Positions 1 through 64,000 of a stretch of 64,000 nt of DNA are shown here, in pieces (within the stretch, counting starts at the first letter, position 1; each line of letters starts with the position of its first letter). The notes beneath the pieces are model-generated. The model had not been told where the DNA came from, searched no databases, and saw only the letters and a list, made by a program, of their open reading frames with translations. The stretch covers positions 124,001 to 188,000 of the forward strand of contig JALCPP010000005.1 of assembly GCA_022650485.1 (NCBI GenBank), in the 5' to 3' direction. The DNA is from Oscillospiraceae bacterium (GTDB lineage Bacteria > Bacillota > Clostridia > Oscillospirales > Acutalibacteraceae). The translations under genes were made by a program, and so were the position numbers.

Positions 1-135
1 AACACAGGGGGTATGCAGGTAAATGGAGGTTCAGGAGGCACTGGAGCGGCCCTCGGCCAAAGTGGTTCTGCAAACGGTTCCGCTGGTGGCATTGGTTCCA
101 TCACAGTCTTATCTTATGATGATTTGGAGGTTTAA
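1..135 (+). CDS. C-terminal end of a glycine-rich phage structural protein (partial)
   Basis: An open frame runs from the first base to a TAA at 133-135, giving 44 residues that are very rich in Gly, Ser, Ala and Asn and end in SYDDLEV. Gly-rich ends of this kind are common in tail-fibre or other structural proteins of phages of Gram-positive bacteria. The position directly before a lysis module fits that reading. The start lies outside the window, so family assignment is inference only. Confidence 0.5.
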   Translation, partial: NTGGMQVNGGSGGTGAALGQSGSANGSAGGIGSITVLSYDDLEV

Positions 136-138
136 CAT

Positions 139-501
139 ATGTCTAAAGAAATGCGCGTTGTAATTTTTCATAATGGTGTCGATTCCAGCAAAACTTATGC
201 TGAGCAGCTTGCTGGACAAATTGACAGCGAAACAACGCTTTTAAATTTCCGCGACCCGCATCCATGTGCGGAGGCTTTGCCGCTGCGGGCTTCTCCCGAT
301 GTGGCACTCCTACTTTTTGTGGATTCGTTGGAAGACGTTCAGGCACAAGTTGATGTTCTCCGACAGATTGGGTATATCAGCAAGCAGGATGATGCTCTGA
401 CAGTCGTCGATGAACTGATTGACTCGGCGGGAGATAACATTTCGGATGAACTGGCAACAAAGATAGCGAATACGTTCTACAGGGAAGGTGACGTGCAATG
501 A
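139..501 (+). CDS. Hypothetical phage protein, 120 aa
   Basis: The gene starts three bases after the preceding stop, behind GGAGG at 127-131, and its TGA overlaps the ATG of the next small gene (ATGA). The soluble protein has no signal peptide or membrane segment. Its N-terminal half alternates short hydrophobic strands and helices (MRVVIFHNG, then ALLLFVDSLEDV). I do not recognise the family. Its place between a tail-type protein and the lysis genes suggests a tail-associated or late phage protein of unknown function. Confidence 0.6.
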   Translation: MSKEMRVVIFHNGVDSSKTYAEQLAGQIDSETTLLNFRDPHPCAEALPLRASPDVALLLFVDSLEDVQAQVDVLRQIGYISKQDDALTVVDELIDSAGDNISDELATKIANTFYREGDVQ

Positions 502-653
502 CCGGACGGTTAAAAAATCTGACTAAAGTAATTCAACGCCGAATTGCAGCCGGAGAAAAGCAGGATACTGTACTGGCAAATTACCTTTTGACGGATAGCG
601 AAAAGGCGGAAATCATTGCCGAATTGGCGGTAACTACCAGCACGACAGCATGA
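498..653 (+). CDS. Small hypothetical phage protein, 51 aa
   Basis: The ATG at 498 overlaps the previous stop by four bases, and the frame is open to TGA at 651-653. The product is helical and charged (LKNLTKVIQRRIAAGEKQDT) and ends in a Thr/Ser tail. Very small genes at this place, just after tail genes and before holin and endolysin, are usual in siphovirus and PBSX-like regions (the position of xkdX). I cannot show homology. Translational coupling and position are the support. Confidence 0.5.
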   Translation: MTGRLKNLTKVIQRRIAAGEKQDTVLANYLLTDSEKAEIIAELAVTTSTTA

Positions 654-700
654 TCACCGGCGAGGATTATTCTCCGGCGGTGTAAAAGGAGGATTGCATA

Positions 701-1015
701 ATGCCAACGTGGGTGCTCTGGGTGCAAGCTCTCGGTGTTCCGTCGTTGATGGCAACGTTCGTGATTATTGGAGTCCAGCGCGCGTTAAAAAAGCGAGATG
801 ATCAGGAAAAAGAACGCGAAAAGGCTCGGCAGGAGAACAACGTGCTGCTGATTCGGATGGTGGGCGCATCGATTGCACTAGGTGAAGCCACGGCCCATGC
901 CGTACAGCTTGGACACCCAAACGGGGACATGGAATCGGCGCTTTCGTATGCGCAACAGGTCAAGCATGAGCAAAAGGATTTCCTAACGGAACAGGCACAA
1001 AAAAATATTGCTTAG
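701..1015 (+). CDS. Small membrane protein of the phage lysis module, holin-like
   Basis: The 104-residue protein has one N-terminal membrane segment (about residues 4-24, LWVQALGVPSLMATFVIIGV). A strongly charged stretch likely to form a coiled coil follows (KKRDDQEKEREKARQE), then a soluble helical tail. AAAAGGAGG lies eight bases before the ATG. One N-terminal membrane helix plus a charged cytoplasmic helix directly before an endolysin fits a holin, a pinholin accessory or a haemolysin XhlA-like protein. I cannot choose between these from sequence alone. Confidence 0.5.
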   Translation: MPTWVLWVQALGVPSLMATFVIIGVQRALKKRDDQEKEREKARQENNVLLIRMVGASIALGEATAHAVQLGHPNGDMESALSYAQQVKHEQKDFLTEQAQKNIA

Positions 1016-1027
1016 GGGGGATTCGAA

Positions 1028-1933
1028 ATGAACGGTATTGATGTATCAAAATATCAGAACCATATTAACTGGTCCAAGGTAGATGCTCATGGGATCGATT
1101 TTGCTCTGGTCCGCATTGGTATGGGCAACACAGCAAATCAGGTTGATCCGTATTTCCGCGAAAATGTAGACCAGGCACTTGCGCATGGCCTGCATGTTGG
1201 TGGGTATTACTTCGGGTATGCAACATCAATACAGGACGCACAAAAGGAAGCAGATGTCTGCAACCAGCTATTGCAACCATATAAGGGCAAATTGACTTTT
1301 CCAATTGCCTATGATTACGAGTACAATTCCGTCGATTATTTCAGGCGCGTTATGGGCCGGGACCCGACAAATGCAGAAATTGATTCGTTTGCCTGTGCAT
1401 TTTTAGATAGGATGAAATCATACGGCTGGTTTGTGAATCTCTACACGAATATTGATTTTATCAGGTCCGGAAAATTCAAAACGGCAATCAAAAAATACGA
1501 TATATGGCTGGCCGATTATTCGGGTGCCCCAGATTATCCGTGTTATATCCAGCAGACCGGCAGCACCGGGCATATTCCAGGCATTAATGGCAATGTGGAT
1601 ATTGATGTTTCATTCCGTGATTACCCAACCATGATTCGTGCGGGCGGGTACAATGGCTATCTAAAATCCGCGCGTACCGCGGTCCAGATCGACACGACGC
1701 AGAACATCGCGTTCAAGACTGGCGAAATGTACACGGTCAAAACGACCTCCGGACAGATGCCGGAATTGTACGCGGGCACGGACAATGTCGTAATCGTCAA
1801 ACACTGCAGGCGGGAAATGTCTTATGATTATTGGCATCTGATTTTCACTGGCAAACCAGGAACGGCAGCGGGAATCTTTACACGGCTGCCCGGGGAAGCA
1901 CCGGTAAAGCGCTTTGTAGCATCGGTGGCCTAA
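1028..1933 (+). CDS. Phage endolysin, GH25 N-acetylmuramidase
   Basis: This 301-residue lysozyme of glycoside hydrolase family 25 cleaves the MurNAc-GlcNAc bond of peptidoglycan. The family signature is visible as GIDVSKYQNHINW at the N terminus (Asp5), and the acidic pair expected in the active site is in IAYDYEYN (Asp96, Glu98). The catalytic domain ends near residue 205. A C-terminal part of about 85 residues probably binds the cell wall. GGGGGG lies about seven bases before the ATG. The gene sits between two small membrane proteins, as in a phage holin-lysin cassette. No signal peptide is present, so export would depend on a holin. Confidence 0.9.
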   Translation: MNGIDVSKYQNHINWSKVDAHGIDFALVRIGMGNTANQVDPYFRENVDQALAHGLHVGGYYFGYATSIQDAQKEADVCNQLLQPYKGKLTFPIAYDYEYNSVDYFRRVMGRDPTNAEIDSFACAFLDRMKSYGWFVNLYTNIDFIRSGKFKTAIKKYDIWLADYSGAPDYPCYIQQTGSTGHIPGINGNVDIDVSFRDYPTMIRAGGYNGYLKSARTAVQIDTTQNIAFKTGEMYTVKTTSGQMPELYAGTDNVVIVKHCRREMSYDYWHLIFTGKPGTAAGIFTRLPGEAPVKRFVASVA

Positions 1934-1973
1934 AATAACGGCTGGACAAAGGCCAGCAGAAAGAAGAATACAG

Positions 1974-2180
1974 ATGAACTGGAAAAAGAAATTGACTTCT
2001 CGGAAACTTTGGGCAGCGGTTGCATCATTCGTGACACTGCTTGTGGTGGCGCTAGGCGGGGGTCAAGAACAGGCAACGCAGGTTACAGCAATTATCATGG
2101 CAGGAGCGACGGTTGTCGCTTACATTGTTGGCGAGGGCCTTGTGGATGCGGCGGCGTCCGACGGTAAGAATTCAAAATGA
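1974..2180 (+). CDS. Small membrane protein, probable phage holin
   Basis: The 68-residue protein starts with a basic segment (NWKKKLTSRKLW). Two hydrophobic stretches follow (about residues 14-30 and 37-58) separated by a short turn GGGQEQATQ, and the tail is short and polar. Two membrane helices with a basic N terminus directly behind a GH25 lysin match small clostridial phage holins or related membrane proteins in general design. It is the last gene before a strong terminator and probably the last gene of the prophage on this side. Confidence 0.55.
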   Translation: MNWKKKLTSRKLWAAVASFVTLLVVALGGGQEQATQVTAIIMAGATVVAYIVGEGLVDAAASDGKNSK

Positions 2181-2211
2181 TTCTAAAAAACGGTGGAAGA
2201 TAATTTTGTTT

Positions 2212-2253
2212 CCCGCTGGCCTTATTAGGTTGGCGGGAGTTTTATTTTTATTT
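2212..2253 (+). terminator. Rho-independent terminator at the end of the phage lysis genes
   Basis: A 10-bp stem CCCGCTGGCC/GGTTGGCGGG (2212-2221 and 2228-2237, with G-T pairs) closes a six-base loop and is followed by a T-rich run to 2253. It overlaps the 3' end of the truncated deacetylase on the other strand, so it also marks the prophage side of the junction. Confidence 0.85.
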
Positions 2254-2794
2254 CTAGTGTTTCAACATCCCACTGAATTGCGTACATACCCAGATCCTGT
2301 GTTCCTTTTACCACAGCGTTGTTATAATCGCCGTAAGGGGGTCGGAAGAGGAGAGGGCTGACCCCGGTGATTGCCTTGATTTTATCGTTGCAGGAAGAGA
2401 TTTGCTGTTTTATATCATTTTCCGATAGTTTTGGCATATGGGGGTGTGTATTGGAATGATTGCAGACTTCATGCCCTGCAGCGGCCAGCGCTTTGACGGA
2501 ATCAGGGTATTTGTCAACCCATGCGCCCACGACAAAGAAAGTCGTTTTTACATTGTATTCCTTTAAAATATCAATCAGTGTCTGGGTTTGTTCATTTCCC
2601 CAAGCCGCATCGAAGGAGATGGCAATTTTCTTTTCTTCCGTTTTTACATTATAAATTGGAAGCAGGCGTTTGCTGGCGGAGGCCTGGACGGCCTGAACTC
2701 CGCGCACGCCCACGGCGGCCGCCAGCACGAGTGCCAGGACAGAAAACAGGACGGCCAGCAGCCGCTTTCGGGTTACGGTAAAGACACGCATCAT
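2225..2794 (-). pseudogene. Truncated polysaccharide deacetylase (NodB domain, PdaB-like)
   Basis: The 189-residue product has an N-terminal signal anchor (about residues 10-36) and most of a NodB deacetylase domain. The SFDAAWG motif holds Asp62, the metal-binding HSNTHPH holds His113 and His117, and RPPYG is at about 151-155. Sporulation-type (PdaB-like) relatives are normally about 250 residues and continue after the W-D-V-D/E-S/T-L stretch with a further strand and a final catalytic L-F-H motif. Here the match stops at WDVETLE (175-181), and eight unrelated residues encoded by the phage terminator region follow. The last third, including the final His motif, is missing. The gene is probably interrupted by the prophage. 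AAGGGG lies six bases before the start. Confidence 0.75.
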
Positions 2795-2854
2795 CTATTT
2801 CCCCTTTCTGTTTCAAATATATGCGAAAGAGGGTGACATAAAACTGGATTCTCG

Positions 2855-2906
2855 AAAAACAAAAATAAACCCGGTACCCTATCATAGACGGATACCGAGC
2901 TTTTTT
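2855..2906 (-). terminator. Hairpin terminator between the DUF218 gene and the deacetylase
   Basis: Arms CCGGTACCC and GGATACCG (2871-2898, one mismatch) form a hairpin. On the minus strand it is followed by TTTATTTTTG, which would stop transcripts from the DUF218 gene. On the plus strand AGCTTTTTTG follows, so it may act in both directions. Confidence 0.65.
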
Positions 2907-3004
2907 GTATGAATGCTGCGTTGGAAAGCGAATCTATTACGCAGTAAAAATATCTGTATGATTGAGAATCGGTTCAGTGGTACTTGGCGGATGCAATCTT
3001 TCGA

Positions 3005-3997
3005 TCAGAATACCAGATTCCAGATGATTACTCCGACTGCCCAGAGTGTTACAAGTAAAATCGGTGCCGCCTTATGCCGTATCATAATGGCGATATATTC
3101 CCGGATAAATGCGTTGGGCCAATAATAAAAAGCGGTTTTGCAGCCGATTCCATCCGCTTTCAAACCAATTTTGCGCGCGTAAGTTCCGGCACGGAAAACA
3201 TGGTAATCATTCGTTACAAAAATACAGCGATAGGATTTCATTAAACCATCCATGATTTTTTTAGAAAATCGGAGGTTTTCCATTGTGGTTTTCGATTGAT
3301 TTTCCAGAATGATACTTTCGGTCGGAATCGCATGGCTTAGAAGATAATCTTTCATCGCCTGCGCTTCCGAGATGGTTTCGTCTTTCCCCTGTCCGCCGGA
3401 AACAATGATTTTCGCTTTTTTGCCGGACAGTTTATAAATCTGGATTCCTTTCTCCAGCCTTCGCGCCAGCAGGGGAGAAACGCGGCGGCCTTCCAGCAGT
3501 CCGGCTCCGTGGACGATGACAAAATCACAGCTCCGGTTTTTCGGTACAATTTGATAAAACAAAGAATACAGAAATAAAGCCGCAAAAGTAAATAGAATGT
3601 AGATGGCTGCCATGACGATCAGCACCAGTATTTCACGGATGACGGTTGGAATGTGACCTGTGAACATAAACCAGGCGGCAAGGAAGAATCCCCATACTCC
3701 GATTCCAAATGCAATGGACAAAATATGTGCTGCAGAAAACCCCTCTTTTCGGATAGAGGTGATGCCTGCCGCAATAAAAACAAAAGAAACAAGGAAAATG
3801 CTTAAGGGAAGCAGTACGAATAGAAACAGTAAAATGAAAAGGCCTAGGGCTGATTCTCTTGCTGAATAAGAAATTGCTTCCAATAAAAACAGGAGGGAAA
3901 AGGCGAAATAAACCGCATTGCGAAACAACCGCCTTTCTTTTGCAAAAGAAATACCGAACAGACAGCCGAAAGCCAGAAAAAATATCCATAATATCAT
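3005..3997 (-). CDS. YdcF/SanA-like DUF218 protein with N-terminal membrane domain
   Basis: The first half has about five hydrophobic helices (a membrane domain to about residue 160). A cytosolic or extracytosolic DUF218 domain follows (VIVHGAGLLEGRRVSPLLARR, then IIVSGGQGKDE, with SEAQAMKDYL and ENLRFSK), and a last membrane helix is at the C terminus. DUF218 proteins such as YdcF and SanA are linked to cell envelope functions, but their reaction is not firmly known. I chose the ATG at 3997 because ACGGAG lies nine bases before it. Upstream GTG/ATG codons in frame have weaker sites. The gene stands alone between two terminated units. Confidence 0.75.
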   Translation of the reverse strand: MILWIFFLAFGCLFGISFAKERRLFRNAVYFAFSLLFLLEAISYSARESALGLFILLFLFVLLPLSIFLVSFVFIAAGITSIRKEGFSAAHILSIAFGIGVWGFFLAAWFMFTGHIPTVIREILVLIVMAAIYILFTFAALFLYSLFYQIVPKNRSCDFVIVHGAGLLEGRRVSPLLARRLEKGIQIYKLSGKKAKIIVSGGQGKDETISEAQAMKDYLLSHAIPTESIILENQSKTTMENLRFSKKIMDGLMKSYRCIFVTNDYHVFRAGTYARKIGLKADGIGCKTAFYYWPNAFIREYIAIMIRHKAAPILLVTLWAVGVIIWNLVF

Positions 3998-4206
3998 GTC
4001 TATATGCTCCGTTCCCATTAACACGTTTCCGCGAAGTTTACTTGTTCCTTCTTTATTGTACGCAATTTATCTTCCTTTTTTAAATCTTTAGAGAATCCTG
4101 ATAAAAAATTGAAATTATGTGTGGATTTGCGGGCCGGAACTCAAAAATGCAGGCTGTCTTTTAACAAAGTTTCGCGGCATTTTGTGCGAAAATCCGGAAG
4201 AGTGTG

Positions 4207-4234
4207 TTGACAAATCAAATAATTGGGATATAAT
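4207..4234 (+). promoter_or_regulatory. Candidate sigma-A promoter for thi4
   Basis: TTGACA (4207-4212) and TATAAT (4229-4234) are separated by 16 bp. They lie about 140 bp before the TPP aptamer, so the transcript would carry extra leader sequence in front of the riboswitch. Confidence 0.6.
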
Positions 4235-4371
4235 AACAAATAAGGATTTTTCCTGTTATATGACAAGGCCTTGCATGTACGGTTGATAAATCCGCTTCGC
4301 CGGCATCAAACAGAATCCGTTTGATGAGGAAATTCTTGAAACGTAGTAAAATTAAATATCTTTTTATTTTA

Positions 4372-4460
4372 AAGGGGAGCTCATGTTATGAGCTGAGAAA
4401 GGGCTGTTAAGCACCTGACTCTTATAACTTGATCGGAGTAATATCCGCGTAGGGATTAAA
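4372..4460 (+). promoter_or_regulatory. TPP riboswitch (THI element) upstream of thi4
   Basis: Conserved parts of the thiamine pyrophosphate aptamer occur in order: GGGGAGC, GCTGAGAAAG, GACTCTTATAACTTGATC, GTAATATCCGCGTAGGGA. The usual GAACCTGA segment reads TAACTTGA here, a modest departure. A terminator follows directly, so TPP binding probably stops transcription before the thiazole synthase gene. Confidence 0.88.
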
Positions 4461-4467
4461 ATGTTGA

Positions 4468-4502
4468 AAGTACATCTGTCTCTGCAGGTGTACTTTTTAT
4501 TT
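4468..4502 (+). terminator. Riboswitch-controlled terminator before thi4
   Basis: An 11-bp stem AAGTACATCTG/CAGGTGTACTT (4468-4478 and 4485-4495) is followed by TTTTATTTTATTT. It sits eight bases behind the TPP aptamer and ends about 20 bases before the thi4 start, so it is the likely expression platform. Confidence 0.8.
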
Positions 4503-4523
4503 TATTTGTAAAGGATGACATCA

Positions 4524-5303
4524 ATGAATTTGGAAGATACAAAAATTTCGGAAGCGATTATCAATACCTACAAAAACAAGTTGGAAGATGTTCTGCATTC
4601 GGATGTGATTATTGTGGGAGGGGGTCCCTCTGGCCTGGTCGCCGCGGGATGTCTTGCGAAAGCCGGTGTCAAAACGACGTTGTTAGACCGTAAACTGAGT
4701 ATTGGCGGCGGTATGTGGGGCGGCGGTATGATGATGAACCAAATCGTCATTCAAGAAAGCGCCAGGCATATTTTTGATGAACTTCACATCAGGTATCAGG
4801 AATATGATAAAAATTATTATACGGCAGATTCTATTGAGTGTGTTTCCGCACTTACCTTGAATGCCGTCCGGTCCGGGGCTCGAATCCTGAATTTGATTTC
4901 CGTAGAAGATATTATCGTAAAAGAAAAATGCATTAAAGGTCTGGTGATCAACTGGTCAACGGCAGAAATGTCAAAGCTACCCATTGATCCTCTTATGATT
5001 GAGTCAAAGTATATTCTGGATGCCACCGGACATGATGCGTCTGTGGTCAGCAAGCTGGTCCACCGGTTGGGAAATATCCTAAGCACTCCAGACGGAAGCC
5101 CGGAGGGCGAAAAGCCGATGTGGGCGGAACGCGGGGAAGAACAGGTAGTTGAAAATACTCGTGAAGCTTATCCTGGGCTTTATGTATGCGGTATGGCCGC
5201 AAACGCAACTTTCGGCGGCCAGAGAATGGGGCCGATTTTCGGCGGCATGTTGCTTTCCGGGAAGAAAACTGCACGGGAAATAATCAAACAAATTCGAGCA
5301 TAA
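4524..5303 (+). CDS. thi4: Thi4-family sulfide-dependent thiazole synthase
   Basis: Thi4 enzymes make the adenylated thiazole precursor of thiamine from NAD and glycine in one protein. The FAD/NAD-binding motif VIIVGGGPSGLVAAGCLAKAG is near the N terminus, followed by IGGGMWGGGMM, DATGHDASV and a C-terminal GMAANATFGGQRMGPIFGGM. The residue that aligns with the sulfur-donating Cys of yeast Thi4, and with the His of methanogen enzymes (LHVDPL), appears to be Pro in KLPIDPL. A catalytic enzyme using free sulfide is therefore more likely than a suicide enzyme. The ATG at 4524 is preferred over 4515 because AAAGG lies nine bases before it. The TPP riboswitch supports the role. Confidence 0.9.
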   Translation: MNLEDTKISEAIINTYKNKLEDVLHSDVIIVGGGPSGLVAAGCLAKAGVKTTLLDRKLSIGGGMWGGGMMMNQIVIQESARHIFDELHIRYQEYDKNYYTADSIECVSALTLNAVRSGARILNLISVEDIIVKEKCIKGLVINWSTAEMSKLPIDPLMIESKYILDATGHDASVVSKLVHRLGNILSTPDGSPEGEKPMWAERGEEQVVENTREAYPGLYVCGMAANATFGGQRMGPIFGGMLLSGKKTAREIIKQIRA

Positions 5304-5364
5304 GAAAATACGCAAATCCCCGTAGCTGCTTTTTTGACCTCCTTGATATTGACATAGAGACAAG

Positions 5365-5398
5365 AAAGATCCGTCGTTTTAAAATGACGGATCTTTTT
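5365..5398 (+). terminator. Terminator after thi4
   Basis: A perfect 11-bp stem AAAGATCCGTC/GACGGATCTTT (5365-5375 and 5386-5396) encloses a 10-base loop and ends in a T run. It closes the single-gene thi4 unit. Confidence 0.85.
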
Positions 5399-5531
5399 GA
5401 GTGAGGCGGTAATAAATGAGGTGCCTCTATTTTTAATAAAAGAATTTTAACTTTCGCATGTGGTTATGCGCATAATCTTCGATACGATTGGCATATGTTC
5501 TGTTCATGCTTTCAAAAATTTATAGAGCACT

Positions 5532-6338
5532 TTATGCCTTAGCTTGATTCATTTTCTTGAAAACACCAATTCTGTTATTTTTACTCCGCAACAATGGAGA
5601 AAGAAGTGTAATAAGTACTGGAGAATATCTTTTTACAGTATTTGTTAAATTGTGATCTGCAAGCATTTGATATTCTCTGCAAGTATTCGTAAAATCCTCT
5701 GTATGTTTGATTCCATAACGAAATACCGCACCAGTTTGCTGAATCGTTGGATGTATTGTTTGTTTATCAACCATCCATTTGCTCATCAATTCACACAATG
5801 CTGTCACATCCTTGAATCCTTCTGCCATGTTATGAAAGAGCTGCTTAATTTCCTGCTCGGAAAGATACATCAAAAGCCCCTCGGCAATGACCAATACATT
5901 TTCCTTACGCTTTATTTGCTCTATCCATTGAAAATCCAAAACAGATGATGCAATATTATGAACACGTTTATGACGATCAATAACCTGATTCCTGATTTCC
6001 ATTACTGCTGGGAATTCAATATTATACCATTCAATTTTACCATTATCCACTCTTGAAAATCTATCATCAAGTCCACAACCAAGATTTACGACGGTACAAT
6101 GAGGATTTTTCGTTATGAATTGACTCGCAAGATGATCTAATATAATTGTTCTTGCACAGACACCCCAGATATTCATTTTTTGATTACATTTTTGAAAATC
6201 ATAATCCAATGTATCAACTATTTTAACAGCCATTCTATCATAAAACGCCGGATTCTTTCTTTTGCTTTCAACAGTTCTGGCAAATACCGGTGTCAACATG
6301 GTTTCATTTACCCCTATCAGTTTAATTTTTTTCTTCAT
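5532..6338 (-). CDS. SAM-dependent methyltransferase, leucine carboxyl methyltransferase-like family
   Basis: The 268-residue class I methyltransferase resembles the LCMT/Ppm1/TcmP group. N-terminal ARTVESKRKNPAFYDRMA is followed by the SAM-binding loop VVNLGCGLDDRFSR (about residues 85-100), an acidic second motif at YNIEFPAVMEIR, and VLVIAEGLLMYLSEQE, typical of this family. Bacterial members methylate small polyketide-like or unknown substrates, so the substrate here is unknown. AAGGTGACA precedes the ATG. The gene is a single unit on the minus strand, downstream of tRNA-Leu and its terminator. Its Ile/Asn/Lys content is higher than that of its neighbours, which could point to transfer. 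Confidence 0.75.
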   Translation of the reverse strand: MKKKIKLIGVNETMLTPVFARTVESKRKNPAFYDRMAVKIVDTLDYDFQKCNQKMNIWGVCARTIILDHLASQFITKNPHCTVVNLGCGLDDRFSRVDNGKIEWYNIEFPAVMEIRNQVIDRHKRVHNIASSVLDFQWIEQIKRKENVLVIAEGLLMYLSEQEIKQLFHNMAEGFKDVTALCELMSKWMVDKQTIHPTIQQTGAVFRYGIKHTEDFTNTCREYQMLADHNLTNTVKRYSPVLITLLSPLLRSKNNRIGVFKKMNQAKA

Positions 6339-6390
6339 TTGATTGTCACCTTTTTATACTTTCTATTCATTCTACCATGCTATACAGAAC

Positions 6391-6430
6391 AAAAAAAGAT
6401 CTATCTTCCGTAGTGGAAGATAGATCTTTT
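6391..6430 (-). terminator. Terminator of tRNA-Leu
   Basis: A long perfect stem AAAAGATCTATCTTCC/GGAAGATAGATCTTTT (6394-6409 and 6415-6430) is followed on the minus strand by further T residues. It begins directly after the CCA of the tRNA. Confidence 0.85.
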
Positions 6431-6520
6431 GGTGCGAGAGGCGGGACTTGAACCCGCATGAACGTTTAATGGTTCACAAGAACCTGAATCTTGCGCGTCT
6501 GCCAATTTCGCCACTCTCGC
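6430..6520 (-). tRNA. tRNA-Leu (anticodon CAG)
   Basis: Read on the minus strand, the acceptor arm pairs GCGAGAG with CTCTCGC. The anticodon stem CAAGA/TCTTG encloses the loop TTCAGGT with anticodon CAG, a long variable arm follows, and the T arm is GCGGG TTCAAGT CCCGC. CCA is encoded (6430-6432). The long variable arm and the anticodon both indicate leucine. Confidence 0.95.
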
Positions 6521-6534
6521 GAATCAGCTTGTCT

Positions 6535-6563
6535 ATCATATCATGTTGATTTACACTTGTCAA
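6535..6563 (-). promoter_or_regulatory. Promoter of tRNA-Leu
   Basis: On the minus strand TTGACA (6558-6563) and TATGAT (6535-6540) are separated by 17 bp and lie 15 bases before the tRNA 5' end. Confidence 0.75.
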
Positions 6564-6620
6564 CCTTTTCCCGCACATTTTTATAAATTTTGCGAAAAAT
6601 ATCGGACTTTCAAACAACGG

Positions 6621-6651
6621 GAGGTATGCTGTATAAAAAAGCAGCATACCC
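6621..6651. other. Inverted repeat behind the permease gene
   Basis: Arms GGTATGCTG and CAGCATACC (6622-6630/6642-6650 region) face each other across an A-rich loop. No T run follows on either strand, so it is not a standard terminator. It may stabilise the permease transcript end. Confidence 0.4.
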
Positions 6652-6687
6652 GCAAAGGGGGTGCAACCCCAGCTTTCCCCAGACTTT

Positions 6688-8061
6688 TCAACGCTGCTTT
6701 TGTTTCAAACGCTTTCTGTAAGGATCAAATCTTGTACCAATCAGCAGCACGACTGCAAATAGGATGCAGTAATAAAGGACGGAGATTCCATGAGCGAAGC
6801 AGGCTGCGATCATCATAAAAATGCAGCCGCATATGGCCAGTATCGGCATGAGGAACCGTTTCAAGCCGTTTAAATCTTTTTCCTTGACCATCAGCATGAT
6901 AAAAATGGGAATATAGCCGGCGTAAAGTGTAACGATGGGCAATTCGGAAGTATCGAAACAAAAAGCACCGAACCAGGGATGTTCCGCAAGCATTGCCCCG
7001 TAAAAATACAGCAGCCAAACACCGCAGAACAAAAGTCCTAAAATGGAGGAGTTACAAGGCATGTCTGTAGCCGAATCGATCTGGCGAAATACTTTGGGCG
7101 CAGGGCCGCAGCCGCGCGCTGCCAGTGCGTACACACCTCTGGTACAGCCGAGCATCAGACCGTTGAGTGTCCCCATGCAGGAAATAATGACAAAAAGAAA
7201 CACCAGAGAACCGCCGATGGGTCCAAATATATTTTGAAATGCCAGTTTCGCACCGGCCTGTCCATTGTCCATCAGTACTTCGGTCGGAACCACTCCGGCA
7301 AGGCCGATATAATAGAATACATAAACCGCGACAACAATCAGCGAGCCCCAGATAAGCGCCCTGGGAAGATTTTTCTTGGAATTTTTTAATTCCGCATTGA
7401 TGGAAGTGGCGATGATCCAGCCTTCATAGGCAAACGCAACCGACACAACAGAAGCGAAAAGACCGCCTCCTGCACTGGAACCGAAGGGTGCGGTATGTGT
7501 GAAGTTTTGAATGGTCAGACCGTTGGTTAACCCAATGATCGTACCGGCAACTGCCATGAGGAGCAGCGGAATTAATTTGATGATGGTAGTTGCAACCTGA
7601 AATTTACCTGCAAGAATGGGGGATAGGGCATTTACGGCGTAACTGGCGATCAGATAAAAACAAGAGATTGTCATGCACGCCCCACCGGTGATGTTCCATC
7701 CAAGCAGTACGCAGGTATAGCGTGCGCAAACCCAGGTTAGCACAGAAGTCATGGTAGGGGTATAAATGGTTGCGATAAACCAGCCAACATAGTAACTGTA
7801 CCTTTTTCCAACTGTCATTTCCGCATAATCAACAACTCCGTTGACTTTTTCGTATTTGGTCGCCATGGTTGCAAACGTGTAAGAACAGACGATCATAATC
7901 AGGCCCACGATCAGCCAGGCGGCAATTCCCATCGGCATATTTCCGCCGGTTGCTTTCAATACCGCTTCCGCTTTAAAAAAGACACCGCTCCCTATGACGA
8001 TGCCGACAACCATGGCGATGGCGGTAAATAAACCATATTTCTTTTTTAGACCGCTTTCCAT
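6688..8061 (-). CDS. APC-superfamily amino acid permease
   Basis: The 457-residue integral membrane protein has about 12 hydrophobic helices. The first carries the APC substrate-binding signature IAMVVGIVIGSGVFFKAEAV. FASVVSVAFAYEGWIIATSI in helix 6 and LKNSKKNLPRALIWG after it are typical of the LAT/AAT branch (amino acid antiporters such as serine/threonine or glutamate/GABA exchangers). The substrate cannot be read from sequence. I chose the ATG at 8061 because GGGGGAGGAA lies seven bases before it. The longer frame adds a non-conserved leader. The gene is transcribed alone, with a promoter at about 8134-8162. Confidence 0.85.
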   Translation of the reverse strand: MESGLKKKYGLFTAIAMVVGIVIGSGVFFKAEAVLKATGGNMPMGIAAWLIVGLIMIVCSYTFATMATKYEKVNGVVDYAEMTVGKRYSYYVGWFIATIYTPTMTSVLTWVCARYTCVLLGWNITGGACMTISCFYLIASYAVNALSPILAGKFQVATTIIKLIPLLLMAVAGTIIGLTNGLTIQNFTHTAPFGSSAGGGLFASVVSVAFAYEGWIIATSINAELKNSKKNLPRALIWGSLIVVAVYVFYYIGLAGVVPTEVLMDNGQAGAKLAFQNIFGPIGGSLVFLFVIISCMGTLNGLMLGCTRGVYALAARGCGPAPKVFRQIDSATDMPCNSSILGLLFCGVWLLYFYGAMLAEHPWFGAFCFDTSELPIVTLYAGYIPIFIMLMVKEKDLNGLKRFLMPILAICGCIFMMIAACFAHGISVLYYCILFAVVLLIGTRFDPYRKRLKQKQR

Positions 8062-8133
8062 GCAGTTGGTTCCTCCCCCAATTTTCCTAATTTGTTGTAC
8101 GAACAGCCCAAAGCGCAAAGTTCAAACTCTTTT

Positions 8134-8162
8134 AGTATAACAAGTGCAAGAGTGAAAAACAA
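8134..8162 (-). promoter_or_regulatory. Candidate promoter of the amino acid permease
   Basis: On the minus strand TTGTTT (8157-8162) and TATACT (8134-8139) are separated by 17 bp, about 70 bases before the permease start. Confidence 0.5.
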
Positions 8163-8469
8163 TGAAAATACTTGTATTTAAACATTTTTTATGCGAATTA
8201 AAAAATCGGCCTGCCTTTTAAGATGTGGATAAAGTGATTTATTCAGGAAGAATAGGGAAAGTGAAGATTAATTTTCCTGTATATCTTATTTTTAACATTA
8301 TTTTTTATACACATATGGAAGAAAAAATACTATAATTCTCCAAAATAATTAATTTTAAGCAATTTTCTTTTCTGTTATTTCCTGCCTCTTTTTGGCTTAT
8401 AAAATGGTGCTACTGACCTTAATTACCAAAAATTCTGGTTGGATATTAACAGCAGAAAGGGAATGGACA
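8163..8469. other. AT-rich intergenic region before the secreted repeat protein
   Basis: Very AT-rich DNA. A TATAAT at 8331-8336 with a poor -35 (TACACA at 8308) is the best promoter candidate for the next gene. I see no riboswitch, repeat array or other gene in it. Confidence 0.4.
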
Positions 8470-10461
8470 GTGAGAAAGCAGTATCGCATTTTAAGCATGT
8501 TTCTTGCACTTGTGCTGACGGCTTCCGTTTTTACCGGCAGTTTGGCATTTGCGGAAGAAACCAGTACATCGGTTATTACACTCAACGATTTTGATTCGGC
8601 AACAACCGTTGAAAAAAGCAGCAGAACGAATTATGAAATTGAGATTGACCATCCTGAAGTAAAATTGCAGGCGGAATCCAGTGATGAAACCGTTTTAAAG
8701 ACCAAACTTGTAGAGGACGCAGAGAGCCCTGAATATTATACCCTTTGTTTGGAAGCCTACGGAGAAGGGAAAGCGGTTGTAACCCTGACCGCTTCAGATG
8801 GAGCAACCGTATCCAAAGCCATTACGGTTGAGGATACCGGGTATGAATGGAATTATACCGCCGAAGCCGATCAGACGGAAGACTTTAATATTCCTTCCGG
8901 AAACAGCCGCTACATAAAGGTTCACTACGAAAATTTAAGTGCGGAGTCTTATACACAGCCGACTTTGACTTCAGATCATCCGGATATTATTGCCGCGACG
9001 TTGGTGGACAATGAGGGTGACGACTATTTTTACCGTGTTGATGCAGTGGGAAGCAATGGTCAGACCGCGGCGCTTTCCATCGGAAGTTCTGACTGTGTGG
9101 TCGAGAACAGGCTCTGCACTGTTACCATTGCGGAAAATTCAGACCTCAGCATCGATACGAAATCGACTTATGTTTGCAGCCTTTTCGATACCTATCATTT
9201 TGTGGTTCATACAAATTCAAAGATTGCTCCTGAAGTATCGGCTTCCAATGAGAATCTTTCCGTTTCTTCGGTTGGAATGGTTGACGGCGGATATGAATAT
9301 GTCATGGAAGCAGAACACGAGGGAGACTCTTTGGTGCAGGCAAAATTAGATGGACAAACAGCTGCTTTTGCCGTTTCCGTCCGTTTTGCCGACCAGCCGT
9401 CCGTTGTGTTTGACGCACCTGAAGCGGTTTCGGTTCCGCGCGGACAATCCTATACCTATCATTTCTCTATTATGGGTGGAGGAACCCCTTCTTTTACTCC
9501 GGATCAGACCGGGGCATTTACCGTCAATTCGGTTTGCAAGAACGGGATTCGTTATGATTGTACGATCGCGGCCACGGGAGATGTGGGTCAAAGTGCATCT
9601 CTTCTGGTTTCTTTCCCGGACAGCGGTGAGGACAGCTATACGGTAAATGTGGGAAAAGTTACGGTTGCGGAACAGACCGGTACGGTTTTGAAATCGGATA
9701 CCAATGATGATTTCTCCCTCGCCAAAGGGTCCAGCTATCAGTTTAAAATTACGGGTGCCAACAACTTTTATGCCGGTTCTTCCGGGGCGTTCACTGTGTC
9801 TAAAGTCACAACTTCCGGCAGTGATACCTATTACCGGATTACGGCGACTGGCAAGGTTGGCGCGGCGGCCGGATTCTATATGTCTGCACCGGGCTGTGTG
9901 CCGCTGAAAGTGTGTGCGGTTACGGTGGCGCCTGTGCAGATTACATCAGACACCAATGATGATTTTGAGCTTTCCACAGGGAAAAGCTATCAGTTTAAAC
10001 TGACCGCTCCGGGTGCAAAGTCAATCCAGTTCAATGCGGGTTCTGCAGGCGTTGTACAGCCGGTTTTGGTCAAGCATACGGGAAATGACTTTTATTACAA
10101 GATTACTGCGGTCGGAGCACCGGGCCGGCAGACCGGAATTTATGCTTCGGTGCCTGGGCAAAATGCTGTGAAGCTCTGCGTTGTAACAGTTAAAGAAGTA
10201 AAAGTTGTATCTGACACCAACAGTGATTTCAGTCTTGCTGCGGGTGCCTCTTACCAATTCAAGGTGACCGCTCCGGGCGCATCTTCTGTCAACTTTACGG
10301 CGGGTTCTCAGGGCGTCGTTCATACCTGCTTTGTTGCGCGGAACGGGGACGATTTCTTCTTTAAGGTTACGGGCAGGGGAACACACGGTCAGCAGACGGG
10401 CATCTATGTTTCGGTGCCGAATCAGGCGGCCACAAAGGTCTGTGTCATTACTATAAAATAA
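8470..10461 (+). CDS. Large secreted protein with C-terminal tandem repeats
   Basis: From the GTG at 8470 (GAAAGGG eight bases before it) the product has 663 residues. A clear signal peptide comes first (RKQYRILSMFLALVLTASVF, likely cleavage after SLAFA), with no transmembrane anchor or LPXTG motif afterwards. The rest is beta-rich. The C-terminal 255 residues contain three repeats of about 85 residues (starting near 9694, 9945 and 10209), each with S-D-T-N-x-D-F, S-Y-Q-F-K and a closing V-C-x-V-T-V. Earlier domains look like diverged copies. The layout fits an extracellular, Ig-like or adhesive protein. I do not recognise a named family. The unit is monocistronic and ends in a strong terminator. 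Confidence 0.75.
   Translation: MRKQYRILSMFLALVLTASVFTGSLAFAEETSTSVITLNDFDSATTVEKSSRTNYEIEIDHPEVKLQAESSDETVLKTKLVEDAESPEYYTLCLEAYGEGKAVVTLTASDGATVSKAITVEDTGYEWNYTAEADQTEDFNIPSGNSRYIKVHYENLSAESYTQPTLTSDHPDIIAATLVDNEGDDYFYRVDAVGSNGQTAALSIGSSDCVVENRLCTVTIAENSDLSIDTKSTYVCSLFDTYHFVVHTNSKIAPEVSASNENLSVSSVGMVDGGYEYVMEAEHEGDSLVQAKLDGQTAAFAVSVRFADQPSVVFDAPEAVSVPRGQSYTYHFSIMGGGTPSFTPDQTGAFTVNSVCKNGIRYDCTIAATGDVGQSASLLVSFPDSGEDSYTVNVGKVTVAEQTGTVLKSDTNDDFSLAKGSSYQFKITGANNFYAGSSGAFTVSKVTTSGSDTYYRITATGKVGAAAGFYMSAPGCVPLKVCAVTVAPVQITSDTNDDFELSTGKSYQFKLTAPGAKSIQFNAGSAGVVQPVLVKHTGNDFYYKITAVGAPGRQTGIYASVPGQNAVKLCVVTVKEVKVVSDTNSDFSLAAGASYQFKVTAPGASSVNFTAGSQGVVHTCFVARNGDDFFFKVTGRGTHGQQTGIYVSVPNQAATKVCVITIK
9694..10461 (+). 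repeat. Three tandem protein-coding repeats of about 85 codons
   Basis: Units begin near 9694, 9945 and 10209. Each encodes S-D-T-N-D/S-D-F followed by S-Y-Q-F-K about ten residues later, a G-N/S-D-x-F/Y-Y-x-I/V-T core and a C-x-V-T ending. The copies differ at many positions, so they are old duplications rather than recent DNA repeats. Confidence 0.75.
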
Positions 10462-10475
10462 TGAGGGCCATTTCA

Positions 10476-10525
10476 GGCCGTTTCTCTGCGCTTTGCAGAG
10501 GAGCGGCCTTTTCTTGTTATTTTTC
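10476..10525 (+). terminator. Terminator after the secreted repeat protein
   Basis: A 14-bp stem GGCCGTTTCTCTGC/GCAGAGGAGCGGCC (10476-10489 and 10495-10508, with G-T pairs) is followed by TTTTCTTGTTATTTTT. Confidence 0.85.
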
Positions 10526-10575
10526 AATTGTCTGGCATATCTCTTTCAGGTGTTACAAAGAATAAAATTTAATTC

Positions 10576-10625
10576 TTGTTAAAATACTGAAACAATGCTA
10601 AAATCAAATAAAATTTATTTTATTT
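10576..10625 (+). promoter_or_regulatory. Promoter and palindromic operator of the MFS exporter
   Basis: TTGTTA (10576-10581) and TAAAAT (10599-10604) are separated by 17 bp. Starting two bases downstream is a perfect inverted repeat with 9-base arms AAATAAAAT/ATTTTATTT (10606-10614 and 10617-10625) around TT, well placed for a repressor at the transcription start. The AT richness makes chance pairing possible. Confidence 0.5.
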
Positions 10626-10650
10626 AATTAACAGCCGAAAGGGAACAGGA

Positions 10651-11913
10651 ATGAGATCAGTGTTTTTAAAAAAATTTCCCTATGCAAATCTGCCAAGAGA
10701 GATGTACATTTTGTTTGCGGCGCGGGTTATTTCCTGTATTGGTGGATTTATTCAGCCGCTTTTGACTCTGATCTTAACGCAGAAGCTGGGCTTTTCCCCC
10801 GCCAGGGCAGGCGGATTTTCTGCGTTTTTAATTTTGACGCAGGCGCCTTCTGTCATTCTGGGCGGGAAGCTGGCGGACTGGATCGGCCGAAAAAAAGTTC
10901 TGGTATTCTGCCAAACGTTCGGTTCTTTCTTTTATTTACTTTGCGGTCTGTTTCCACAGCCTTCCCTGATGATTCCGTGCATTACACTTGCGGCGGATCT
11001 TTACACGGCGGCTATGCCGGCTTATGATGCGATGACGGCTGACCTTTCATCCCCACAAAAACGGCAGGCATCGTTTTCACTGATTTATCTGGGAATCAAT
11101 ATTGGATATATGGTCAGCCCTGTTTTGGCGGGACTTCTGTTTCAATCCCATCTTCAGTTAATGTTTTTGCTTGACGGAGGAACAACGCTGATTTCCACTT
11201 TGCTTCTTGCGGTATTGGTCCGCGAGGGCAAGTGGAGAGAGAATGCGGAATTCCCAAATTCAGTGAGGGCAGAAGACAGAATTTCGGTGTTTCGCTTGCT
11301 GCGGCTTCTTCCCGTCCTTTTAATGGTAGTCCTTTTTAATTTTTCCTACTGTTTTACATACTCACAGTGGAGCTTTCTTTTGCCGCTTCAGCTTGGAACT
11401 CTTTATGGGGGAAAAGGGGCGGTTCATTACAGTATGGTGACGGCGCTGAATGCCTTGATTGTCGTGCTGTTTACCCCTATCCTGACTGGACTGACCCGTC
11501 ACTGCCGCCCGCTTCGGGTAATGGCGTTCAGCGGTGCGGTGTTCGGCATTTCCTATATGATGTTTGCTTTTTCAAACTCCATGCTCATGTTTATGCTGAC
11601 CGGCGCAGTTTTTACGTTTGGGGAAATTCTGAACAGTATTCATATGAGGCCGTTTGTGGCAAACCATACGCCGCCGCGGTATCTGGGCAGAGTCAACTCA
11701 TTTGTCATGTTCGTTCAGGGAAGCGGCAATGCACTGGGGCCGCTGTCTGCAGGGTGGATGGTAGGGCCGGTGGGGTATTTGTTCACGTGGCTGTTTCAGG
11801 CGGCGTTCGTGCTGCTGGGTGCTTTCGGAATTCTGGCTATGGATGGCAGAGAGAAACGGCAGGAGCACACCGAGGCTTTTCCCGTTCCGATCCAGAAAAG
11901 TGCCGATTCATAA
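10651..11913 (+). CDS. MFS transporter, drug-efflux type
   Basis: The 420-residue membrane protein has about 12 predicted helices. The MFS loop motif between helices 2 and 3 reads GGKLADWIGRKKVL, the characteristic G-x-x-x-D-R/W-x-G-R-K/R pattern. FNFSYCFTYSQWSFLLPLQL opens the second half. Members with this pattern (DHA1/DHA2-like, YttB/MdtG style) mostly export drugs or small molecules. The substrate is unknown. AAAGGGAACAGG lies just before the ATG. No partner gene is in the unit. The fatty acid operon follows after about 190 bp with its own promoter. Confidence 0.82.
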   Translation: MRSVFLKKFPYANLPREMYILFAARVISCIGGFIQPLLTLILTQKLGFSPARAGGFSAFLILTQAPSVILGGKLADWIGRKKVLVFCQTFGSFFYLLCGLFPQPSLMIPCITLAADLYTAAMPAYDAMTADLSSPQKRQASFSLIYLGINIGYMVSPVLAGLLFQSHLQLMFLLDGGTTLISTLLLAVLVREGKWRENAEFPNSVRAEDRISVFRLLRLLPVLLMVVLFNFSYCFTYSQWSFLLPLQLGTLYGGKGAVHYSMVTALNALIVVLFTPILTGLTRHCRPLRVMAFSGAVFGISYMMFAFSNSMLMFMLTGAVFTFGEILNSIHMRPFVANHTPPRYLGRVNSFVMFVQGSGNALGPLSAGWMVGPVGYLFTWLFQAAFVLLGAFGILAMDGREKRQEHTEAFPVPIQKSADS

Positions 11914-12032
11914 TTCTTCGAGCGGCAGACTGGTTGATGTATCCCACAAAGGGAGCTGGAAAATTTCAAAATTACGACACGAAAGCTGCCGCTTTTTTTA
12001 TGGTTTATGAAATGCAACAGACAAAATAGCTC

Positions 12033-12079
12033 TTGACAAACAAAGCATACCATGTTATAAACTTAGATAAACAAACTAA
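12033..12079 (+). promoter_or_regulatory. Promoter and FabT-type operator of the fatty acid operon
   Basis: TTGACA (12033-12038) and TATAAA (12056-12061) are separated by 17 bp. Directly behind lies TTAGATAAACAAACTAA (12063-12079), an inverted repeat TTAG...CTAA resembling the AT-rich boxes bound by MarR-type FabT regulators. Its place at the transcription start would block RNA polymerase, so the operon is probably autoregulated by its first gene. Confidence 0.75.
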
Positions 12080-12105
12080 TTAAATGATTGGGAGAGGAAA
12101 CGTTT

Positions 12106-12567
12106 ATGCTGGATTCGTTTGAAAAAGAACTCAACGATATCCTGGTGGATACGTTCCGTTCCATCCTCAAGGTGGAAGAAGATACGCTCAAAAGCACAAA
12201 GATTGATCTTTCTATCAGTGAACTGCATCTTTTAGAAGCCGCAGGAAAAGACCGGGAACATGGCAGAACTATCAGCGAGCTTGCACAAGAGCTGAATATT
12301 ACACTGCCTTCCGTCACCGTTGCAATCAATAAGCTCTTGAAAAAAGGGTACGTTAAAAAGGAAAAAAGCGGGGAAGATGCCCGCATGGTTTATGTTGTGC
12401 TGACAAGGCAGGGCAGTAAAGTCGACCATGCACACCGCTATTTTCACCGGCAGATGGTACGCCAGGTCAGCTCGGAATTTTCTGAGGATGAGAAGAAAAT
12501 ACTGGCGAAAGGGATATCCAAGCTGGATGCGTTCTTTAAAGAGAAGAGCGCGGAAATGGAGCGATAA
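12106..12567 (+). CDS. fabT: MarR-family regulator of fatty acid synthesis, FabT-like
   Basis: The 153-residue winged-helix protein has a MarR DNA-binding region around residues 45-95 (TISELAQELNITLPSVTVAINK, then LLKKGYVKKEKSGEDARMVY with the usual D-x-R wing), flanked by dimerisation helices. FabT-type regulators repress fab genes, using acyl-ACP as co-repressor in streptococci. The ATG at 12106 follows GGGAGAGG. A TTG 18 bases upstream overlaps that site and is unlikely. The gene is the first of the operon, right behind the operator, and its stop touches the fabH start, supporting this role. Confidence 0.82.
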   Translation: MLDSFEKELNDILVDTFRSILKVEEDTLKSTKIDLSISELHLLEAAGKDREHGRTISELAQELNITLPSVTVAINKLLKKGYVKKEKSGEDARMVYVVLTRQGSKVDHAHRYFHRQMVRQVSSEFSEDEKKILAKGISKLDAFFKEKSAEMER

Positions 12568-13530
12568 ATGGCTTTTACAATATTGGGAACCGGCAGCTGC
12601 CTGCCGGAACTGGCTGTCGGCAATTATGAATTCACAAAGTTTGTAGAAACGAGCGACCAGTGGATTACAACGCGCACAGGAATCCACAGAAGGCATTTCG
12701 TAAAAGGGGAAAGCCTGCAAAGCATTGCGGTGAAAGCCGCACAGAATGCTTTGGAAGATGCGGATGCCGCCGCGAATGAACTGGATCTGATTTTGTGCGC
12801 AACAGTGCAGGGGGAAGATATTTCACCGGCTCTTGCCTGTTCCGTGCAGAAAGAACTTGGTGCGGTCTGTCCCGCATTTGACTTGAACGCGGGGTGCACG
12901 GGTTTTCTGTATGCGCTTAACACGGCGGCCGCGTATTTTCGTTCCGGGATGGTTCGCCGTGTTCTGATTGTCTGCGCGGAACAGCTTTCGCGTTTTATCG
13001 ACTGGGAGGATCGCAGTACCTGCGTACTGTTTGGCGATGGCGCGGGTGCAGTCGTTTTGTCCCAGGGGAACGACCTTCTCAGCACGCGTATTGCTGCTGA
13101 TGGGCAGAGGGAAAACCTGAATATTACAGGGGAAGGCATTTCAGGGCCGTTCTGGGAATCAAAGAGACAAAAACGCTGCATCTGCATGAACGGGCGTGAA
13201 ATCTTTAAATTTGCCGTAACGACGGTTCAGCATGAAATCACAGCAGCTGCCAAAGACGCCGGCCTTTCGGTGGATGACGTGGACTGCTTTCTGCTTCATC
13301 AGGCGAACGGCCGCATCATTGAGTCAGCACGGGTTCGGCTGCATCAGCCGGAAGAAAAATTTCCGGTTAATTATGCGGAGTGCGGCAATACTTCTTCCGC
13401 CAGTATTCCGATTCTGCTTGACGACTTGAACCGGAATCGGCGCTTAAAAAAAGGAGACATTCTGCTGCTCTGTGCGTTTGGCGCGGGTTTAACCTGGGGT
13501 TCCTGCGTGATTCGCTGGAATAAAGATTGA
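12568..13530 (+). CDS. fabH: 3-oxoacyl-ACP synthase III (FabH)
   Basis: FabH condenses an acyl-CoA with malonyl-ACP to start fatty acid synthesis. The 320-residue protein has the full catalytic triad at the expected places: Cys110 in NAGCTGF, His244 in LLHQANGRI and Asn274 in CGNTSSAS. The C terminus holds the usual glycine-rich GAGLTWGS loop. The start directly follows the fabT stop with GGAGCG ahead of it. It opens the structural part of the operon and is followed 28 bases later by acpP. Confidence 0.95.
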   Translation: MAFTILGTGSCLPELAVGNYEFTKFVETSDQWITTRTGIHRRHFVKGESLQSIAVKAAQNALEDADAAANELDLILCATVQGEDISPALACSVQKELGAVCPAFDLNAGCTGFLYALNTAAAYFRSGMVRRVLIVCAEQLSRFIDWEDRSTCVLFGDGAGAVVLSQGNDLLSTRIAADGQRENLNITGEGISGPFWESKRQKRCICMNGREIFKFAVTTVQHEITAAAKDAGLSVDDVDCFLLHQANGRIIESARVRLHQPEEKFPVNYAECGNTSSASIPILLDDLNRNRRLKKGDILLLCAFGAGLTWGSCVIRWNKD

Positions 13531-13558
13531 AATTATTATTATAATGGAGGAAATTCAC

Positions 13559-13780
13559 ATGGTATTTGAAAAAGTAGCAAAAATTTTGGCGGAGTACAAA
13601 GAGGTAGACGTGTCTGCCATTCATCCGGAAAGCACACTGGAAGAGCTTGGCCTCGATTCACTCGATACGGTCGATCTGATTATGCAGTTTGAGGATGAGT
13701 TCGGTGTTTCGCTCGAAATGGATGAAAAGATGAAAACTGTTGGTGACCTTGCAAAATTAATTCAGGAAAGTAAGAGATAA
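13559..13780 (+). CDS. acpP: Acyl carrier protein
   Basis: The 73-residue acidic four-helix protein carries the growing acyl chain on phosphopantetheine. The attachment site is Ser34 in LGLDSLDTVDL. The ATG at 13559 follows AATGGAGGAA. A frame start 15 bases earlier lies inside this ribosome site. The gene sits between fabH and fabK with a gap of only four bases to fabK, the usual place in Firmicute fab operons. Confidence 0.95.
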   Translation: MVFEKVAKILAEYKEVDVSAIHPESTLEELGLDSLDTVDLIMQFEDEFGVSLEMDEKMKTVGDLAKLIQESKR

Positions 13781-13784
13781 CGCT

Positions 13785-14732
13785 ATGATACACACACCGC
13801 TTTGTGACCTTTTAGGAATCCGGTACCCTATTCTTCAGGGCGGCATGGCATGGATTGCGGACGCTTCTCTGGCTTCCGCGGTATCTAACGCCGGCGGCCT
13901 GGGAATCATTTCCGCAATGAATGCCAGCGACGAATGGCTCAGAACGGAAATTAAAAAAGCCAGGACCATGACGGACTGCCCGTTCGGCGTAAATATTATG
14001 CTGAAAAGCCCGTTTGCGGCGCAGGTTGCCCGCGTTGTGGCGGAGGAACGAATTCCCGTTGTGACGACGGGGGCAGGGGACCCGTCCCGCTATATGGAAG
14101 GGTGGAACAAAGCGGGAATCCGGGTTCTGCCGGTCGTTGCCTCCACTGCCGTTGCGCGCCATGTGGAACGTGCCGGTGCGGCTGCGGTGATCGCGGAAGG
14201 AGGGGAGTCCGGTGGTCATGTCGGCGACCTTACCACCATGGTGCTGGTCCCTCAGGTCTGCGATTGCGTTGAAATCCCAGTCATTGCTGCAGGGGGGATC
14301 GCCGACGGCCGCGCCATTGCGGCGTCCATGATGCTGGGTGCGGTCGGGGTGCAGTCCGGCACCCGCTTTTTGGTAGCAAAGGAATGCACGGTTCATCAGA
14401 ATTATAAAAAACGTATTTTAAAGGCAAAAGATATCGGTACGGTCACGACGGGAAAACGTCTTGGGCATCCGGTTCGCTGCCTGAAAAATGCTTTTTCCAG
14501 AGAATTCTTGTCCAAGGAATATGATCCGGCGGTCGATTTGGAAGAGTTGGAAACCCTCGGCGTCGGCGCGCTGCGGCTTGCCGCCCGTGAGGGGGATGAG
14601 CAACAAGGCTGCTTTATGGCAGGGCAGTCTGCGGCTTTGGTCAAAAAGGAACAGACGGCGGAAGAGATCATTACCGAAATGTTTACAGAAGCGGAAACTG
14701 TTTTGCGCGGAGGGAACAAATGGGTCAGATAG
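13785..14732 (+). CDS. fabK: Enoyl-ACP reductase II (FabK), FMN-dependent
   Basis: FabK reduces enoyl-ACP in the last step of each elongation cycle, using FMN and NAD(P)H. The 315-residue TIM-barrel protein starts with LGIRYPILQGGMAWIAD, contains AEGGESGGHVGDLTTM with the likely catalytic His in GGHVG, and has the FMN phosphate loop PVIAAGGIADGRAIAA. Length and all these motifs match FabK of streptococci and clostridia. No fabI homologue is seen in the window, so this is the operon's standard reductase. It overlaps fabD by 13 bases. Confidence 0.93.
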   Translation: MIHTPLCDLLGIRYPILQGGMAWIADASLASAVSNAGGLGIISAMNASDEWLRTEIKKARTMTDCPFGVNIMLKSPFAAQVARVVAEERIPVVTTGAGDPSRYMEGWNKAGIRVLPVVASTAVARHVERAGAAAVIAEGGESGGHVGDLTTMVLVPQVCDCVEIPVIAAGGIADGRAIAASMMLGAVGVQSGTRFLVAKECTVHQNYKKRILKAKDIGTVTTGKRLGHPVRCLKNAFSREFLSKEYDPAVDLEELETLGVGALRLAAREGDEQQGCFMAGQSAALVKKEQTAEEIITEMFTEAETVLRGGNKWVR

Positions 14733-15649
14733 CAATTGTCTTTGCCGGTCAGGGTGCGCAGCATCCGGGTATGGGCAAAGAACTGTATGATGTTTCGCCG
14801 GCGGCTCGTTCTGTTTTTGAGATGGCGGAACGCATTCGGCCTGGAACGCTGCGCCAGTGCTTTGAGGGGACGAAGCGTGAGCTTTCCCAAACGGTTAACA
14901 CGCAGCCCTGTGTGTTTGCGGTCGATTTGGCCTGCGCCGAAGCGCTTCGGGAGGCCGGAGTGGACGCGCGCGGCGCGGCGGGATTTTCGCTGGGTGAAAT
15001 TGCGGCGCTTGCGTTTACGGGAATCCTGTCCGCGCAGGATGCCTTCCGTCTGGTCTGCAGGCGCGCGGAACTGATGGAGCGGTGTTCCCATCAAAAGGCT
15101 GGAGCAATGGCGGCAATTCTTGGTTTGCAGACACAGCAGGCGGAGCAGATTTGCAGACAGGCCGGTGTTTGGCCGGTCAATTACAATTGCCCGGGTCAGG
15201 TTGTGGCCGCAGGGGAAACAGAATCCATTGCCTCGCTCCGTGCGCTGGCTGCAAAGGAAGGCGGACGGGCGGTTCGGCTTGCTGTTTCCGGTGCGTTTCA
15301 TTCGCCGCTGATGCAGGAGGCCTCGGATGGGCTTGCAAAAGAGCTGAATCGCTATGTACTGGCTCTGCCAGCTCTGCCGCTTTATTCAAACGTGACTGCA
15401 CAGCCCTATGGAACCGACGCGGCCGATTTCATTGCGCGTCAGGTGATCAGTCCGGTACTCTGGCAGAAAACCATAGAAAATATGATGAAGGACGGGTTCG
15501 ATACGTTTGTGGAAGTCGGTCCAGGCACCACATTGTCCGGGCTGATTCGAAGAATTTCGCAAAAAGTGAATGTCTTGCATATAGAGGACCCGGCAGGTCT
15601 TGCCGACGCGGTCCGGCCGATAGAGGAGGAAAATCATGCTCAAGGGTAA
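14720..15649 (+). CDS. fabD: Malonyl-CoA:ACP transacylase (FabD)
   Basis: FabD moves malonyl groups from CoA to ACP. The 309-residue protein begins with IAIVFAGQGAQHPGMGKELY, has the nucleophile Ser90 in GFSLGEIAAL, an Arg in the CRRAELME helix for the carboxylate, and His194 in GAFHSPLM. The C-terminal TFVEVGPGTTLSGLIRR is also typical. The ATG lies inside the end of fabK, showing translational coupling, and the 3' end overlaps fabG by 14 bases. Confidence 0.95.
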   Translation: MGQIAIVFAGQGAQHPGMGKELYDVSPAARSVFEMAERIRPGTLRQCFEGTKRELSQTVNTQPCVFAVDLACAEALREAGVDARGAAGFSLGEIAALAFTGILSAQDAFRLVCRRAELMERCSHQKAGAMAAILGLQTQQAEQICRQAGVWPVNYNCPGQVVAAGETESIASLRALAAKEGGRAVRLAVSGAFHSPLMQEASDGLAKELNRYVLALPALPLYSNVTAQPYGTDAADFIARQVISPVLWQKTIENMMKDGFDTFVEVGPGTTLSGLIRRISQKVNVLHIEDPAGLADAVRPIEEENHAQG

Positions 15650-16376
15650 AACGGCGGTAATCACGGGTGCTGCCCGCGGAATTGGACGGGAAATCGCGTT
15701 TCGTTTTGCAGAACAAGGGGCAGACGTTGCCGCTATTTATTCCGGAAGCCGGGATGCCGCGGAAGAACTCTGTGAGAAAATCCGCGCGCTGGGCAGAAAA
15801 GCCTCTTCCTACCGGTGTGATGTTTCCAATCCGGATGATGTAAAGGAAACGATTGTAAGAATTCGATCTGATTTCGATGGAATCGACATTTTGGTTAACA
15901 ATGCCGGAATTACCAAGGATCTGCTGATTCCCCAAATGAAAGAGGAAGATTTTGACCGCGTGCTGAATGTGAATTTAAAGGGCGCGTTTCATATGATTCG
16001 CCAAACCTATATGATTTTTGCACGGAAACGTGCGGGCAGGATTATTAATATTTCATCCGTTTCCGGCTTGATCGGGGGAGCGGGCCAGGCAAATTATTCT
16101 GCCGCCAAGGCTGGGTTGATCGGGCTGACAAAATCGGTTGCCCGGGAGCTTGCGGGCCGTAATGTGACCTGCAACGCGATTGCCCCCGGCTTGATTGATA
16201 CGTCGATGACCCGCGAAATGAATCAGCAGGCGAAAGAACACATTCTGGAAACCATTCCCATGAAGCGGATCGGTCAGGCGGGCGATGTTGCAAATCTTGC
16301 ACTTTTCCTTGCATCGGACCTTTCAGGGTATATTACCGGAGAGGTAATTCGGGTTGACGGCGGCCTCTGTATGTGA
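15636..16376 (+). CDS. fabG: 3-oxoacyl-ACP reductase (FabG)
   Basis: FabG is an NADPH-dependent short-chain dehydrogenase that reduces 3-oxoacyl-ACP. The 246-residue protein has the Rossmann motif VITGAARGIGREIAFRFAE, the LVNNAGITKD strand, catalytic Ser in ISSVSG and Tyr154/Lys158 in NYSAAKAG, and a C-terminal GEVIRVDGGLCM. AGAGGAGGAAAATC precedes the ATG. It overlaps fabD and is followed 22 bases later by the second FabK-like gene. Confidence 0.95.
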   Translation: MLKGKTAVITGAARGIGREIAFRFAEQGADVAAIYSGSRDAAEELCEKIRALGRKASSYRCDVSNPDDVKETIVRIRSDFDGIDILVNNAGITKDLLIPQMKEEDFDRVLNVNLKGAFHMIRQTYMIFARKRAGRIINISSVSGLIGGAGQANYSAAKAGLIGLTKSVARELAGRNVTCNAIAPGLIDTSMTREMNQQAKEHILETIPMKRIGQAGDVANLALFLASDLSGYITGEVIRVDGGLCM

Positions 16377-16398
16377 GGGGATCGCGAAAGGAGCATGT

Positions 16399-17541
16399 AT
16401 GGCGGACTGGACGGGAACCGATTTTCATATTGGTGAGCTGAAGATACAGGCACCTGTGGTGCAGGGCGGAATGGGAATTGGAATTTCCATGAGCGGCCTT
16501 GCTTCTGCAGTGGCAAAGGAAGGCGGCATCGGAGTCATTTCGGCGGCCGGTGTCGGGGTGCTGTCCGGCGGAAGCGGAGCATTATCACAAGACCGCGCCG
16601 CGCTTCGTGTGGAAATTGCGAAGGCGCGTGCCAAGACCGATGGGGTGATCGGCGTGAATATTATGTCAGCGCTGACCAACTTTGAAGAGATGGCGCGTAC
16701 GGCAATGGAAGAAAAAATCGACATCATTTTTGCCGGTGCCGGTTTGCCGCTGCGCCTTCCGGAGTTTCGACCGCAGGGATGCCGCACCAAGCTGGTGCCG
16801 ATTGTATCTTCCGCGCGGGCGGCAGACCAGATCGCCAGGTGGTGGTTCAAGCGGTACCGGTGCATTCCGGACGCTTTTGTGGTGGAAGGCCCGAAAGCGG
16901 GCGGGCACCTCGGTTTTCATCCGGAGCAGATCGATGACCCGGATTACCGGCTTGAACGGATTATTCCGGAAGTCGTTGCGGCGGTGCGTCCCCATGAAAA
17001 GACGGCAGGGCGGAAAATTCCGGTGATTGCCGCCGGTGGCATTTTTACCGGGCAGGATATTTTTCGCTTTCTGCGTTTGGGCGCGTCGGCGGTGCAGATG
17101 GCGACGCGGTTTGTGGTCACAGAGGAATGCGATGCCGATATCAGGTTTAAACAGGCCTTTGTCAACTGCCGTGAAGAAGACATTGAAATGATTAAAAGTC
17201 CGGTTGGAATGCCGGGCAGAGCCATTAAAAATGAATTTTTGCAGCGCGCGGCATCCGGAGAGGAAAAGCCGAAGAACTGTCCTTATCACTGCATCGTATC
17301 CTGCCGACAGGAAAAGGGAGCCTACTGTATTACCCACGCGCTGGTAAATGCCTGCAGGGGTGACCTGAAAAACGGGTTTGTGTTTATTGGGGCAAACGGG
17401 AGCCGGGTCCGCGAAATTACGACGGTGCACCGGCTTATGGAAGAACTTGCTTCCGGTTATCAAAAGACGGCCCGTCTGGAGCAGCTGCCGGATGTGAAAG
17501 AAAACAAGACCCGTTTGCCGGGAAAGGAGACTGAAGAATGA
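16399..17541 (+). CDS. Nitronate monooxygenase-family flavoprotein with four-Cys cluster, possible FabX-like enzyme
   Basis: The 380-residue FMN-type TIM barrel of the NMO/FabK superfamily shows VVQGGMGIGISMSGLASAVA at the N terminus, EGPKAGGHLGFHP with the likely catalytic His170, and the phosphate loop PVIAAGGIFTGQDIFRF. Unlike FabK it has a C-terminal cluster Cys294-x3-Cys298-x3-Cys302-x7-Cys310, which could bind a metal or an iron-sulfur centre. In Helicobacter, FabX is an NMO-family protein with FMN and a [4Fe-4S] cluster that makes unsaturated acyl-ACP. This gene may do a similar job, which is inference from position and the Cys pattern. The ATG at 16399 follows GAAAGGAG. The frame overlaps fabF by four bases. 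Confidence 0.7.
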   Translation: MADWTGTDFHIGELKIQAPVVQGGMGIGISMSGLASAVAKEGGIGVISAAGVGVLSGGSGALSQDRAALRVEIAKARAKTDGVIGVNIMSALTNFEEMARTAMEEKIDIIFAGAGLPLRLPEFRPQGCRTKLVPIVSSARAADQIARWWFKRYRCIPDAFVVEGPKAGGHLGFHPEQIDDPDYRLERIIPEVVAAVRPHEKTAGRKIPVIAAGGIFTGQDIFRFLRLGASAVQMATRFVVTEECDADIRFKQAFVNCREEDIEMIKSPVGMPGRAIKNEFLQRAASGEEKPKNCPYHCIVSCRQEKGAYCITHALVNACRGDLKNGFVFIGANGSRVREITTVHRLMEELASGYQKTARLEQLPDVKENKTRLPGKETEE

Positions 17542-18776
17542 GAAGAGTTGCTGTAACGGGGCTGGGGGTTGTGTCCCCTGTCGGAAACAACGTGAAGGAA
17601 TTTTGGAACAGCCTGACACACGGGTCATGCGGGATTGGGTTTATCACAAAATTCGATACAACGGAGTTTAAAGTGAAAGTAGCGGCCGAGGTGAAAAATT
17701 TTGACCCATCCTGCTGTATGACAAAAAGCGAAGTTCGGAAAACAGACCTGTTTTCCCAGTATGCCCTGGCCGCGGCGGATCAGGCAATGAGCGACAGCGG
17801 CCTTTCCGGAATGGACCCGCGCCGGCTGGGGGTCTATGTTGGTTCAGGAATCGGCGGAATCCACACGATTGTCGAAGAGACGGAAAAATTGCTGAACCGG
17901 GGGCCGTCACGCATTTCTCCATTCTTTATCCCAAAAATGATCGGAAACATGGCGGCGGGAAATATCGCCATTCGGTATCAGGCGCAGGGGCCCTGTCTGC
18001 CGGTTGTCACGGCATGCGCAACTTCTTCTCATGCGGTTGGAGAGGCGTTTCGTGCCATCCAATACGGATATGCGGACGCGGTCATTGCGGGTGGGGCGGA
18101 GGCTTCTGTGATTCCCCTTGCCGTGGCAGGATTTATCAATTGCATGGCTCTTTCATCGACAAACGATCCGCTGAGCAGCTCGCTGCCGTTCGACAAGCGA
18201 AGGGACGGATTTGTCATGGGGGAAGGCGCCGGAATTCTGATTCTGGAAGAATATGAGCATGCCGTTTCGCGCGGCGCGAAAATTTATGCGGAGGTTACCG
18301 GCTATGGGAATACCTGCGACGCATACCATCCGACCGCTCCGCATCCAGAAGCGCGGGGCGGCGCGGAAGCGATTCGTCTGGCGGCGGAAGAATCCGGCAT
18401 CGGCACGGAAGACGTGCTTTACATCAACGCGCACGGCACCGGGACGCCGCTCAACGATAAATCTGAAACACTCGCGATCAAAAAGGGACTTCCGGATTTG
18501 GCCTATCAAGCATATATCAGCTCTACAAAGTCGATGACGGGGCATATGCTGGGCGCTGCCGGTGCGGTGGAGTCGATTGCGTCCGTTCTGGCGCTTTCCA
18601 CCGGAACGGTTCCGCCGACCATCGGATACCGTGAGCCGGACCCGGAATGCGACCTGAACTATGTGCCGAATCAGGCGGTACGACCCAATCCAAACTGTGC
18701 CCTCTCCATCTCGCTTGGTTTTGGCGGTCATAACGCCTGTATCGCATTTCGCAGAGGAATGGAGGTAACCCCATGA
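17538..18776 (+). CDS. fabF: 3-oxoacyl-ACP synthase II (FabF)
   Basis: FabF carries out the elongating condensations with malonyl-ACP. The 412-residue protein starts with RRVAVTGLGVVSPVGNN and has the Cys-His-His triad at Cys160 (TACATSS), His299 (NAHGTGTPLND) and His336 (SMTGHMLGAAGA). The C-terminal LGFGGHNACIAFRR is also standard. The start overlaps the previous gene by four bases and the stop overlaps accB by four bases. No FabB-type second elongating synthase is seen in the operon. Confidence 0.95.
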   Translation: MRRVAVTGLGVVSPVGNNVKEFWNSLTHGSCGIGFITKFDTTEFKVKVAAEVKNFDPSCCMTKSEVRKTDLFSQYALAAADQAMSDSGLSGMDPRRLGVYVGSGIGGIHTIVEETEKLLNRGPSRISPFFIPKMIGNMAAGNIAIRYQAQGPCLPVVTACATSSHAVGEAFRAIQYGYADAVIAGGAEASVIPLAVAGFINCMALSSTNDPLSSSLPFDKRRDGFVMGEGAGILILEEYEHAVSRGAKIYAEVTGYGNTCDAYHPTAPHPEARGGAEAIRLAAEESGIGTEDVLYINAHGTGTPLNDKSETLAIKKGLPDLAYQAYISSTKSMTGHMLGAAGAVESIASVLALSTGTVPPTIGYREPDPECDLNYVPNQAVRPNPNCALSISLGFGGHNACIAFRRGMEVTP

Positions 18777-19201
18777 TGATGGATTTGGAACAGGTTCGCG
18801 CGCTGGCGCAGATTCTTACCGAGCATGACCTGAGCGTGCTGGAACTGAGTAGTGGAGAAGACCGGATTAAACTGGAGCGCCGGCCCGCGGCCGTTCCAAT
18901 GCAGCCTGTACCGGTGCAGTCACCTGCGGCACAGGGCACCTGCACACAGGAACAGGCAGTGCAGAACGGTACGGAGATTCAGTCCCCGATGGTCGGGGTG
19001 TTTTATGCCGCGCCGTCGCCGGATGCGGAGCCGTTTGTAAAGGTTGGCAGCCATGTGAAAAAAGGCGATGTACTCTGCGTGATTGAAGCGATGAAGCTGA
19101 TGAATGAAGTGAACGCGGAGCAGGATGGTACCATTCAAAAGATCTGCGTTCAGAATGAAGAAGTTGTTGAATACGGACAAACACTTTTTTTCATTGAGTA
19201 A
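18773..19201 (+). CDS. accB: Biotin carboxyl carrier protein of acetyl-CoA carboxylase
   Basis: The 142-residue AccB carries biotin between the carboxylase and transferase subunits of acetyl-CoA carboxylase. The N-terminal helix is followed by a Pro/Gln/Ala-rich linker (about residues 40-65) and a biotinyl domain. The biotin is attached to Lys108 in VIEAMKLMNEV. Three ATG codons stand in a row at the start behind AATGGAGGTAA, so the start could be 18773, 18776 or 18779. It lies between fabF and fabZ. Confidence 0.94.
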   Translation: MMMDLEQVRALAQILTEHDLSVLELSSGEDRIKLERRPAAVPMQPVPVQSPAAQGTCTQEQAVQNGTEIQSPMVGVFYAAPSPDAEPFVKVGSHVKKGDVLCVIEAMKLMNEVNAEQDGTIQKICVQNEEVVEYGQTLFFIE

Positions 19202-19254
19202 CAGGCGAAAATTTGCCGAAGAAAATTCAGCCGTAAGGCGGAATGGAGGAGCCT

Positions 19255-19701
19255 ATGAATCGGGAAGAACTGATGCAAATACTGCCGCACCGCCCGCCGA
19301 TGCTGTTAATTGATGAAGCAGAAAAAGGGAGGGACGGCAAAGCGCACGGGGTTTATACAGTTCGGGGTGACGAGTGGTTTTTGCAGGGACATTTTCCTGG
19401 AATGCCGATTGTTCCAGGTGTGATTCAATGTGAGATGATGGCGCAGACCTGTTGTGTCCTGGTCAGTGGGTCATCAGAACCGGTTACCCCAATGTTTGCG
19501 GGAATCGACAAGGCGCGGTTCCGGAAAAACATTTTGCCGGGCGACCGGATTGAAATGGTCTGCGAAATTGTCCGGGCAAAGGGACCGTTCTTCTTCGCAA
19601 AAGGGTCTGGTTTTGTAAACGGGAAACTTTGTGTGAGCGGGGAGTTTTCATTTGCCCTGGTCAAGACGGGGGGAGAGTCGCCGTGTTTTCAAAAATCCTG
19701 A
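19255..19701 (+). CDS. fabZ: 3-hydroxyacyl-ACP dehydratase (FabZ)
   Basis: FabZ removes water from 3-hydroxyacyl-ACP. The 148-residue hot-dog fold protein begins with ILPHRPPMLLIDEA and has the catalytic pair His46 (GHFPGMPIVPG) and Glu60 (QCEMMAQ). The ATG at 19255 follows ATGGAGGAG. The ATG 12 bases upstream lies in that ribosome site. The 3' end overlaps the accC start by 19 bases. No FabA, FabM or FabN is in the operon, which leaves the origin of unsaturated chains open. Confidence 0.94.
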   Translation: MNREELMQILPHRPPMLLIDEAEKGRDGKAHGVYTVRGDEWFLQGHFPGMPIVPGVIQCEMMAQTCCVLVSGSSEPVTPMFAGIDKARFRKNILPGDRIEMVCEIVRAKGPFFFAKGSGFVNGKLCVSGEFSFALVKTGGESPCFQKS

Positions 19702-21023
19702 TTGTAAACCGCGGGGAAATCGCCGTCCGGATTATTCGCGCCTGCCGGGAAATGGGAATTTCAACGGTTGCGGTGTATTCGGAAGCCGACCGGGACGCAC
19801 TGCATGTCAGTCTTGCGGATGAATGCTACTGTATCGGCCCGGCGCGAGCCAAAGACAGCTACCTGAATATGAGCGCCGTTTTGTCCGCGGCGGATGTGAG
19901 CGGGGCGCAGGCGATTCATCCCGGTTACGGGCTTTTATCGGAAAATGCGGAATTTGCCCGCCTGTGTTCAAAATGCGGGATGACGTTTATCGGCCCTTCT
20001 CCGGAAGTGTTGTCTAAGATGGGGGATAAAGACGAGGCTAAGCGCACGATGAAAGCAGCGCAGGTTCCTGTGATTCCAGGTTCCGGTTTGGTGAAGAATC
20101 CGGATGAGGCAGAGCGTGCGGCGGCTGAAATCGGATATCCGTTTCTGATCAAGGCGCGCGCCGGGGGCGGAGGCCGTGGAATCCGTCTGATTCGGTCCGA
20201 AAAGGAATTTGCTCCCGCATTTGCCCAGGCGTCCGAAGAAGCGGAAAATGCATTCGGCGACGGCGGCATGTATCTGGAAAAATTCATGACCGGCGTAAAA
20301 CATATCGAAATGCAGATTTTGTGCGATACGCAGGGTAACGTCGTTTGTCTTGGTGAACGGGACTGCTCCATGCAGAGGAAAAATCAAAAAGTCTTAGAAG
20401 AAAGTCCGTCTCCGGCGGTTTCATCCATCCAGAGAAAAGAGCTTTCCAAATTATGCGAACGCGCTGCGCGCGCGGTTGGCTACACCGGTGTTGGCACGAT
20501 CGAGTTTTTAATGGACCGTGACGGCCATTTTTATTTTATGGAGATGAATACCCGCCTGCAGGTGGAGCACCCTGTGACCGAAATGGTGACGGGAATTGAT
20601 CTGGTCAAATGGCAGATCAGGGTTGCCGCGGGGCTTCCGCTGGACTTTACAGCGAAAGAGGTTCCCCTGCGCGGACACGCGATTGAGTGCCGGATTAACG
20701 CGGAAAATCCGAAGAAGAATTTCCGCCCCGGGTGCGGAAAAATCTCGCTGCTGCATTTTCCGGGCGGGCCGTCGGTACGGTTTGACACCGCTCTGTACCC
20801 GGATTATGTGGTGCCTCCCTTTTATGATTCCATGATCGGTAAGTTGATTGTCCACGCAAAGACCAGGGAAGAGGCCGTTCGTAAAATGCAGGCGGCGCTT
20901 TGTGAACTGGTGGTTGAGGGAGTGGACCAGAATGTGGAATTCCTTTTGGAGCTGCTGCGGGAGGACGTCTTTCAGTCCGGCAGGTACACTACATCCACTC
21001 TTGCGGAACGGGGGAACTTATGA
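19683..21023 (+). CDS. accC: Biotin carboxylase subunit of acetyl-CoA carboxylase
   Basis: AccC carboxylates biotin with bicarbonate and ATP. From the GTG at 19683 (GGGGGAG five bases before it) the protein has 446 residues. It starts with FSKILIVNRGEIAVRIIRAC, the hallmark of the family, and has the ATP-grasp loop KARAGGGGRGIRL, ERDCSMQRKNQKV, and FLMDRDGHFYFMEMNTR-LQVEHPVTE in the active site. The longer frame starting at 19629 lies inside fabZ and has no such ribosome site. It overlaps accD by four bases. Confidence 0.95.
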   Translation: MFSKILIVNRGEIAVRIIRACREMGISTVAVYSEADRDALHVSLADECYCIGPARAKDSYLNMSAVLSAADVSGAQAIHPGYGLLSENAEFARLCSKCGMTFIGPSPEVLSKMGDKDEAKRTMKAAQVPVIPGSGLVKNPDEAERAAAEIGYPFLIKARAGGGGRGIRLIRSEKEFAPAFAQASEEAENAFGDGGMYLEKFMTGVKHIEMQILCDTQGNVVCLGERDCSMQRKNQKVLEESPSPAVSSIQRKELSKLCERAARAVGYTGVGTIEFLMDRDGHFYFMEMNTRLQVEHPVTEMVTGIDLVKWQIRVAAGLPLDFTAKEVPLRGHAIECRINAENPKKNFRPGCGKISLLHFPGGPSVRFDTALYPDYVVPPFYDSMIGKLIVHAKTREEAVRKMQAALCELVVEGVDQNVEFLLELLREDVFQSGRYTTSTLAERGNL

Positions 21024-21901
21024 TTCGCAGAGGCCTTTTCAAGCATCCGAAAAATGATCTGGAAGGGGAGATCGGGCACGACAGAACGCCCGGGCCTTTT
21101 GTTCCGGAAAATCTGTGTGTTACCTGCCCTTCCTGCAGAAAGCTGTTGTTTCGCGACGCGCTTGCGGACACAAGCGATGTCTGCCCGCGCTGCGGCTGGC
21201 ATTTTCGAATGAGCGCAAGACGGCGGATCGCTTTGATTTCGGATGAAGGTACGTTTCGGGAACAGGATGCGGACGTTGTGTCGCAGAATCCATTGCATTT
21301 TCCCGGGTATGACGAAAAAATTAAGCGTGCGCGGCGCACGGAGGCGGGAAAGGATGAGGTTGTCTGCGGTATCTGCCGGATTGGCGGGTTGAAATGTTGT
21401 GTGTTTGCCATGGAGCCTGCTTTTATGATGGGCAGCATGGGGACGGCGGTCGGGGAAAAAATTACGCGCTTGTTTGAGCATGCGACAAAGGCTGGCCTTC
21501 CGGTGGTTGGATTTACCGTTTCCGGCGGGGCGCGCATGCAGGAGGGAATTCTTGCTTTAATGCAGATGGCAAAGACAAGCGGGGCGGTTCGGCGGCACAG
21601 CGACGCCGGCCTTCTTTATATTGCGGTTTTGACCAACCCGACGACAGGCGGCGTGACCGCCAGCTTTGCCATGGAGGCCGATATTATTCTGGCGGAACCC
21701 GGCGCCCTGGTCGGGTTTGCCGGACCGCGCGTGATTGAGCAGACCATACGGCAGAAGCTGCCGCAGGGCTTTCAGCGCGCGGAGTTTTTGCTGGAAAAAG
21801 GCTTTGTGGACCAGATCAGCAATCGAAAGACACAGAAACAGCTGATTTCCAGACTGCTGGAATTTCATGTGGGGGGTGAGCGCACGGATGAACGCCTATG
21901 A
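21020..21901 (+). CDS. accD: Acetyl-CoA carboxylase carboxyltransferase subunit beta
   Basis: AccD with AccA transfers the carboxyl group from biotin to acetyl-CoA. The 293-residue protein has the N-terminal zinc ribbon Cys36-x2-Cys39-x15-Cys55-x2-Cys58, then the crotonase-like domain with FTVSGGARMQEGILALMQMA and LTNPTTGGVTASFAM, and FAGPRVIEQTIRQKLP. All are standard for AccD. The start overlaps accC (ATGA) and the end overlaps accA by 14 bases. Confidence 0.95.
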   Translation: MIRRGLFKHPKNDLEGEIGHDRTPGPFVPENLCVTCPSCRKLLFRDALADTSDVCPRCGWHFRMSARRRIALISDEGTFREQDADVVSQNPLHFPGYDEKIKRARRTEAGKDEVVCGICRIGGLKCCVFAMEPAFMMGSMGTAVGEKITRLFEHATKAGLPVVGFTVSGGARMQEGILALMQMAKTSGAVRRHSDAGLLYIAVLTNPTTGGVTASFAMEADIILAEPGALVGFAGPRVIEQTIRQKLPQGFQRAEFLLEKGFVDQISNRKTQKQLISRLLEFHVGGERTDERL

Positions 21902-22685
21902 AAAACTGCTCGCCGCCCGGTCAAACGACCGCGCGACTGCAAAGGATTATATCGCGAGACTGTTTCTTCATTTTGTGGAACTGCACGGTGACCGGCGGTA
22001 CGGGGACGACCCCGCGGTGATAACGGGAATCGGGATGCTGGGGCGGACTCCGGTCACGGTCATCGGAATTGAAAAAGGGCACGGCACAAAAGAAAAAATT
22101 GCGCGCAACTTTGGTTCCGCCCATCCGGAAGGATACCGCAAGGCCCTTCGTCAGATGCGCCTTGCGGAAAAATTCGGCCGCCCCGTCATCTGCTTTGTGG
22201 ACACAGCGGGTGCCTATTGCGGCATTGGTGCGGAAGAACGCGGGCAGGGGCAGGCAATTGCGGAAAACCTGACGGAACTGATGGGACTGAAAGTCCCTGT
22301 CATTTCTATCCTGATCGGGGAGGGTGGAAGCGGCGGCGCTTTGGCACTGGCGGTTGCCGACGAGGTTTGGATGTTGGAAAATGCCGTGTATTCGGTGATT
22401 TCGCCGGAGGGCTGCGCCAGCATTTTGTGGAAAGATTCCGGGCGGGCGAAAGATGCGGCGGAGCACCTGAAAATCACAGCGCAGGATTTGCTTTCCCTGC
22501 ATGTAATTGACCGCATTATTCCTGAGGGCTTGGGTTTTTCCAAAACCTGCGCCTTTCTCAAAATACAGCTGATCCGCACGTTAAACCGCAGCCGTGCACT
22601 CAGTACGGAAGAGCTGTTAAATCTTCGGTATGAAAGATTTCGCCGGATAGGAGATCATGTGGTATATCCTGCGGATAGCACATAA
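21888..22685 (+). CDS. accA: Acetyl-CoA carboxylase carboxyltransferase subunit alpha
   Basis: This is the partner of AccD in the carboxyltransferase. The 265-residue protein is slightly shorter than the E. coli form at the N terminus, as usual in Firmicutes. Visible motifs are LHGDRRYGDDPAVITGIG, FGSAHPEGYRKALR, CFVDTAGAYCGIGAEERGQG and IGEGGSGGALALAVADEV. I prefer the ATG at 21888 (GGGGGGTG ten bases before it) to the ATG at 21867, which lies upstream of that site. It is the last gene of the fab-acc operon, followed by a strong terminator. Confidence 0.95.
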   Translation: MNAYEKLLAARSNDRATAKDYIARLFLHFVELHGDRRYGDDPAVITGIGMLGRTPVTVIGIEKGHGTKEKIARNFGSAHPEGYRKALRQMRLAEKFGRPVICFVDTAGAYCGIGAEERGQGQAIAENLTELMGLKVPVISILIGEGGSGGALALAVADEVWMLENAVYSVISPEGCASILWKDSGRAKDAAEHLKITAQDLLSLHVIDRIIPEGLGFSKTCAFLKIQLIRTLNRSRALSTEELLNLRYERFRRIGDHVVYPADST

Positions 22686-22726
22686 AAAAGCCCCGAATGA
22701 TCGTTGAGATCATTCGGGGCTTTCTG
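22684..22726. terminator. Bidirectional terminator between the fab-acc and opp operons
   Basis: A perfect 16-bp stem AAAGCCCCGAATGATC/GATCATTCGGGGCTTT (22687-22702 and 22708-22723) has A and T runs on its two sides. It lies between two convergent operons and should stop both. Confidence 0.92.
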
Positions 22727-22739
22727 TATCTGAATTTTC

Positions 22740-24401
22740 TTAGCTCTTTGCGCCAATCGTAGCATAAGTGAAGATTTTATCACCAAGTGAAGTTGCCACA
22801 ACACCGGTAATATTCGGGTTGAGCAGATAAACGTCGGTGTAGAAATAAATCGGGCATACCGGCATTTCTTTCATCAGAATGGTTTCAGCGTCATGCATGG
22901 CCTGCATACGCACTGCCTGATCGCCCGTGCCCTTTGCCTTTGCAATCAATGCGTCATACTCTGTGTTGGACCAGTGGGCATCATTGTTGCCGCTGGTGGT
23001 CATCCACATGTCAAGGTAGGAAATCGGGTCGTTATAGTCTGCAATCCAGCCATGACGGCAAATCTCGAAATTGCCCTTGTGGCGGTTGTCAATAAAGACT
23101 GCCCATTCCTGGGAAGCAATGGTGCAGTTGATGCCGAGTTCTTCTTTCCAAATGTTCTGAAGAGCTTCGGCGATGGCCTTATGGCCGCTGTTTGTGTTGT
23201 AGGAATATTCAAAGGTCGGGAAATCCTTGCCATCCGGATAACCGGCTTCAGCAAGCAGTTGCTTGGCTTTGGCTACATTTGCTTCGTAGTCCTCGTCTTT
23301 TACGGAGAAATAGCTGCCGCCTACCTCGCGGAATTCTTTGGAAGAATCAGCGTCGCTGACACCGGTGGAAACAAACGCGTCCGCCGGAATCTGGCCGGCC
23401 TTTGTAATTTTTTCAACAATATAGTTGCGGTCGATGACAAGAGAGAGTGCCTGACGGACTTTTTCATTGTCAAACGGTGCTTTTTTGGTGTTGAAGCAAA
23501 CATAATATGTTGCCGCCTGCTCCATGTTGTGGTAATCTTCTTTTGTTGCCCAGTTTTCCTGTTCTTCCACCGGGTAGGAATCGGCAAACTGCAGTTCACC
23601 GTTCTGGTATGCAGCCTGAATGGAGGCGTCGTCTTCCATCAGCATGAATGTGATCTGGTCGACGGTTACGGCATCCTTGTTATAATACGTGTCGCTCTTC
23701 TGTTCAATGATGCTTTCCTTATGGTTCCAGGCTGTCATGTGATAAGGACCGTTGCTGATATAAGTTTTGGGGTCCTGGGTCCATTTATCGTTGCCGTCCA
23801 CCATATCCTTGCGGAGTGGGTAATACATGGGGCGGGCAAGCAGCTCCATAAAATAGGCGCAGGGCGCAGTCAATTTAATGGTGAGATGCTTATCATCCGC
23901 TGCGGTGATGCCAAGGCTTGTTACATCCTTGTTTTCACCGGTGTAAATTGCTGTGCCGTTTACCACCGGGTCAAGCATATAGCTGTATTCGGAAGCAGTT
24001 TTCGGGTCTACGATACGCTGCCAGGCATAGACAAAATCCTGTGCGGTTACGTCTTTGCCGTCTGACCATTTAATATCGTCGCGCAGGGTGACGTCATAGG
24101 TCAGACCATCGTCGCTTACCTCGATGTCTTTTGCCTGTCCTTTGGCGATTTTGCCGTCTTTATCCACTTTGGTCAGGCCTTCAAAGGCATGCTCAATGTA
24201 GATGAAGCCGTCAACTGAAGTGTTCAGCGCGGGGTCGATGGAATCCGGTTCGGCACCTACGTTAACAGTCAGGTTTTTAGACTGCGCTGCAGATTCCTCT
24301 CCGGACGCTGATGATGTTTGCGACGCGGAACCGCCGCATCCGGTGAATGCCATCGCGATCATTACAACAGCAAGTACCGAAGACAATAGCTTTTTTGTCA
24401 T
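22740..24401 (-). CDS. oppA: Oligopeptide ABC transporter substrate-binding lipoprotein
   Basis: The 553-residue extracytoplasmic solute-binding protein belongs to family 5. It has a lipoprotein signal peptide ending in the lipobox AFTGC (Cys at about residue 22) and a Ser/Ala/Glu-rich linker. Family motifs include VNVGAEPDSIDPALNTSVDG, DGLTYDVTLRDDIKWSDG and VDPKTASEYSYML. It delivers peptides to OppBCDF. The ATG at 24401 follows TTGGAGGG. The longer frame adds 49 residues without a signal. It is the last gene of the operon, about 190 bp after oppF, and possibly has its own promoter to give higher expression. Confidence 0.92.
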   Translation of the reverse strand: MTKKLLSSVLAVVMIAMAFTGCGGSASQTSSASGEESAAQSKNLTVNVGAEPDSIDPALNTSVDGFIYIEHAFEGLTKVDKDGKIAKGQAKDIEVSDDGLTYDVTLRDDIKWSDGKDVTAQDFVYAWQRIVDPKTASEYSYMLDPVVNGTAIYTGENKDVTSLGITAADDKHLTIKLTAPCAYFMELLARPMYYPLRKDMVDGNDKWTQDPKTYISNGPYHMTAWNHKESIIEQKSDTYYNKDAVTVDQITFMLMEDDASIQAAYQNGELQFADSYPVEEQENWATKEDYHNMEQAATYYVCFNTKKAPFDNEKVRQALSLVIDRNYIVEKITKAGQIPADAFVSTGVSDADSSKEFREVGGSYFSVKDEDYEANVAKAKQLLAEAGYPDGKDFPTFEYSYNTNSGHKAIAEALQNIWKEELGINCTIASQEWAVFIDNRHKGNFEICRHGWIADYNDPISYLDMWMTTSGNNDAHWSNTEYDALIAKAKGTGDQAVRMQAMHDAETILMKEMPVCPIYFYTDVYLLNPNITGVVATSLGDKIFTYATIGAKS

Positions 24402-24516
24402 AAACTTTCCCTCCAAATGAAAATATTTGCATTTATTACGTGGCCTTGGTTCGCCAATTGAAAAATAAAATGATTTCGAAATCAAATGGCGCGTTTGCCA
24501 GAAAGCACTGATATGG

Positions 24517-24548
24517 TTGTGTATTCCGCAAGTTATTGTATACCGCAA
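24517..24548 (-). promoter_or_regulatory. Imperfect direct repeat before oppA, possible operator
   Basis: On the minus strand TTGCGGTATACAA is followed 17 bases on by TTGCGGAATACACAA. Two similar sites in one helical phase in the oppF-oppA gap could be a regulator site. No confident promoter is visible with them. Confidence 0.3.
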
Positions 24549-24594
24549 AGCACGATTTTAGCCGAAATACATAATATTTTTCATTAAACGAGGC

Positions 24595-25581
24595 CTAATG
24601 CACTTCAGGGTTCCCTATTTCCTTAATCCTGTGGCATGCGGCGAAGTGCCCCGGTTCATATTCCTGCATTTCAGGAACTGCCTTGGCACAGCTTGGCACC
24701 GCATAGGGGCATCTGGTACGAAAACGGCAGCCGCTGGGCGGGTTCAGGGGACTGGGAACATCGCCTTCCAGCACAATTCTTTCCTTCTGGCGGCTGGTTT
24801 TCGGGTCTGGAATCGGAATTGCGGAAAGCAGACTCTGTGTATAAGGATGAAGCGGCTTTGTATACAGTGTTTCACTGTCTGCAAGCTCGACTAATTTACC
24901 GAGATACATGACACCGATTCGATTGCTGATGTGTTTAACAACGGCAAGGTCATGCGCAATGAAAAGGTAGGTCAGGCCCAGCTCGTTCTGCAGGTCTTCA
25001 AACATGTTGATGACCTGTGCCTGAATGGATACGTCCAAAGCGGAAATCGGTTCGTCGCAGACAATAAATTCAGGGTTAACCGCCAGCGCGCGCGCAATGC
25101 CGATTCTTTGGCGCTGTCCGCCGGAAAATTCGTGCGGGTAGCGGTTTGCATGTTCACTGTTCAGACCGACTCGGTTCAAAAGAGCAAGAATTTTGTCTTT
25201 GCGTTCGGCTTTGGAAGAGGCAAGCCCATGAATATCAATTGCTTCACCGACAATGTCGCCGACTGTCATTCGGGAATCGAGGGAAGCGTAAGGGTCTTGA
25301 AAAACAATCTGCATTTTTTTGCGGTACGGTTTAAAATCGACATGTGTCACGTCGACCCCGTCATAAATAATCTTGCCGCTGGTTGGTTCATACAGTCTTA
25401 AAATAGTGCGGCCCGTCGTGGTTTTTCCACAGCCGCTTTCCCCCACCAATCCAAAGGTTTCGCCGCGGTTAATGTAAAAGCTGACATCGTCAACCGCCTG
25501 CACATAGCCTTTTTTAAAGGAACCCGTTTTTACCGGGAAATATTGCTTGAGGTGCTGTACCTCCAATAATTTTTCACTCAT
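24595..25581 (-). CDS. oppF: Oligopeptide ABC transporter ATP-binding protein
   Basis: The 328-residue ATPase is one of the two that drive peptide import. It has Walker [16 protein letters not shown], the signature [16 protein letters not shown], Walker [17 protein letters not shown], and the C-terminal oligopeptide-transporter extension with [15 protein letters not shown] and further Cys residues that in this family can bind an iron-sulfur centre. OppF is chosen over OppD because it starts with [15 protein letters not shown]. It overlaps oppD by eight bases behind AAGGAG. Confidence 0.92.
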
Positions 25582-26587
25582 TGACGGTTGCTCCTTCCCG
25601 ACTTTTAAACTGTTCCTTCTGGTTCAGCCAGCAGGCACTTTTATGAGTTTCGGATATCTGTGTATATTCCGGCATCTTTTTCAGGCATATTTTCATGCAG
25701 GATTTGCATCTTGGCGCGAACGGGCACCCGGCGGGCGGATTCAACAGGTCGACCGGTGTTCCTTCAATCGGAATCAAACGCTCATGCGTGGATTGATTGA
25801 TTTTAGGAATGGAACGCAGCAGGCCGACGGTGTAGCAGTGTTTTGGATTGTAGAATATTTCGTCGGTTGTGCCGATTTCCACAATCTTGCCGGCATACAT
25901 AACCGCAATGCGGTCGCAGACGTCGGAAACAACGCCGAGGTCGTGCGTAATCAGCATGACGGACATGTTGATTTTTCTCTTCAGCTCTACCATCAGGTCC
26001 ATAATCTGTGCCTGAATGGTTACGTCAAGCGCCGTGGTTGGTTCGTCGGCAATCAGCAGTTTCGGTTCGCAGGCCAGCGCCATTGCAATCATAACGCGCT
26101 GACGCATTCCGCCGGAAAATTCGTGCGGATATTGTTTAAGCCGCTTTTCCGGTTCGTTGACCCCGACCAGATTTAGCAGTTCAATGGCGCGCTGACGGCG
26201 TTCTGCACCGTTTTTATCGGTGTGCAGTTTCAGCATTTCGGTCAGCTGGTTTCCAATGGTGAAAACAGGATTCAGAGAGGTCATGGGGTCCTGAAAAATT
26301 ATACTGACTTCTTTTCCGCGAATATGACGGAATTCTTTTTCAGAAAGCTTTTCAATCTGATGACCGTTAAAGTTAACAGTTCCTCCCACAATTTTGCCGG
26401 GGCGGTCAACCAGCCCCGTCAGGGTATAGGCGGAAACACTTTTGCCGCTGCCGGATTCACCGACAATGCCGAGAACTTCCCCGTAATCCAGCGTATAAGA
26501 AACGCCGTTTACCGCTTTTACCTCACCGGCAGGAGTAAAAAACGATACTTTTAAATCGTTGATATCAAGTAAATGTTTTTCATTCAT
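25574..26587 (-). CDS. oppD: Oligopeptide ABC transporter ATP-binding protein
   Basis: This is the 337-residue partner ATPase. It has Walker [16 protein letters not shown], the signature [16 protein letters not shown], Walker [17 protein letters not shown], and the C-terminal [20 protein letters not shown] extension with clustered Cys. The start [20 protein letters not shown] is typical for OppD/DppD. Its ATG overlaps the stop of oppC (ATGA), so the proteins are made together. Confidence 0.92.
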
Positions 26588-27642
26588 TTTTTATTCTCCT
26601 TCAGCTTTGGGTCAAACGCATCCCGTAAACCGTCTCCAAACAGATTGAAGGAGAGAATGATCAGGCTGATGGCAACGGCAGGAGCGATCAGCAGGTAAGT
26701 ATAAGACTGGATTCCGCCCAAGGCATCGGAAGCAAGGGAACCAAGACTGGCCATGGGTGACATAACGCCCAGACCAAGGAAACTTAAAAATGCTTCCGTG
26801 AAAATTGCGGTCGGAATTTCCAGCGTGGTGGTAACAATTAAAACACTCAGGCAGTTTGGAATTAAATGCTTTGAAACAATTCGTTTGCCAGAGGCGCCGA
26901 GTGCGCGTGCAGCCGTAACGAACTCCTGTTCTTTCAGTGAGATGACCTGGCTGCGGACAATCCGCGCCATGCCGACCCAGTACAGCAGGCTGAACGTGAG
27001 GAAAATACTGACCATTGGGACACCAAGGTTTTGCAGCCATGCCAACGATGGATGTGCTTCAAATAGGTTGGTCAACGGGGTTTTTAAAGTAACTTGAAGC
27101 AGGATAATCATCAGCATATCCGGAATGGAAAGAATAATATCTACAATTCTCATCATGACAAGGTCCACCATGCCGCCGCAATAACCGGAGATAGCGCCGT
27201 AAATGGTTCCAATTACTAAAACCAGAACACTGGCAATGATGCCGACCAGAAGAGAAACCCTGGCACCCATCATCAAACGGATGACCATGTCACGCCCGTG
27301 CATGTCTGTGCCGAGAATATGCGGGAACACGCTGCCGCCGGCCTGGATGGTAGCCATTTCTTCTTCGGAATATTCCATTGGATGAAGAAATTCACTGCCC
27401 CGAATCTGCTGGTCATACGTGTACGGGTAAAAGTTCGGCATAACAAACGCAAACAGCATGATAAGAATAATGACGACAAAGGCAGTCATTGCAACCTTGT
27501 TCTGAAGCATGCGTCTGAGGGCGTCTTTCCAGAAAGTGGTGCTTTCCCTCATAACGACGAGCTGCTGTTTTTCCGATTCGTCCGCGGGCAGAAAATCTTC
27601 CGCCTTTAACTGAAAGGACAAAGGGTTTTTAAATGCTTCCAT
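26584..27642 (-). CDS. oppC: Oligopeptide ABC transporter permease
   Basis: This is a membrane subunit of the importer. The 352-residue protein has an N-terminal cytoplasmic part, one helix (about residues 50-70), a long extracytoplasmic loop with HILGTDMHGRDMVIRLMMGA typical of OppC/DppC, and five further helices. The EAA coupling motif is ARALGASGKRIVSKHLIPN. I prefer the second ATG (27642), eight bases from AAGGGAGG. The first ATG is only two bases from it. The gene lies 14 bases behind oppB. Confidence 0.9.
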   Translation of the reverse strand: MEAFKNPLSFQLKAEDFLPADESEKQQLVVMRESTTFWKDALRRMLQNKVAMTAFVVIILIMLFAFVMPNFYPYTYDQQIRGSEFLHPMEYSEEEMATIQAGGSVFPHILGTDMHGRDMVIRLMMGARVSLLVGIIASVLVLVIGTIYGAISGYCGGMVDLVMMRIVDIILSIPDMLMIILLQVTLKTPLTNLFEAHPSLAWLQNLGVPMVSIFLTFSLLYWVGMARIVRSQVISLKEQEFVTAARALGASGKRIVSKHLIPNCLSVLIVTTTLEIPTAIFTEAFLSFLGLGVMSPMASLGSLASDALGGIQSYTYLLIAPAVAISLIILSFNLFGDGLRDAFDPKLKENKK

Positions 27643-27656
27643 TTCCATATCCTCCC

Positions 27657-28574
27657 TTATTGCAATGTGATTCGTGGATCGACCAGTTTATAGCAGAGAT
27701 CAACGATCAGGTTCATCACCACAATAAGGACGGCCAGAAAAATCGTGGTACTCATTACCATCGGGTAGTCGCGTGCGGTAATGCAATTGATAAATTCGCG
27801 CCCAAGGCCCGGAATGTTAAAGATTTTTTCCACTACGAAACTTCCGGTAACCATATAGGCAATCAACGGACCAAGATAGGTAATAACCGGAAGAACAGCG
27901 TTGCGCAGAGCGTGCTTATATAATAGGATCATTCTGCCAACTCCCTTGGATCTGGCGGTGCGGATATAATCCTGATCCAAAGCATCCAGCATGCCGGAGC
28001 GCATCAGCCTGGTAATGTAGGACATTGGGTAAAATGCCAGTGTGGTACAAGGCAATATATAGGCCGCAGCCGATCTTAATCCGAATGTGGGCAGGCATTT
28101 CAGCTTCACACCGAATATAATTAATAAAAATGTAGCCATTACAAAACTTGGGACTGCAATTCCCAGGGTTGATAATACCATCAGGGCGCGGTCTGAAAAT
28201 CGGCCACGGTTCAAGGCAGAAACAGAGCCCATGATGATGCCTAGAATCACAGCAATCAAAATGGAAATTCCGGCCAGTTTGGCGGATGTGGGAAACGCCG
28301 TCAGAATAATGTCGTTAGCGGAACGGCCCTTTTGTTTTAAAGAGTCCCCCAAATCGCCCGTCAGCATTTTTCCCATATAGTTCAGGTATTGCTGCGGCAG
28401 TGGCTTGTCCAGCCCATATTTTGCGTTTAATGCGGCCACGGTCTCTTTCGGAATATTTTTCTCACTTAAAAATGGGCCGCCGGGAATCAAATTCATCAGT
28501 GTAAACGTGATGACAGATATGAAAAAAATGGTCAGCAAGGCGTAACCGATTCTTTTTGTAGCATATGCTCCCAA
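27657..28574 (-). CDS. oppB: Oligopeptide ABC transporter permease
   Basis: This is the first gene of the opp operon. The 305-residue permease starts with YATKRIGYALLTIFFISVIT and contains FTLMNLIPGGPF and the EAA motif IRTARSKGVGRMILLYKHALRN, both diagnostic of OppB/DppB. Six helices are predicted. The start codon is TTG at 28574, eight bases behind AAAGGAGG, with no better ATG nearby. A strong hairpin with a T-rich tail lies about 30 bases before this ribosome site, so expression may depend on read-through. Confidence 0.9.
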   Translation of the reverse strand: MGAYATKRIGYALLTIFFISVITFTLMNLIPGGPFLSEKNIPKETVAALNAKYGLDKPLPQQYLNYMGKMLTGDLGDSLKQKGRSANDIILTAFPTSAKLAGISILIAVILGIIMGSVSALNRGRFSDRALMVLSTLGIAVPSFVMATFLLIIFGVKLKCLPTFGLRSAAAYILPCTTLAFYPMSYITRLMRSGMLDALDQDYIRTARSKGVGRMILLYKHALRNAVLPVITYLGPLIAYMVTGSFVVEKIFNIPGLGREFINCITARDYPMVMSTTIFLAVLIVVMNLIVDLCYKLVDPRITLQ

Positions 28575-28599
28575 AATATATCCTCCTTTTTTATTATAA

Positions 28600-28660
28600 A
28601 TATATAAAAATATTTATTAAAAGCGGCAGGTACATTCCTCGTAGAATGCGCCTGCCGCTT
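28600..28660 (-). terminator. Intrinsic terminator or attenuator in the opp leader
   Basis: On the minus strand AAGCGGCAGG pairs with CCTGCCGCTT (28621-28660), with an inner stem CATTC/GAATG. TTTTAATAAATATTTTT follows. It lies between the promoter candidate at 29059-29087 and oppB, so it should stop transcription unless an alternative structure forms. Confidence 0.75.
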
Positions 28661-29058
28661 AACAAATCAAGATTACTAAATGAGTGAGTTAAGTCGATTA
28701 TTCATAAAATATTCATAGTTGAAATTTTTATAAATTCTCATTAAATAAATCATTGCATGCATTGACCGTGTGGTTAGCATGCAATATTTAGCTGCCAATC
28801 TCTCCATATTCAAGGGAACCGGCATATTAAGTCGCAATAGGCAAGGCATCTTATTTTAACTTCATTAAAATGGTGAAAAGCGCTGATTCGCTCAATTCCA
28901 CACCATCTTTTCCCCTTCGAAAGGGACTGACCCCACTGGCCTGTTGTTGACCACTTCCCATGATTAGTTTAAACTGTATATTTAAAGTACATACATCCGA
29001 CATGCATTATGAAAGTTTTAAAATGCCTGATGCTGAAATTTTTTGGAATTTAAGTCAA
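28661..29058 (-). other. Long untranslated leader of the opp operon
   Basis: About 400 bases without a convincing gene on either strand. A hairpin with arms TTGCATGC/GCATGCAA around 28755-28790 and a palindrome-rich block near 28905-28950 (CCCTT CGA AAGGG, then GGGACTGACCCC) are visible. I do not recognise a known riboswitch or a T-box (no GGGTGGNACCGCG). The size and the terminal hairpin suggest a regulated leader RNA. Confidence 0.5.
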
Positions 29059-29087
29059 AGTATAGTTGAATGTGATGTGATTGTCAA
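29059..29087 (-). promoter_or_regulatory. Promoter candidate for the opp operon leader
   Basis: On the minus strand TTGACA (29082-29087) and TATACT (29059-29064) are separated by 17 bp. Transcription would begin about 480 bases before oppB. Confidence 0.7.
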
Positions 29088-29327
29088 GCGGCAATTTCAA
29101 CCGCTCTGGGGATGCTTGTGAAAATTATTTGAATATTACGGCAAAAAGATGAATTTATATTCAGATACTTGTAGACGCCCTTCTTTGTCCGCTGCCGCTG
29201 GCTTTCTGAGTAACGGCAGCAAGAAGATGTGCGCAGGGGCAGCATGCAAAATCCGCATGTATTCCGTAAATATAAATAGGAAGGCACTGATATGGAAGGG
29301 GTGGTCTTTACAACCTTGCTGTTCCTT

Positions 29328-29356
29328 TTGACAGGATCAAGAAAAAAGGATATAAT
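29328..29356 (+). promoter_or_regulatory. Consensus promoter of the thiDCME operon
   Basis: TTGACA (29328-29333) and TATAAT (29351-29356) are a perfect pair with 17 bp between them. The start would fall just before the first TPP aptamer. Confidence 0.88.
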
Positions 29357-29364
29357 AATTGCAA

Positions 29365-29446
29365 AACGGGGGGAACTCGTAAGAGTTGAGAAGGTAGAAC
29401 CTGACCCTTAGAACCTGTCGGTTAATACCGAAGTAGGGAACGTGCA
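29365..29446 (+). promoter_or_regulatory. First TPP riboswitch of a tandem pair
   Basis: The complete THI element shows GGGGGGAAC, GTTGAGAAGG, ACCTGACCCTTAGAACCTG, GTTAATACCGAAGTAGGGAA. It matches the TPP aptamer consensus nearly perfectly and is followed by its own terminator (29460-29495). Confidence 0.95.
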
Positions 29447-29459
29447 ATGGATTTTGGCC

Positions 29460-29495
29460 GGCGTTCGCCTGTTTTGGCGGACGCCTTTCTTATTT
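29460..29495 (+). terminator. Terminator of the first TPP riboswitch
   Basis: A 10-bp stem GGCGTTCGCC/GGCGGACGCC (29460-29469 and 29476-29485, one G-T pair) is followed by TTTCTTATTT. It sits between the two aptamers and is the likely expression platform of the first. Confidence 0.88.
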
Positions 29496-29504
29496 AATTG
29501 AATA

Positions 29505-29586
29505 TCGCGGGGGGACTCAAATTGAGTTGAGAAGGTAAAACCTGACCCTTTGAACCTGTCAGTTAGCGCTGTCGTAGGGAGCAAAG
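29505..29586 (+). promoter_or_regulatory. Second TPP riboswitch of a tandem pair
   Basis: A second full THI element shows GGGGGGACTC, GTTGAGAAGG, CCTGACCCTTTGAACCTG, and TTAGCGCTGTCGTAGGGA. The P2/P4 arms differ from the first copy in sequence, while the binding-site residues are kept. Its own terminator follows at once. Confidence 0.93.
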
Positions 29587-29594
29587 ACGAATCA

Positions 29595-29624
29595 CCCCGC
29601 CGTTTCCGGCGGGTATTTTTTTTG
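29595..29624 (+). terminator. Terminator of the second TPP riboswitch
   Basis: A 7-bp GC stem CCCGCCG/CGGCGGG (29596-29602 and 29607-29613) has a TTTC loop and is followed by TATTTTTTTT. It lies about 80 bases before thiD. Confidence 0.9.
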
Positions 29625-29702
29625 CCTGTTAACCCCGTTTTTCAGGGAGTAAAGTTTACAACCGTGTTTTTTATGATTAGGAAATAGAAAGGGGAGTTTG
29701 AC

Positions 29703-30497
29703 ATTAAACATCTTTTGTCAATTGCAGGTTCCGACTGCAGCGGAGGAGCGGGGATTCAGGCAGACCTGAAAACTTTTGCGGCGCATGGAACATACGGGAT
29801 GAGCGTCATTGTTTCGGTTGTCGCGGAAAATACCCAGCGTGTCCTTTCGGTCTGCGACATGGAGCCGTCCGTGATCGGCGAACAAATCGACGCCGTGTTT
29901 GAGGACATCAGGGTCGATGGAGTCAAAATCGGTATGCTGTCCGGTGCAGAGCAGATGCGGATGGTTGCGCGGAAGCTGCGGCAGTACCGGCCCCACGGGG
30001 TGGTGCTTGACCCGGTGATGGTTGCTAAGGGCGGATGCGCACTGATGCATCCGGATGCTTTGCAAACGCTGAAAGAGGAGCTTTTGCCGCTGACGGAGGT
30101 CTTGACACCGAATCTTCCAGAAGCGGAAGCTATTGTGGGAATGACGATTGAAACTTTGCAGGACCGCAGGCGGGCCGCAGAAAAAATGTACCGCATGGGG
30201 GCGAAAAACGTTCTTTTAAAAGGGGGGCATCTTTCGGGTGAAGCGGAGGACTTGCTGTTCGATGGCGAGCGCTTCACAGCCTTTACCCACCAAAGAGTGA
30301 ACACAAAGAACACCCATGGAACCGGATGCACTCTTGCTTCCGCCATCGCGGCAAATCTTGCACTGGAAATGTCGGTCACGGAAGCGGTTCGAGCCGCGAA
30401 AGAATATGTGACCGGGGCGATTGAACACGCACTGTCAATCGGGAAAGGGCATGGACCGACCAATCATTTTTACTTTATGGAGGAAATCAGACGATGA
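29703..30497 (+). CDS. thiD: Hydroxymethylpyrimidine/phosphomethylpyrimidine kinase (ThiD)
   Basis: ThiD phosphorylates HMP and HMP-P to HMP-PP for thiamine synthesis. The ribokinase-fold protein has [20 protein letters not shown] at the N terminus, [23 protein letters not shown], and the C-terminal anion hole [20 protein letters not shown]. Homologues begin about [12 protein letters not shown]. In this frame the matching codon is ATT at 29703, six to seven bases behind AAAGGGGAG. The next possible start is TTG at 29715, at poor spacing. I therefore propose the rare ATT start (264 residues). The stop overlaps thiC by four bases. The tandem TPP riboswitches lie upstream. Confidence 0.9.
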
Positions 30498-31807
30498 GAA
30501 ATTTTAAAACGCAGATGGAAGCCGCAAAAAAAGGGATCGCTACCAAAGAGTTGAAAGCGGTTGCCGAAAGAGAAGGCAGAAAACCGGAAAGTCTTTTACC
30601 GCTTGTTGCTGCGGGGCGCGTGGTGATTCCGGCGAACATCGGGCACAAATCACTTTCTCCCGAAGGGGTCGGGGAAGGGCTCACCACCAAAATCAACGTA
30701 AATCTGGGTGTTTCGGGTGACTGCAAAAATTATGAGGTTGAACTTCAGAAAGCGGAGCTTGCGGCAAAGTTTGGGGCGCAGGCGATTATGGACCTGAGCA
30801 ATTACGGAAAGACGCGTGAATTTCGCCGCCAATTAATTGCCGAGTCCCCGGCTATGATTGGAACGGTGCCTGTTTATGATGCGGTCGGTTATTTGGAAAA
30901 GGATCTGCTGGAAATCACCGCGCAGGACTTCCTAAAGGTGGTTGAGGCACATGCCCGGGAAGGTGTCGACTTTATGACAATTCACGCCGGAATGAACCGG
31001 CGGGCGGTGGAATCGTTCCGCAGGCAGGGCAGAAAAATGAATATTGTGTCCCGCGGCGGCTCTCTGCTGTTTGCGTGGATGGAGATGACCGGAAACGAAA
31101 ATCCGTTCTTTGAGCATTATGATGAACTGCTGGATATTCTGCGCGAATATGATGTGACGATTTCCCTTGGTGACGCTCTGCGGCCCGGATGTCTGGACGA
31201 CAGCACCGATGCCGGCCAGATTGCGGAATTGATTGAAATCGGAAATCTGACGGAGCGGGCGTGGAAAAAGGATGTTCAAGTGCTGGTGGAGGGCCCGGGC
31301 CATATGGCGATGAACGAGATTGCCGCCAACATGGCACTGGAAAAAAGATTGTGCCACGGTGCGCCGTTTTATGTTCTTGGGCCTTTGGTAACGGATATTG
31401 CGCCCGGCTACGACCATATTACGGCGGCAATCGGCGGTGCGATCGCCGCGGCTTCCGGGGCGGATTTTCTGTGTTGTGTCACGCCGGCGGAGCATCTGCG
31501 TCTGCCGGACCTTGACGATGTGAAGCAGGGAATTGTTGCGAGTTTAATTGCGGCCCATGCGGCGGATCTTGCAAAGGGGATTCCACATGCACATGACCGA
31601 GATACCCAAATGGCACAGGCGCGCAAGAAGATGGACTGGGATGAAATCTTTCGCCTTGCACTCGATGGAGAAACGGCGAAACGCTATTTTGAAAGCACGC
31701 CGCCCGCCGATCGCCATACCTGCTCCATGTGTGGAAAAATGTGCGCCGTACGGACAACAAATCTGATTTTAGAAGGTAAAAAGGTAGAATTCTGTTCTGA
31801 AAAATAA
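30494..31807 (+). CDS. thiC: Phosphomethylpyrimidine synthase (ThiC)
   Basis: ThiC is a radical-SAM enzyme that turns aminoimidazole ribotide into HMP phosphate. The 437-residue protein has the short N terminus usual in Clostridia, [49 protein letters not shown]-type core motifs, [16 protein letters not shown], and the C-terminal cluster motif [11 protein letters not shown], where Cys residues bind the [4Fe-4S] cluster. It overlaps thiD (ATGA) and is followed by thiM after a 23-base gap with AAGGAGAAG. Confidence 0.95.
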
Positions 31808-31830
31808 GGAGAAAATAAGGAGAAGAAGAA

Positions 31831-32649
31831 ATGAATCAAATAACGGAAAAAGCAGCGAAAGTCCTTCAAAAAGTTCGAGACCATTCTCCTCTGGTCCATA
31901 ATATTACTAATTATGTCACGGTGAATGACTGCGCCAACGCACTCCTGGCGGTCGGAGCTTCCCCCATTATGGCGGATGATTTGGAAGAGGCGGCGGATAT
32001 TGCCTCTATTTCGTCGGCATTGGTCCTCAATATCGGCACTTTAAACCGCCGCACAGTCGAATCTATGCTGGCTGCTGGAAAAAAGGCAAACGAAATGGGC
32101 GTGCCGGTGGTGCTTGACCCGGTTGGGGCAGGGGCGTCTGACCTGCGGAACCGTACGGTGATGAAACTTTTGGAGCAGGTACACATGACTGTTCTGCGCG
32201 GTAATTTATCGGAAATGTCTTTTCTTGCGGGAATGCAGTCCGCAACGAAGGGCGTAGATGCGGCTGACTCGGATAAGAGGAATGATGCGGTTTCCGTGGC
32301 GGTGTCTGCTGCAAAAAAGTACGGCTGCACTGCGGCGGTGACCGGGGCGGTGGATGTGCTGTCCGACGGAGATCGGGTTGTAAAAATTCACAGCGGGCAT
32401 CCGATGCTTTCCTGCGTGACGGGAACCGGGTGTATGACCTCCGCGTTGACGGGAGCCTGCATCGCTGTGACCAATGTTTCCCTTGATGCGGCTGCTGCCG
32501 CGGTCGCTGCGATGGGAATTGCCGGGGAACTGGCATATGAGTCCGCGGGCGCCAAGGGGACGGGCAGTTACCACATTGCGGTCATCGATGCGCTGAGCCG
32601 TCTGAACCCGATATTATTTGAAGAGAGGGCGAAATTGGATGAAGCGTAG
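31831..32649 (+). CDS. thiM: Hydroxyethylthiazole kinase (ThiM)
   Basis: ThiM phosphorylates salvaged hydroxyethylthiazole. The 272-residue ribokinase-like protein has HSPLVHNITNYVTVNDCANALL at the N terminus, MADDLEEAADI, VVLDPVGAGAS, VLRGNLSEMSFLAG, and the anion-hole motif LSCVTGTGCMTSALTGAC. Its presence shows that the cell can recycle thiazole besides making it with Thi4. The stop overlaps the start region of thiE. Confidence 0.95.
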   Translation: MNQITEKAAKVLQKVRDHSPLVHNITNYVTVNDCANALLAVGASPIMADDLEEAADIASISSALVLNIGTLNRRTVESMLAAGKKANEMGVPVVLDPVGAGASDLRNRTVMKLLEQVHMTVLRGNLSEMSFLAGMQSATKGVDAADSDKRNDAVSVAVSAAKKYGCTAAVTGAVDVLSDGDRVVKIHSGHPMLSCVTGTGCMTSALTGACIAVTNVSLDAAAAAVAAMGIAGELAYESAGAKGTGSYHIAVIDALSRLNPILFEERAKLDEA

Positions 32650-33265
32650 AATCGATTATACGCTGTACTTATGCACGGACCGTTCTCTCATGAGTACCGA
32701 TACTTTGGAAGAAGCGGTAGAGCAGGCGGTGAAAGGCGGATGCACATTGGTTCAGCTGCGGGAGAAAGACTGTTCTTCCTTAGATTTTTACCACACGGCG
32801 CTCCGTATTAAAAAGATTACGGATCGTTATAAAATTCCGCTCATGATCAATGACCGTGCGGACATTGCGCTTGCGGTTGGGGCAGACGGCGTTCACGCGG
32901 GGCAGAGTGACCTGCCATGCACGGTGCTTCGGGCCATGCTGGGGGATGATAAGGTAATTGGCATTTCCGCTTCGACCGTGGAAGAAGCCGTGCAGGCACA
33001 GCGGGACGGTGCGGATTATCTTGGCGTGGGGGCCATGTTCCCGACGGGGACGAAATCGGATGCCGAACAGGTTTCGATGGAAACTCTGAAGGCAGTTCGC
33101 GGTGCCGTTTCCATCCCGATTGTGGCGATTGGCGGGATTGGTCCGCAAAATGCCGCACAGTTTTGCGGTACGGGAATCGACGGTCTTGCGGTGATTTCTG
33201 CAATTCTGTCAAAGCCGGATATCACCGCAGCGGCTCGGGAACTGCGCGCGGCGTTCCATCCCTGA
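32639..33265 (+). CDS. thiE: Thiamine phosphate synthase (ThiE)
   Basis: ThiE joins HMP-PP and thiazole phosphate into thiamine phosphate. The 208-residue TIM barrel contains CTLVQLREKDCSSLDFY, the active-site MINDRADIALAVGADGVHAGQ, GISASTVEEA, YLGVGAMFPTGTKSDA and PIVAIGGIGPQNA, all diagnostic. The ATG at 32639 lies inside the end of thiM (overlap 11 bases) behind GAGAGGG, so translation is coupled. It is the last gene before a terminator. Confidence 0.95.
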   Translation: MKRRIDYTLYLCTDRSLMSTDTLEEAVEQAVKGGCTLVQLREKDCSSLDFYHTALRIKKITDRYKIPLMINDRADIALAVGADGVHAGQSDLPCTVLRAMLGDDKVIGISASTVEEAVQAQRDGADYLGVGAMFPTGTKSDAEQVSMETLKAVRGAVSIPIVAIGGIGPQNAAQFCGTGIDGLAVISAILSKPDITAAARELRAAFHP

Positions 33266-33292
33266 ATTTCGGTGGCCCAGTCAGCACACAAA

Positions 33293-33336
33293 CAAGGAGC
33301 TTCCTCCTGCGTTTCGCAGAAGAAAGCTCCTTTTGC
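33293..33336 (+). terminator. Terminator after thiE
   Basis: An 18-bp imperfect stem AAGGAGCTTCCTCCTGCG/CGCAGAAGAAAGCTCCTT with a three-base loop (33294-33332) ends in TTTT. It closes the thiDCME operon. Confidence 0.8.
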
Positions 33337-33554
33337 GCTGTTAAGGGTGTGAATGTCAGTGAAAACAGCTGACCCGAACGGCATGTTGGCAATATACGGC
33401 CGGAACGTAATAGGCAACAATTTACACGCGTATTCCTATCATGTGACAATTGGATTCATCACCTGTTTTTCGGTACAGGAATAACGGCTGTATTATGTAT
33501 CAGTCTTCGAATCTTTCCGATCAGTTGTCCAAGCGGGAAATAAATTCTTTACAT

Positions 33555-34070
33555 TTAGGGGATTTCAATGTCATAAGAAATGGCAAACGCACCGCCACCT
33601 GCGAGTGCATTATTAGCAGTTGCCACACCTGAAACAGAGACAGTTCCCTCGTCTCCACTGTTACCTGTAACGCCGGTGTCGATATCTGTGCTGATGGTAT
33701 TGGAACCATCTTCTGATTCGTAAAAATATTTCGTAGTTGTATCGTTTCTTAAATTCACGGAAGCAGACCCAGACATTGATGTAAATTCCGGGTCGGCAAA
33801 TTCATACCAAGGAGTATATAGCTTAACATATACGGTAATACCGTCATTCTTGTCGTAGGTAGCATACGAGTTCACTCGTACATTAACCAAATTTGACGAT
33901 AAAGCTGTACGAGAGGATTTCATTACATTTGACAGCGGACCATCATATTTCCCAATAATCTGAACATTAGCATTTTTGTTTGTGGTATCAGATGATTCCG
34001 CAGCAAAAGCAGTCGTTACAAGGGAACAACTAAGGACAATTGCCATAAAGAAAGATAGTATCTTCTTCAT
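33555..34070 (-). CDS. Small secreted protein of unknown function
   Basis: The 171-residue product has a clear signal peptide (KKILSFFMAIVLSCSLVTTA, cleavage after AFAAE). A Ser/Thr/Asn-rich, probably all-beta domain follows, with no Cys in the mature part, no cell wall anchor and no membrane helix. I do not recognise the family. The ATG at 34070 follows GAAAGGAG. An upstream start six codons earlier overlaps that site. It is AT-rich compared with the thi operon and lies head-to-head with the PadR unit, with a shared intergenic region of about 300 bases. Confidence 0.65.
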   Translation of the reverse strand: MKKILSFFMAIVLSCSLVTTAFAAESSDTTNKNANVQIIGKYDGPLSNVMKSSRTALSSNLVNVRVNSYATYDKNDGITVYVKLYTPWYEFADPEFTSMSGSASVNLRNDTTTKYFYESEDGSNTISTDIDTGVTGNSGDEGTVSVSGVATANNALAGGGAFAISYDIEIP

Positions 34071-34131
34071 GATTTTGACTCCTTTCATTTTCAGGATTAT
34101 TCTGAATGATATGGTAGATATCTACAGAAAC

Positions 34132-34159
34132 ATTTTAACACCATCATGTATTTGTGCAA
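34132..34159 (-). promoter_or_regulatory. Candidate promoter of the small secreted protein
   Basis: On the minus strand TTGCAC (34154-34159) and TAAAAT (34132-34137) have 16 bp between them, about 60 bases before the start codon. Confidence 0.45.
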
Positions 34160-34255
34160 TACTTATATTTCACAAATAATATTATAAAAAAAACAGTGAC
34201 TGCTGTATAATATGTATAACTAATTAGCAATGCTATATATCACTTGAAAAATATG

Positions 34256-34310
34256 TTGACGCGTCAGTAAAATCGTTGTATAATTGAAGTCAATGCTTAG
34301 TATAACTAAG
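34256..34310 (+). promoter_or_regulatory. Promoter and palindromic operator of the PadR unit
   Basis: TTGACG (34256-34261) and TATAAT (34279-34284) are separated by 17 bp. Twelve bases downstream lies the perfect inverted repeat CTTAGTATAACTAAG (34296-34310), a likely autoregulatory site for the PadR protein encoded next. A related half pattern (TATAACTAATTAG) lies upstream near 34216. Confidence 0.65.
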
Positions 34311-34372
34311 GTCAAAATGGATGCTCAGCGAGAATGTTTTTTCCCATAATCAAATAAAAAGGGTAAACTCCG

Positions 34373-34729
34373 ATGGAAAATAAATATGTAAAGCAATTTA
34401 AAAAAGGATCTTTGGAGATGGTTTTACTGTGTTTAATTGCACAACATGAAACATACGGTTATGAAATTATCTCCCAGTTAAACACTACAGGTGGTAAAAT
34501 ATTCGGCAACGCTAAAGAAGGAACAATCTATCCTATCTTATATCGCTTAGAAGCTGCCGGATATATACAGAGCCGTCTTGCTTCTTCGACTTTGAACGGC
34601 GGTTCTAAAAAATATTACAATTTAACGGAATCAGGCCACTTGATGCTTCAAGAACTTCTTGTATTTTGGAATGACTTTGTCGGTTGTGTAAACAACTTTG
34701 TCGCGTCAACGAAGAAGAATGAGGTCTAG
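34373..34729 (+). CDS. PadR-family transcriptional regulator
   Basis: The 118-residue winged-helix repressor of the short PadR type has FKKGSLEMVLLCLIAQHETYGYEI, GKIFGNAKEGTIYPILYRLEAAGYI (the recognition helix region) and a wing with GGSKKYYNLTESGHLML, followed by a C-terminal dimer helix. PadR proteins of this type usually repress their own operon and respond to drugs or envelope stress. It is followed five bases later by a membrane protein with a HAAS-like domain, a widespread pair in Firmicutes. Confidence 0.9.
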   Translation: MENKYVKQFKKGSLEMVLLCLIAQHETYGYEIISQLNTTGGKIFGNAKEGTIYPILYRLEAAGYIQSRLASSTLNGGSKKYYNLTESGHLMLQELLVFWNDFVGCVNNFVASTKKNEV

Positions 34730-34733
34730 TTAT

Positions 34734-35210
34734 ATGAGTAACAAGTATTTTCATCGAAGAAACACTTATATCAATCAAGTGAAAAAGCAATTGTCGGATT
34801 CTCCCGGATTATTAAAAAGAGTACTGCGTGATCTCAATGAAATATTTGATTCCGCTGAAGAGCATGGAGAATCACTTGAAACAGTGATTTATCGATTGGG
34901 AGATCCGAAAGAATTTTGTGCTGGGATTCGTGCTGGGGCTGAAGGGGAAAAGTCAGTTGAATCTAAAACATCTCAAAAAAGTCATCGTATTACTATCGGA
35001 CTTGGGGTTATTACAGCAGCTTTGATAATTTCAGCAAAGATATTCAAAGCCTTTCAGCACGATGATTACATTGGCGGAGCTGATGCAATGACTCAAATCA
35101 AGGTGTTTCCTTTCATGCCTTTTACAATTTCCGCGGGTCTGTTCGTGGCCGGATTATTTTTTCTTGTCGCCACTGTTTCGTTTTATATCCTGAAACAAAA
35201 GAAACGGTAG
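34734..35210 (+). CDS. Membrane protein with HAAS/DUF1700-like domain, PadR partner
   Basis: The 158-residue protein has an N-terminal helical domain (RRNTYINQVKKQLSDSPG through LGDPKEFCAGIRAGAEG) with the length and L-x-x-Y/V-I-x-x-L-G-x-P pattern of HAAS/DUF1700 domains. Two membrane helices follow (about residues 82-100 and 125-150). Such proteins are co-encoded with PadR regulators and are thought to take part in membrane-linked signalling. The ATG at 34734 follows AATGAGG. The gene is in one unit with the PadR gene and the following lipoprotein. Confidence 0.65.
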   Translation: MSNKYFHRRNTYINQVKKQLSDSPGLLKRVLRDLNEIFDSAEEHGESLETVIYRLGDPKEFCAGIRAGAEGEKSVESKTSQKSHRITIGLGVITAALIISAKIFKAFQHDDYIGGADAMTQIKVFPFMPFTISAGLFVAGLFFLVATVSFYILKQKKR

Positions 35211-35220
35211 GAAGATGCAA

Positions 35221-35667
35221 ATGAAAAAATCCATTATATTTATGATATTGACCCTGTGTGTACTGAGTTTTGCCACAGCGTGTCAAAACAATGCTGTTTC
35301 GCAAAACGATAGGGATTACTCTCCATCTGTCGTTAAAGCGACTCAAATTCCTTTAAAAAGTGCTGAATGGCCGGAAAATGAATATACAAAGGGAATCCTG
35401 AAACCTAAAGTCGGTACCGTATCGGACGGATGGATTAATTCAAATGACAGGTATTTAAATATTCTTTTTTCTGATGTCAGCGAAGAGGATACGAAAGAAT
35501 ATATAGAATTGCTGAAAAAAGATGGTTTTTCACTGATTACAGATGTTCGGGAAAAGCCCGGTGAAAATTATATTTCATATGATGCTGTATTAAAAAGAGA
35601 TCATACTTATTTGAGCTTCGCCTATACAAACGATACACTTGGTATGTGCATAAAAAAATTAGATTAA
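35221..35667 (+). CDS. Small lipoprotein of unknown function
   Basis: The 148-residue protein has a lipoprotein signal peptide (KKSIIFMILTLCVLSFATAC) with the lipobox ATAC at about Cys21. A soluble alpha/beta domain of about 120 residues follows, without recognised motifs (VSEEDTKEYIELLKKDGFS is one clear helix). AGGAAG lies before the ATG at 35221. The ATG six bases earlier overlaps that site. It is the third gene of the PadR unit, eleven bases behind the HAAS-like gene, and is followed by a terminator. Function unknown, probably at the outer face of the membrane. Confidence 0.7.
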   Translation: MKKSIIFMILTLCVLSFATACQNNAVSQNDRDYSPSVVKATQIPLKSAEWPENEYTKGILKPKVGTVSDGWINSNDRYLNILFSDVSEEDTKEYIELLKKDGFSLITDVREKPGENYISYDAVLKRDHTYLSFAYTNDTLGMCIKKLD

Positions 35668-35676
35668 ATCAATTGC

Positions 35677-35722
35677 AAAAAACCTCCTGCCGTAATTTGG
35701 TTCTACGACAGGAGGTTTTGCT
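35677..35722 (+). terminator. Terminator of the PadR unit
   Basis: A 15-bp stem with one mismatch, AAAACCTCCTG-C-CGTA against TACG-A-CAGGAGGTTTT, lies between 35677 and 35719. T residues follow. Confidence 0.85.
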
Positions 35723-35884
35723 ATGTCAAGAAGTTGAAATGATCTGGCATTTTTGTAACACCATTGTCTAAACTGATTTTATCCATACCTTGCCTCATAC
35801 GGCGTTTGATAATCGTTGTAAAAGTGTTGGCGGACCTGATGTTATCAAACGGAGGCGAACTCTGAAAAAGAGGATGTGCCGTTT

Positions 35885-36688
35885 TTACAAGGGAGATATT
35901 TTGTGGTCTCCAACGATTTTATCCTTCTTCTGCTGTTCGGCGTAAACTTGAATCGCGTCTCTTAAAAAGACGGCAAGTCCGGGGTGAATCCGGTTGTAGT
36001 AGGCGGCGAACCGGGGGTCGTCCGCATATGTGCGGGCCAGTGCGGCATGCGCTTCCGGGGTGTAACTGCTCCAGGTGTAAGAAAGCCATCTGCGGTGCAG
36101 GTGGGCGGCATGCTGGGCGGTTTCTCCGGCGGGGTCGCCGGTTTTATAAGCACTGAGCAGTGTACGGTTGAGCTTTTGCTCCAATTCCTGAAATTGGTGA
36201 TATTGCTCCTGCGTCATCCCTCTTAATTTTTGATTGCTTTGGTTGACTGCTTCATTTCCAAACTTTTTCCGAATTTCCTTTCCATATTGCTGTTCGTTTT
36301 GCTGAATCAGGGTTTCTTTCAGCCCTCGAAATTTTTCGCTGTCTGTCATGGCCGTTTCTCCTTTCTCGCAGGCGAGTGTCTTGTCAATGTTTTGAATTAA
36401 AAGGTCTAAATGGGCTCTGCGCTGAAGGAGAATCTGACGGTGACGGCGGAGCGCTTCGCAAGCGCTGAATCCGGGCGAATCTAAAATTTGGGAGATATCA
36501 TCCAGACTGACGCCGAGTTCCCGGTAAAAAAGAATTTGCTGAAGGCGTTGAACCTGTTTTTCCCCGTAAATGCGGTACCCGGAGGAACTCAGTCTTGCGG
36601 GTTTGAGCAGGCCGATTTCATCGTAATACCGCAGGGTGCGCGTGCTGATGCCGGAAAGCATCGCAAATTTTTGGATTGTATATTCCAT
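35885..36688 (-). CDS. MerR-family regulator with TipAS ligand-binding domain
   Basis: The 267-residue protein has an N-terminal MerR domain (YTIQKFAMLSGISTRTLRYY, DEIGLLKPARLSSSGYRIYG), a coiled-coil linker to about residue 110, and a TipAS domain at the C terminus (about 150-255, HRRWLSYTWSSYTPEAHAAL and YADDPRFAAYYNRIHPGLAVFL). Relatives such as TipA, Mta and SkgA bind antibiotics or other hydrophobic ligands and activate export genes by untwisting promoters. No exporter lies in the same unit. Its own promoter has a 19-bp spacer with a dyad, so it probably regulates itself. Confidence 0.88.
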   Translation of the reverse strand: MEYTIQKFAMLSGISTRTLRYYDEIGLLKPARLSSSGYRIYGEKQVQRLQQILFYRELGVSLDDISQILDSPGFSACEALRRHRQILLQRRAHLDLLIQNIDKTLACEKGETAMTDSEKFRGLKETLIQQNEQQYGKEIRKKFGNEAVNQSNQKLRGMTQEQYHQFQELEQKLNRTLLSAYKTGDPAGETAQHAAHLHRRWLSYTWSSYTPEAHAALARTYADDPRFAAYYNRIHPGLAVFLRDAIQVYAEQQKKDKIVGDHKISPL

Positions 36689-36709
36689 GTCATCATTCCC
36701 TTCAAGAGA

Positions 36710-36740
36710 ATCCTACCGCTTAACGCAACGGTAAAGTCAA
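36710..36740 (-). promoter_or_regulatory. MerR-type promoter with 19-bp spacer and dyad
   Basis: On the minus strand TTGACT (36735-36740) and TAGGAT (36710-36715) are 19 bp apart. The spacer holds ACCG...CGGT halves of an inverted repeat. An overlong spacer with a dyad is the hallmark of promoters activated by MerR proteins. Confidence 0.75.
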
Positions 36741-36800
36741 TACCTTTTGCTTAAATAATTGCAAAAATAAGGATAAAATTTTTTAAGAATTCCGCGATGC

Positions 36801-36829
36801 TTGTCAAACCGTGCCGTTTCGAGTATAGT
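36801..36829 (+). promoter_or_regulatory. Promoter candidate for a short transcript or the dehydrogenase leader
   Basis: TTGTCA (36801-36806) and TATAGT (36824-36829) are separated by 17 bp. The next annotated start is 260 bases away, with a small frame and a terminator-like hairpin between. Confidence 0.5.
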
Positions 36830-36852
36830 ATTAGAATAACAGACGAAAGTGT

Positions 36853-36972
36853 ATGAATCAGCACCCTTTTTCGGGACTGTATGGCGGAATCTTATGGGGT
36901 TGCTTTTTGTTTATTTCATCCGGTATAAAATTGGATTGGGGCGGTACTCTGATTTACGGGAAGATTCTGTAA
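36853..36972 (+). CDS. Possible small hydrophobic peptide, 39 aa
   Basis: A short frame begins with ATG at 36853, about 20 bases behind a promoter candidate, and ends with TAA at 36970-36972. The peptide is hydrophobic with one likely membrane segment (GLYGGILWGCFLFISSGIKL). Only a weak ribosome site (GAAAG) precedes it. It could be a small membrane protein, a leader peptide or a chance frame. Confidence 0.3.
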   Translation: MNQHPFSGLYGGILWGCFLFISSGIKLDWGGTLIYGKIL

Positions 36973-37045
36973 AATGGCAGCACTTTTCAACAGAGACCGC
37001 GGCAAAATCGAGTTTTGTCAATTGATTCATAATAGAGTGACAAGA

Positions 37046-37080
37046 TCGCGCGGGGCAGCACCCCAGCGCGTATTTTCTTT
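37046..37080 (+). terminator. Hairpin with T-rich tail before the hydroxyacid dehydrogenase
   Basis: CGCGCGGGG pairs with CCCCAGCGCG (37048-37070, one bulged A) around CAGCA, followed by TATTTTCTTT. It lies between the promoter candidate at 36801 and the dehydrogenase start at 37096, so it is either the end of a small transcript or an attenuator. Confidence 0.6.
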
Positions 37081-37095
37081 GAAATGAGGGACTTC

Positions 37096-38088
37096 ATGCA
37101 GAAAGTACTGCTTCTTACTTCCAGAAAGAGAATAGAAAAATATACAGATTTTTCAAAAATTCCGCGCGGCTGGCAGCTGGTCTTTCTCGACAGTGATTAT
37201 CAGGAGGAAGCAGCCCTTGAAAAGGGAGGGGACGCGGACTATATTATTGTGGATGCAGTCAGCCCCGTTTCCAGCCGTCTGATCGAACGGATGCCGAATC
37301 TTCGCTTGATTCATTCGGAAGGATCTGGTTTTAACCGGATTGATACGCAGGCCGCGCGGGAAGCGGGGGTCTATGTGTGCAACAATCCGGCCCTCAACAG
37401 CGGTGCTGTGGCGGAACAGACGATTTTGCTGATGCTGGCTCTTTTGCGCCGGTTTCAGGAAGGGGACAGTCTGGTTCGCACCGGGAATCAGGGCAAGGCC
37501 AAAAGTTTGTTTATCCTGAACGGAATTCCGGAATTAAAATCATGCCATGTGGGGTTGGTCGGATTTGGACATATTGGAAAAGCAACCGCGGCCCTTCTGG
37601 CGGCGTTTGGCTCAAAAGTGAGTTATTACAGCCGTCATCGCCTGAGCGTACAGGAGGAAAAAGAACTCGGTGTCGGTTATCTGCCCCTTTCGGAACTGGC
37701 GTCTTCCTGCGATATTGTCAGCCTGCATCTGCCTGTAACGCCGGAAACGACCGGACTAATCGATCATGGCTTTTTACAGAAAATGAAGTCTTCGGCATTC
37801 CTCATCAATACCGCAAGGGGCGAAATTGTGGATCAGGCTGCGTTGGCCCAGGCGCTGGAAGACGGAAGCATCGCCGGGGCGGGGCTGGATACATTGTACC
37901 CGGAACCGGCGGATTTTCAGAATCCGCTTTTACAGTTAAGTGAAAGCTGCAAATATCGCATTGTCTTTTCCCCTCACATCGGAGGAACAACAGACGGAAG
38001 TTTTTACCGTATGCACCGCAATACATGGAATAATTTGTTTTTGGCGGCGGCAGGCAAACGGCCCAATAATATTGTCAATGGACTATAG
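37096..38088 (+). CDS. D-isomer specific 2-hydroxyacid dehydrogenase
   Basis: The NAD-dependent oxidoreductase of 330 residues has an N-terminal catalytic domain (LIHSEGSGFNRIDTQAAREA, VCNNPALNSGAVAEQTILLM) and a Rossmann domain with CHVGLVGFGHIGKATAALLA. The catalytic Arg-Glu-His relay is seen in LINTARGEIVDQ, AGLDTLYPEPAD and FSPHIGGTT. The substrate, such as glycerate, phosphoglycerate or a branched 2-oxoacid, cannot be assigned. The ATG at 37096 follows GAGGG with five bases between. The ATG at 37084 overlaps this site. The acetyltransferase gene follows after 56 bases. Confidence 0.87.
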   Translation: MQKVLLLTSRKRIEKYTDFSKIPRGWQLVFLDSDYQEEAALEKGGDADYIIVDAVSPVSSRLIERMPNLRLIHSEGSGFNRIDTQAAREAGVYVCNNPALNSGAVAEQTILLMLALLRRFQEGDSLVRTGNQGKAKSLFILNGIPELKSCHVGLVGFGHIGKATAALLAAFGSKVSYYSRHRLSVQEEKELGVGYLPLSELASSCDIVSLHLPVTPETTGLIDHGFLQKMKSSAFLINTARGEIVDQAALAQALEDGSIAGAGLDTLYPEPADFQNPLLQLSESCKYRIVFSPHIGGTTDGSFYRMHRNTWNNLFLAAAGKRPNNIVNGL

Positions 38089-38144
38089 TGGCGGGGAAAA
38101 CACAAAAGGAAAATCACGAACGCGGGAAGGGAAGAAAAAGCAAC

Positions 38145-38636
38145 ATGGAAAACTCCAATCAAATCATGATCCGGCCGGCAACGGAACAGGATATGGGTGC
38201 AATCCTTGGCATGATTCGCGAACTGGCGGAGTACGAAAGTATGTCGGGCGAAGTGACGGCATCTGAGCAACTGCTGACCGATACCCTGTTTCGTAAAAAA
38301 GCGGCCATGGCTTTCATTGCGGAATATAACGGGGAAGCGGCTGGATACACGATTTTCTTTTATAATATTTCCACCTTTTTGGGGCGCCCCGGTATTTATA
38401 TGGAAGATTTGTTTGTAAAACCGGAGTTTCGAAAGCATGGAATCGGAACCCGTATTTTAAAAGAGCTTGCGCGGTGGGCGGAGCAAAACGGATGTGCAAG
38501 GCTTGACTGGTCCTGTCTTGACTGGAACGAGTCTTCTATCCGGTTTTATCGGGGGCTGGGTGCGGAACCGATGAGCGGCTGGACGCAGTACCGGATGGAC
38601 GATACGGCAATTCAGAAGCTGCTGCACGCCGAATAG
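38145..38636 (+). CDS. GNAT-family N-acetyltransferase
   Basis: The 163-residue GCN5-related acetyltransferase starts with MIRPATEQDMGAILGMIREL. The acetyl-CoA loop is in YMEDLFVKPEFRKHGIGTRI (R/Q-x-x-G-x-G/A as RKHGIGT), followed by DWSCLDWNESSIRFYRGLGA. The layout, including the N-terminal AEYE segment, resembles spermidine/diamine acetyltransferases (SAT-type), so a polyamine or diamine substrate is possible. The ATG at 38145 is chosen by homology. A weak GAAGGGAAG lies before it. It may be co-transcribed with the dehydrogenase upstream. Confidence 0.82.
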   Translation: MENSNQIMIRPATEQDMGAILGMIRELAEYESMSGEVTASEQLLTDTLFRKKAAMAFIAEYNGEAAGYTIFFYNISTFLGRPGIYMEDLFVKPEFRKHGIGTRILKELARWAEQNGCARLDWSCLDWNESSIRFYRGLGAEPMSGWTQYRMDDTAIQKLLHAE

Positions 38637-38725
38637 ACAGATTTTTTAGTGAAAAATTTGATCTTTCCCAAAAAGTTTTTCTGAAACGCTGCGGCGGAAC
38701 ATAGAATAAACCGGGAGGGATCAAT

Positions 38726-39418
38726 ATGAGTTTGCCCAACAGCAGTACCGAAGTAGTATTTCAGGAAAAGCATCGTGAATTTAACTACCGTGGTACCGTC
38801 GTTCTAACGTTGTCTGTTCAGTTCCCTGTCATCAGGCTGAATGGGAATCCCCAGGCACAGGCCAGAATCAATTCCAGATTTCGGGCACAGGCGTCCGATT
38901 TTTCCAGGTATGCGGCGGGCACACTGTACCGTCAGGCTGTTCGGGATTATCACAGTGCACAAGAACACAACTATCCGTTCCGGGCGTATGATGCCGTCAT
39001 GAAATATGAAATTACATTGAATCAGGATTGCTATCTCAGTACTTATCGGGACCGCTACGAGTTTACGGGGGGTGCGCACGGGAACACCGTCAGGGCTTCC
39101 GACACGTTCAGCCTGCAGAGCGGAAGAAGATTTGCCTTGTCCCATTTTTTTGCACCCGGGGTGAATTACCGCAGAATGGTGGCAGCTGAAATTCTGAAAC
39201 AGGCGGAACAAAATATGCTGCAAAATCCCGGAATCTATTTTGATGATTACAAGCATTTGATTTTAAAGTATTTTAAGCCTGAAAATTATTACCTGACTCC
39301 CGATGGAGTTGCCATTTACTACCAGCAATATGAGATTGCTCCTTATGCAACCGGTATTGTTACGTTTATAATCCCGTATGACATCCTTGGAATGGAGCTT
39401 TCCTGCTGGAGCAGATGA
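38726..39418 (+). CDS. DUF3298/DUF4163-like protein
   Basis: The 230-residue protein looks like the DUF4163-DUF3298 pair found in extracytoplasmic proteins such as RsiV and PdaC. An N-terminal beta strand region (VVLTLSVQFPVIRLNGNPQAQ) is followed by DRYEFTGGAHGNTVRASDTF and the closing YYQQYEIAPYATGIVTFIIP. No signal peptide or membrane anchor is visible at the N terminus, which is unusual, so it may be cytosolic. GGGAGGG lies six bases before the ATG. A terminator follows. The function is unknown. Confidence 0.7.
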   Translation: MSLPNSSTEVVFQEKHREFNYRGTVVLTLSVQFPVIRLNGNPQAQARINSRFRAQASDFSRYAAGTLYRQAVRDYHSAQEHNYPFRAYDAVMKYEITLNQDCYLSTYRDRYEFTGGAHGNTVRASDTFSLQSGRRFALSHFFAPGVNYRRMVAAEILKQAEQNMLQNPGIYFDDYKHLILKYFKPENYYLTPDGVAIYYQQYEIAPYATGIVTFIIPYDILGMELSCWSR

Positions 39419-39439
39419 TTTTGCTGGGGCAAAGAGTGA

Positions 39440-39471
39440 CGGGGCGGCTTTTTCGCCGCCCGCCGTTTTTG
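39440..39471 (+). terminator. Terminator after the DUF3298-like gene
   Basis: GGGCGGC/GCCGCCC arms around a T-rich loop (39442-39461) are followed by GCCGTTTTTG. Confidence 0.65.
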
Positions 39472-39572
39472 AATGCGGCAGAGTTATTGCCGCTGCTTGA
39501 GATATGAAAATGACATTAATATCGATTTTATAATTATAATAATGTAGTATAGTGACAGAAAGAGGAACATCT

Positions 39573-40931
39573 TTGAAACTTGAATTTTTGCATCAGGGGA
39601 CCGAACAGCGCAGGGAACTGATCCTTCACGGCAATGTGCTGCAAACGCTTTTGATGCTGTCTCTGCCGACTCTGATGATGAGCGTGATTCAGGCACTGCT
39701 TCCGCTGTCGGACGGCCTTTTTATCAATAATGCCGCAGGCACACTGGTTGCCAGTGCGGTTACATACAGTGAGCCGGTCATCAATATGATGATTGCGCTG
39801 GCGCAGGGGATCAGCGTGGCTGCCATGGCGATTATCGGACAGGCTAACGGTCAGGGCAATCTGGAACGAGTCAGGCACATTTGCGTGCAGGTAGTGGCGT
39901 TTTCTTCTGTTGTTGGGCTTTGTGCCGCGCCTTTCGCAGCATTGACGGCATTTCCCGTAGCGGCGAATGTAGACCCTGAAATTTCCCATAATGTATTTCT
40001 TTACATCAGCCTTTATGCGTTTGTACTGCCATTTTCTTTTTTGGAAAGTATCTATAACGCTATTAAAAACGCCACGGGCAAGCCGGAAGCAACCTTTATT
40101 CGAATGGTGCTTTTGCTTGTACTGAAAATTCTGTTTAATATGGTGTTTGTTGCTTTGCTTCGTCTGGAAATTGTAGGTTGTATTCTCGCTTCTCTCTGTT
40201 CCAACATTCTTATTTGCGTCTGGATGTTTTACGAACTGTTTGTAAAGAGGGGAGAGGACAAGCTGTCACTGCATGGGTTTCACTTTGACCGCGATTTAAT
40301 CCGGCAGCTTGTCAGGGTTGGTATTCCGGCTATGCTTGCCAGTCTGATGATGAATCTGGGCTTTTTCCTGATTAACTACGAAACGCAGAAGTACGGTGCG
40401 ATTGTTCTGAATGGTCAGGGAATTGCAAACAATATTTCGGAGGTATGTTTTAATCTTCCGGCGGCATTTGGCGCTGCGGTGACGACGATGGTAAGTATCA
40501 ACATCGGGGCCAATCAGATTTCAAATGCGAAGCGTTCCTGCTGGATGGGCTGCGCGGCGAGCGTGGTAACGGCGCTCGCGGTGATTGCGTTAATTGTACC
40601 GCTTTCTTCTCATTTGACGGTGTTGTTTACCCAAAGGGCGGATGTTCTCGACATTGCAAACCGGGCGCTGCATATCTATACTTATTCCGTGGTGGGGTTT
40701 GGTGTCTGCATGGCGGTGCAGGGCGCTTTTATCGGTCTGGGAAAGACAATGGTTCCGCTCTTTGTCGGGGTTCTGCGTATCTGGTTTTTACGGTACATTT
40801 TCATTCTTGCAACGGAACAGGCACTGGAGTATTATTCGGTGTTTTGGGGGAACCTGTTTTCAAATTATACGGCGGCGGTGATTTCCATTATTCTGATTTG
40901 GCGGACCAAATGGGTTTCAACGCTGCAATAA
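39573..40931 (+). CDS. MATE-family multidrug/Na+ antiporter
   Basis: The 452-residue membrane protein has 12 predicted helices in two similar halves. Typical MATE features are HGNVLQTLLMLSLPTLMMSV at helix 1, FINNAAGTLVASAVTYSEPV, and in the second half RQLVRVGIPAMLASLMMNLG and ISEVCFNLPAAFGAAVTTMV. It probably exports cationic compounds in exchange for Na+ or H+. Two starts are possible. I prefer the TTG at 39573 with AGAGGA six bases before it, over the GTG at 39552 that lacks a site. It is monocistronic and ends at a hairpin shared with the convergent acetyltransferase. Confidence 0.85.
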   Translation: MKLEFLHQGTEQRRELILHGNVLQTLLMLSLPTLMMSVIQALLPLSDGLFINNAAGTLVASAVTYSEPVINMMIALAQGISVAAMAIIGQANGQGNLERVRHICVQVVAFSSVVGLCAAPFAALTAFPVAANVDPEISHNVFLYISLYAFVLPFSFLESIYNAIKNATGKPEATFIRMVLLLVLKILFNMVFVALLRLEIVGCILASLCSNILICVWMFYELFVKRGEDKLSLHGFHFDRDLIRQLVRVGIPAMLASLMMNLGFFLINYETQKYGAIVLNGQGIANNISEVCFNLPAAFGAAVTTMVSINIGANQISNAKRSCWMGCAASVVTALAVIALIVPLSSHLTVLFTQRADVLDIANRALHIYTYSVVGFGVCMAVQGAFIGLGKTMVPLFVGVLRIWFLRYIFILATEQALEYYSVFWGNLFSNYTAAVISIILIWRTKWVSTLQ

Positions 40932-40950
40932 CCGGAAATGGCAAAAACAA

Positions 40951-40993
40951 GCCCGTCCAAGAGATCCCTGTTTTAGGGAACGCCTGGACGGGC
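40951..40993 (-). terminator. Terminator of the small acetyltransferase gene
   Basis: GCCCGTCCA pairs with TGGACGGGC (40951-40959 and 40985-40993), with an inner stem TCCCT/AGGGA. On the minus strand TTGTTTTTG follows. It also lies right behind the MATE gene and may act on both. Confidence 0.75.
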
Positions 40994-41005
40994 AGTTTAC
41001 TGATA

Positions 41006-41305
41006 TTACATTTTTTTATCGTTGGCTGCCAGAACATCGGCAAATTCTTTGTGCTGTGCGAACCATTGAATCGCGTAGGAGCAGGTCAACTCCGCTTTTT
41101 TGCCGCTGGAACGAAGTGCTTCGGCAGTTGCTTCCATCAGTTTTGCGGCGGCCCCCCGGCCGCGCAGGACCGGATCGACAAAGGTGTGGTTGATTGTAAC
41201 AACACCCGCTCTGCTTCGCGGAAACGTTACTTCCGCAATGATTTTTCCGGTCTGGTCCGCAGAGTAAATTCTTCCCGGTTCATATTTTAATTCCGTGCGG
41301 TTCAC
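41006..41305 (-). CDS. Small YjdJ/NATD1-type N-acetyltransferase
   Basis: The 99-residue compact GNAT protein has TINHTFVDPVLRGRGAAAKL with the acetyl-CoA loop RGRGAA, and ending helix LTCSYAIQWFAQHKEFADVL. It matches in length and order the YjdJ group (GCN5-related N-acetyltransferase, PF14542 type), whose targets are unknown. The frame opens with GTG at 41305. The ribosome site is poor (AATGAG directly before), so the start is not certain. Confidence 0.78.
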   Translation of the reverse strand: MNRTELKYEPGRIYSADQTGKIIAEVTFPRSRAGVVTINHTFVDPVLRGRGAAAKLMEATAEALRSSGKKAELTCSYAIQWFAQHKEFADVLAANDKKM

Positions 41306-41438
41306 CTCATTTGACAGAATATGATGTTTGTCCTGTTTGATGCAGGCCGGTGGGCGGTAGAAAGCAGGGAACGTATCCCGAGTGGCTGTTTAGCTGGGAA
41401 CTGCTTTTAGAAATAAACAGCTGTGTTCTTGCGAATAT

Positions 41439-41891
41439 TTACCGGGCTCCCGCACTTTTCCACTTTTCCGATTCCGCGACAGCCAGCTGGTCGCAGATTT
41501 CGTTTTCCGGGTGCCCCGCATGTCCTTTGACCCACTGAATGGTTACATGGTGTATCTCCAGAAGCTCCAGCAGAGTTCCCCATAAATCGCTGTTCAGCGC
41601 CGGCTTTTTATCCGATTTGATCCAGCCGCGCTTTTTCCAGCCTTTGGCCCAGCCTTTTGAGATGGCGTCGCATACATATTTGGAATCGCTGGTCAGGACA
41701 ACCTCGCATGGCTCCCGAAGCTGCCGCAGTGCTTCAATCACGCCGGTCAGTTCCATCCTGTTGTTGGTCGTTTCGGCTTCACCGCCGCTGATTCTTTTTT
41801 CCCGGCCGCCGTAGCGCAGGACCGCGCCCCAGCCGCCAGGCCCCGGATTCCCGCTGCATGCGCCGTCTGTGAATATTTCTACCTGCTTCAT
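41439..41891 (-). CDS. rnhA: Ribonuclease HI
   Basis: RNase HI cuts the RNA strand of RNA-DNA hybrids, for example primers and R-loops. The 150-residue protein has the four acidic active-site residues in order: [13 protein letters not shown] (Asp), [13 protein letters not shown] (Glu), [13 protein letters not shown] (Asp) and [10 protein letters not shown] (Asp). The basic handle [18 protein letters not shown], typical of the bacterial type I enzyme, is also present. It is a single gene on the minus strand. GGGTGATACA precedes the ATG. Confidence 0.95.
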
Positions 41892-42035
41892 TGTATCACC
41901 CTGTGTCCTTCTGTTTTTCTGTCATTATAGCACACGGGTTTCATGCGTACAAATTTAGGGGGGCATGTTTCGGCGGACCGGATTTTTTTTATCCATCTGG
42001 TTTAGAAGACCGGCAATTGGTCATAATAAAATTTG

Positions 42036-42064
42036 TTGACAGTCTTTGGGAATCAAGGTACAAT
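42036..42064 (+). promoter_or_regulatory. Promoter of the RNase J gene
   Basis: TTGACA (42036-42041) and TACAAT (42059-42064) are separated by 17 bp. The mRNA would carry a 5' leader of about 200 bases with an ATCCGTT/AACGGAT hairpin near 42211-42236. Confidence 0.7.
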
Positions 42065-42216
42065 ATATAGGATATTAGCATTTGAATTTTAGCAATTCGC
42101 GGGTGTAATCCGCTTTTTAGCGTATATATTAACATATAAAAATGCAGTTCAATTACATTTTTGCGCGGGCTCGGTGCAGCGTAAAAGGTAAATTAATAGA
42201 GGAGAGCCAGATCCGT

Positions 42217-42279
42217 TTGAACCGATTGTCAACGGATTCTATATGGTTGTGCCCAAAAACGATGGAGGTTATTTTGTGA
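42217..42279 (+). CDS. Possible 20-codon leader peptide overlapping the RNase J start
   Basis: A frame starting with TTG at 42217, about ten bases behind GAGGAGAG, encodes NRLSTDSIWLCPKTMEVIL after the start residue. It ends with TGA that overlaps the GTG start of the RNase J gene as GTGA. The spacing allows coupled translation, but a chance frame cannot be excluded. Confidence 0.3.
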   Translation: MNRLSTDSIWLCPKTMEVIL

Positions 42280-44456
42280 CAGAAAAAAAATTAAATATGG
42301 ATTCGGCTGATCGCCAGGGAGAGAAAAATCAAAAAGCCGAAATGCCGCAGGGAAAGCATCCCGGGCTTTATCAAAAGATTACTCCCCCGAAAAGTGCCGC
42401 ACAAAAGCAGGAACAGGCACATCCGGCTGCGCGGCAGAACAGACGCTCCGGTACGAAGAAAAATGCGGGGGAAAAGAAGAACGCTGCCCCGCATCGGCCC
42501 GCCCGCCAGCCGGCACAGTCAAAGCAGCAGGGTACGGAGAGTCAGCAGAAGGCTGATTCCACCCAGCAGGCCGGAACGAAGGCACAACCCAAAGCGCAGC
42601 CAAAGGCGCAAAAGGGTTCCCGTCAGAAAAGCGGGGAAAAGCCGCGCGGCGGAAGGCGGAAAAATGCTTCGAAAGAACCGATGACGGCAATTCAGAAAAC
42701 GGTTCAGAAGTACCTGACGGAACAGGATGCACGGGAAAAGAAGGAAGCGGCCGCTCAAAAAAGCAAACGGGGCCGCAGGGGCCGCAAAGGGCCGAAAAAG
42801 CCGTCTATCCGCGCATATTTTCTCGGCGGCTTAAATGAAGTCGGGAAAAACTTCACGTTGTATGAATGTGAAAACGATATGGTCATTGTAGACTGCGGCA
42901 TGGCTTTTCCGGACGGCGATATGCTCGGTGTGGATCTAGTTCTTCCAGATTTCACGTTTGTGGAGCGGAATGCGGAACATATCCGCGGAATTGTACTGAC
43001 CCACGGGCATGAAGATCATATCGGGGCACTGCCATATCTGCTAAAAAAAATTAATGTGCCGATTTACGGTACTCCGTTCACATTGGCACTGATCAACAGC
43101 AAGTTAAAAGAGCACGGACTTCAAAATTCCGTTAAAGCGGTTGTCATTCAGCCCGGTGAGCATGCACAGCTTGGGTGCATGGACATTGAATTTATCCACG
43201 TGAACCACTCTGTTCCGGATGCGGTCTCCGTTGCCATTCATTCCCCCGCGGGCGTGATTGTTCATACGGGCGATTTTAAGATTGACTGCACGCCGGCACA
43301 GGGGAAAATGATTGATTTGGGCCGGTTTGCCCAGCTTGGAAACGAAGGTGTTCTGGCCCTTTTCTCCGATTCAACAAATGCGGAGCGGGAAGGGTATACC
43401 AAATCCGAAAAAAAGGTTGACAGCTGTTTTGACATGCTGTTTAAGCGCGCGCAGGACAACCGTATTATTATTGCGACATTTGCTTCCAATGTCAGCCGTG
43501 TGCAGCAGATTATCAATTGTGCTGTGAAATACGGGCGCAAGGTTGCTCTTTCCGGCAGAAGCATGGTCAATGTCATGACGATCGGTGTGGAACTCGGATA
43601 TCTGGATGTCCCCAAAGGGGTGCTGATCGATATCGACATGATTAACCGCTACCCCAAAAATAAAATTGTTCTTGTTACGACCGGCAGTCAGGGCGAACCG
43701 ATGAGCGCTTTGACGAGAATGGCTTTTGCAGACCACCGCAAAGTAGAAGTCGGTCCTGACGATTGCATCATCATCTCTGCCCGTCCGATTCCGGGTAATG
43801 AGAAAACTATCGGAAATGTGATTGATGAGCTGATGAAACGCGGCTGCCGCGTCGTCTATGAATCTATGTATGAAGTCCATGTTTCCGGTCATGCCTGCCA
43901 AGAGGAACTGAAGCTGATGCAGGGCATTGTCAAACCAAAATATTTTATTCCTGTTCACGGCGAACAGAAAATGCTGCGTAAAAACGCGGAGCTGTCCTAT
44001 TCCATGGGACGTGACCCCAAGAATGTATTTATTGGGGATAACGGAGACGTGGTGGAACTTAACGAAGACTATATGAAGCGCCTTGCTCCGGTTCCGGCCG
44101 GTCGGGTTTTGGTGGACGGCCTGGGGGTCGGCGATGTCGGCAGTGTTGTACTGCGGGACCGCAAGCATCTTGCTGAAGACGGCCTGATTGTGGTTGTCTG
44201 CACCATTTCCTGCACGGACGGTCATATCATATCGGGACCGGACGTGGTTTCCCGTGGATTTGTCTATGTGCGGGAGTCCGAACCGCTGATTGATGAAGCG
44301 CGCGATCTGGTTACTTCTGTTTTACAGGAATGCGCGGAAAAGAGAATCCATGACTGGGGAACTTTGAAGACCCGAATCAAAGACGAACTGTCCAGATTGC
44401 TGTACAGCCGTACGCGCCGCAGTCCGATGGTCCTGCCGATCATCATGGAAGTGTAA
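42276..44456 (+). CDS. rnj: Ribonuclease J with long basic N-terminal extension
   Basis: RNase J is a metallo-beta-lactamase/beta-CASP enzyme with endo- and 5' exonuclease activity in mRNA decay. From GTG at 42276 (GGAGG seven bases before it) the protein has 726 residues. The first 170 or so are low-complexity and rich in Lys, Arg, Gln, Ala and Pro, ending in KRGRRGRKGPKKP. The catalytic core starts at IRAYFLGGLNEVGKNF and has the metal motif VLTHGHEDHIGALPYL, HTGDFKID, FSDSTNAEREGYT, and the beta-CASP PVHGEQKML. A typical RNase J has about 555 residues, so the extension is additional. It may bind RNA. Confidence 0.93.
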   Translation: MTEKKLNMDSADRQGEKNQKAEMPQGKHPGLYQKITPPKSAAQKQEQAHPAARQNRRSGTKKNAGEKKNAAPHRPARQPAQSKQQGTESQQKADSTQQAGTKAQPKAQPKAQKGSRQKSGEKPRGGRRKNASKEPMTAIQKTVQKYLTEQDAREKKEAAAQKSKRGRRGRKGPKKPSIRAYFLGGLNEVGKNFTLYECENDMVIVDCGMAFPDGDMLGVDLVLPDFTFVERNAEHIRGIVLTHGHEDHIGALPYLLKKINVPIYGTPFTLALINSKLKEHGLQNSVKAVVIQPGEHAQLGCMDIEFIHVNHSVPDAVSVAIHSPAGVIVHTGDFKIDCTPAQGKMIDLGRFAQLGNEGVLALFSDSTNAEREGYTKSEKKVDSCFDMLFKRAQDNRIIIATFASNVSRVQQIINCAVKYGRKVALSGRSMVNVMTIGVELGYLDVPKGVLIDIDMINRYPKNKIVLVTTGSQGEPMSALTRMAFADHRKVEVGPDDCIIISARPIPGNEKTIGNVIDELMKRGCRVVYESMYEVHVSGHACQEELKLMQGIVKPKYFIPVHGEQKMLRKNAELSYSMGRDPKNVFIGDNGDVVELNEDYMKRLAPVPAGRVLVDGLGVGDVGSVVLRDRKHLAEDGLIVVVCTISCTDGHIISGPDVVSRGFVYVRESEPLIDEARDLVTSVLQECAEKRIHDWGTLKTRIKDELSRLLYSRTRRSPMVLPIIMEV

Positions 44457-44486
44457 CAGTCCCGGACAGTCTAAGGGGTAATCAGT

Positions 44487-46466
44487 TTGAAAAGGAAAGT
44501 ATGGGCATCTTCTCCTGTCTTTTTTGTCATTTCAGCAGTCCTTATGCTGACAGCCGGCATCAGCTGGTTTTGGAACACCGCTGTTTTCACCGCAGAGATT
44601 TCCCTTGCGGTGGTCTCTATTGCGGCGGTTCTGTTTGCCAACTGGCATTTTAAGGCGCACGTTTCCTATGCCGCGAAAGCAGCATCGGAAGTTCTTACCG
44701 GGGACCAGTACCGGGCGTTGCAGCAGTTTGGGCTGCCGGTTGCCGTTGTTGGGGCGGAAGGGGATGTTATTTGGGTTAATGATGCGTTCGCGGAGCAGGT
44801 CAGCGGCGGCCATGTCTGTCTTGGCGATCATATCATGAAATTTATTTATCCTTCCACTATGGAAGAAATTCTTACTTCCGCCGGAACCGACATTGCGGTC
44901 GGCCTGCGTCAATACACGGTGTTCGGCATTCAGACGGATGCGGGAAGTGTTCTGTATTTTCTGGATGAAACGGCTTTTCAGGAAATCAGCCGGAATTATG
45001 AGGCAAGCCGTCCGATTGTCATGCTGGCCAGTTTTGACAACCGAGAGGAGCTTACGCGGGATTCCAGCTCCAGCGAAGAAATCAAAATTGCTTCCGAAGT
45101 GGAGGATGTTCTGAGCCGCTGGGCGCAGGAATTGGGCGGATTTTTCAAGCGTATCAGCAACGGGCGTTATCTGGTCCTGACCGATGAAGTTCACTTGAGC
45201 GACGAAATGAAAAAGCGTTTTCCTGTTCTTGATGCCGTGCGCGGCATCAAGGCCGGGGATCGTTTGAGCGCCACCGTTTCTATTGGGGTTGCCCGCGGGG
45301 CGAAAAATTTGCAGGAAGCGGACGACTGGGCAAGAGATGCATTAAATATGGCTTTGGGACGCGGCGGCGATCAGGTCGCGGTGAAACAGGCAAACGATAC
45401 ATATGAATTTTTTGGCGGACTTTCGGGCGGGATGGAGAAACGGGATTCCGTGCGCACCCGCGTCTTTGCGGCGTCTATTTCAGACGATATCAAAGAAAGC
45501 GACGTCGTTTTCATCATGGGCCACAAGTATTCGGACCTTGACTGTATCGGCGCTGCAATCGGTATTTGGAACGTAGCCTGCAAAGCATTGTGCCGTCCGT
45601 CATATATTGTTGCAAACCTGACGCAGAGCCTTGCGTCGCCGCAGATTACATCGCTGGCGAACGCTTACCCGGACGAGAAGATCTTTATGTCTCCTCAGGA
45701 AGCACAGTCGATCCTTACACAGAGAAGCTTGCTTATTGTGGTTGACACGCATTCGCAGGATTTTGTGGAAAGCGCTGACCTGCTTCAGTCCGCTGCCCGA
45801 ATTGTTGTGATTGACCATCACCGCATGATGGTTCGCCACATTCAGAATTCACTGGTCTTCTTTCACGAGCCATATGCCAGTTCCACTTGTGAAATGGTGA
45901 CGGAACTGCTGCAGTATATTGACGACAGTCATCTGACGCAGACAGAAGCGGAAGCGCTGCTTTCCGGTATTATGCTCGACACAAAGAATTTTGTGCTGAA
46001 AACGGGTGCGCGGACTTTTGAAGCTGCGGCCTATCTTCGCCGCAGGGGTGCGGATACGGTCAACGTGAAACGAATGTTTTCGGATTCGATCGACGCGTAT
46101 AAAGCCAAATATAAAATTGTATCAAATGCTGAAATCTTCAATCGGTTTGCTGTCGCGTTTACGGAAAAGGAATTTCCGGAGCTCCGGGTTGCGTCTGCAC
46201 AGGCGGCGGACGAACTTCTGTCTATTCAAGGAATCGACGCTTCCTTTGTGCTGTTTCCGTCGGGTGGTGCGACTAATATTTCCGCGCGTTCGCTGGGTGA
46301 TGTTAACGTTCAGCTGATTATGGAAGCATTGGGCGGGGGCGGTCATTTGACCATGGCCGGCGCACAGCTCAGTGATACACCGGTCAGACAAGCGCGGAAA
46401 CGCTTGATTGAGGCAATTCAGGAATTTTCAGAAAAAATGTCAAATCATACAAACGAAAGACTATAA
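44487..46466 (+). CDS. gdpP: Cyclic-di-AMP phosphodiesterase GdpP (DHH/DHHA1)
   Basis: GdpP breaks down c-di-AMP and thereby affects osmotic and cell wall balance. The 659-residue protein has two N-terminal membrane helices (residues 10-50), a PAS-like domain (about 75-170), a degenerate GGDEF domain ending near residue 310 ([12 protein letters not shown]), then the DHH domain with [28 protein letters not shown] and VVIDHHRMM, and DHHA1 ending with [15 protein letters not shown]. The start is TTG at 44487 behind AAGGGG. It is followed 11 bases on by rplI, the usual order in Firmicutes. Confidence 0.94.
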
Positions 46467-46477
46467 GGAGGTATCCC

Positions 46478-46927
46478 ATGAAGGTAGTACTGCTGCAAGA
46501 TGTAAAAGGCACCGGAAAAAAGGGGGAGCTTGTTCAGGCAAGCGATGGGTACGCCAGAAATTTTCTTTTGCCGCGCAAATTGGCAAAAGAAGCGACCGCA
46601 CAGGTGATGAGCGAACTGAAAAGTGCGGAATCCGCGAAGCAGTGGCGCATTCGCAAGGCGAAAGAAGAAGCCCATGCGGCGGCGGAGTCCATTGAAGGAA
46701 AAACCATCCGCCTGTTTGCAAAGGCAGGGCAGGGCGGAAGATTGTTCGGCTCTGTAACATCGAAAGAAATTGCCGAAGAATTGAAAAAGAGCTTTCATGT
46801 GGATGTGGACAAGCGCAAGATAGAGCTGAACGGAGATATCCGCGCTTTCGGCACTTACGAGTGTGAAGTGAAGCTGTATGCCGGTATTTCCGCTAAAATT
46901 TATGTCTTGGTGGGCGAACAGCAGTAA
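46478..46927 (+). CDS. rplI: Ribosomal protein L9
   Basis: The 149-residue large-subunit protein has the N-terminal rRNA-binding domain [20 protein letters not shown] and [20 protein letters not shown], a long central helix ([20 protein letters not shown]) and a C-terminal domain with [24 protein letters not shown] lies seven bases before the ATG. It sits between gdpP and dnaB as in Bacillus and Clostridium. Confidence 0.96.
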
Positions 46928-46991
46928 GAACGTGGTTCTTATGGAATCGGACGAATGTTACTGCTTGAAAGAATAAAAGGGGGAAGTTTGG

Positions 46992-48362
46992 ATGGAACCG
47001 ATGGAAACGGGCGCGTATTCCGGCTTGAATCTGCCGTTTAGCCCGGAAGCTGAGCAATCTGTGCTTGGTGCGGTTCTGCTGGATTCTTCCTGCCTGGACC
47101 GTGTGGCGGAAATCCTGCCCCGCCCGGAATATTTTTACCAGACGAACAACAGCCTGATTTACACCGAGATGCTGGAAATGTTTACCCAGGGCAAACCGGT
47201 GGACTTTATCACACTGCTGGAAAAGCTGCGGCAGACGGATGGGTTTGAGGATAACGGCGGGAAGACCTATCTGCTTCAGCTGGCGCAGCTGGTCCCTTCC
47301 ATTTCCAATGTGGAAACTTACGCCAAGATTGTTCGTGACAAGTACGATGTCCGCACGCTGATTACCACCGCGCGCGACATTGTGGAAGAGGCTTCTTCCG
47401 GTGCGGCTGATTCCGCAACTTTGCTGGACAGCGCGGAGCAGCGAATCTTCGATATCCGCCGCGGAAAGAATATGCAGGGACTCAAGCGTATCGATGAAAT
47501 TATCGTCGATGAATTCGATCGCCTTGATCTGCTGAATTCTCCGGATGCAGATCAATATAAGGGTGTGCCGACCGGCGTTCGTGAACTTGATGAGACCATT
47601 ACGGGTCTCAACCGGTCCGACTTTATTCTGCTGGGTGCCCGCCCTGGCATGGGAAAAACCAGCTTTGCACTGAACATTGCCCGCCATGCGGCGGTAAAGG
47701 CCCAAAAACGGGTCGCGTTTTTTTCGCTGGAAATGAGTAATGAACAGTTGGTTTCCCGCCTTTTGTCCACGGAAGCGCTGGTTGAGGGGACCAAACTTCG
47801 TACCGGCAAGCTGAGTGAGGACGAATGGGCTCGGCTGATTGAAGCCGGCGACATTCTTTCCAAAGCACAGCTGTATTTTGATGATAACCCGGGGATCACG
47901 GTGCCGGAAATCAAAGCAAAACTCCGTCGGCTGAGGGATGTCGATCTTGTTGTGATCGACTATCTGCAGTTGATGACGGCTTCCCGGCGGATTGATAACC
48001 GTGTTCAGGAAATTTCGCAGATTACCAGAAACTTAAAAATTATGGCGAAAGAATTGAATGTGCCGGTGCTTACCCTGTCGCAGCTGGCCCGTGACAGTGA
48101 AAAGAGGACCAACCACCGCCCGGTTCTTTCAGACCTGCGTGATTCCGGTTCCATCGAGCAGGACGCGGATATTGTGTTGTTCTTGTATCGGGAAGAATAC
48201 TATCAGGATTCCGGGGAACCTTCAGAGGATGCGGACCGCAACCAGAGCGAGTGTATTGTCGCGAAGAACCGCCATGGGCAGACCAAGTCGGTCCCGCTGC
48301 ACTGGCAGGGAGAATTTATGCGCTTTACCGCGCAGGAGGTTGTGCACAGTGAGCCTGATTGA
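46992..48362 (+). CDS. dnaB: Replicative DNA helicase DnaB
   Basis: This is the hexameric 5'-3' helicase at the replication fork. The 456-residue protein has the N-terminal primase-interacting domain LPFSPEAEQSVLGAVLLDSS, and the RecA-like domain with Walker A ILLGARPGMGKTSFALNIA, FFSLEMSNEQLVSRLLS, Walker B VVIDYLQLM, and EIAKNRHG-like IVAKNRHGQTKSVPLHW. AAAAGGGGGAAG lies before the ATG. The end overlaps tilS by 14 bases, so the two are coupled. Confidence 0.95.
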   Translation: MEPMETGAYSGLNLPFSPEAEQSVLGAVLLDSSCLDRVAEILPRPEYFYQTNNSLIYTEMLEMFTQGKPVDFITLLEKLRQTDGFEDNGGKTYLLQLAQLVPSISNVETYAKIVRDKYDVRTLITTARDIVEEASSGAADSATLLDSAEQRIFDIRRGKNMQGLKRIDEIIVDEFDRLDLLNSPDADQYKGVPTGVRELDETITGLNRSDFILLGARPGMGKTSFALNIARHAAVKAQKRVAFFSLEMSNEQLVSRLLSTEALVEGTKLRTGKLSEDEWARLIEAGDILSKAQLYFDDNPGITVPEIKAKLRRLRDVDLVVIDYLQLMTASRRIDNRVQEISQITRNLKIMAKELNVPVLTLSQLARDSEKRTNHRPVLSDLRDSGSIEQDADIVLFLYREEYYQDSGEPSEDADRNQSECIVAKNRHGQTKSVPLHWQGEFMRFTAQEVVHSEPD

Positions 48363-49719
48363 GGCGCTTGAGCAAAAAATCAGGAATACCATTGAGGAAG
48401 AGGATATGTTCCCCGCCGGGTGCCGGATCATTGCCGCACTTTCCGGCGGGGCCGATTCCCTGGCGCTGGTTCACTTTTTATCCGGCTATGCCAAACAGCA
48501 TGGGCTCGGTCTGACGGCGGCTCATGTCAACCATGGCCTGCGTGGAAAAGAGTCCGATGCGGATGAGGCGTTTGTTGTTTCGTGGTGTGCCGAACATCAC
48601 GTGGAACTTCGCGTGCTTCATGCCGATGTAGCGGCGCTTGCCAAGAAAAGTTCACAGGGGCTGGAAGAATGCGGGCGCAATGTCCGCTATCGTTATTTTC
48701 GCAGCCTTTCGGGGCAGGGGGCCCGCATTGCGACGGCTCATACCCTGACCGACAGCGCTGAGACGGTGCTGATGAATCTGGCGAAGGGAGCCGGGCCGCG
48801 GGGCCTTTCAGGAATCCCGCCCGTCAGGGACGATATCGTGCGCCCGCTGATTCGCGTGACCAGAGAAGAAGTGGAAGCCTATTGCAGCTGTTACGGTTTA
48901 AACTACGTGACGGACCGTACGAATTTTTCCGATGAGTATGCGCGAAACCGCATTCGCCACCATGTGGTTCCTGTTTTGCGCGGTATCAATTCCGGCTTTG
49001 AACAGGCGATATCCCGGACAACGCGTCTGCTGCGCCAGGATGAGAAATATTTTGAAACGATTGCGCGGCAAGAGCTGAACCGGGCCGCCGATGCACACGG
49101 CGGATATTCCCTGCATGCTCTGCGTGGTCAGCCGGACTGTATTCTTGCCCGTATGATCGAAACTGCGGTCAGAAAAAAGACCGGCGCGCGTATGGAGTAC
49201 GGGCATCTTGAAGCGGTAATCCGCATGATTCGCTCCGGACATGGAAATATCACTCTTCCCGGCGGAATACAATGCGGCGCAAACGGCAATACTCTATTTG
49301 TTTACTCTCAATCCGGGCAGCCCATTCAGTGGAAGGTACCGCTGGACTGCCCCGAAACACGGCTTCCGGACGGGAGAGTTCTTTGCATTCGGCCTGAATG
49401 TTCTTCTGTAAAAAATAGCAATAAAATTAATAATTTGTTATTTAATAATCGTATCAACTATGATACAATAATGAATACTAATAGTTTTATCCGCACCAGG
49501 CTTCCCGGCGATCGGTTCGTTCCTGCGGGCCGAGGGGTAACCAAAACGCTGAAGAAGCTGTTTAATGAAAAAAAAATCCCCCCGTTCCGCCGGGAACAGC
49601 TTGTTGTTCTGGAAAGCGGCGGAGAGATTCTGTGGATAGAAGAGATCGGTCCGTCGCAAAAAGCGGCGGTTGCCGAAAACACCCGGCAAACAGCCGAAAT
49701 AATTATCAAGGAGTGCTGA
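48349..49719 (+). CDS. tilS: tRNA(Ile)-lysidine synthase
   Basis: TilS changes C34 of tRNA-Ile(CAU) to lysidine so that it reads AUA. From the GTG at 48349 (GGAGG nine bases upstream) the protein has 456 residues. It shows the PP-loop ALSGGADSLALVHFL, AAHVNHGLRGKESDAD, ATAHTLTDSAETVLMNLAKG, and the C-terminal domains. The region at 49405-49485, coding a SSVKNSNKINNLLF-type linker, is far more AT-rich than the rest and is full of Asn, unlike the neighbouring protein. hpt follows after six bases. Confidence 0.93.
   Translation: MSLIEALEQKIRNTIEEEDMFPAGCRIIAALSGGADSLALVHFLSGYAKQHGLGLTAAHVNHGLRGKESDADEAFVVSWCAEHHVELRVLHADVAALAKKSSQGLEECGRNVRYRYFRSLSGQGARIATAHTLTDSAETVLMNLAKGAGPRGLSGIPPVRDDIVRPLIRVTREEVEAYCSCYGLNYVTDRTNFSDEYARNRIRHHVVPVLRGINSGFEQAISRTTRLLRQDEKYFETIARQELNRAADAHGGYSLHALRGQPDCILARMIETAVRKKTGARMEYGHLEAVIRMIRSGHGNITLPGGIQCGANGNTLFVYSQSGQPIQWKVPLDCPETRLPDGRVLCIRPECSSVKNSNKINNLLFNNRINYDTIMNTNSFIRTRLPGDRFVPAGRGVTKTLKKLFNEKKIPPFRREQLVVLESGGEILWIEEIGPSQKAAVAENTRQTAEIIIKEC
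49435..49466 (+). promoter_or_regulatory. Possible internal promoter and inverted repeat within tilS
   Basis: TTGTTA (49435-49440) and TATGAT (49459-49464) have 18 bp between them, inside a strongly AT-rich stretch of the coding region. They overlap the inverted repeat GTATCA-ACTA-TGATAC (49451-49466). They could supply extra transcription of hpt and ftsH. Confidence 0.35.
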
Positions 49720-49725
49720 CAATCT

Positions 49726-50274
49726 GTGCACCAGTTAACCGATGACATTGAAAAAGTTTTATTCAGCGAGGAAAAGCTCGCGGGGATCGTTTCAAAGATG
49801 GGGGCGACAATCAGTAAGGAGTATCAGGGGAAGAACCTGCTGCTGGTTAGTATTTTAAAGGGTTCCGTGGTCTTTATGTCCGACTTGATGCGGAGTATTA
49901 CAATTCCCTGCAGCATCGATTTTATGGCGGTTTCCAGCTATGGTTCCGGCATGAAAACTTCGGGGGTCGTTAAAATTATTAAAGATCTGGATATCAACCT
50001 GAAAGGGTATGATGTCTTAATCGTTGAAGATATTCTGGACAGTGGCCTGACTTTAAGTTACATACTGGAACTTTTGCAGGCACGTCAGCCGAAGAGCATC
50101 CGTCTCTGCACGCTGTTTGATAAGCCGGACCGCAGAACCGTTGATATTAAGGCCAATTATGTGGGAACAGTGGTTCCGGATGAATTTATTGTTGGTTATG
50201 GCCTTGATTATGATGAAAAATACAGGAACCTTCCATTTGTCGGCATCTTAAAGCCGGAGGTTTACGGGGGCTGA
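49726..50274 (+). CDS. hpt: Hypoxanthine phosphoribosyltransferase
   Basis: Hpt salvages hypoxanthine and guanine with PRPP. The 182-residue protein has [19 protein letters not shown], the [11 protein letters not shown] loop, the PRPP-binding motif [20 protein letters not shown], and [21 protein letters not shown] at the end (here preceded by VVPDE). The start is GTG at 49726 behind AAGGAG. The tilS-hpt-ftsH order is standard in Firmicutes. Confidence 0.94.
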
Positions 50275-50317
50275 ACGGACAACGGGAGGACCGATTCATA
50301 TAAGGAGTGAAACGTAT

Positions 50318-52231
50318 TTGGACAACAGAAAGACCGTAAAAAATATTGCCATGTTTCTGGGCATACCGATCCTGCTGCTGGTTTTGCTTGCGATGGTCCT
50401 AAACAACCATTCCGATAAAACGTATAATTATTCTGAAATTCTGTATTATTTTGAAGACCAGAAGGTTACGGATTATTCCCTGGATCTTGGCAGCGGTGAG
50501 ATGATCATCAAATTAAAGGATAACACTCAGATTTCCTATGTTGCGCCAAGTTCGACGCTTTTATTTGAGGATATTTCTCCATATGTAAAGCAGTACAACC
50601 GGGATCACCCGAATGCCCGTATGACTTTTAATTATAAGCGGCCGGCAGAGACAACATGGCTTTCCAGTTTGCTGCCGATGCTTCTGACGCTTGCCGTAAT
50701 GCTGCTGTTCTGGTGGTTTATGATGAAACGCCTGAACACTTCCATGGGGGACGCCGGAAAGCAGATGAATTTCGGAAAAGCCAAGATTAAGCAGATGGCG
50801 GACGAAAAGCGCAAGACGACCTTTGCGGATGTGGCTGGAGCGGATGAGGAAAAAGAAGAACTGCAGGAGATTGTGGAATTTCTGAAAAATCCGCGCAAAT
50901 ATAATGACTTGGGCGCGCGTATTCCGAAAGGCGTGCTGTTAGTGGGCCCTCCGGGCACCGGTAAAACACTGCTGGCCCGCGCAGTGGCGGGGGAAGCCGG
51001 CGTTCCGTTTTTCTCCATTTCCGGTTCCGACTTTGTCGAGATGTTTGTCGGTGTCGGTGCATCCCGTGTGCGCGACTTGTTTGAACAGGCAAAGAAAAAT
51101 TCGCCCTGCATCATCTTTATCGATGAGATTGATGCCGTGGGCCGTCAGCGTGGCGCAGGCCTCGGCGGCGGGCACGATGAGCGTGAGCAGACATTAAATC
51201 AGCTGCTGGTCGAAATGGATGGCTTTGGTGCGAACGAAGGCGTTATCATGATCGCAGCGACAAACCGTCCCGACATCCTTGACCCGGCGTTAATGCGCCC
51301 CGGGCGTTTTGACCGCCAGGTTATGGTAGGTTATCCCGATATCAAGGGACGTGAGGCGATTTTGAAAGTCCATGCCCGTGGAAAGCCGGTTGCCCCGGAT
51401 GTGGAGCTAAAAACGATTGCCAAGTCTACCGCCGGATTTACCGGCGCGGATTTGGAAAACCTGCTTAATGAATCTGCGCTCTTGGCCGCGAGAAAAAGTT
51501 TAAAAGCCATTACGATGGATGAAATTGAGGAGGCCACCATTAAGGTTGTGGTGGGCGCCGAGAAGAAGAGCCATGTAATGACTGAAAAGGAAAAGAAAAT
51601 TACCGCTTATCATGAAGCGGGACATGCAGTGGCGACTTTTTACAGCCCGACGCAGGACCCTGTTCATCAGATCTCGATTATTCCGCGCGGTATGGCGGGC
51701 GGTTATACCATGCAAATCCCCACGGAAGACCGTGCCTACCGTTCCCGCAAGGAAATGGAAGAGGATCTTGTTGTCATGCTGGGCGGACGCGTCTCGGAAG
51801 CACTTACAATGGATGATATTTCAACAGGTGCTTCCAATGATATTGAGCGTGCCACAAAACTTGCTCGCAGCATGGTGACAAAATACGGAATGTCGGACGA
51901 ACTTGGCCCTATTACTTATGGGCAGGATGAAGGGGAGCCGTTCCTTGGCCGCGACATGGGTCATATCCGGAATTATTCGGAAGCGACTTCCTCCGCAATC
52001 GACCGTGAAATCAAGCGGTTGATGACAACCGCTTATAACAGGACGGAAAGCATCCTCAAGTCGCATATGGAAAAGCTTGACGGGGTTGCCAAGTATCTGT
52101 TTGAAAATGAAAAAATGAGCGGGGAAGAATTTGCGAAAATGATGAAAGGCTCCGGTCCGGAGCCGACATCTCCGCAGGATGGGCCGGTATCCGGAACTTC
52201 CTCGGAAAATACGGCTGCTGAAATCGGCTGA
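50318..52231 (+). CDS. ftsH: ATP-dependent zinc metalloprotease FtsH
   Basis: The membrane-bound AAA+ protease degrades unfolded or regulatory membrane proteins. The 637-residue protein has two membrane helices (about residues 8-25 and 112-132) around an extracytoplasmic domain, the AAA domain with Walker [21 protein letters not shown], Walker [16 protein letters not shown], the second region of homology [10 protein letters not shown], and the zinc site HEAGH (residues 432-436) with a downstream Asp ligand in [15 protein letters not shown]. The start is TTG at 50318 behind AAGGAGTG. Confidence 0.96.
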
Positions 52232-52334
52232 GCTGAAAACATCAATAGAGTGATAAAGGGGGAATGTTGCCACATTCCCCTTTTAATTGCCTTTTTCAAT
52301 ATGGCGGAAATAAAAAGTTTAGGGGGGTCCCTGA

Positions 52335-54314
52335 ATGGCAAAAAAACAGACTTATGGAAATGAAAGTATCTCTGCCCTGAAAGGTGCTGATCGAGTTCGG
52401 CGCCGCCCGGCCGTAATTTTTGGTTCGGATGGAATTGAGGGCTGTGAACATTCCGTTTTTGAAATTTTATCCAATGCGATTGACGAAGCGCGGGAGGGTT
52501 ATGGGAAAGAAATTACCGTAACCCGCTACCTGGATCATTCGGTGGAAGTGGAGGACCATGGGCGCGGCTGCCCGGTCGACTATAATCCCAATGAAAAGCG
52601 TTATAATTGGGAGCTGGCTTTCTGCGAGCTTTATGCGGGTGGAAAATATAATAATAATGCGGATGAGAGTTACGAGTATTCTTTGGGGTTAAACGGTCTT
52701 GGCCTTTGCGCAACGCAGTATTCGTCGGAATTTATGGACGCGGATATTCGAAGGGACGGGGCACGTTACACTCTGCATTTTGAATGCGGAAAAAATGTTG
52801 GCGGGCTGAAAAAAGAAGAATATAAGGGGAAAGACACAGGTTCACGCTTTCGCTGGAAACCGGACCTTCAGGTCTTTACGGATATCGACGTTCCCGCAGA
52901 ATATTATATGGCCATGCTGAAACGGCAGTCGATTGTCAATGAGGGGATTACCTTTTTGTTTCGCAATCAGACTCAGTCGGGGTTTGAAACGACCACATTT
53001 CTATATGAGAACGGAATTGCGGATTATGCTCGTGAAATTGCGGCGGACAGTGCCATGACTTCGGTTCAGTTTTGGCAGGCGGAGCGCATGGTGCGAGATC
53101 GGGCGGACAAGCCCGAATATAAAGTGAAAATCAATGTCGCCGTTGCCTTTTCCAATCGGAATCGGCTGATTGAGTATTACCATAATTCCAGCTGGCTGGA
53201 ACACGGGGGTTCGCCTGATAAGGCGGCGCGGAACGCGTTTGTCTATCAAATTGATTCGTACCTTAAACAGAACAATAAGTACAATAAGAATGAAAGCCGG
53301 ATTAACTTTGCGGATGTTGAGGACTGCCTGATCCTCATTATTTCGTCTTTTTCCAACCGGACTTCCTATGAAAATCAGACGAAAAAGGCGATTACCAATA
53401 AGGGAATCCAAAAAGCAATGGTCGAGGTGCTTCGTCACCAGCTCGAGGTCTATTTTATCGAGAATCCCGCGGAGGCGGAAAAAATCGCAGCCCAGGTGCT
53501 GATAAATAAACGCAGCAGAGAAGATGCGGAAAAAACGCGGCTGAACCTGAAGAAAAAGCTGACTACCAATCTGGACCTGACCAACCGGGTTGCCAAATTT
53601 GTAGATTGCCGCAGCCGGAACGTGGAAGAGCGCGAAATTTTTATTGTGGAAGGTGATTCCGCACTGGGTGCGTGCAAACAGGCGCGTGACCCGAATTTCC
53701 AGGCAATTATGCCGATTCGCGGTAAGATTCTGAATTGTTTGAAAGCGGATTACGACAAAATTTTCAAGAGTGATATTATTACCGATCTGCTGAAAGTTTT
53801 GGGCTGCGGCGTTCAGGTGAAGTCGAAAGCCAGCCGACAGTTGTCTTCTTTTAACATGAAGCTGCTGCATTGGAACAAGATTATTCTTTGTACCGATGCC
53901 GACGTGGATGGATATCAGATCCGCACGCTTCTTTTGACGATGCTCTACCGGCTGACCCCTGCTTTAATTGAAGAGGGAAAAGTATTTATTGCAGAATCTC
54001 CTCTTTATGAAATCCAGACAAAGAAAGAAACCTATTTCGCGTTTACGGAAAAGGAAAAGGAAGAATTTACGGAAAAGCTGAATGGGCAGAAGGTCACTGT
54101 GCAGCGTTCTAAAGGGTTGGGAGAAAATGAACCGGATATGATGAACCTGACAACGATGAATCCGGCAACACGCCGCTTGATTCGCGTGCTCCCGGACGAA
54201 GTGGAACAGACCAGCAAAATGTTTGATCTTTTGCTGGGAGCAAATCTGCAGGGGAGAAAGACTTTTATTGCGCAGAACGGATCCCGGTATATTGACACTT
54301 CTGATTTAAGCTAA
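52335..54314 (+). CDS. Divergent type IIA DNA topoisomerase, GyrB/ParE-like ATPase subunit
   Basis: The 659-residue protein has a GHKL ATPase domain (EILSNAIDEA with Glu, Asn and Asp kept, VEDHGRGCPVD, and GLNGLGLCATQ in place of the usual G-L-H-G-V-G), a transducer domain, and a TOPRIM domain with EIFIVEGDSALGACKQARDP and LCTDADVDGYQIRTLLLT. The acidic residues for metal binding are present, so the enzyme should be active. The sequence differs clearly from normal GyrB and ParE, for example EGDSALGA instead of EGDSAGGS. It forms a pair with the next gene, 42 bases downstream, and both probably act as a topoisomerase IV-like enzyme. Confidence 0.85.
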   Translation: MAKKQTYGNESISALKGADRVRRRPAVIFGSDGIEGCEHSVFEILSNAIDEAREGYGKEITVTRYLDHSVEVEDHGRGCPVDYNPNEKRYNWELAFCELYAGGKYNNNADESYEYSLGLNGLGLCATQYSSEFMDADIRRDGARYTLHFECGKNVGGLKKEEYKGKDTGSRFRWKPDLQVFTDIDVPAEYYMAMLKRQSIVNEGITFLFRNQTQSGFETTTFLYENGIADYAREIAADSAMTSVQFWQAERMVRDRADKPEYKVKINVAVAFSNRNRLIEYYHNSSWLEHGGSPDKAARNAFVYQIDSYLKQNNKYNKNESRINFADVEDCLILIISSFSNRTSYENQTKKAITNKGIQKAMVEVLRHQLEVYFIENPAEAEKIAAQVLINKRSREDAEKTRLNLKKKLTTNLDLTNRVAKFVDCRSRNVEEREIFIVEGDSALGACKQARDPNFQAIMPIRGKILNCLKADYDKIFKSDIITDLLKVLGCGVQVKSKASRQLSSFNMKLLHWNKIILCTDADVDGYQIRTLLLTMLYRLTPALIEEGKVFIAESPLYEIQTKKETYFAFTEKEKEEFTEKLNGQKVTVQRSKGLGENEPDMMNLTTMNPATRRLIRVLPDEVEQTSKMFDLLLGANLQGRKTFIAQNGSRYIDTSDLS

Positions 54315-54356
54315 AGTTTTTTGAATTGATCTACGATTGGTGGTGCGGCAGAATTT

Positions 54357-56594
54357 ATGCCTAAGAAAAGAAAAAAACCCGTCCGGAAAAGTGTTGGCGC
54401 ACACGGCGTCATCAACGGCGCGGGCGAGGTGGTTGAACAAAAAATAACGGATACGCTTGAGAAAAATTATATGCCCTATGCCATGAGCGTCATCCTTTCC
54501 AGAGCAATTCCGGAAATAGATGGATTTAAACCCTCCCACCGGAAACTGCTCTATACAATGTATAAAATGGGCCTGCTTGGGGCGACCCGGACGAAAAGTG
54601 CAAATATCGTCGGCCAGACGATGCGTCTGAATCCGCATGGCGACGCGGCTATTTACGACACTATGGTGCGCCTGAGCCGCGGTTATGAAGCACTGCTTCA
54701 TCCCTATGTGGACTCCAAGGGTAATTTTGGTAAGTTTTATTCCCGCGATATGGCCTATGCCGCCTCTCGTTACACAGAGGCACGGCTGGACGATATCTGC
54801 CAGGAGCTGTTCCGCGACATCGACCGGAATACCGTTGATTTTGTCGACAATTATGACAATACGATGAAAGAACCCACGTTGCTGCCGGCTACTTTTCCAA
54901 CCGTGCTGGTCAATGCGAACACAGGAATCGCCGTTGGAATGGCCAGTTCCATTTGTCCGTTTAACCTGTCGGAAGTCTGTAAAACGACGGTGTCACTGCT
55001 GAAAAACCCAAAGCATGATATCGGTTCGACACTGTTGGCACCGGATTTTCCGGGCGGTGGGCTGATTTTGATGGATCGGGACATTTTGCATAAAATCTAT
55101 GAAACGGGGCGCGGCTCGATCCGGGTTCGTTCCAAATACCGCTATGACCCGGATGCGAACTGCATTGACATACTGGAAATTCCGCCCACTACAACGGTGG
55201 AAGTCATTGTCGAAAAGGTTGTGGAATTGGTCCGTCAGGGAAAAGTACGGGAAATTTCTGATATTCGGGATGAGACAGGTCTTGACGGCCTGCGAATTAC
55301 CATCGACCTGAAACGGGGAACAGACCCCGACAAGCTGATGCTTCGCCTGTTTAAAATGACGCCTTTGGAAGACAGCTTTTCCTGCAACTTTAACGTCCTT
55401 GTCAATGGGACTCCGCGCGTGATGGGAGTCCGAGAATTACTGAACGAATGGTCTGCATTCCGCATGCAGTGTGTTCGCCACAGAACCGAGTTTGACCTGA
55501 AAAAAAAGCAGGAAAAGCTGCATTTGCTTCAGGGCTTAAAGGCGATTTTACTGGATATCGACAAAGCGGTTGCCATTGTGCGCTCGACCGAACAGGAGGA
55601 AGAAGTCGTTCCAAACTTGATGATCGGGTTCGGCATCGATCAGCTGCAGGCCGAATATGTTGCGGAAATAAAGCTGCGCCACCTGAACCGGGAATATATT
55701 TTAAAGCGCACCGAAGAAACGACGCAGATGGAGAGCGAGATCGAACAGCTTCAGAAAATTCTGGAAAATGATGCTGAAATCCGCAAGATTATTGTTGGCG
55801 AGTTAAAACAGGTAGCTGCAAAATATGGAAAGCCACGCCGTTCAGAGCTGGTATATCCGGGTGAAATTAAAGAATATGACGAAGAAGATGTGCCGGACTA
55901 CCCGGTGAATCTGTTCCTGACAAAAGACGGCTATTTCAAAAAGATTACGCCTATTTCGCTGCGAATGAGCGGCGAACAAAAATTAAAAGAAGACGATGAA
56001 GTCAGTCAGCATCTGGAAAGCACCAATTCCGCAGAGCTTCTGTTCTTTACCGATCACTGTTCCGTTTATAAGGCGAAGGCTGCCGATTTTCCGGATACCA
56101 AGGCGAGTGTCCTTGGGGAATATCTTCCCGCACAGCTGGGCATGGAGGACGGAGAATCCCCTGTTTATATGGCGGTTACAACGGATTATTCCGGCTTTAT
56201 GGTGTTCTTCTTTGAAAACGGAAAAGCGGCCAAAATCGATTTAACTGCCTATGAAACAAAGACGAATCGTCGCAGATTGGTCAATGCTTACAGCAACAAG
56301 TGCCCTTTGGCCGCATGCCTTCAAATTGTGGAAGATGGCGAATGTTTGCTGCTTTCTTCCCAGGGCAGAATGCTTTTGTTGAACACGGGGGCCATTCAAA
56401 GCAAAGCTACCCGTTCCACACAGGGCATTGCGGTGATGACGCTTCGGCGCAGCGCCAAATTGGTTCGGGCTTGCAAATATGAAGAAGAATTTTTGAAAAA
56501 ACCGAATCGATACCGGAAGACCATTCCGTCAATCGGGGCGACGCCCGCGGCGGAAGATGCGCAGAATGAACAACTTTCTCTGTTGGAGTCATAA
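54357..56594 (+). CDS. Divergent type IIA DNA topoisomerase, GyrA/ParC-like subunit
   Basis: This is the 745-residue DNA-cleaving subunit. The breakage-reunion domain has LEKNYMPYAMSVILSRAIPE, DGFKPSHRKLLYTMYKMGLL and the catalytic Tyr in AASRYTEARLDDI. The helix that binds quinolones reads NPHGDAAIYDTMVR, with Ala97 where GyrA has Ser83. A coiled coil (about residues 440-490) precedes a shortened C-terminal beta domain. I see no GyrA box (QRRGGKG), so relaxation or decatenation is more likely than supercoiling. The basic N terminus PKKRKKPVRK is unusual. The ribosome site is weak. It pairs with the GyrB/ParE-like gene upstream. Confidence 0.85.
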   Translation: MPKKRKKPVRKSVGAHGVINGAGEVVEQKITDTLEKNYMPYAMSVILSRAIPEIDGFKPSHRKLLYTMYKMGLLGATRTKSANIVGQTMRLNPHGDAAIYDTMVRLSRGYEALLHPYVDSKGNFGKFYSRDMAYAASRYTEARLDDICQELFRDIDRNTVDFVDNYDNTMKEPTLLPATFPTVLVNANTGIAVGMASSICPFNLSEVCKTTVSLLKNPKHDIGSTLLAPDFPGGGLILMDRDILHKIYETGRGSIRVRSKYRYDPDANCIDILEIPPTTTVEVIVEKVVELVRQGKVREISDIRDETGLDGLRITIDLKRGTDPDKLMLRLFKMTPLEDSFSCNFNVLVNGTPRVMGVRELLNEWSAFRMQCVRHRTEFDLKKKQEKLHLLQGLKAILLDIDKAVAIVRSTEQEEEVVPNLMIGFGIDQLQAEYVAEIKLRHLNREYILKRTEETTQMESEIEQLQKILENDAEIRKIIVGELKQVAAKYGKPRRSELVYPGEIKEYDEEDVPDYPVNLFLTKDGYFKKITPISLRMSGEQKLKEDDEVSQHLESTNSAELLFFTDHCSVYKAKAADFPDTKASVLGEYLPAQLGMEDGESPVYMAVTTDYSGFMVFFFENGKAAKIDLTAYETKTNRRRLVNAYSNKCPLAACLQIVEDGECLLLSSQGRMLLLNTGAIQSKATRSTQGIAVMTLRRSAKLVRACKYEEEFLKKPNRYRKTIPSIGATPAAEDAQNEQLSLLES

Positions 56595-56620
56595 TCAAGT
56601 GCGCTGTTCTTGGTTGAAAA

Positions 56621-56659
56621 TAAAAACACCACTGAAAAACCAATAGCTTTCCAGTGGTG
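56621..56659 (-). terminator. Minus-strand terminator-like hairpin without a known gene
   Basis: CACCACTG and CAGTGGTG (56627-56634 and 56652-56659) pair around a 17-base loop. On the minus strand TTTTTATTTTC follows. No gene ends here on that strand, so it may end an antisense transcript or simply be a structure behind the topoisomerase gene. Confidence 0.4.
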
Positions 56660-56788
56660 GGACAGTTGAAGCGGCAAACGCAAATTAGAACGAAAACGCT
56701 TTTCTTTGTCCATGCAATAGAGTTTCCCGCAGATTTGAACATTATTCATTTTTTCAAACTGTTTTTAGAAATATATCAGGTCAGGCTC

Positions 56789-56817
56789 TTGCAAACAGCT
56801 TCTGTTTGTGATACCAT
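56789..56817 (+). promoter_or_regulatory. Candidate promoter of secG
   Basis: TTGCAA (56789-56794) and TACCAT (56812-56817) are separated by 17 bp, about 40 bases before secG. Confidence 0.5.
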
Positions 56818-56854
56818 CATAAGAGAGGATTCGTAAAGATGTTGGAGGTATATT

Positions 56855-57103
56855 ATGTCAGCTGTTGAGATTATATTGGGAATTGTGCTGATTGTTTTTT
56901 CTGTTGCGATCACAATTGTTGTGTTGATGCAGGAAGGCCACGAGAGAAATGTTGGTGTGGTTACAGGCGGTGCGGATACATTTTTGTCCAAGAATAAAGC
57001 CCGTTCGCTGGATTCGTTTTTAGCCCGCTGGACGAAAGTGATTGCGGTTGGTTTCTTTTTGTTTGTCATCATCATGAACGCTTACTTGTTTTTTGGAGCC
57101 TGA
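56855..57103 (+). CDS. secG: Preprotein translocase subunit SecG
   Basis: This is the small subunit of the SecYEG channel. The 82-residue protein has two membrane helices (about residues 3-25 and 60-80) and between them the typical MQEGHERNVGVVTGGADTFL segment. TTGGAGG lies eight bases before the ATG. A terminator follows, so it is transcribed apart from the RNase R gene, although secG and rnr neighbour each other in many Firmicutes. Confidence 0.92.
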   Translation: MSAVEIILGIVLIVFSVAITIVVLMQEGHERNVGVVTGGADTFLSKNKARSLDSFLARWTKVIAVGFFLFVIIMNAYLFFGA

Positions 57104-57117
57104 ATACAGAATACTGT

Positions 57118-57152
57118 TTCGCCCCGCTTGGCAAAAGCGGGGCGTTTCTTAT
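57118..57152 (+). terminator. Terminator after secG
   Basis: A 10-bp stem CGCCCCGCTT/AAGCGGGGCG around GGCAA (57120-57144) is followed by TTTCTTAT. Confidence 0.85.
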
Positions 57153-57289
57153 ATTACAGAGAAGTGCCGATGTACCGAAAAGAATCGGTGAATGTGCTTT
57201 GACCGTCTAAAACTTGCTGGTTTGGGGAAATCTATCATAAATATTGGGAAAGAACAGTCGGAATGCTGGTCGTGAATGGAGGGAAAGAA

Positions 57290-59398
57290 TTGGAAGAAAC
57301 GAAAGAAAAAATTTTAAAATATCTTAATAAAGTGCCGCAGGGTATTTCAGCGCGCAGCTTGCTCAAACGCCTGAAACTTCGGAAGAGCGACTATTATAAA
57401 GCGTTGGATTTGCTGCGGGCGGAAGGAAAAGTATCGGTAAGCAAAAGCCGCAGAATCCGCAAGGCAAAAGAGAAGAAATCGATGGTGGAAGCTACCATTG
57501 TCTCTCTTTCCAAAGGGTTTGCCTTTGCGCGCCCGGATGACGGCGGGGACGATATTTTTATTCATGCAGACCATTTGAAGAAGGCTTTTATTAAAGATAA
57601 AGTCAAGTTGTATCGTGTGAGGCAAAGCCCTAAGGGCCCCAGCGCAGAAGTGGATTCTATTTCTGAAAAAAGCAGCCGCGTCATTACAGGCACGTTGACC
57701 AGGACTAATAACAGGTATGAGATGACGCCGGATGACTCGATTCGGTATCCGATTCGGGTGGCGAAGAATCTGCCGCGCGGGGTAAAAGACGGAGATAAGG
57801 TTCAGGCCCAAATTACCCGCCGAAAAGATTCCAATGAACTGATAGCGGAAATTGTCAAAGTTTATGGCAAATCAAACCGCGCTAAAATTTGTGCCGATGC
57901 AATTCTGGATCAGTATGGCATTCGTACTCGTTTTGCGAAGGACACACTGGAAGAAGCGAAACGTGCATCTTCCAGCCAGATTTCAGAAGCAGACCTGAAA
58001 GGCAGGCTTGATCTTCGGAAAAGGGCGATTTGTACGATCGATGGTGCGGGTGCCAAGGACCTGGACGATGCCATTTCGGTCAGCAGAACCAGAAAGGGAT
58101 ACCGGCTGGGTGTCCATATTGCGGACGTATCGCACTATGTGCCGGAAGGAGGCGCCCTGGACGAAGAAGCGTTTGAACGCGGAACTTCCGTTTACTTTGC
58201 AGACCGTGTGGTTCCTATGCTGCCGGAGGAGATTTCCAACGGGGTGTGTTCGTTAAATGCTGGTACGGACAAGCTGGCTTTTTCCGCATTTGTGGACTTG
58301 AGCGAAGAAGGTGAAATTTTATCTTATCGGTTTCGGAAAAGTGTAATCTGTTCCCGGGTGCGCGGTGTCTATTCTGAAGTTAACCAGATCTTTGCCGGAA
58401 AGGCGGACCGTGAATTAAAGAAAAAATATTTTCCTGTGATTCGTTCTTTGAACGCAGCACGCAAACTGGCTAAAATCTTAAAAAAACGGTCTGGCGAAAA
58501 CGGTTCTTTTGATATTGAAAGTACGGAATCCGAGTTTTCATTGGATGAAAATGGAGTCTGTGTAGAGGTTCGCCCGCGCAAAAGCGGGGAAGCAGAGGGA
58601 ATGATTGAGCAGCTGATGATTACCGCTAATCAGGCTGCCGCAAAGCTGGCAAAGTCAAAAGGGATTCCTTTTGTTTACAGGGTCCATGAACAGCCTGATC
58701 CGGAGCGTGTCAAAACACTGGTTCAGCTGGTCGATGCCGTTGGGTTAAACTCGCGCACGCTGAAGCAAAAAGGGGAACTTTCTGCGGCGGATTTTGCCGA
58801 AGTGTTGGACCAGGCCAAAGGTACGCCGATTCAGAAGGTAATTTCTCACCAGCTGCTGCGTACCATGGCGAAGGCGCGCTATGATTCGAAGCCGATTGGC
58901 CATTTCGGGCTGGTGCTGGCGGATTATTGTCATTTTACGTCCCCGATTCGCCGGTATCCGGACCTTGCAATTCACCGCATTTTAACAGCAATGCTGCAGG
59001 AAAAGGACAAAAGCAAAATCAACCGGTTTGAAAGTTTTGCCGTTGGCGCCGCCAAATCATCGTCTAAATCTGAGGTGTGTGCCATGTCTGCAGAACGGGA
59101 TGCGGAAGACTGTTATATGGCCGAATATATTGGGCAGCATCTTGGTGAAATTTACGACGGAGTGATCAGCGGTGTAACACAGCGCGGCATTTTTGTGGAA
59201 CTTGCAAATACGGTAGAAGGTTTTGTTCCGGCCGACAGTTTTCAGAATGCCAATTACCAGTTCGATGGTATGATTACACAGGTAGATCGTAATACCGGAA
59301 AAAAACTGACCATCGGCCAGCCGCTGCGAATTCAGGTGGCTGCCGCCGATGTGGCAAGCGGCCGGATTGATTTTGTTCCGGCCGAAGATGAGAAATAA
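57290..59398 (+). CDS. rnr: Ribonuclease R
   Basis: RNase R is a 3'-5' exonuclease of the RNB family that degrades structured RNA. The 702-residue protein has an N-terminal winged-helix region (ISARSLLKRLKLRKSDYYKA), cold-shock domains (GFAFARPDDGGDDIFIHADH), the RNB catalytic domain starting RAICTIDGAGAKDLDDAISV with the metal-binding Asp residues, HYVPEGGALDEEAFERGTSV, FTSPIRRYPDLAIHRI, and an S1 domain at the end. The start is TTG at 57290 behind GGAGGG. The ORF upstream extension overlaps that site. No smpB or tmRNA follows, unlike in many relatives. Confidence 0.94.
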   Translation: MEETKEKILKYLNKVPQGISARSLLKRLKLRKSDYYKALDLLRAEGKVSVSKSRRIRKAKEKKSMVEATIVSLSKGFAFARPDDGGDDIFIHADHLKKAFIKDKVKLYRVRQSPKGPSAEVDSISEKSSRVITGTLTRTNNRYEMTPDDSIRYPIRVAKNLPRGVKDGDKVQAQITRRKDSNELIAEIVKVYGKSNRAKICADAILDQYGIRTRFAKDTLEEAKRASSSQISEADLKGRLDLRKRAICTIDGAGAKDLDDAISVSRTRKGYRLGVHIADVSHYVPEGGALDEEAFERGTSVYFADRVVPMLPEEISNGVCSLNAGTDKLAFSAFVDLSEEGEILSYRFRKSVICSRVRGVYSEVNQIFAGKADRELKKKYFPVIRSLNAARKLAKILKKRSGENGSFDIESTESEFSLDENGVCVEVRPRKSGEAEGMIEQLMITANQAAAKLAKSKGIPFVYRVHEQPDPERVKTLVQLVDAVGLNSRTLKQKGELSAADFAEVLDQAKGTPIQKVISHQLLRTMAKARYDSKPIGHFGLVLADYCHFTSPIRRYPDLAIHRILTAMLQEKDKSKINRFESFAVGAAKSSSKSEVCAMSAERDAEDCYMAEYIGQHLGEIYDGVISGVTQRGIFVELANTVEGFVPADSFQNANYQFDGMITQVDRNTGKKLTIGQPLRIQVAAADVASGRIDFVPAEDEK

Positions 59399-59487
59399 TT
59401 TTCTGCTTTTGTCACACATTGTATAAAAAATGGAATAAATGCCCACCCTACTAACATAAGATGAAACCGGAAGGCGGAATTGTTAGT

Positions 59488-59748
59488 ATGGAATCTGTAT
59501 TAAAGCTTTTGCAGCGCACCACCAACTGTGAAAAGGTACAAGACGATCTCGACCGGCAGCAGATTATTGGTGCGATCCGGGATGTATCCCGCCAGCTTGC
59601 CTATAACGAACGCTGGTTCCAGATTGAATCCGACGAAAATTTGATTGATGCCTGCATCTATCAACGGGAGGAACTGAAGTCTCGTTACCGTTATTTTTTA
59701 AAGCTGGCGAAACAGAAGGGTGTTAACTGCGCTTCCTTCCAAGACTAA
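59488..59748 (+). CDS. DUF2508 (YaaL-like) protein
   Basis: The 86-residue soluble helical protein resembles YaaL. It ends with DENLIDACIYQREELKSRYR and YFLKLAKQKG, the conserved part of DUF2508. In Bacillus yaaL lies directly before bofA, and the same order occurs here with 17 bases between, which supports the assignment. Function unknown. I prefer the ATG at 59488 (AGGCGGA about nine bases upstream) to the one at 59461, which lacks a site. Confidence 0.72.
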   Translation: MESVLKLLQRTTNCEKVQDDLDRQQIIGAIRDVSRQLAYNERWFQIESDENLIDACIYQREELKSRYRYFLKLAKQKGVNCASFQD

Positions 59749-59765
59749 GGAGCGGAGGTGTAAAA

Positions 59766-60029
59766 TTGCAGACTCTGACGGCCGTTGTCTGTGCGTTAGG
59801 TGTTTTGGCATTGTTGGTTATTATCCAGCTTATTGTAAAAGCGGAGCACCCGGTTCGACGGGCGATCGGCGGAATATTGACTGGACTTTGCGCACTCGCG
59901 GTTGTAAATTTAACAGGATCTTTCACAGGGGTTACCCTTCCCATCAGTCCCTTGACCCTTGGCGTTTCAGGTACGGCCGGAATATCCGGCGTTACGATGC
60001 TGCTTTTACTGGACCTTATCTTAAAATAG
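59766..60029 (+). CDS. bofA: BofA-family pro-sigma-K processing inhibitor
   Basis: In Bacillus, BofA holds the SpoIVFB protease inactive in the forespore outer membrane until signalling. The 87-residue protein has two to three membrane helices and the family end GLCALAVVNLTGSFTGVTLP, then GVSGTAGISGVTMLLLLDL. The start is TTG behind GGAGGTG. The gene points to an endospore-forming host, though members also exist in Clostridia where the sigma-K pathway differs, so its precise target here is not certain. Confidence 0.85.
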   Translation: MQTLTAVVCALGVLALLVIIQLIVKAEHPVRRAIGGILTGLCALAVVNLTGSFTGVTLPISPLTLGVSGTAGISGVTMLLLLDLILK

Positions 60030-60060
60030 GCTGCGGGGATGTTATCCCGCAGCCTTGTCC
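60029..60060 (+). terminator. Terminator after bofA
   Basis: GGCTGCGGG pairs with CCCGCAGCC (60029-60037 and 60046-60054). The T tract behind is weak (TTGTCC). A second hairpin, CCCATC/GATGGG with ATTTTTTATG behind it (60074-60112), provides a better stop and may serve both directions. Confidence 0.6.
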
Positions 60061-60162
60061 TTTGTGGTAGGACCCATCCCACGCTGAAAGCGCAAGATGG
60101 GCATTTTTTATGCCTGTTTCAAACGGTTGTTTTTTCAATATATCAAAAGATTTTGCATTGCC

Positions 60163-61623
60163 TTATTCGGCGTTTACAGTTGTTGGGGTGTTGTTATTGT
60201 CTTTGTAATTGGGCAGAATGCCTTTTACAATATAGACAATGACACAGATAATCGCAAATGCGATGCCGACCGGATAGGCGATAGAGGTCGACAGATGCAG
60301 GCATTCCGGAGCCATGAAGAGATAAGTGCATGTGACGGCGGACATAAAGGTTGCCGGAATGGCAGCCATCAAAGAAACCATGGTGCCTTTTTTCCATTTG
60401 CACAGATATGCCGCGGCTGTCCACAATACGATCATAGCAAGAGTTTGGTTGGAATAGGAAAAATATTTCCATATGATTGAAAAATCGAGCTGTGTTAAAA
60501 CAGCTCCGGCCAAAAGCAGCGGAATGGTAATTGCCAGACGCTTTGAAGTTTTAGATTGATCGATGTGAAACCAGTCTGAAATGGTGAGCCTTGCGCTGCG
60601 GAAGGCGGTATCAGCGGATGTGATCGGGCAGATGCCGACACCTAGGACAGCCAGAACCACTCCAACAGGTCCGAGCAAGCCTTTGCCGATGGTGTAGACC
60701 ATTGCGGAGTAATTGTTATTTACCGCTTTCAGGTTTTCATATAACCCAACGGTGCCGCTTTCATAAAAGGAAACGCCGGCCGCGGCCCAAATCAGGGCGA
60801 TGATTCCTTCTGAAATCATTGCACCGTAAAATATTTTGCGGGCATTTCTTTCATCGCTGACGCAGCGTGCAATCATGGGGGACTGGGTGGAATGAAAGCC
60901 AGAGCATGCACCACAGGCCACTGTGACGAACATCATTGCCCAAATGGGGGTGCCGCCGGGATGCAGATTATTCAGTTGTATTTCTGGCATATTGGCTGTG
61001 CGTTCCAGAACAGTCCCGCCGCCAACGCCGAGGCACATGACAATCAGCAGAATACCGAATACCGGATACAGTTTTCCGATTACCTTATCAATTGGGAACA
61101 GAGTAGACATAAAGTAGTAAATTAAAAGGACAACCAACCAGAAATTTTGTGTCAGGTTGGCCGGAGTCAGCATGGCAAGCAGACCGGCGGGGCCGTTTGT
61201 AAATGTAGCGCCGATCAGTACCAGCAGTACGACTGAGAAGACGCGCATGATTTGCAGTATGATCTTACCCAGATACGCGCCGGTCACTTCTGAGATTGAA
61301 GACCCATCATTGCGCAGGGATAAAATGCCGCTTGCGTAGTCGTGTACACCGCCGGCAAAGATAGAGCCAAGTACGATCCAAAAATACACCACGGGCCCCC
61401 ACATAGCACCGGCCAGCGCACCGAAAATAGGGCCCAGTCCCGCAATATTGAGCAACTGTATCAGAAAGGCACGCGGGGTGGAAATCGGCGTAAAATCGAT
61501 CCCGTCTGGGTGCTTGACGCAGGGTGTTGGGGACTGATAGGGCTGAAAGACTTTGTCAACGAATTTGCCATAAGTGAGATAACCAATAATCAAAAGAACT
61601 AATGCCACAAAAAAAGTTACCAT
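60163..61623 (-). CDS. cstA: CstA-family carbon starvation transporter
   Basis: The 486-residue membrane protein has about 14 helices. It starts with YLTYGKFVDKVFQP and has GIDFTPISTPRAFLIQLLNI, AGGVHDYASGILSLRNDGSS and GACSGFHSTQSPMIARCVSD, all conserved in CstA/BtsT proteins. Members import pyruvate or peptides during carbon shortage. The substrate here is not known. It is shorter than E. coli CstA (about 700 residues), as usual for Firmicute forms. GGAGGAAATGAACT precedes the ATG. It is a single gene on the minus strand, about 200 bases in front of the DUF4364 gene end. Confidence 0.9.
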   Translation of the reverse strand: MVTFFVALVLLIIGYLTYGKFVDKVFQPYQSPTPCVKHPDGIDFTPISTPRAFLIQLLNIAGLGPIFGALAGAMWGPVVYFWIVLGSIFAGGVHDYASGILSLRNDGSSISEVTGAYLGKIILQIMRVFSVVLLVLIGATFTNGPAGLLAMLTPANLTQNFWLVVLLIYYFMSTLFPIDKVIGKLYPVFGILLIVMCLGVGGGTVLERTANMPEIQLNNLHPGGTPIWAMMFVTVACGACSGFHSTQSPMIARCVSDERNARKIFYGAMISEGIIALIWAAAGVSFYESGTVGLYENLKAVNNNYSAMVYTIGKGLLGPVGVVLAVLGVGICPITSADTAFRSARLTISDWFHIDQSKTSKRLAITIPLLLAGAVLTQLDFSIIWKYFSYSNQTLAMIVLWTAAAYLCKWKKGTMVSLMAAIPATFMSAVTCTYLFMAPECLHLSTSIAYPVGIAFAIICVIVYIVKGILPNYKDNNNTPTTVNAE

Positions 61624-61831
61624 AGTTCATTTCCTCCGATCATTTATGATTCCCTCCTAAGTAAAGTGTAACACTGTAAGGGGTAATATAATCATATCGG
61701 GCAATAAGGAAATGAATTTTTTCGTACTGTACAAAAAAATATGAAACCATTTTAATTATTGGATATATTGCATAAACGAATTTGACTGTAAAGCACCATA
61801 AGCGGTACAGCACATTAATTGATATTGAAAT

Positions 61832-62425
61832 TTACTTCTTGGTGTTGTGTGCAATCAAACCGGCAGCCATATCGTTTCTCCCAGTCAGAAGAGCCAGCAG
61901 CATTCGGTAAACCGTTTCAGGAGAACGATGAAAATTCTCTTTTACCATATTAGCTTGGTAAAGATCGGGAACATAAAGAGAGATATTCATCAAATCCATA
62001 TCTCCGCCGGAAATGTGACAAATGACATGGTATCCCTGGTCCACTTTGACAAATTCAACGCGGTTTTCGCGTTCGCGCTTTGCTTCCGCCAGCAGCCGGA
62101 TAGCAGTGCCCACGGCTTTGTTGCGAACGGAAGGAGGTAACGCGGTATCCAGCTGTTTTGCAATGATCTTCCCGTTGTCTCCCAGTGCAAATATGTCCGG
62201 TAGGTTGTTGTCGCGGCAAATAATTCCTTTGTCTGCCATCTCTGCAATGGCATCAGCCACTTCAAAGTAATTGGCCAGTCCATTATCCTGCATAGTTTGT
62301 ATGATGTCATCTTTTGCAAGCCCAACACCGATGCTGTTCAGAAGATAACAAATTAAAATTTTAATTTCGTTTTTAGATCTCAATCCGCCGGGCTCAATCC
62401 CGGCCGTAAAAGCGTCAAAAGCCAC
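61832..62425 (-). CDS. DUF4364 family protein
   Basis: The 197-residue protein has an N-terminal winged-helix-like part (SKNEIKILICYLLNSIGVGL, followed by IIQTMQDNGLANYFEVADAI) and a C-terminal domain with ENRVEFVKVDQGYHVICHIS. It matches DUF4364, a clostridial family found in most spore formers and of unknown function, possibly regulatory because of its fold. No partner gene is close. Confidence 0.78.
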   Translation of the reverse strand: MAFDAFTAGIEPGGLRSKNEIKILICYLLNSIGVGLAKDDIIQTMQDNGLANYFEVADAIAEMADKGIICRDNNLPDIFALGDNGKIIAKQLDTALPPSVRNKAVGTAIRLLAEAKRERENRVEFVKVDQGYHVICHISGGDMDLMNISLYVPDLYQANMVKENFHRSPETVYRMLLALLTGRNDMAAGLIAHNTKK

Positions 62426-62605
62426 TTTGAAACGCCTCCGTCATCTTTTTAGATTATTTTACCACAGATTGCAGACCGTGGGAAGTGGAGAACGCAATAG
62501 TCGGTGTGGAACAAAAAGGACGGAAGACAGAAAAACACGCTTTCAACCGGAAATGCTGCCGGCTAAAAACGTATTTAAAATGGATATTCTTTGCATATTA
62601 AAGCT

Positions 62606-63028
62606 TTAGGGATTTTTAGAAGATTGCGTGCTGCGCTTTGCTCTTTTTGTAGTAACACAACTTTTTAAAGCGGAGAGCCATTTAGCTTTTTCATCCTCTG
62701 AACAGGCCCGAAACAATCCAACTAATTCCTTTTCTAAAGGGGATAACTCATAAATATGACTTGAATTTTTTTTGCCGCGGACATAGCTGGATTTAATATT
62801 GCTGTCTGCAACCGATGAAGGGCCGGATTCGTCTGCCAATAGTTCGTTGATGGAGATATTGAACACTTTAGCTAAAATAATGAGGGCGGATACATCTGGT
62901 GTGGTTTTTCCAAGTTCATAATAGGAGTAAGTGGAACGGTCAATATTTAAAATTTTGGCGATTTGATTTTGTGTATATCCGCTTTTGATGCGCAATTCGC
63001 GCAGCCGTTCGTTAATGCGAATTTTCAT
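62606..63028 (-). CDS. XRE-family helix-turn-helix regulator
   Basis: The 140-residue protein has a Cro/CI-type helix-turn-helix at the N terminus (RLRELRIKSGYTQNQIAKIL, IDRSTYSYYELGKTTPDVSA), then a linker, and a helical C-terminal part (LSPLEKELVGLFRACSEDEK) that may be a dimer domain. Targets are unknown. The ATG at 63028 follows AGGCGG. A likely operator AGTGA-n7-TCACT lies upstream at 63130-63146. A transcript for tRNA-Thr starts in the opposite direction. Confidence 0.85.
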   Translation of the reverse strand: MKIRINERLRELRIKSGYTQNQIAKILNIDRSTYSYYELGKTTPDVSALIILAKVFNISINELLADESGPSSVADSNIKSSYVRGKKNSSHIYELSPLEKELVGLFRACSEDEKAKWLSALKSCVTTKRAKRSTQSSKNP

Positions 63029-63129
63029 CAATTTACAATACCGCCTTTTTTTACATTATACAACTGAAAAATACACAATTATTTCTTATAATTCCATTAT
63101 ATATTCATTCAGAAACAAATCATAAATTT

Positions 63130-63146
63130 AGTGATTATTATTCACT
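63130..63146. promoter_or_regulatory. Candidate operator of the XRE regulator
   Basis: AGTGA and TCACT (63130-63134 and 63142-63146) form an inverted repeat with seven bases between. A related ATCACT half lies about 20 bases further on. The site lies in the gap between the divergent XRE and tRNA-Thr genes. Confidence 0.4.
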
Positions 63147-63205
63147 GTATTGCGAAAATTATCACTCATTTAGTCGTAAAATACTTGACAAACGTAAAAA
63201 AAGAC

Positions 63206-63234
63206 TTGACGTTCAAAGAATTGTTTAGTATAAT
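63206..63234 (+). promoter_or_regulatory. Promoter of tRNA-Thr
   Basis: TTGACG (63206-63211) and TATAAT (63229-63234) are separated by 17 bp, 17 bases before the tRNA. Confidence 0.8.
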
Positions 63235-63251
63235 AACTTAGTCAGCAAAAT

Positions 63252-63327
63252 GCTACTGTGGCTCAGTTGGTAGAGCAGCGCATTCGTAATGCGCAGGTCG
63301 TCAGTTCGAGTCTGACCAGTAGCTCCA
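63252..63327 (+). tRNA. tRNA-Thr (anticodon CGT)
   Basis: The cloverleaf has acceptor arm GCTACTG/CAGTAGC, D arm with CTCAGTTGGTAGAG, anticodon stem GCGCA/TGCGC around TTCGTAA with anticodon CGT, and T arm GTCAG TTCGAGT CTGAC. CCA is encoded (63325-63327). The anticodon reads ACG, threonine. Confidence 0.95.
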
Positions 63328-63328
63328 G

Positions 63329-63371
63329 AAAAAGGGTCAAGAATCATATAAGATTCTCGGCCCTTTTCTCA
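63329..63371 (+). terminator. Terminator after tRNA-Thr
   Basis: AAAAGGGTC-AAGAATC pairs with GATTCT-CGGCCCTTTT across a short AT loop (63330-63368), followed by T residues. A second stem CTCCTGGC/GCCAGGAG with TTTTTTTAT lies at 63389-63429. Confidence 0.8.
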
Positions 63372-63388
63372 TAAATACGCAAAGAAGT

Positions 63389-63429
63389 CTCCTGGCTGGA
63401 TCTCTGATCTTATGCCAGGAGTTTTTTTA
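63389..63429 (+). terminator. Second hairpin terminator, overlapping the end of the LacI-type gene
   Basis: An 8-bp stem CTCCTGGC/GCCAGGAG (63389-63396 and 63414-63421) is followed by TTTTTTTAT. The T run contains the complement of the LacI-gene stop codon. Confidence 0.7.
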
Positions 63430-64000
63430 TATTCTTGGTTTTCCCGTTGATTTTCGAATGATCAGGCGCGGCTGATATTCCACGCGTGTAATACTTTCCG
63501 ATTGATATTTTCCGGATCGAATTCGTTCGTCAAGAATATTCATTGCATTATGACCTTTTTCCAGAATGAAGTGCTCCACAGTGGTTAAAAAGATCTGTGG
63601 AAATTGAGAAGCAAAGATATTGTCGAACCCGCACACACTATAATCTTTTGGAACAGAGAAGCCAGCCTGTATGATGCTTGTGATCGCACCGTAGGCTACC
63701 ATATCATTCACCGCGATAACCGCGGTGATTTTTTTATGATCCAAGATATTTTTCATAAGCCGGAATCCAATATTTTGCTCTATCATCGGGTCTTGCAGGT
63801 CATCCTCCGACGAGTCAGTTTCAGATGAAACCAAGATATTTCCCTCTGGACAAAACCGCCGATAAAACTGCCGGATTCCTTCCAGTCGTTTTAAACGAAC
63901 CGCATTTTGTTCATTTAATGCGGTGGACAGAAAGGCAATATTGGTGTGCCCTAATTTGAGCAGATGTTCCGCTACCAGCTCACCGGAACGGATACTGTCG
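63427..64000 (-). CDS. LacI-family transcriptional regulator, C-terminal part (cut by the window edge)
   Basis: The frame is open from the window end to a TAA at 63427, giving about 190 residues of the ligand-binding domain. SGELVAEHLLKLGHTNIAFL is the LacI motif for the first subdomain, then EGIRQFYRRF, ITAVIAVNDMVAYGAITSII and YSVCGFDNIFASQFPQIFLT, and the end LIIRKSTGKP. These match LacI/GalR repressors that bind a sugar or nucleoside. The DNA-binding head lies outside the window, so neither ligand nor targets can be named. Confidence 0.88.
   Translation of the reverse strand, partial: DSIRSGELVAEHLLKLGHTNIAFLSTALNEQNAVRLKRLEGIRQFYRRFCPEGNILVSSETDSSEDDLQDPMIEQNIGFRLMKNILDHKKITAVIAVNDMVAYGAITSIIQAGFSVPKDYSVCGFDNIFASQFPQIFLTTVEHFILEKGHNAMNILDERIRSGKYQSESITRVEYQPRLIIRKSTGKPRI

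Follow-up and report, generated by a model that had tools for sequence, protein, structure and literature searches.

Several sporulation genes are known to be split by intervening elements. In C. difficile, the skin element divides sigK; its large serine recombinase (LSR), CD1231, is constitutive, and its recombination directionality factor (RDF), CD1234, a small protein without database relatives, is made from a sigma-E promoter under the control of sigma-E/SpoIIID and directs excision (passages of PMC5025042). In B. subtilis, the prophage SPbeta lies in the spore-envelope gene spsM and is served by SprA/SprB, and the accessible part of the same account describes relatives with reduced elements and names vfbin and vrin, which intervene in the mother-cell genes spoVFB and spoVR (PMC4191935). 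The gerE gene of B. cereus is split by gin, a non-phage element with three recombinase genes, and a prophage occupies the gerE locus of another Bacillus (excerpts of PMC5595907), so there is a precedent for both kinds of element occurring in a single sporulation gene. In C. botulinum, yabG is split by yin, a prophage-like element with a recombinase that is unique to one strain according to the available portion of PMC10747680.

The locus described here, known from sequence alone, resembles skin in that an LSR element splits a presumed sporulation gene and in that a small element protein, here a candidate of 48 aa, may direct excision. It differs from skin in its target, a cell-wall deacetylase instead of a sigma factor, and in that the element is a complete phage. 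It has in common with SPbeta the position of a prophage in a spore-envelope gene, the LSR and the relatives with reduced elements, but the gene, the host group and the recombinase subgroup are different. Non-phage elements occupy the gene as gin does gerE, and seven loci here have one dinucleotide in common. As with yin, a prophage-like element with a recombinase sits in a clostridial sporulation gene, but the target is another one and the site has been hit repeatedly. The locus is likewise comparable to vfbin and vrin, from which it differs in the gene. The word 'pdaB' does not occur in the available texts of PMC4191935, PMC5595907 and PMC10747680, and no report of an intervening element in pdaB was found among the matches listed from the open-licence literature. 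We consider it probable that the locus is a sporulation switch of the skin/SPbeta type, with a pdaB-like gene as a new target.

The interrupted gene and its junctions

The analysed stretch of 64,000 nucleotides (hereafter referred to as the window; Table 1) contains a deacetylase frame of 189 codons, which matches Polysacc_deac_1 of Pfam with 138 bits and has its best NCBIfam fit, 139.3 bits, to TIGR02764 (spore_ybaN_pdaB), covering only model positions 1–131 of 191. A preliminary description of this DNA had read the frame as a PdaB-like deacetylase with a signal anchor and motifs 1–3 on the minus strand, and these matches bear it out. All three intact relatives tested likewise fit TIGR02764 best; because their scores (226.9, 223.6 and 217.2 bits) lie below the curated PdaB equivalog cut-off of 237.4 bits, the gene is called 'PdaB-like'.

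Table 1. Features of the split deacetylase locus (plain numbers, positions in the window; C5, positions on the contig)
Feature	Position	Strand	Remarks
Window	G000:C5:124001-188000		from a 2.55-Mb genome
Deacetylase frame	2225-2794	-	189 codons, open reading frame list
Host part of PdaB-like deacetylase	2264..2794	-	codons 1-177; signal anchor; SFDAAW, HSNTHPH, RPPYG, up to QWDV
GA crossover dinucleotide	2262..2263	-	at both host/element junctions; last host-derived bases, first two of Glu-178 codon GAA; splits Asp codon of VDSLDW
Read-through tail in phage DNA	2225..2261	-	third base of codon 178, 11 more codons and stop
Element half-site at window junction	2234..2261	-	imperfect inverted repeat of other end's half-site, 16/28
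Prophage end inside window	1..2261		element DNA from 2261 leftwards, extending to C5:91778
Phage endolysin	1028..1933	+	glycosyl hydrolase family 25; Pfam, PHROGs
Phage holin	1974..2180	+	PHROGs
Deacetylase 3' part	C5:91529-91777	-	stop at C5:91529
Large serine recombinase	C5:92308-93768	-	486 aa, 0.5 kb from deacetylase 3' part
48-aa protein	C5:98244-98390		G000 element; starts MPLKC; divergent from LSR
CATATATTT, -10-like box (sigma-E type)	2815..2823	-	upstream of gene in many relatives
TATG, -35-like element	2837..2840	-	weakly conserved; ~14 bp upstream of -10-like box
BofA, sigma-K processing regulator	59766..60029	+	host sporulation gene; PF07441, 57.4 bits

The same description had the frame departing from its family right after WDVETLE and losing its C-terminal third. 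The departure is real, with the crossover lying three residues earlier, inside WDVETLE, at the Glu-178 codon, and the loss was read correctly: 81 of the 259 codons of the rejoined frame (31%) are absent, and 22 of 24 relatives are longer, continuing with a DSLDW-type motif and then an L-x-H-N motif. Counted from the match start, the relatives measure 252–265 aa in 18 cases and 327–351 aa in four, and are short in two (L003, from Caproicibacter fermentans, and L013, from UBA5406), in both of which the deacetylase is short because another element occupies the same GA dinucleotide. The expectation that prophage-free relatives have the full-length gene thus held, a genome of the same genus (G003) included. 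The frame ends, as had been noted, in the lysis side of the phage, whose endolysin and holin genes lie in the phage DNA of the window.

A tblastn search with the C-terminal parts of relatives located the 3' third on the same contig and strand (C5:91538-91783), 76% identical to L005 and 78% to L004; the only other match to the deacetylase C-terminal part in the whole genome had an E value of 0.58. The preliminary description had predicted such a fragment beside an integrase at the other prophage end, and an LSR adjoins it. The two gene parts are separated by 34,486 bp, with one copy of the GA core counted. Thirty of the at least 48 frames of this element were submitted to PHROGs, the primase without its last part, and 27 of the 30 matched. 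The matches comprise integrase, repressors, SSB, primase, small and large terminase, portal, head/protease, connector, tail sheath, tape measure, baseplate, tail fibre, endolysin and holin. By gene content, the element is a complete temperate myophage, with all expected modules matched in PHROGs. The best match listed for its terminase was at 47.5%, and scans of viral contigs for the free phage or attP joint, the LSR and the gene found none. A gene for a 165-aa protein (L074:7799-8296) separates the LSR from the 3' part. The protein was considered as a directionality factor and rejected: it has no match in PHROGs or Pfam and is common to no other element at E 1e-4.

Six further genomes contain a complete split of the same gene (see below), and their junctions agree to the base. 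In all seven, the host part ends with TGGGAyGTnGA, the next base comes from the element, and the 3' part resumes with GA[C/T]. GA is the only stretch common to both junctions in all seven; individual loci share up to seven bases. These two bases open the Asp codon of VDSLDW, which in the CE4/NodB family is motif 4; the G201 version reads VDSRDW. When the parts are joined at GA, every locus gives an open frame without a stop: 259 codons in G000, 258 in G001, 270 in G004, 264 in G108, 253 in G201 and, counted from the match start, 239 each in G131 and G222. The half-sites flanking GA are imperfect inverted repeats, with 14–21 of 28 positions agreeing per element and 113/196 overall, compared with 65.0 +/- 5.8 when the halves were shuffled and 49.8 +/- 6.2 at randomly chosen positions of this DNA; such repeats are as expected for the attP sites of LSRs. 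A junction at CTAGA, which is repeated nearby in G000, was rejected, as the other loci lack CTAGA and crossing over at that point would produce VETLDW instead of VDSLDW. An assembly artefact was also rejected, the two gene parts being on one contig in each of the seven genomes.

Empty alleles and other occupants of the site

Among four genomes of the window's genus, G003 has the gene uninterrupted: the N part runs to L098:4698 and the C part starts from 4697, with codons 177 and 178 contiguous, and downstream are the same two genes as in G000, the first for a protein of 198 aa and the second for an alpha/beta SASP. The elements of the seven complete split loci measure 34,486 bp (G000), 18,950 bp (G004), 12,820 bp (G108), 4,905 bp (G201), 4,184 bp (G001), 3,870 bp (G131) and 3,869 bp (G222). 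All are in spoIVA-bearing genomes and each has an LSR. The G001 locus has the same coordinates as that of G005, to which L003 of C. fermentans belongs, and G004 is the genome of L013. Complete splits were found in at least six of 250 family genomes, G004 being outside those 250. G002, a 56% complete genome, and G323 have only the 3' part, starting at GA and adjoining other DNA in G002; they were left out of the complete count. G167 was rejected as a split locus, its interruption being a contig break, and so was G009, in which two contigs merely end at the GA site. The G009 contigs (end of L106, start of L107) terminate exactly at the pdaB GA site and overlap by ~20 bases; they could reflect an assembly branch from mixed excised and integrated forms, or chance.

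The elements differ in their cargo. The G004 element (L096:1422-18536) has genes for alpha-amylase, solute-binding protein and MoxR-type ATPase according to Pfam, and permease-like proteins recognized by eye only; a carbohydrate island thus rides inside the spore gene in this genome. The G108 element encodes a cytosine methylase and a surface-type SpaA/thioester protein. Alongside their LSRs, the G001 element carries a cold-shock gene, those of G131 and G222 a pyridine nucleotide oxidoreductase gene, and that of G201 an HTH/TPR regulator and a tyrosine-type integrase (L105:4309-5202, phrog_1), so that either the integrase or the LSR may be the acting enzyme in G201. No phage head, tail or lysis families were found among 10 further frames from the G001, G201, G131 and G108 elements. 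The G108 (L104) and G002 (L095) elements have two small genes in common, 71% and 59% identical, and the two genera may thus have received related mobile elements. The side and orientation of the LSR in G000 and G004 differ from those in G108, which argues for separate insertion events.

The LSRs of G001, G108 and G004 are 74%, 70% and 62% identical to that of G000, and those of G201 (40%), G131 and G222 (41% each) are more distant. Resolvase, Recombinase and Zn-ribbon domains were found in the LSRs of G000, G001, G108 and G131, and Resolvase plus Recombinase in that of G201; those of G004 and G222 were assigned by similarity. By sequence, the G000 LSR matches solved SprA (YokA) chains. In a survey of 398 family genomes with at most three candidates scored per genome, three LSRs among the matches listed were more than 60% identical to the window's, its own included, and all three are in the deacetylase gene. 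All relatives listed from phage and plasmid records were below 60% identity, the best at 38.7%. A location beside a deacetylase was rejected as a general habit of such LSRs: in 17 of 20 LSR loci (20 of 46 matches), no deacetylase match was found at E 0.01, the other three (L113-L115) having a deacetylase fragment.

The two gene fragments were also compared between genomes. Between G000 and G001, where synonymous sites are close to saturation, the dN/dS ratio was 0.031 for the N part and 0.046 for the C part; between G001 and the intact G003, the ratios were 0.039 and 0.084. For G131 and G222 they were 0.163 and 0.128. These latter two loci align in one blastn match (90.4% over 11,137 bp including flanks) and appear to share one inherited element, so that much of their divergence should postdate insertion. 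Purifying selection seems to act on both fragments, and a promoterless 3' fragment kept at low dN/dS would hardly persist unless it were used after joining. In the split deacetylase of G131 and G222 (L113:6803-6985 and L114:4668-4913), the frames are open, but the 3' part has lost the LFH histidine and reads RFQSS there; that gene may therefore be non-catalytic.

Sporulation setting and the candidate excision factor

SpoIVA (TIGR02836) scored above its cut-off in all 15 genomes tested, whereas in a control of 14 rings only B. subtilis did so; spoIVA is also present in G131 and G222. The BofA gene that had been reported in the window was confirmed, and the alpha/beta SASP gene (PF00269; 100.3 bits in G000) is two genes downstream of the deacetylase. 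In the 250 family genomes, a copy of the gene at E 1e-60 or better was found in 101 of 211 spoIVA-positive genomes versus 6 of 39 spoIVA-negative ones (Fisher p 1.6e-4, uncorrected for kinship and genome completeness; 19 of the 39 were set negative by absence from among the matches listed). The other 110 of the 211 have no match at this limit, which overlooks copies that are broken by contig ends or are divergent, as in G131 and G222; the gene is thus not a universal spore gene in the family. In 18 of the 250, no match was found at E 1e-12.

In 57 upstream regions, namely those of loci with an ATG start and 90 bp obtainable, some of them near-identical, CATATA occurred 33 times against 2.2 expected and CATA[TC]A 36 times, with a weak ATA-like -35 block ~14 bp before this -10-like box. 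Many relatives thus have a putative sigma-E-like promoter before the gene, and the motif is present in six of the seven split loci, G201 lacking it. In C. difficile, sigma-E and sigma-K promoters differ at -35, with ATA versus AC (part of PMC3789822), and a table from a sporulation-defect screen gives B. subtilis pdaB as spoVIE, of the sigma-E regulon (excerpt of PMC4703394). From the PdaB-like family, the sigma-E-like promoter, the SASP neighbour and spoIVA, we infer that the deacetylase is used in sporulation. Engulfment in B. anthracis requires inhibition of a cell-wall deacetylase, according to passages of PMC12700454, and, speculatively, an enzyme delayed until excision would fit that finding.

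A comparison of small frames among the elements revealed that, besides the LSR, one protein of ~48 aa is common to G000, G001, G108 and G004, the three others being 87, 47 and 30% identical to that of G000. Its gene, divergent from the LSR in all four, sits in G000 in the phage early region beside regulators, and is absent from the G201, G131 and G222 elements. Each copy is preceded by a GWYGTACAAY box with CATA 18 bp from the box start. The combination, with CATA at 17–19 bp, occurs only in these four places (10 rows) in 3.05 Mb, a figure that includes both strands of the fetched DNA and counts overlapping loci again; three more matches to the box lack CATA. A profile of the protein gave strong matches in 398 family genomes only in G000, G001 and G108, the three with a G000-type LSR, and two weak ones (E 0.002 and 0.004) that were taken as chance; since the profile was built from those three plus G004, it is the absence elsewhere that counts. 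The protein has no match in Pfam, none of note in the PDB, and a weak one in PHROGs to a family without assigned function (phrog_10986, E 0.04). We regard it as a candidate excision (recombination directionality) factor of the four elements, which are all those with this type of LSR. With one mismatch, the box resembles the B. subtilis SpoIIID consensus. SpoIIID was nevertheless rejected as its binder, as the case consists of this resemblance only. The box misfits the C. difficile consensus given in the available part of PMC5025042. A promoter scan found no sigma-E-like site before the LSR, the remaining matches being taken as chance, and this absence fits the constitutive skin LSR of C. difficile.

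The sigK gene was tested in 15 genomes, G131, G222 and G323 not among them. It is in one piece in all five pdaB-split genomes covered (G000, G001, G004, G108 and G201; those of G000, G004 and G108 score above the curated cut-off) and also in G009, G038, G059, G156 and G184. In G003 (L111) and G208 (L112), which are same-genus partners of pdaB-split genomes and have pdaB intact, sigK is in two parts, separated by ~12 and ~17 kb, respectively; an LSR-like protein is encoded between them, 36% (G003) or 31% (G208) identical to the window's LSR; these interruptions are skin-like elements within the family. In G121, the two parts of sigK lie on separate contigs, and one of them contains a stop codon. 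G002 gave no strong match, and G160 matched only at the level of the others' second sigma factor. With such small numbers, the pattern of sigK and pdaB splits is a lead.

Readings of the split gene

In the sporulation switch that we favour, a complete myophage of ~34.5 kb is integrated, probably by its own LSR, at GA in the motif Asp codon. As long as the phage stays there, the gene is split, no part of it has all the deacetylase motifs, and it would be inactive. In the mother cell during sporulation, a small element-encoded factor, for which the 48-aa protein is the candidate, would turn the LSR from integration to excision; once the element has left, the gene would close in frame to its 259 codons and be expressed from the sigma-E-type promoter. 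By analogy with skin and SPbeta, the mother cell would die and the prophage would therefore stay in the spore.

The phage of G000 is complete and has its own repressors, its candidate excision factor lies beside early-region regulators, and a close copy of the gene is absent from roughly half of the spoIVA-bearing genomes. All this would also suit passive lysogeny, the main alternative, in which the conserved gene is merely an attachment site, the phage exits only on induction, and the host lives without the deacetylase and without any sporulation control; no benefit to the host is needed. We nonetheless consider passive lysogeny unlikely, for elements too small to be phages (G001, 4.18 kb; G201, 4.9 kb; G131/G222, 3.87 kb) retain the LSR, the att sites and both fragments, dN/dS is low in the promoterless 3' fragments (in the lineage of G131 and G222, apparently even since the insertion), and the promoter-like box of the candidate factor has a CATA of the mother-cell type.

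If the split were instead a knock-out heading for loss, the missing LFH histidine of G131 and G222, the DSRDW of G201 in place of DSLDW and the 18 family genomes without a match to the gene would find a ready place. Such a decaying pseudogene is very unlikely, because all seven split genes are open and in register, the deacetylase motifs are retained in five of the seven (the DSRDW of G201 counted), and the G000/G001 fragments, at 0.03–0.05 with synonymous sites near saturation, have dN/dS values as low as the 0.04–0.08 of G001 against intact G003. Barely conceivable to us is that the product of the 189 codons functions as it stands, as a short deacetylase whose tail is encoded by the phage: the frame is open and preceded by promoter-like and ribosome-site sequences, but it lacks the DSLDW and LFH motifs, the tails differ among the split cases, and the 3' parts are conserved.

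Beyond the switch itself, the observations could be joined into a wider reading, which we regard as a long shot. GA would be a family-wide docking site for phage and non-phage elements, used by at least three divergent LSR groups, one of them served by a new family of 48-aa excision factors, and spore formers would carry one rearrangement timer, in sigK or in pdaB. The idea of one timer comes from the five complete pdaB splits with one-piece sigK and from G003 and G208, in which sigK is split and pdaB intact. Since both genes are in one piece in several genomes, the timer would not be obligatory.

Next to sigK, spsM, spoVFB, spoVR, gerE and yabG, the new target would be a cell-wall deacetylase. 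The locus adds att pairs together with their LSRs and a small candidate directionality factor. Phage-bearing, phage-free and empty alleles within one genus would form a natural series for how a parasite becomes a developmental switch.
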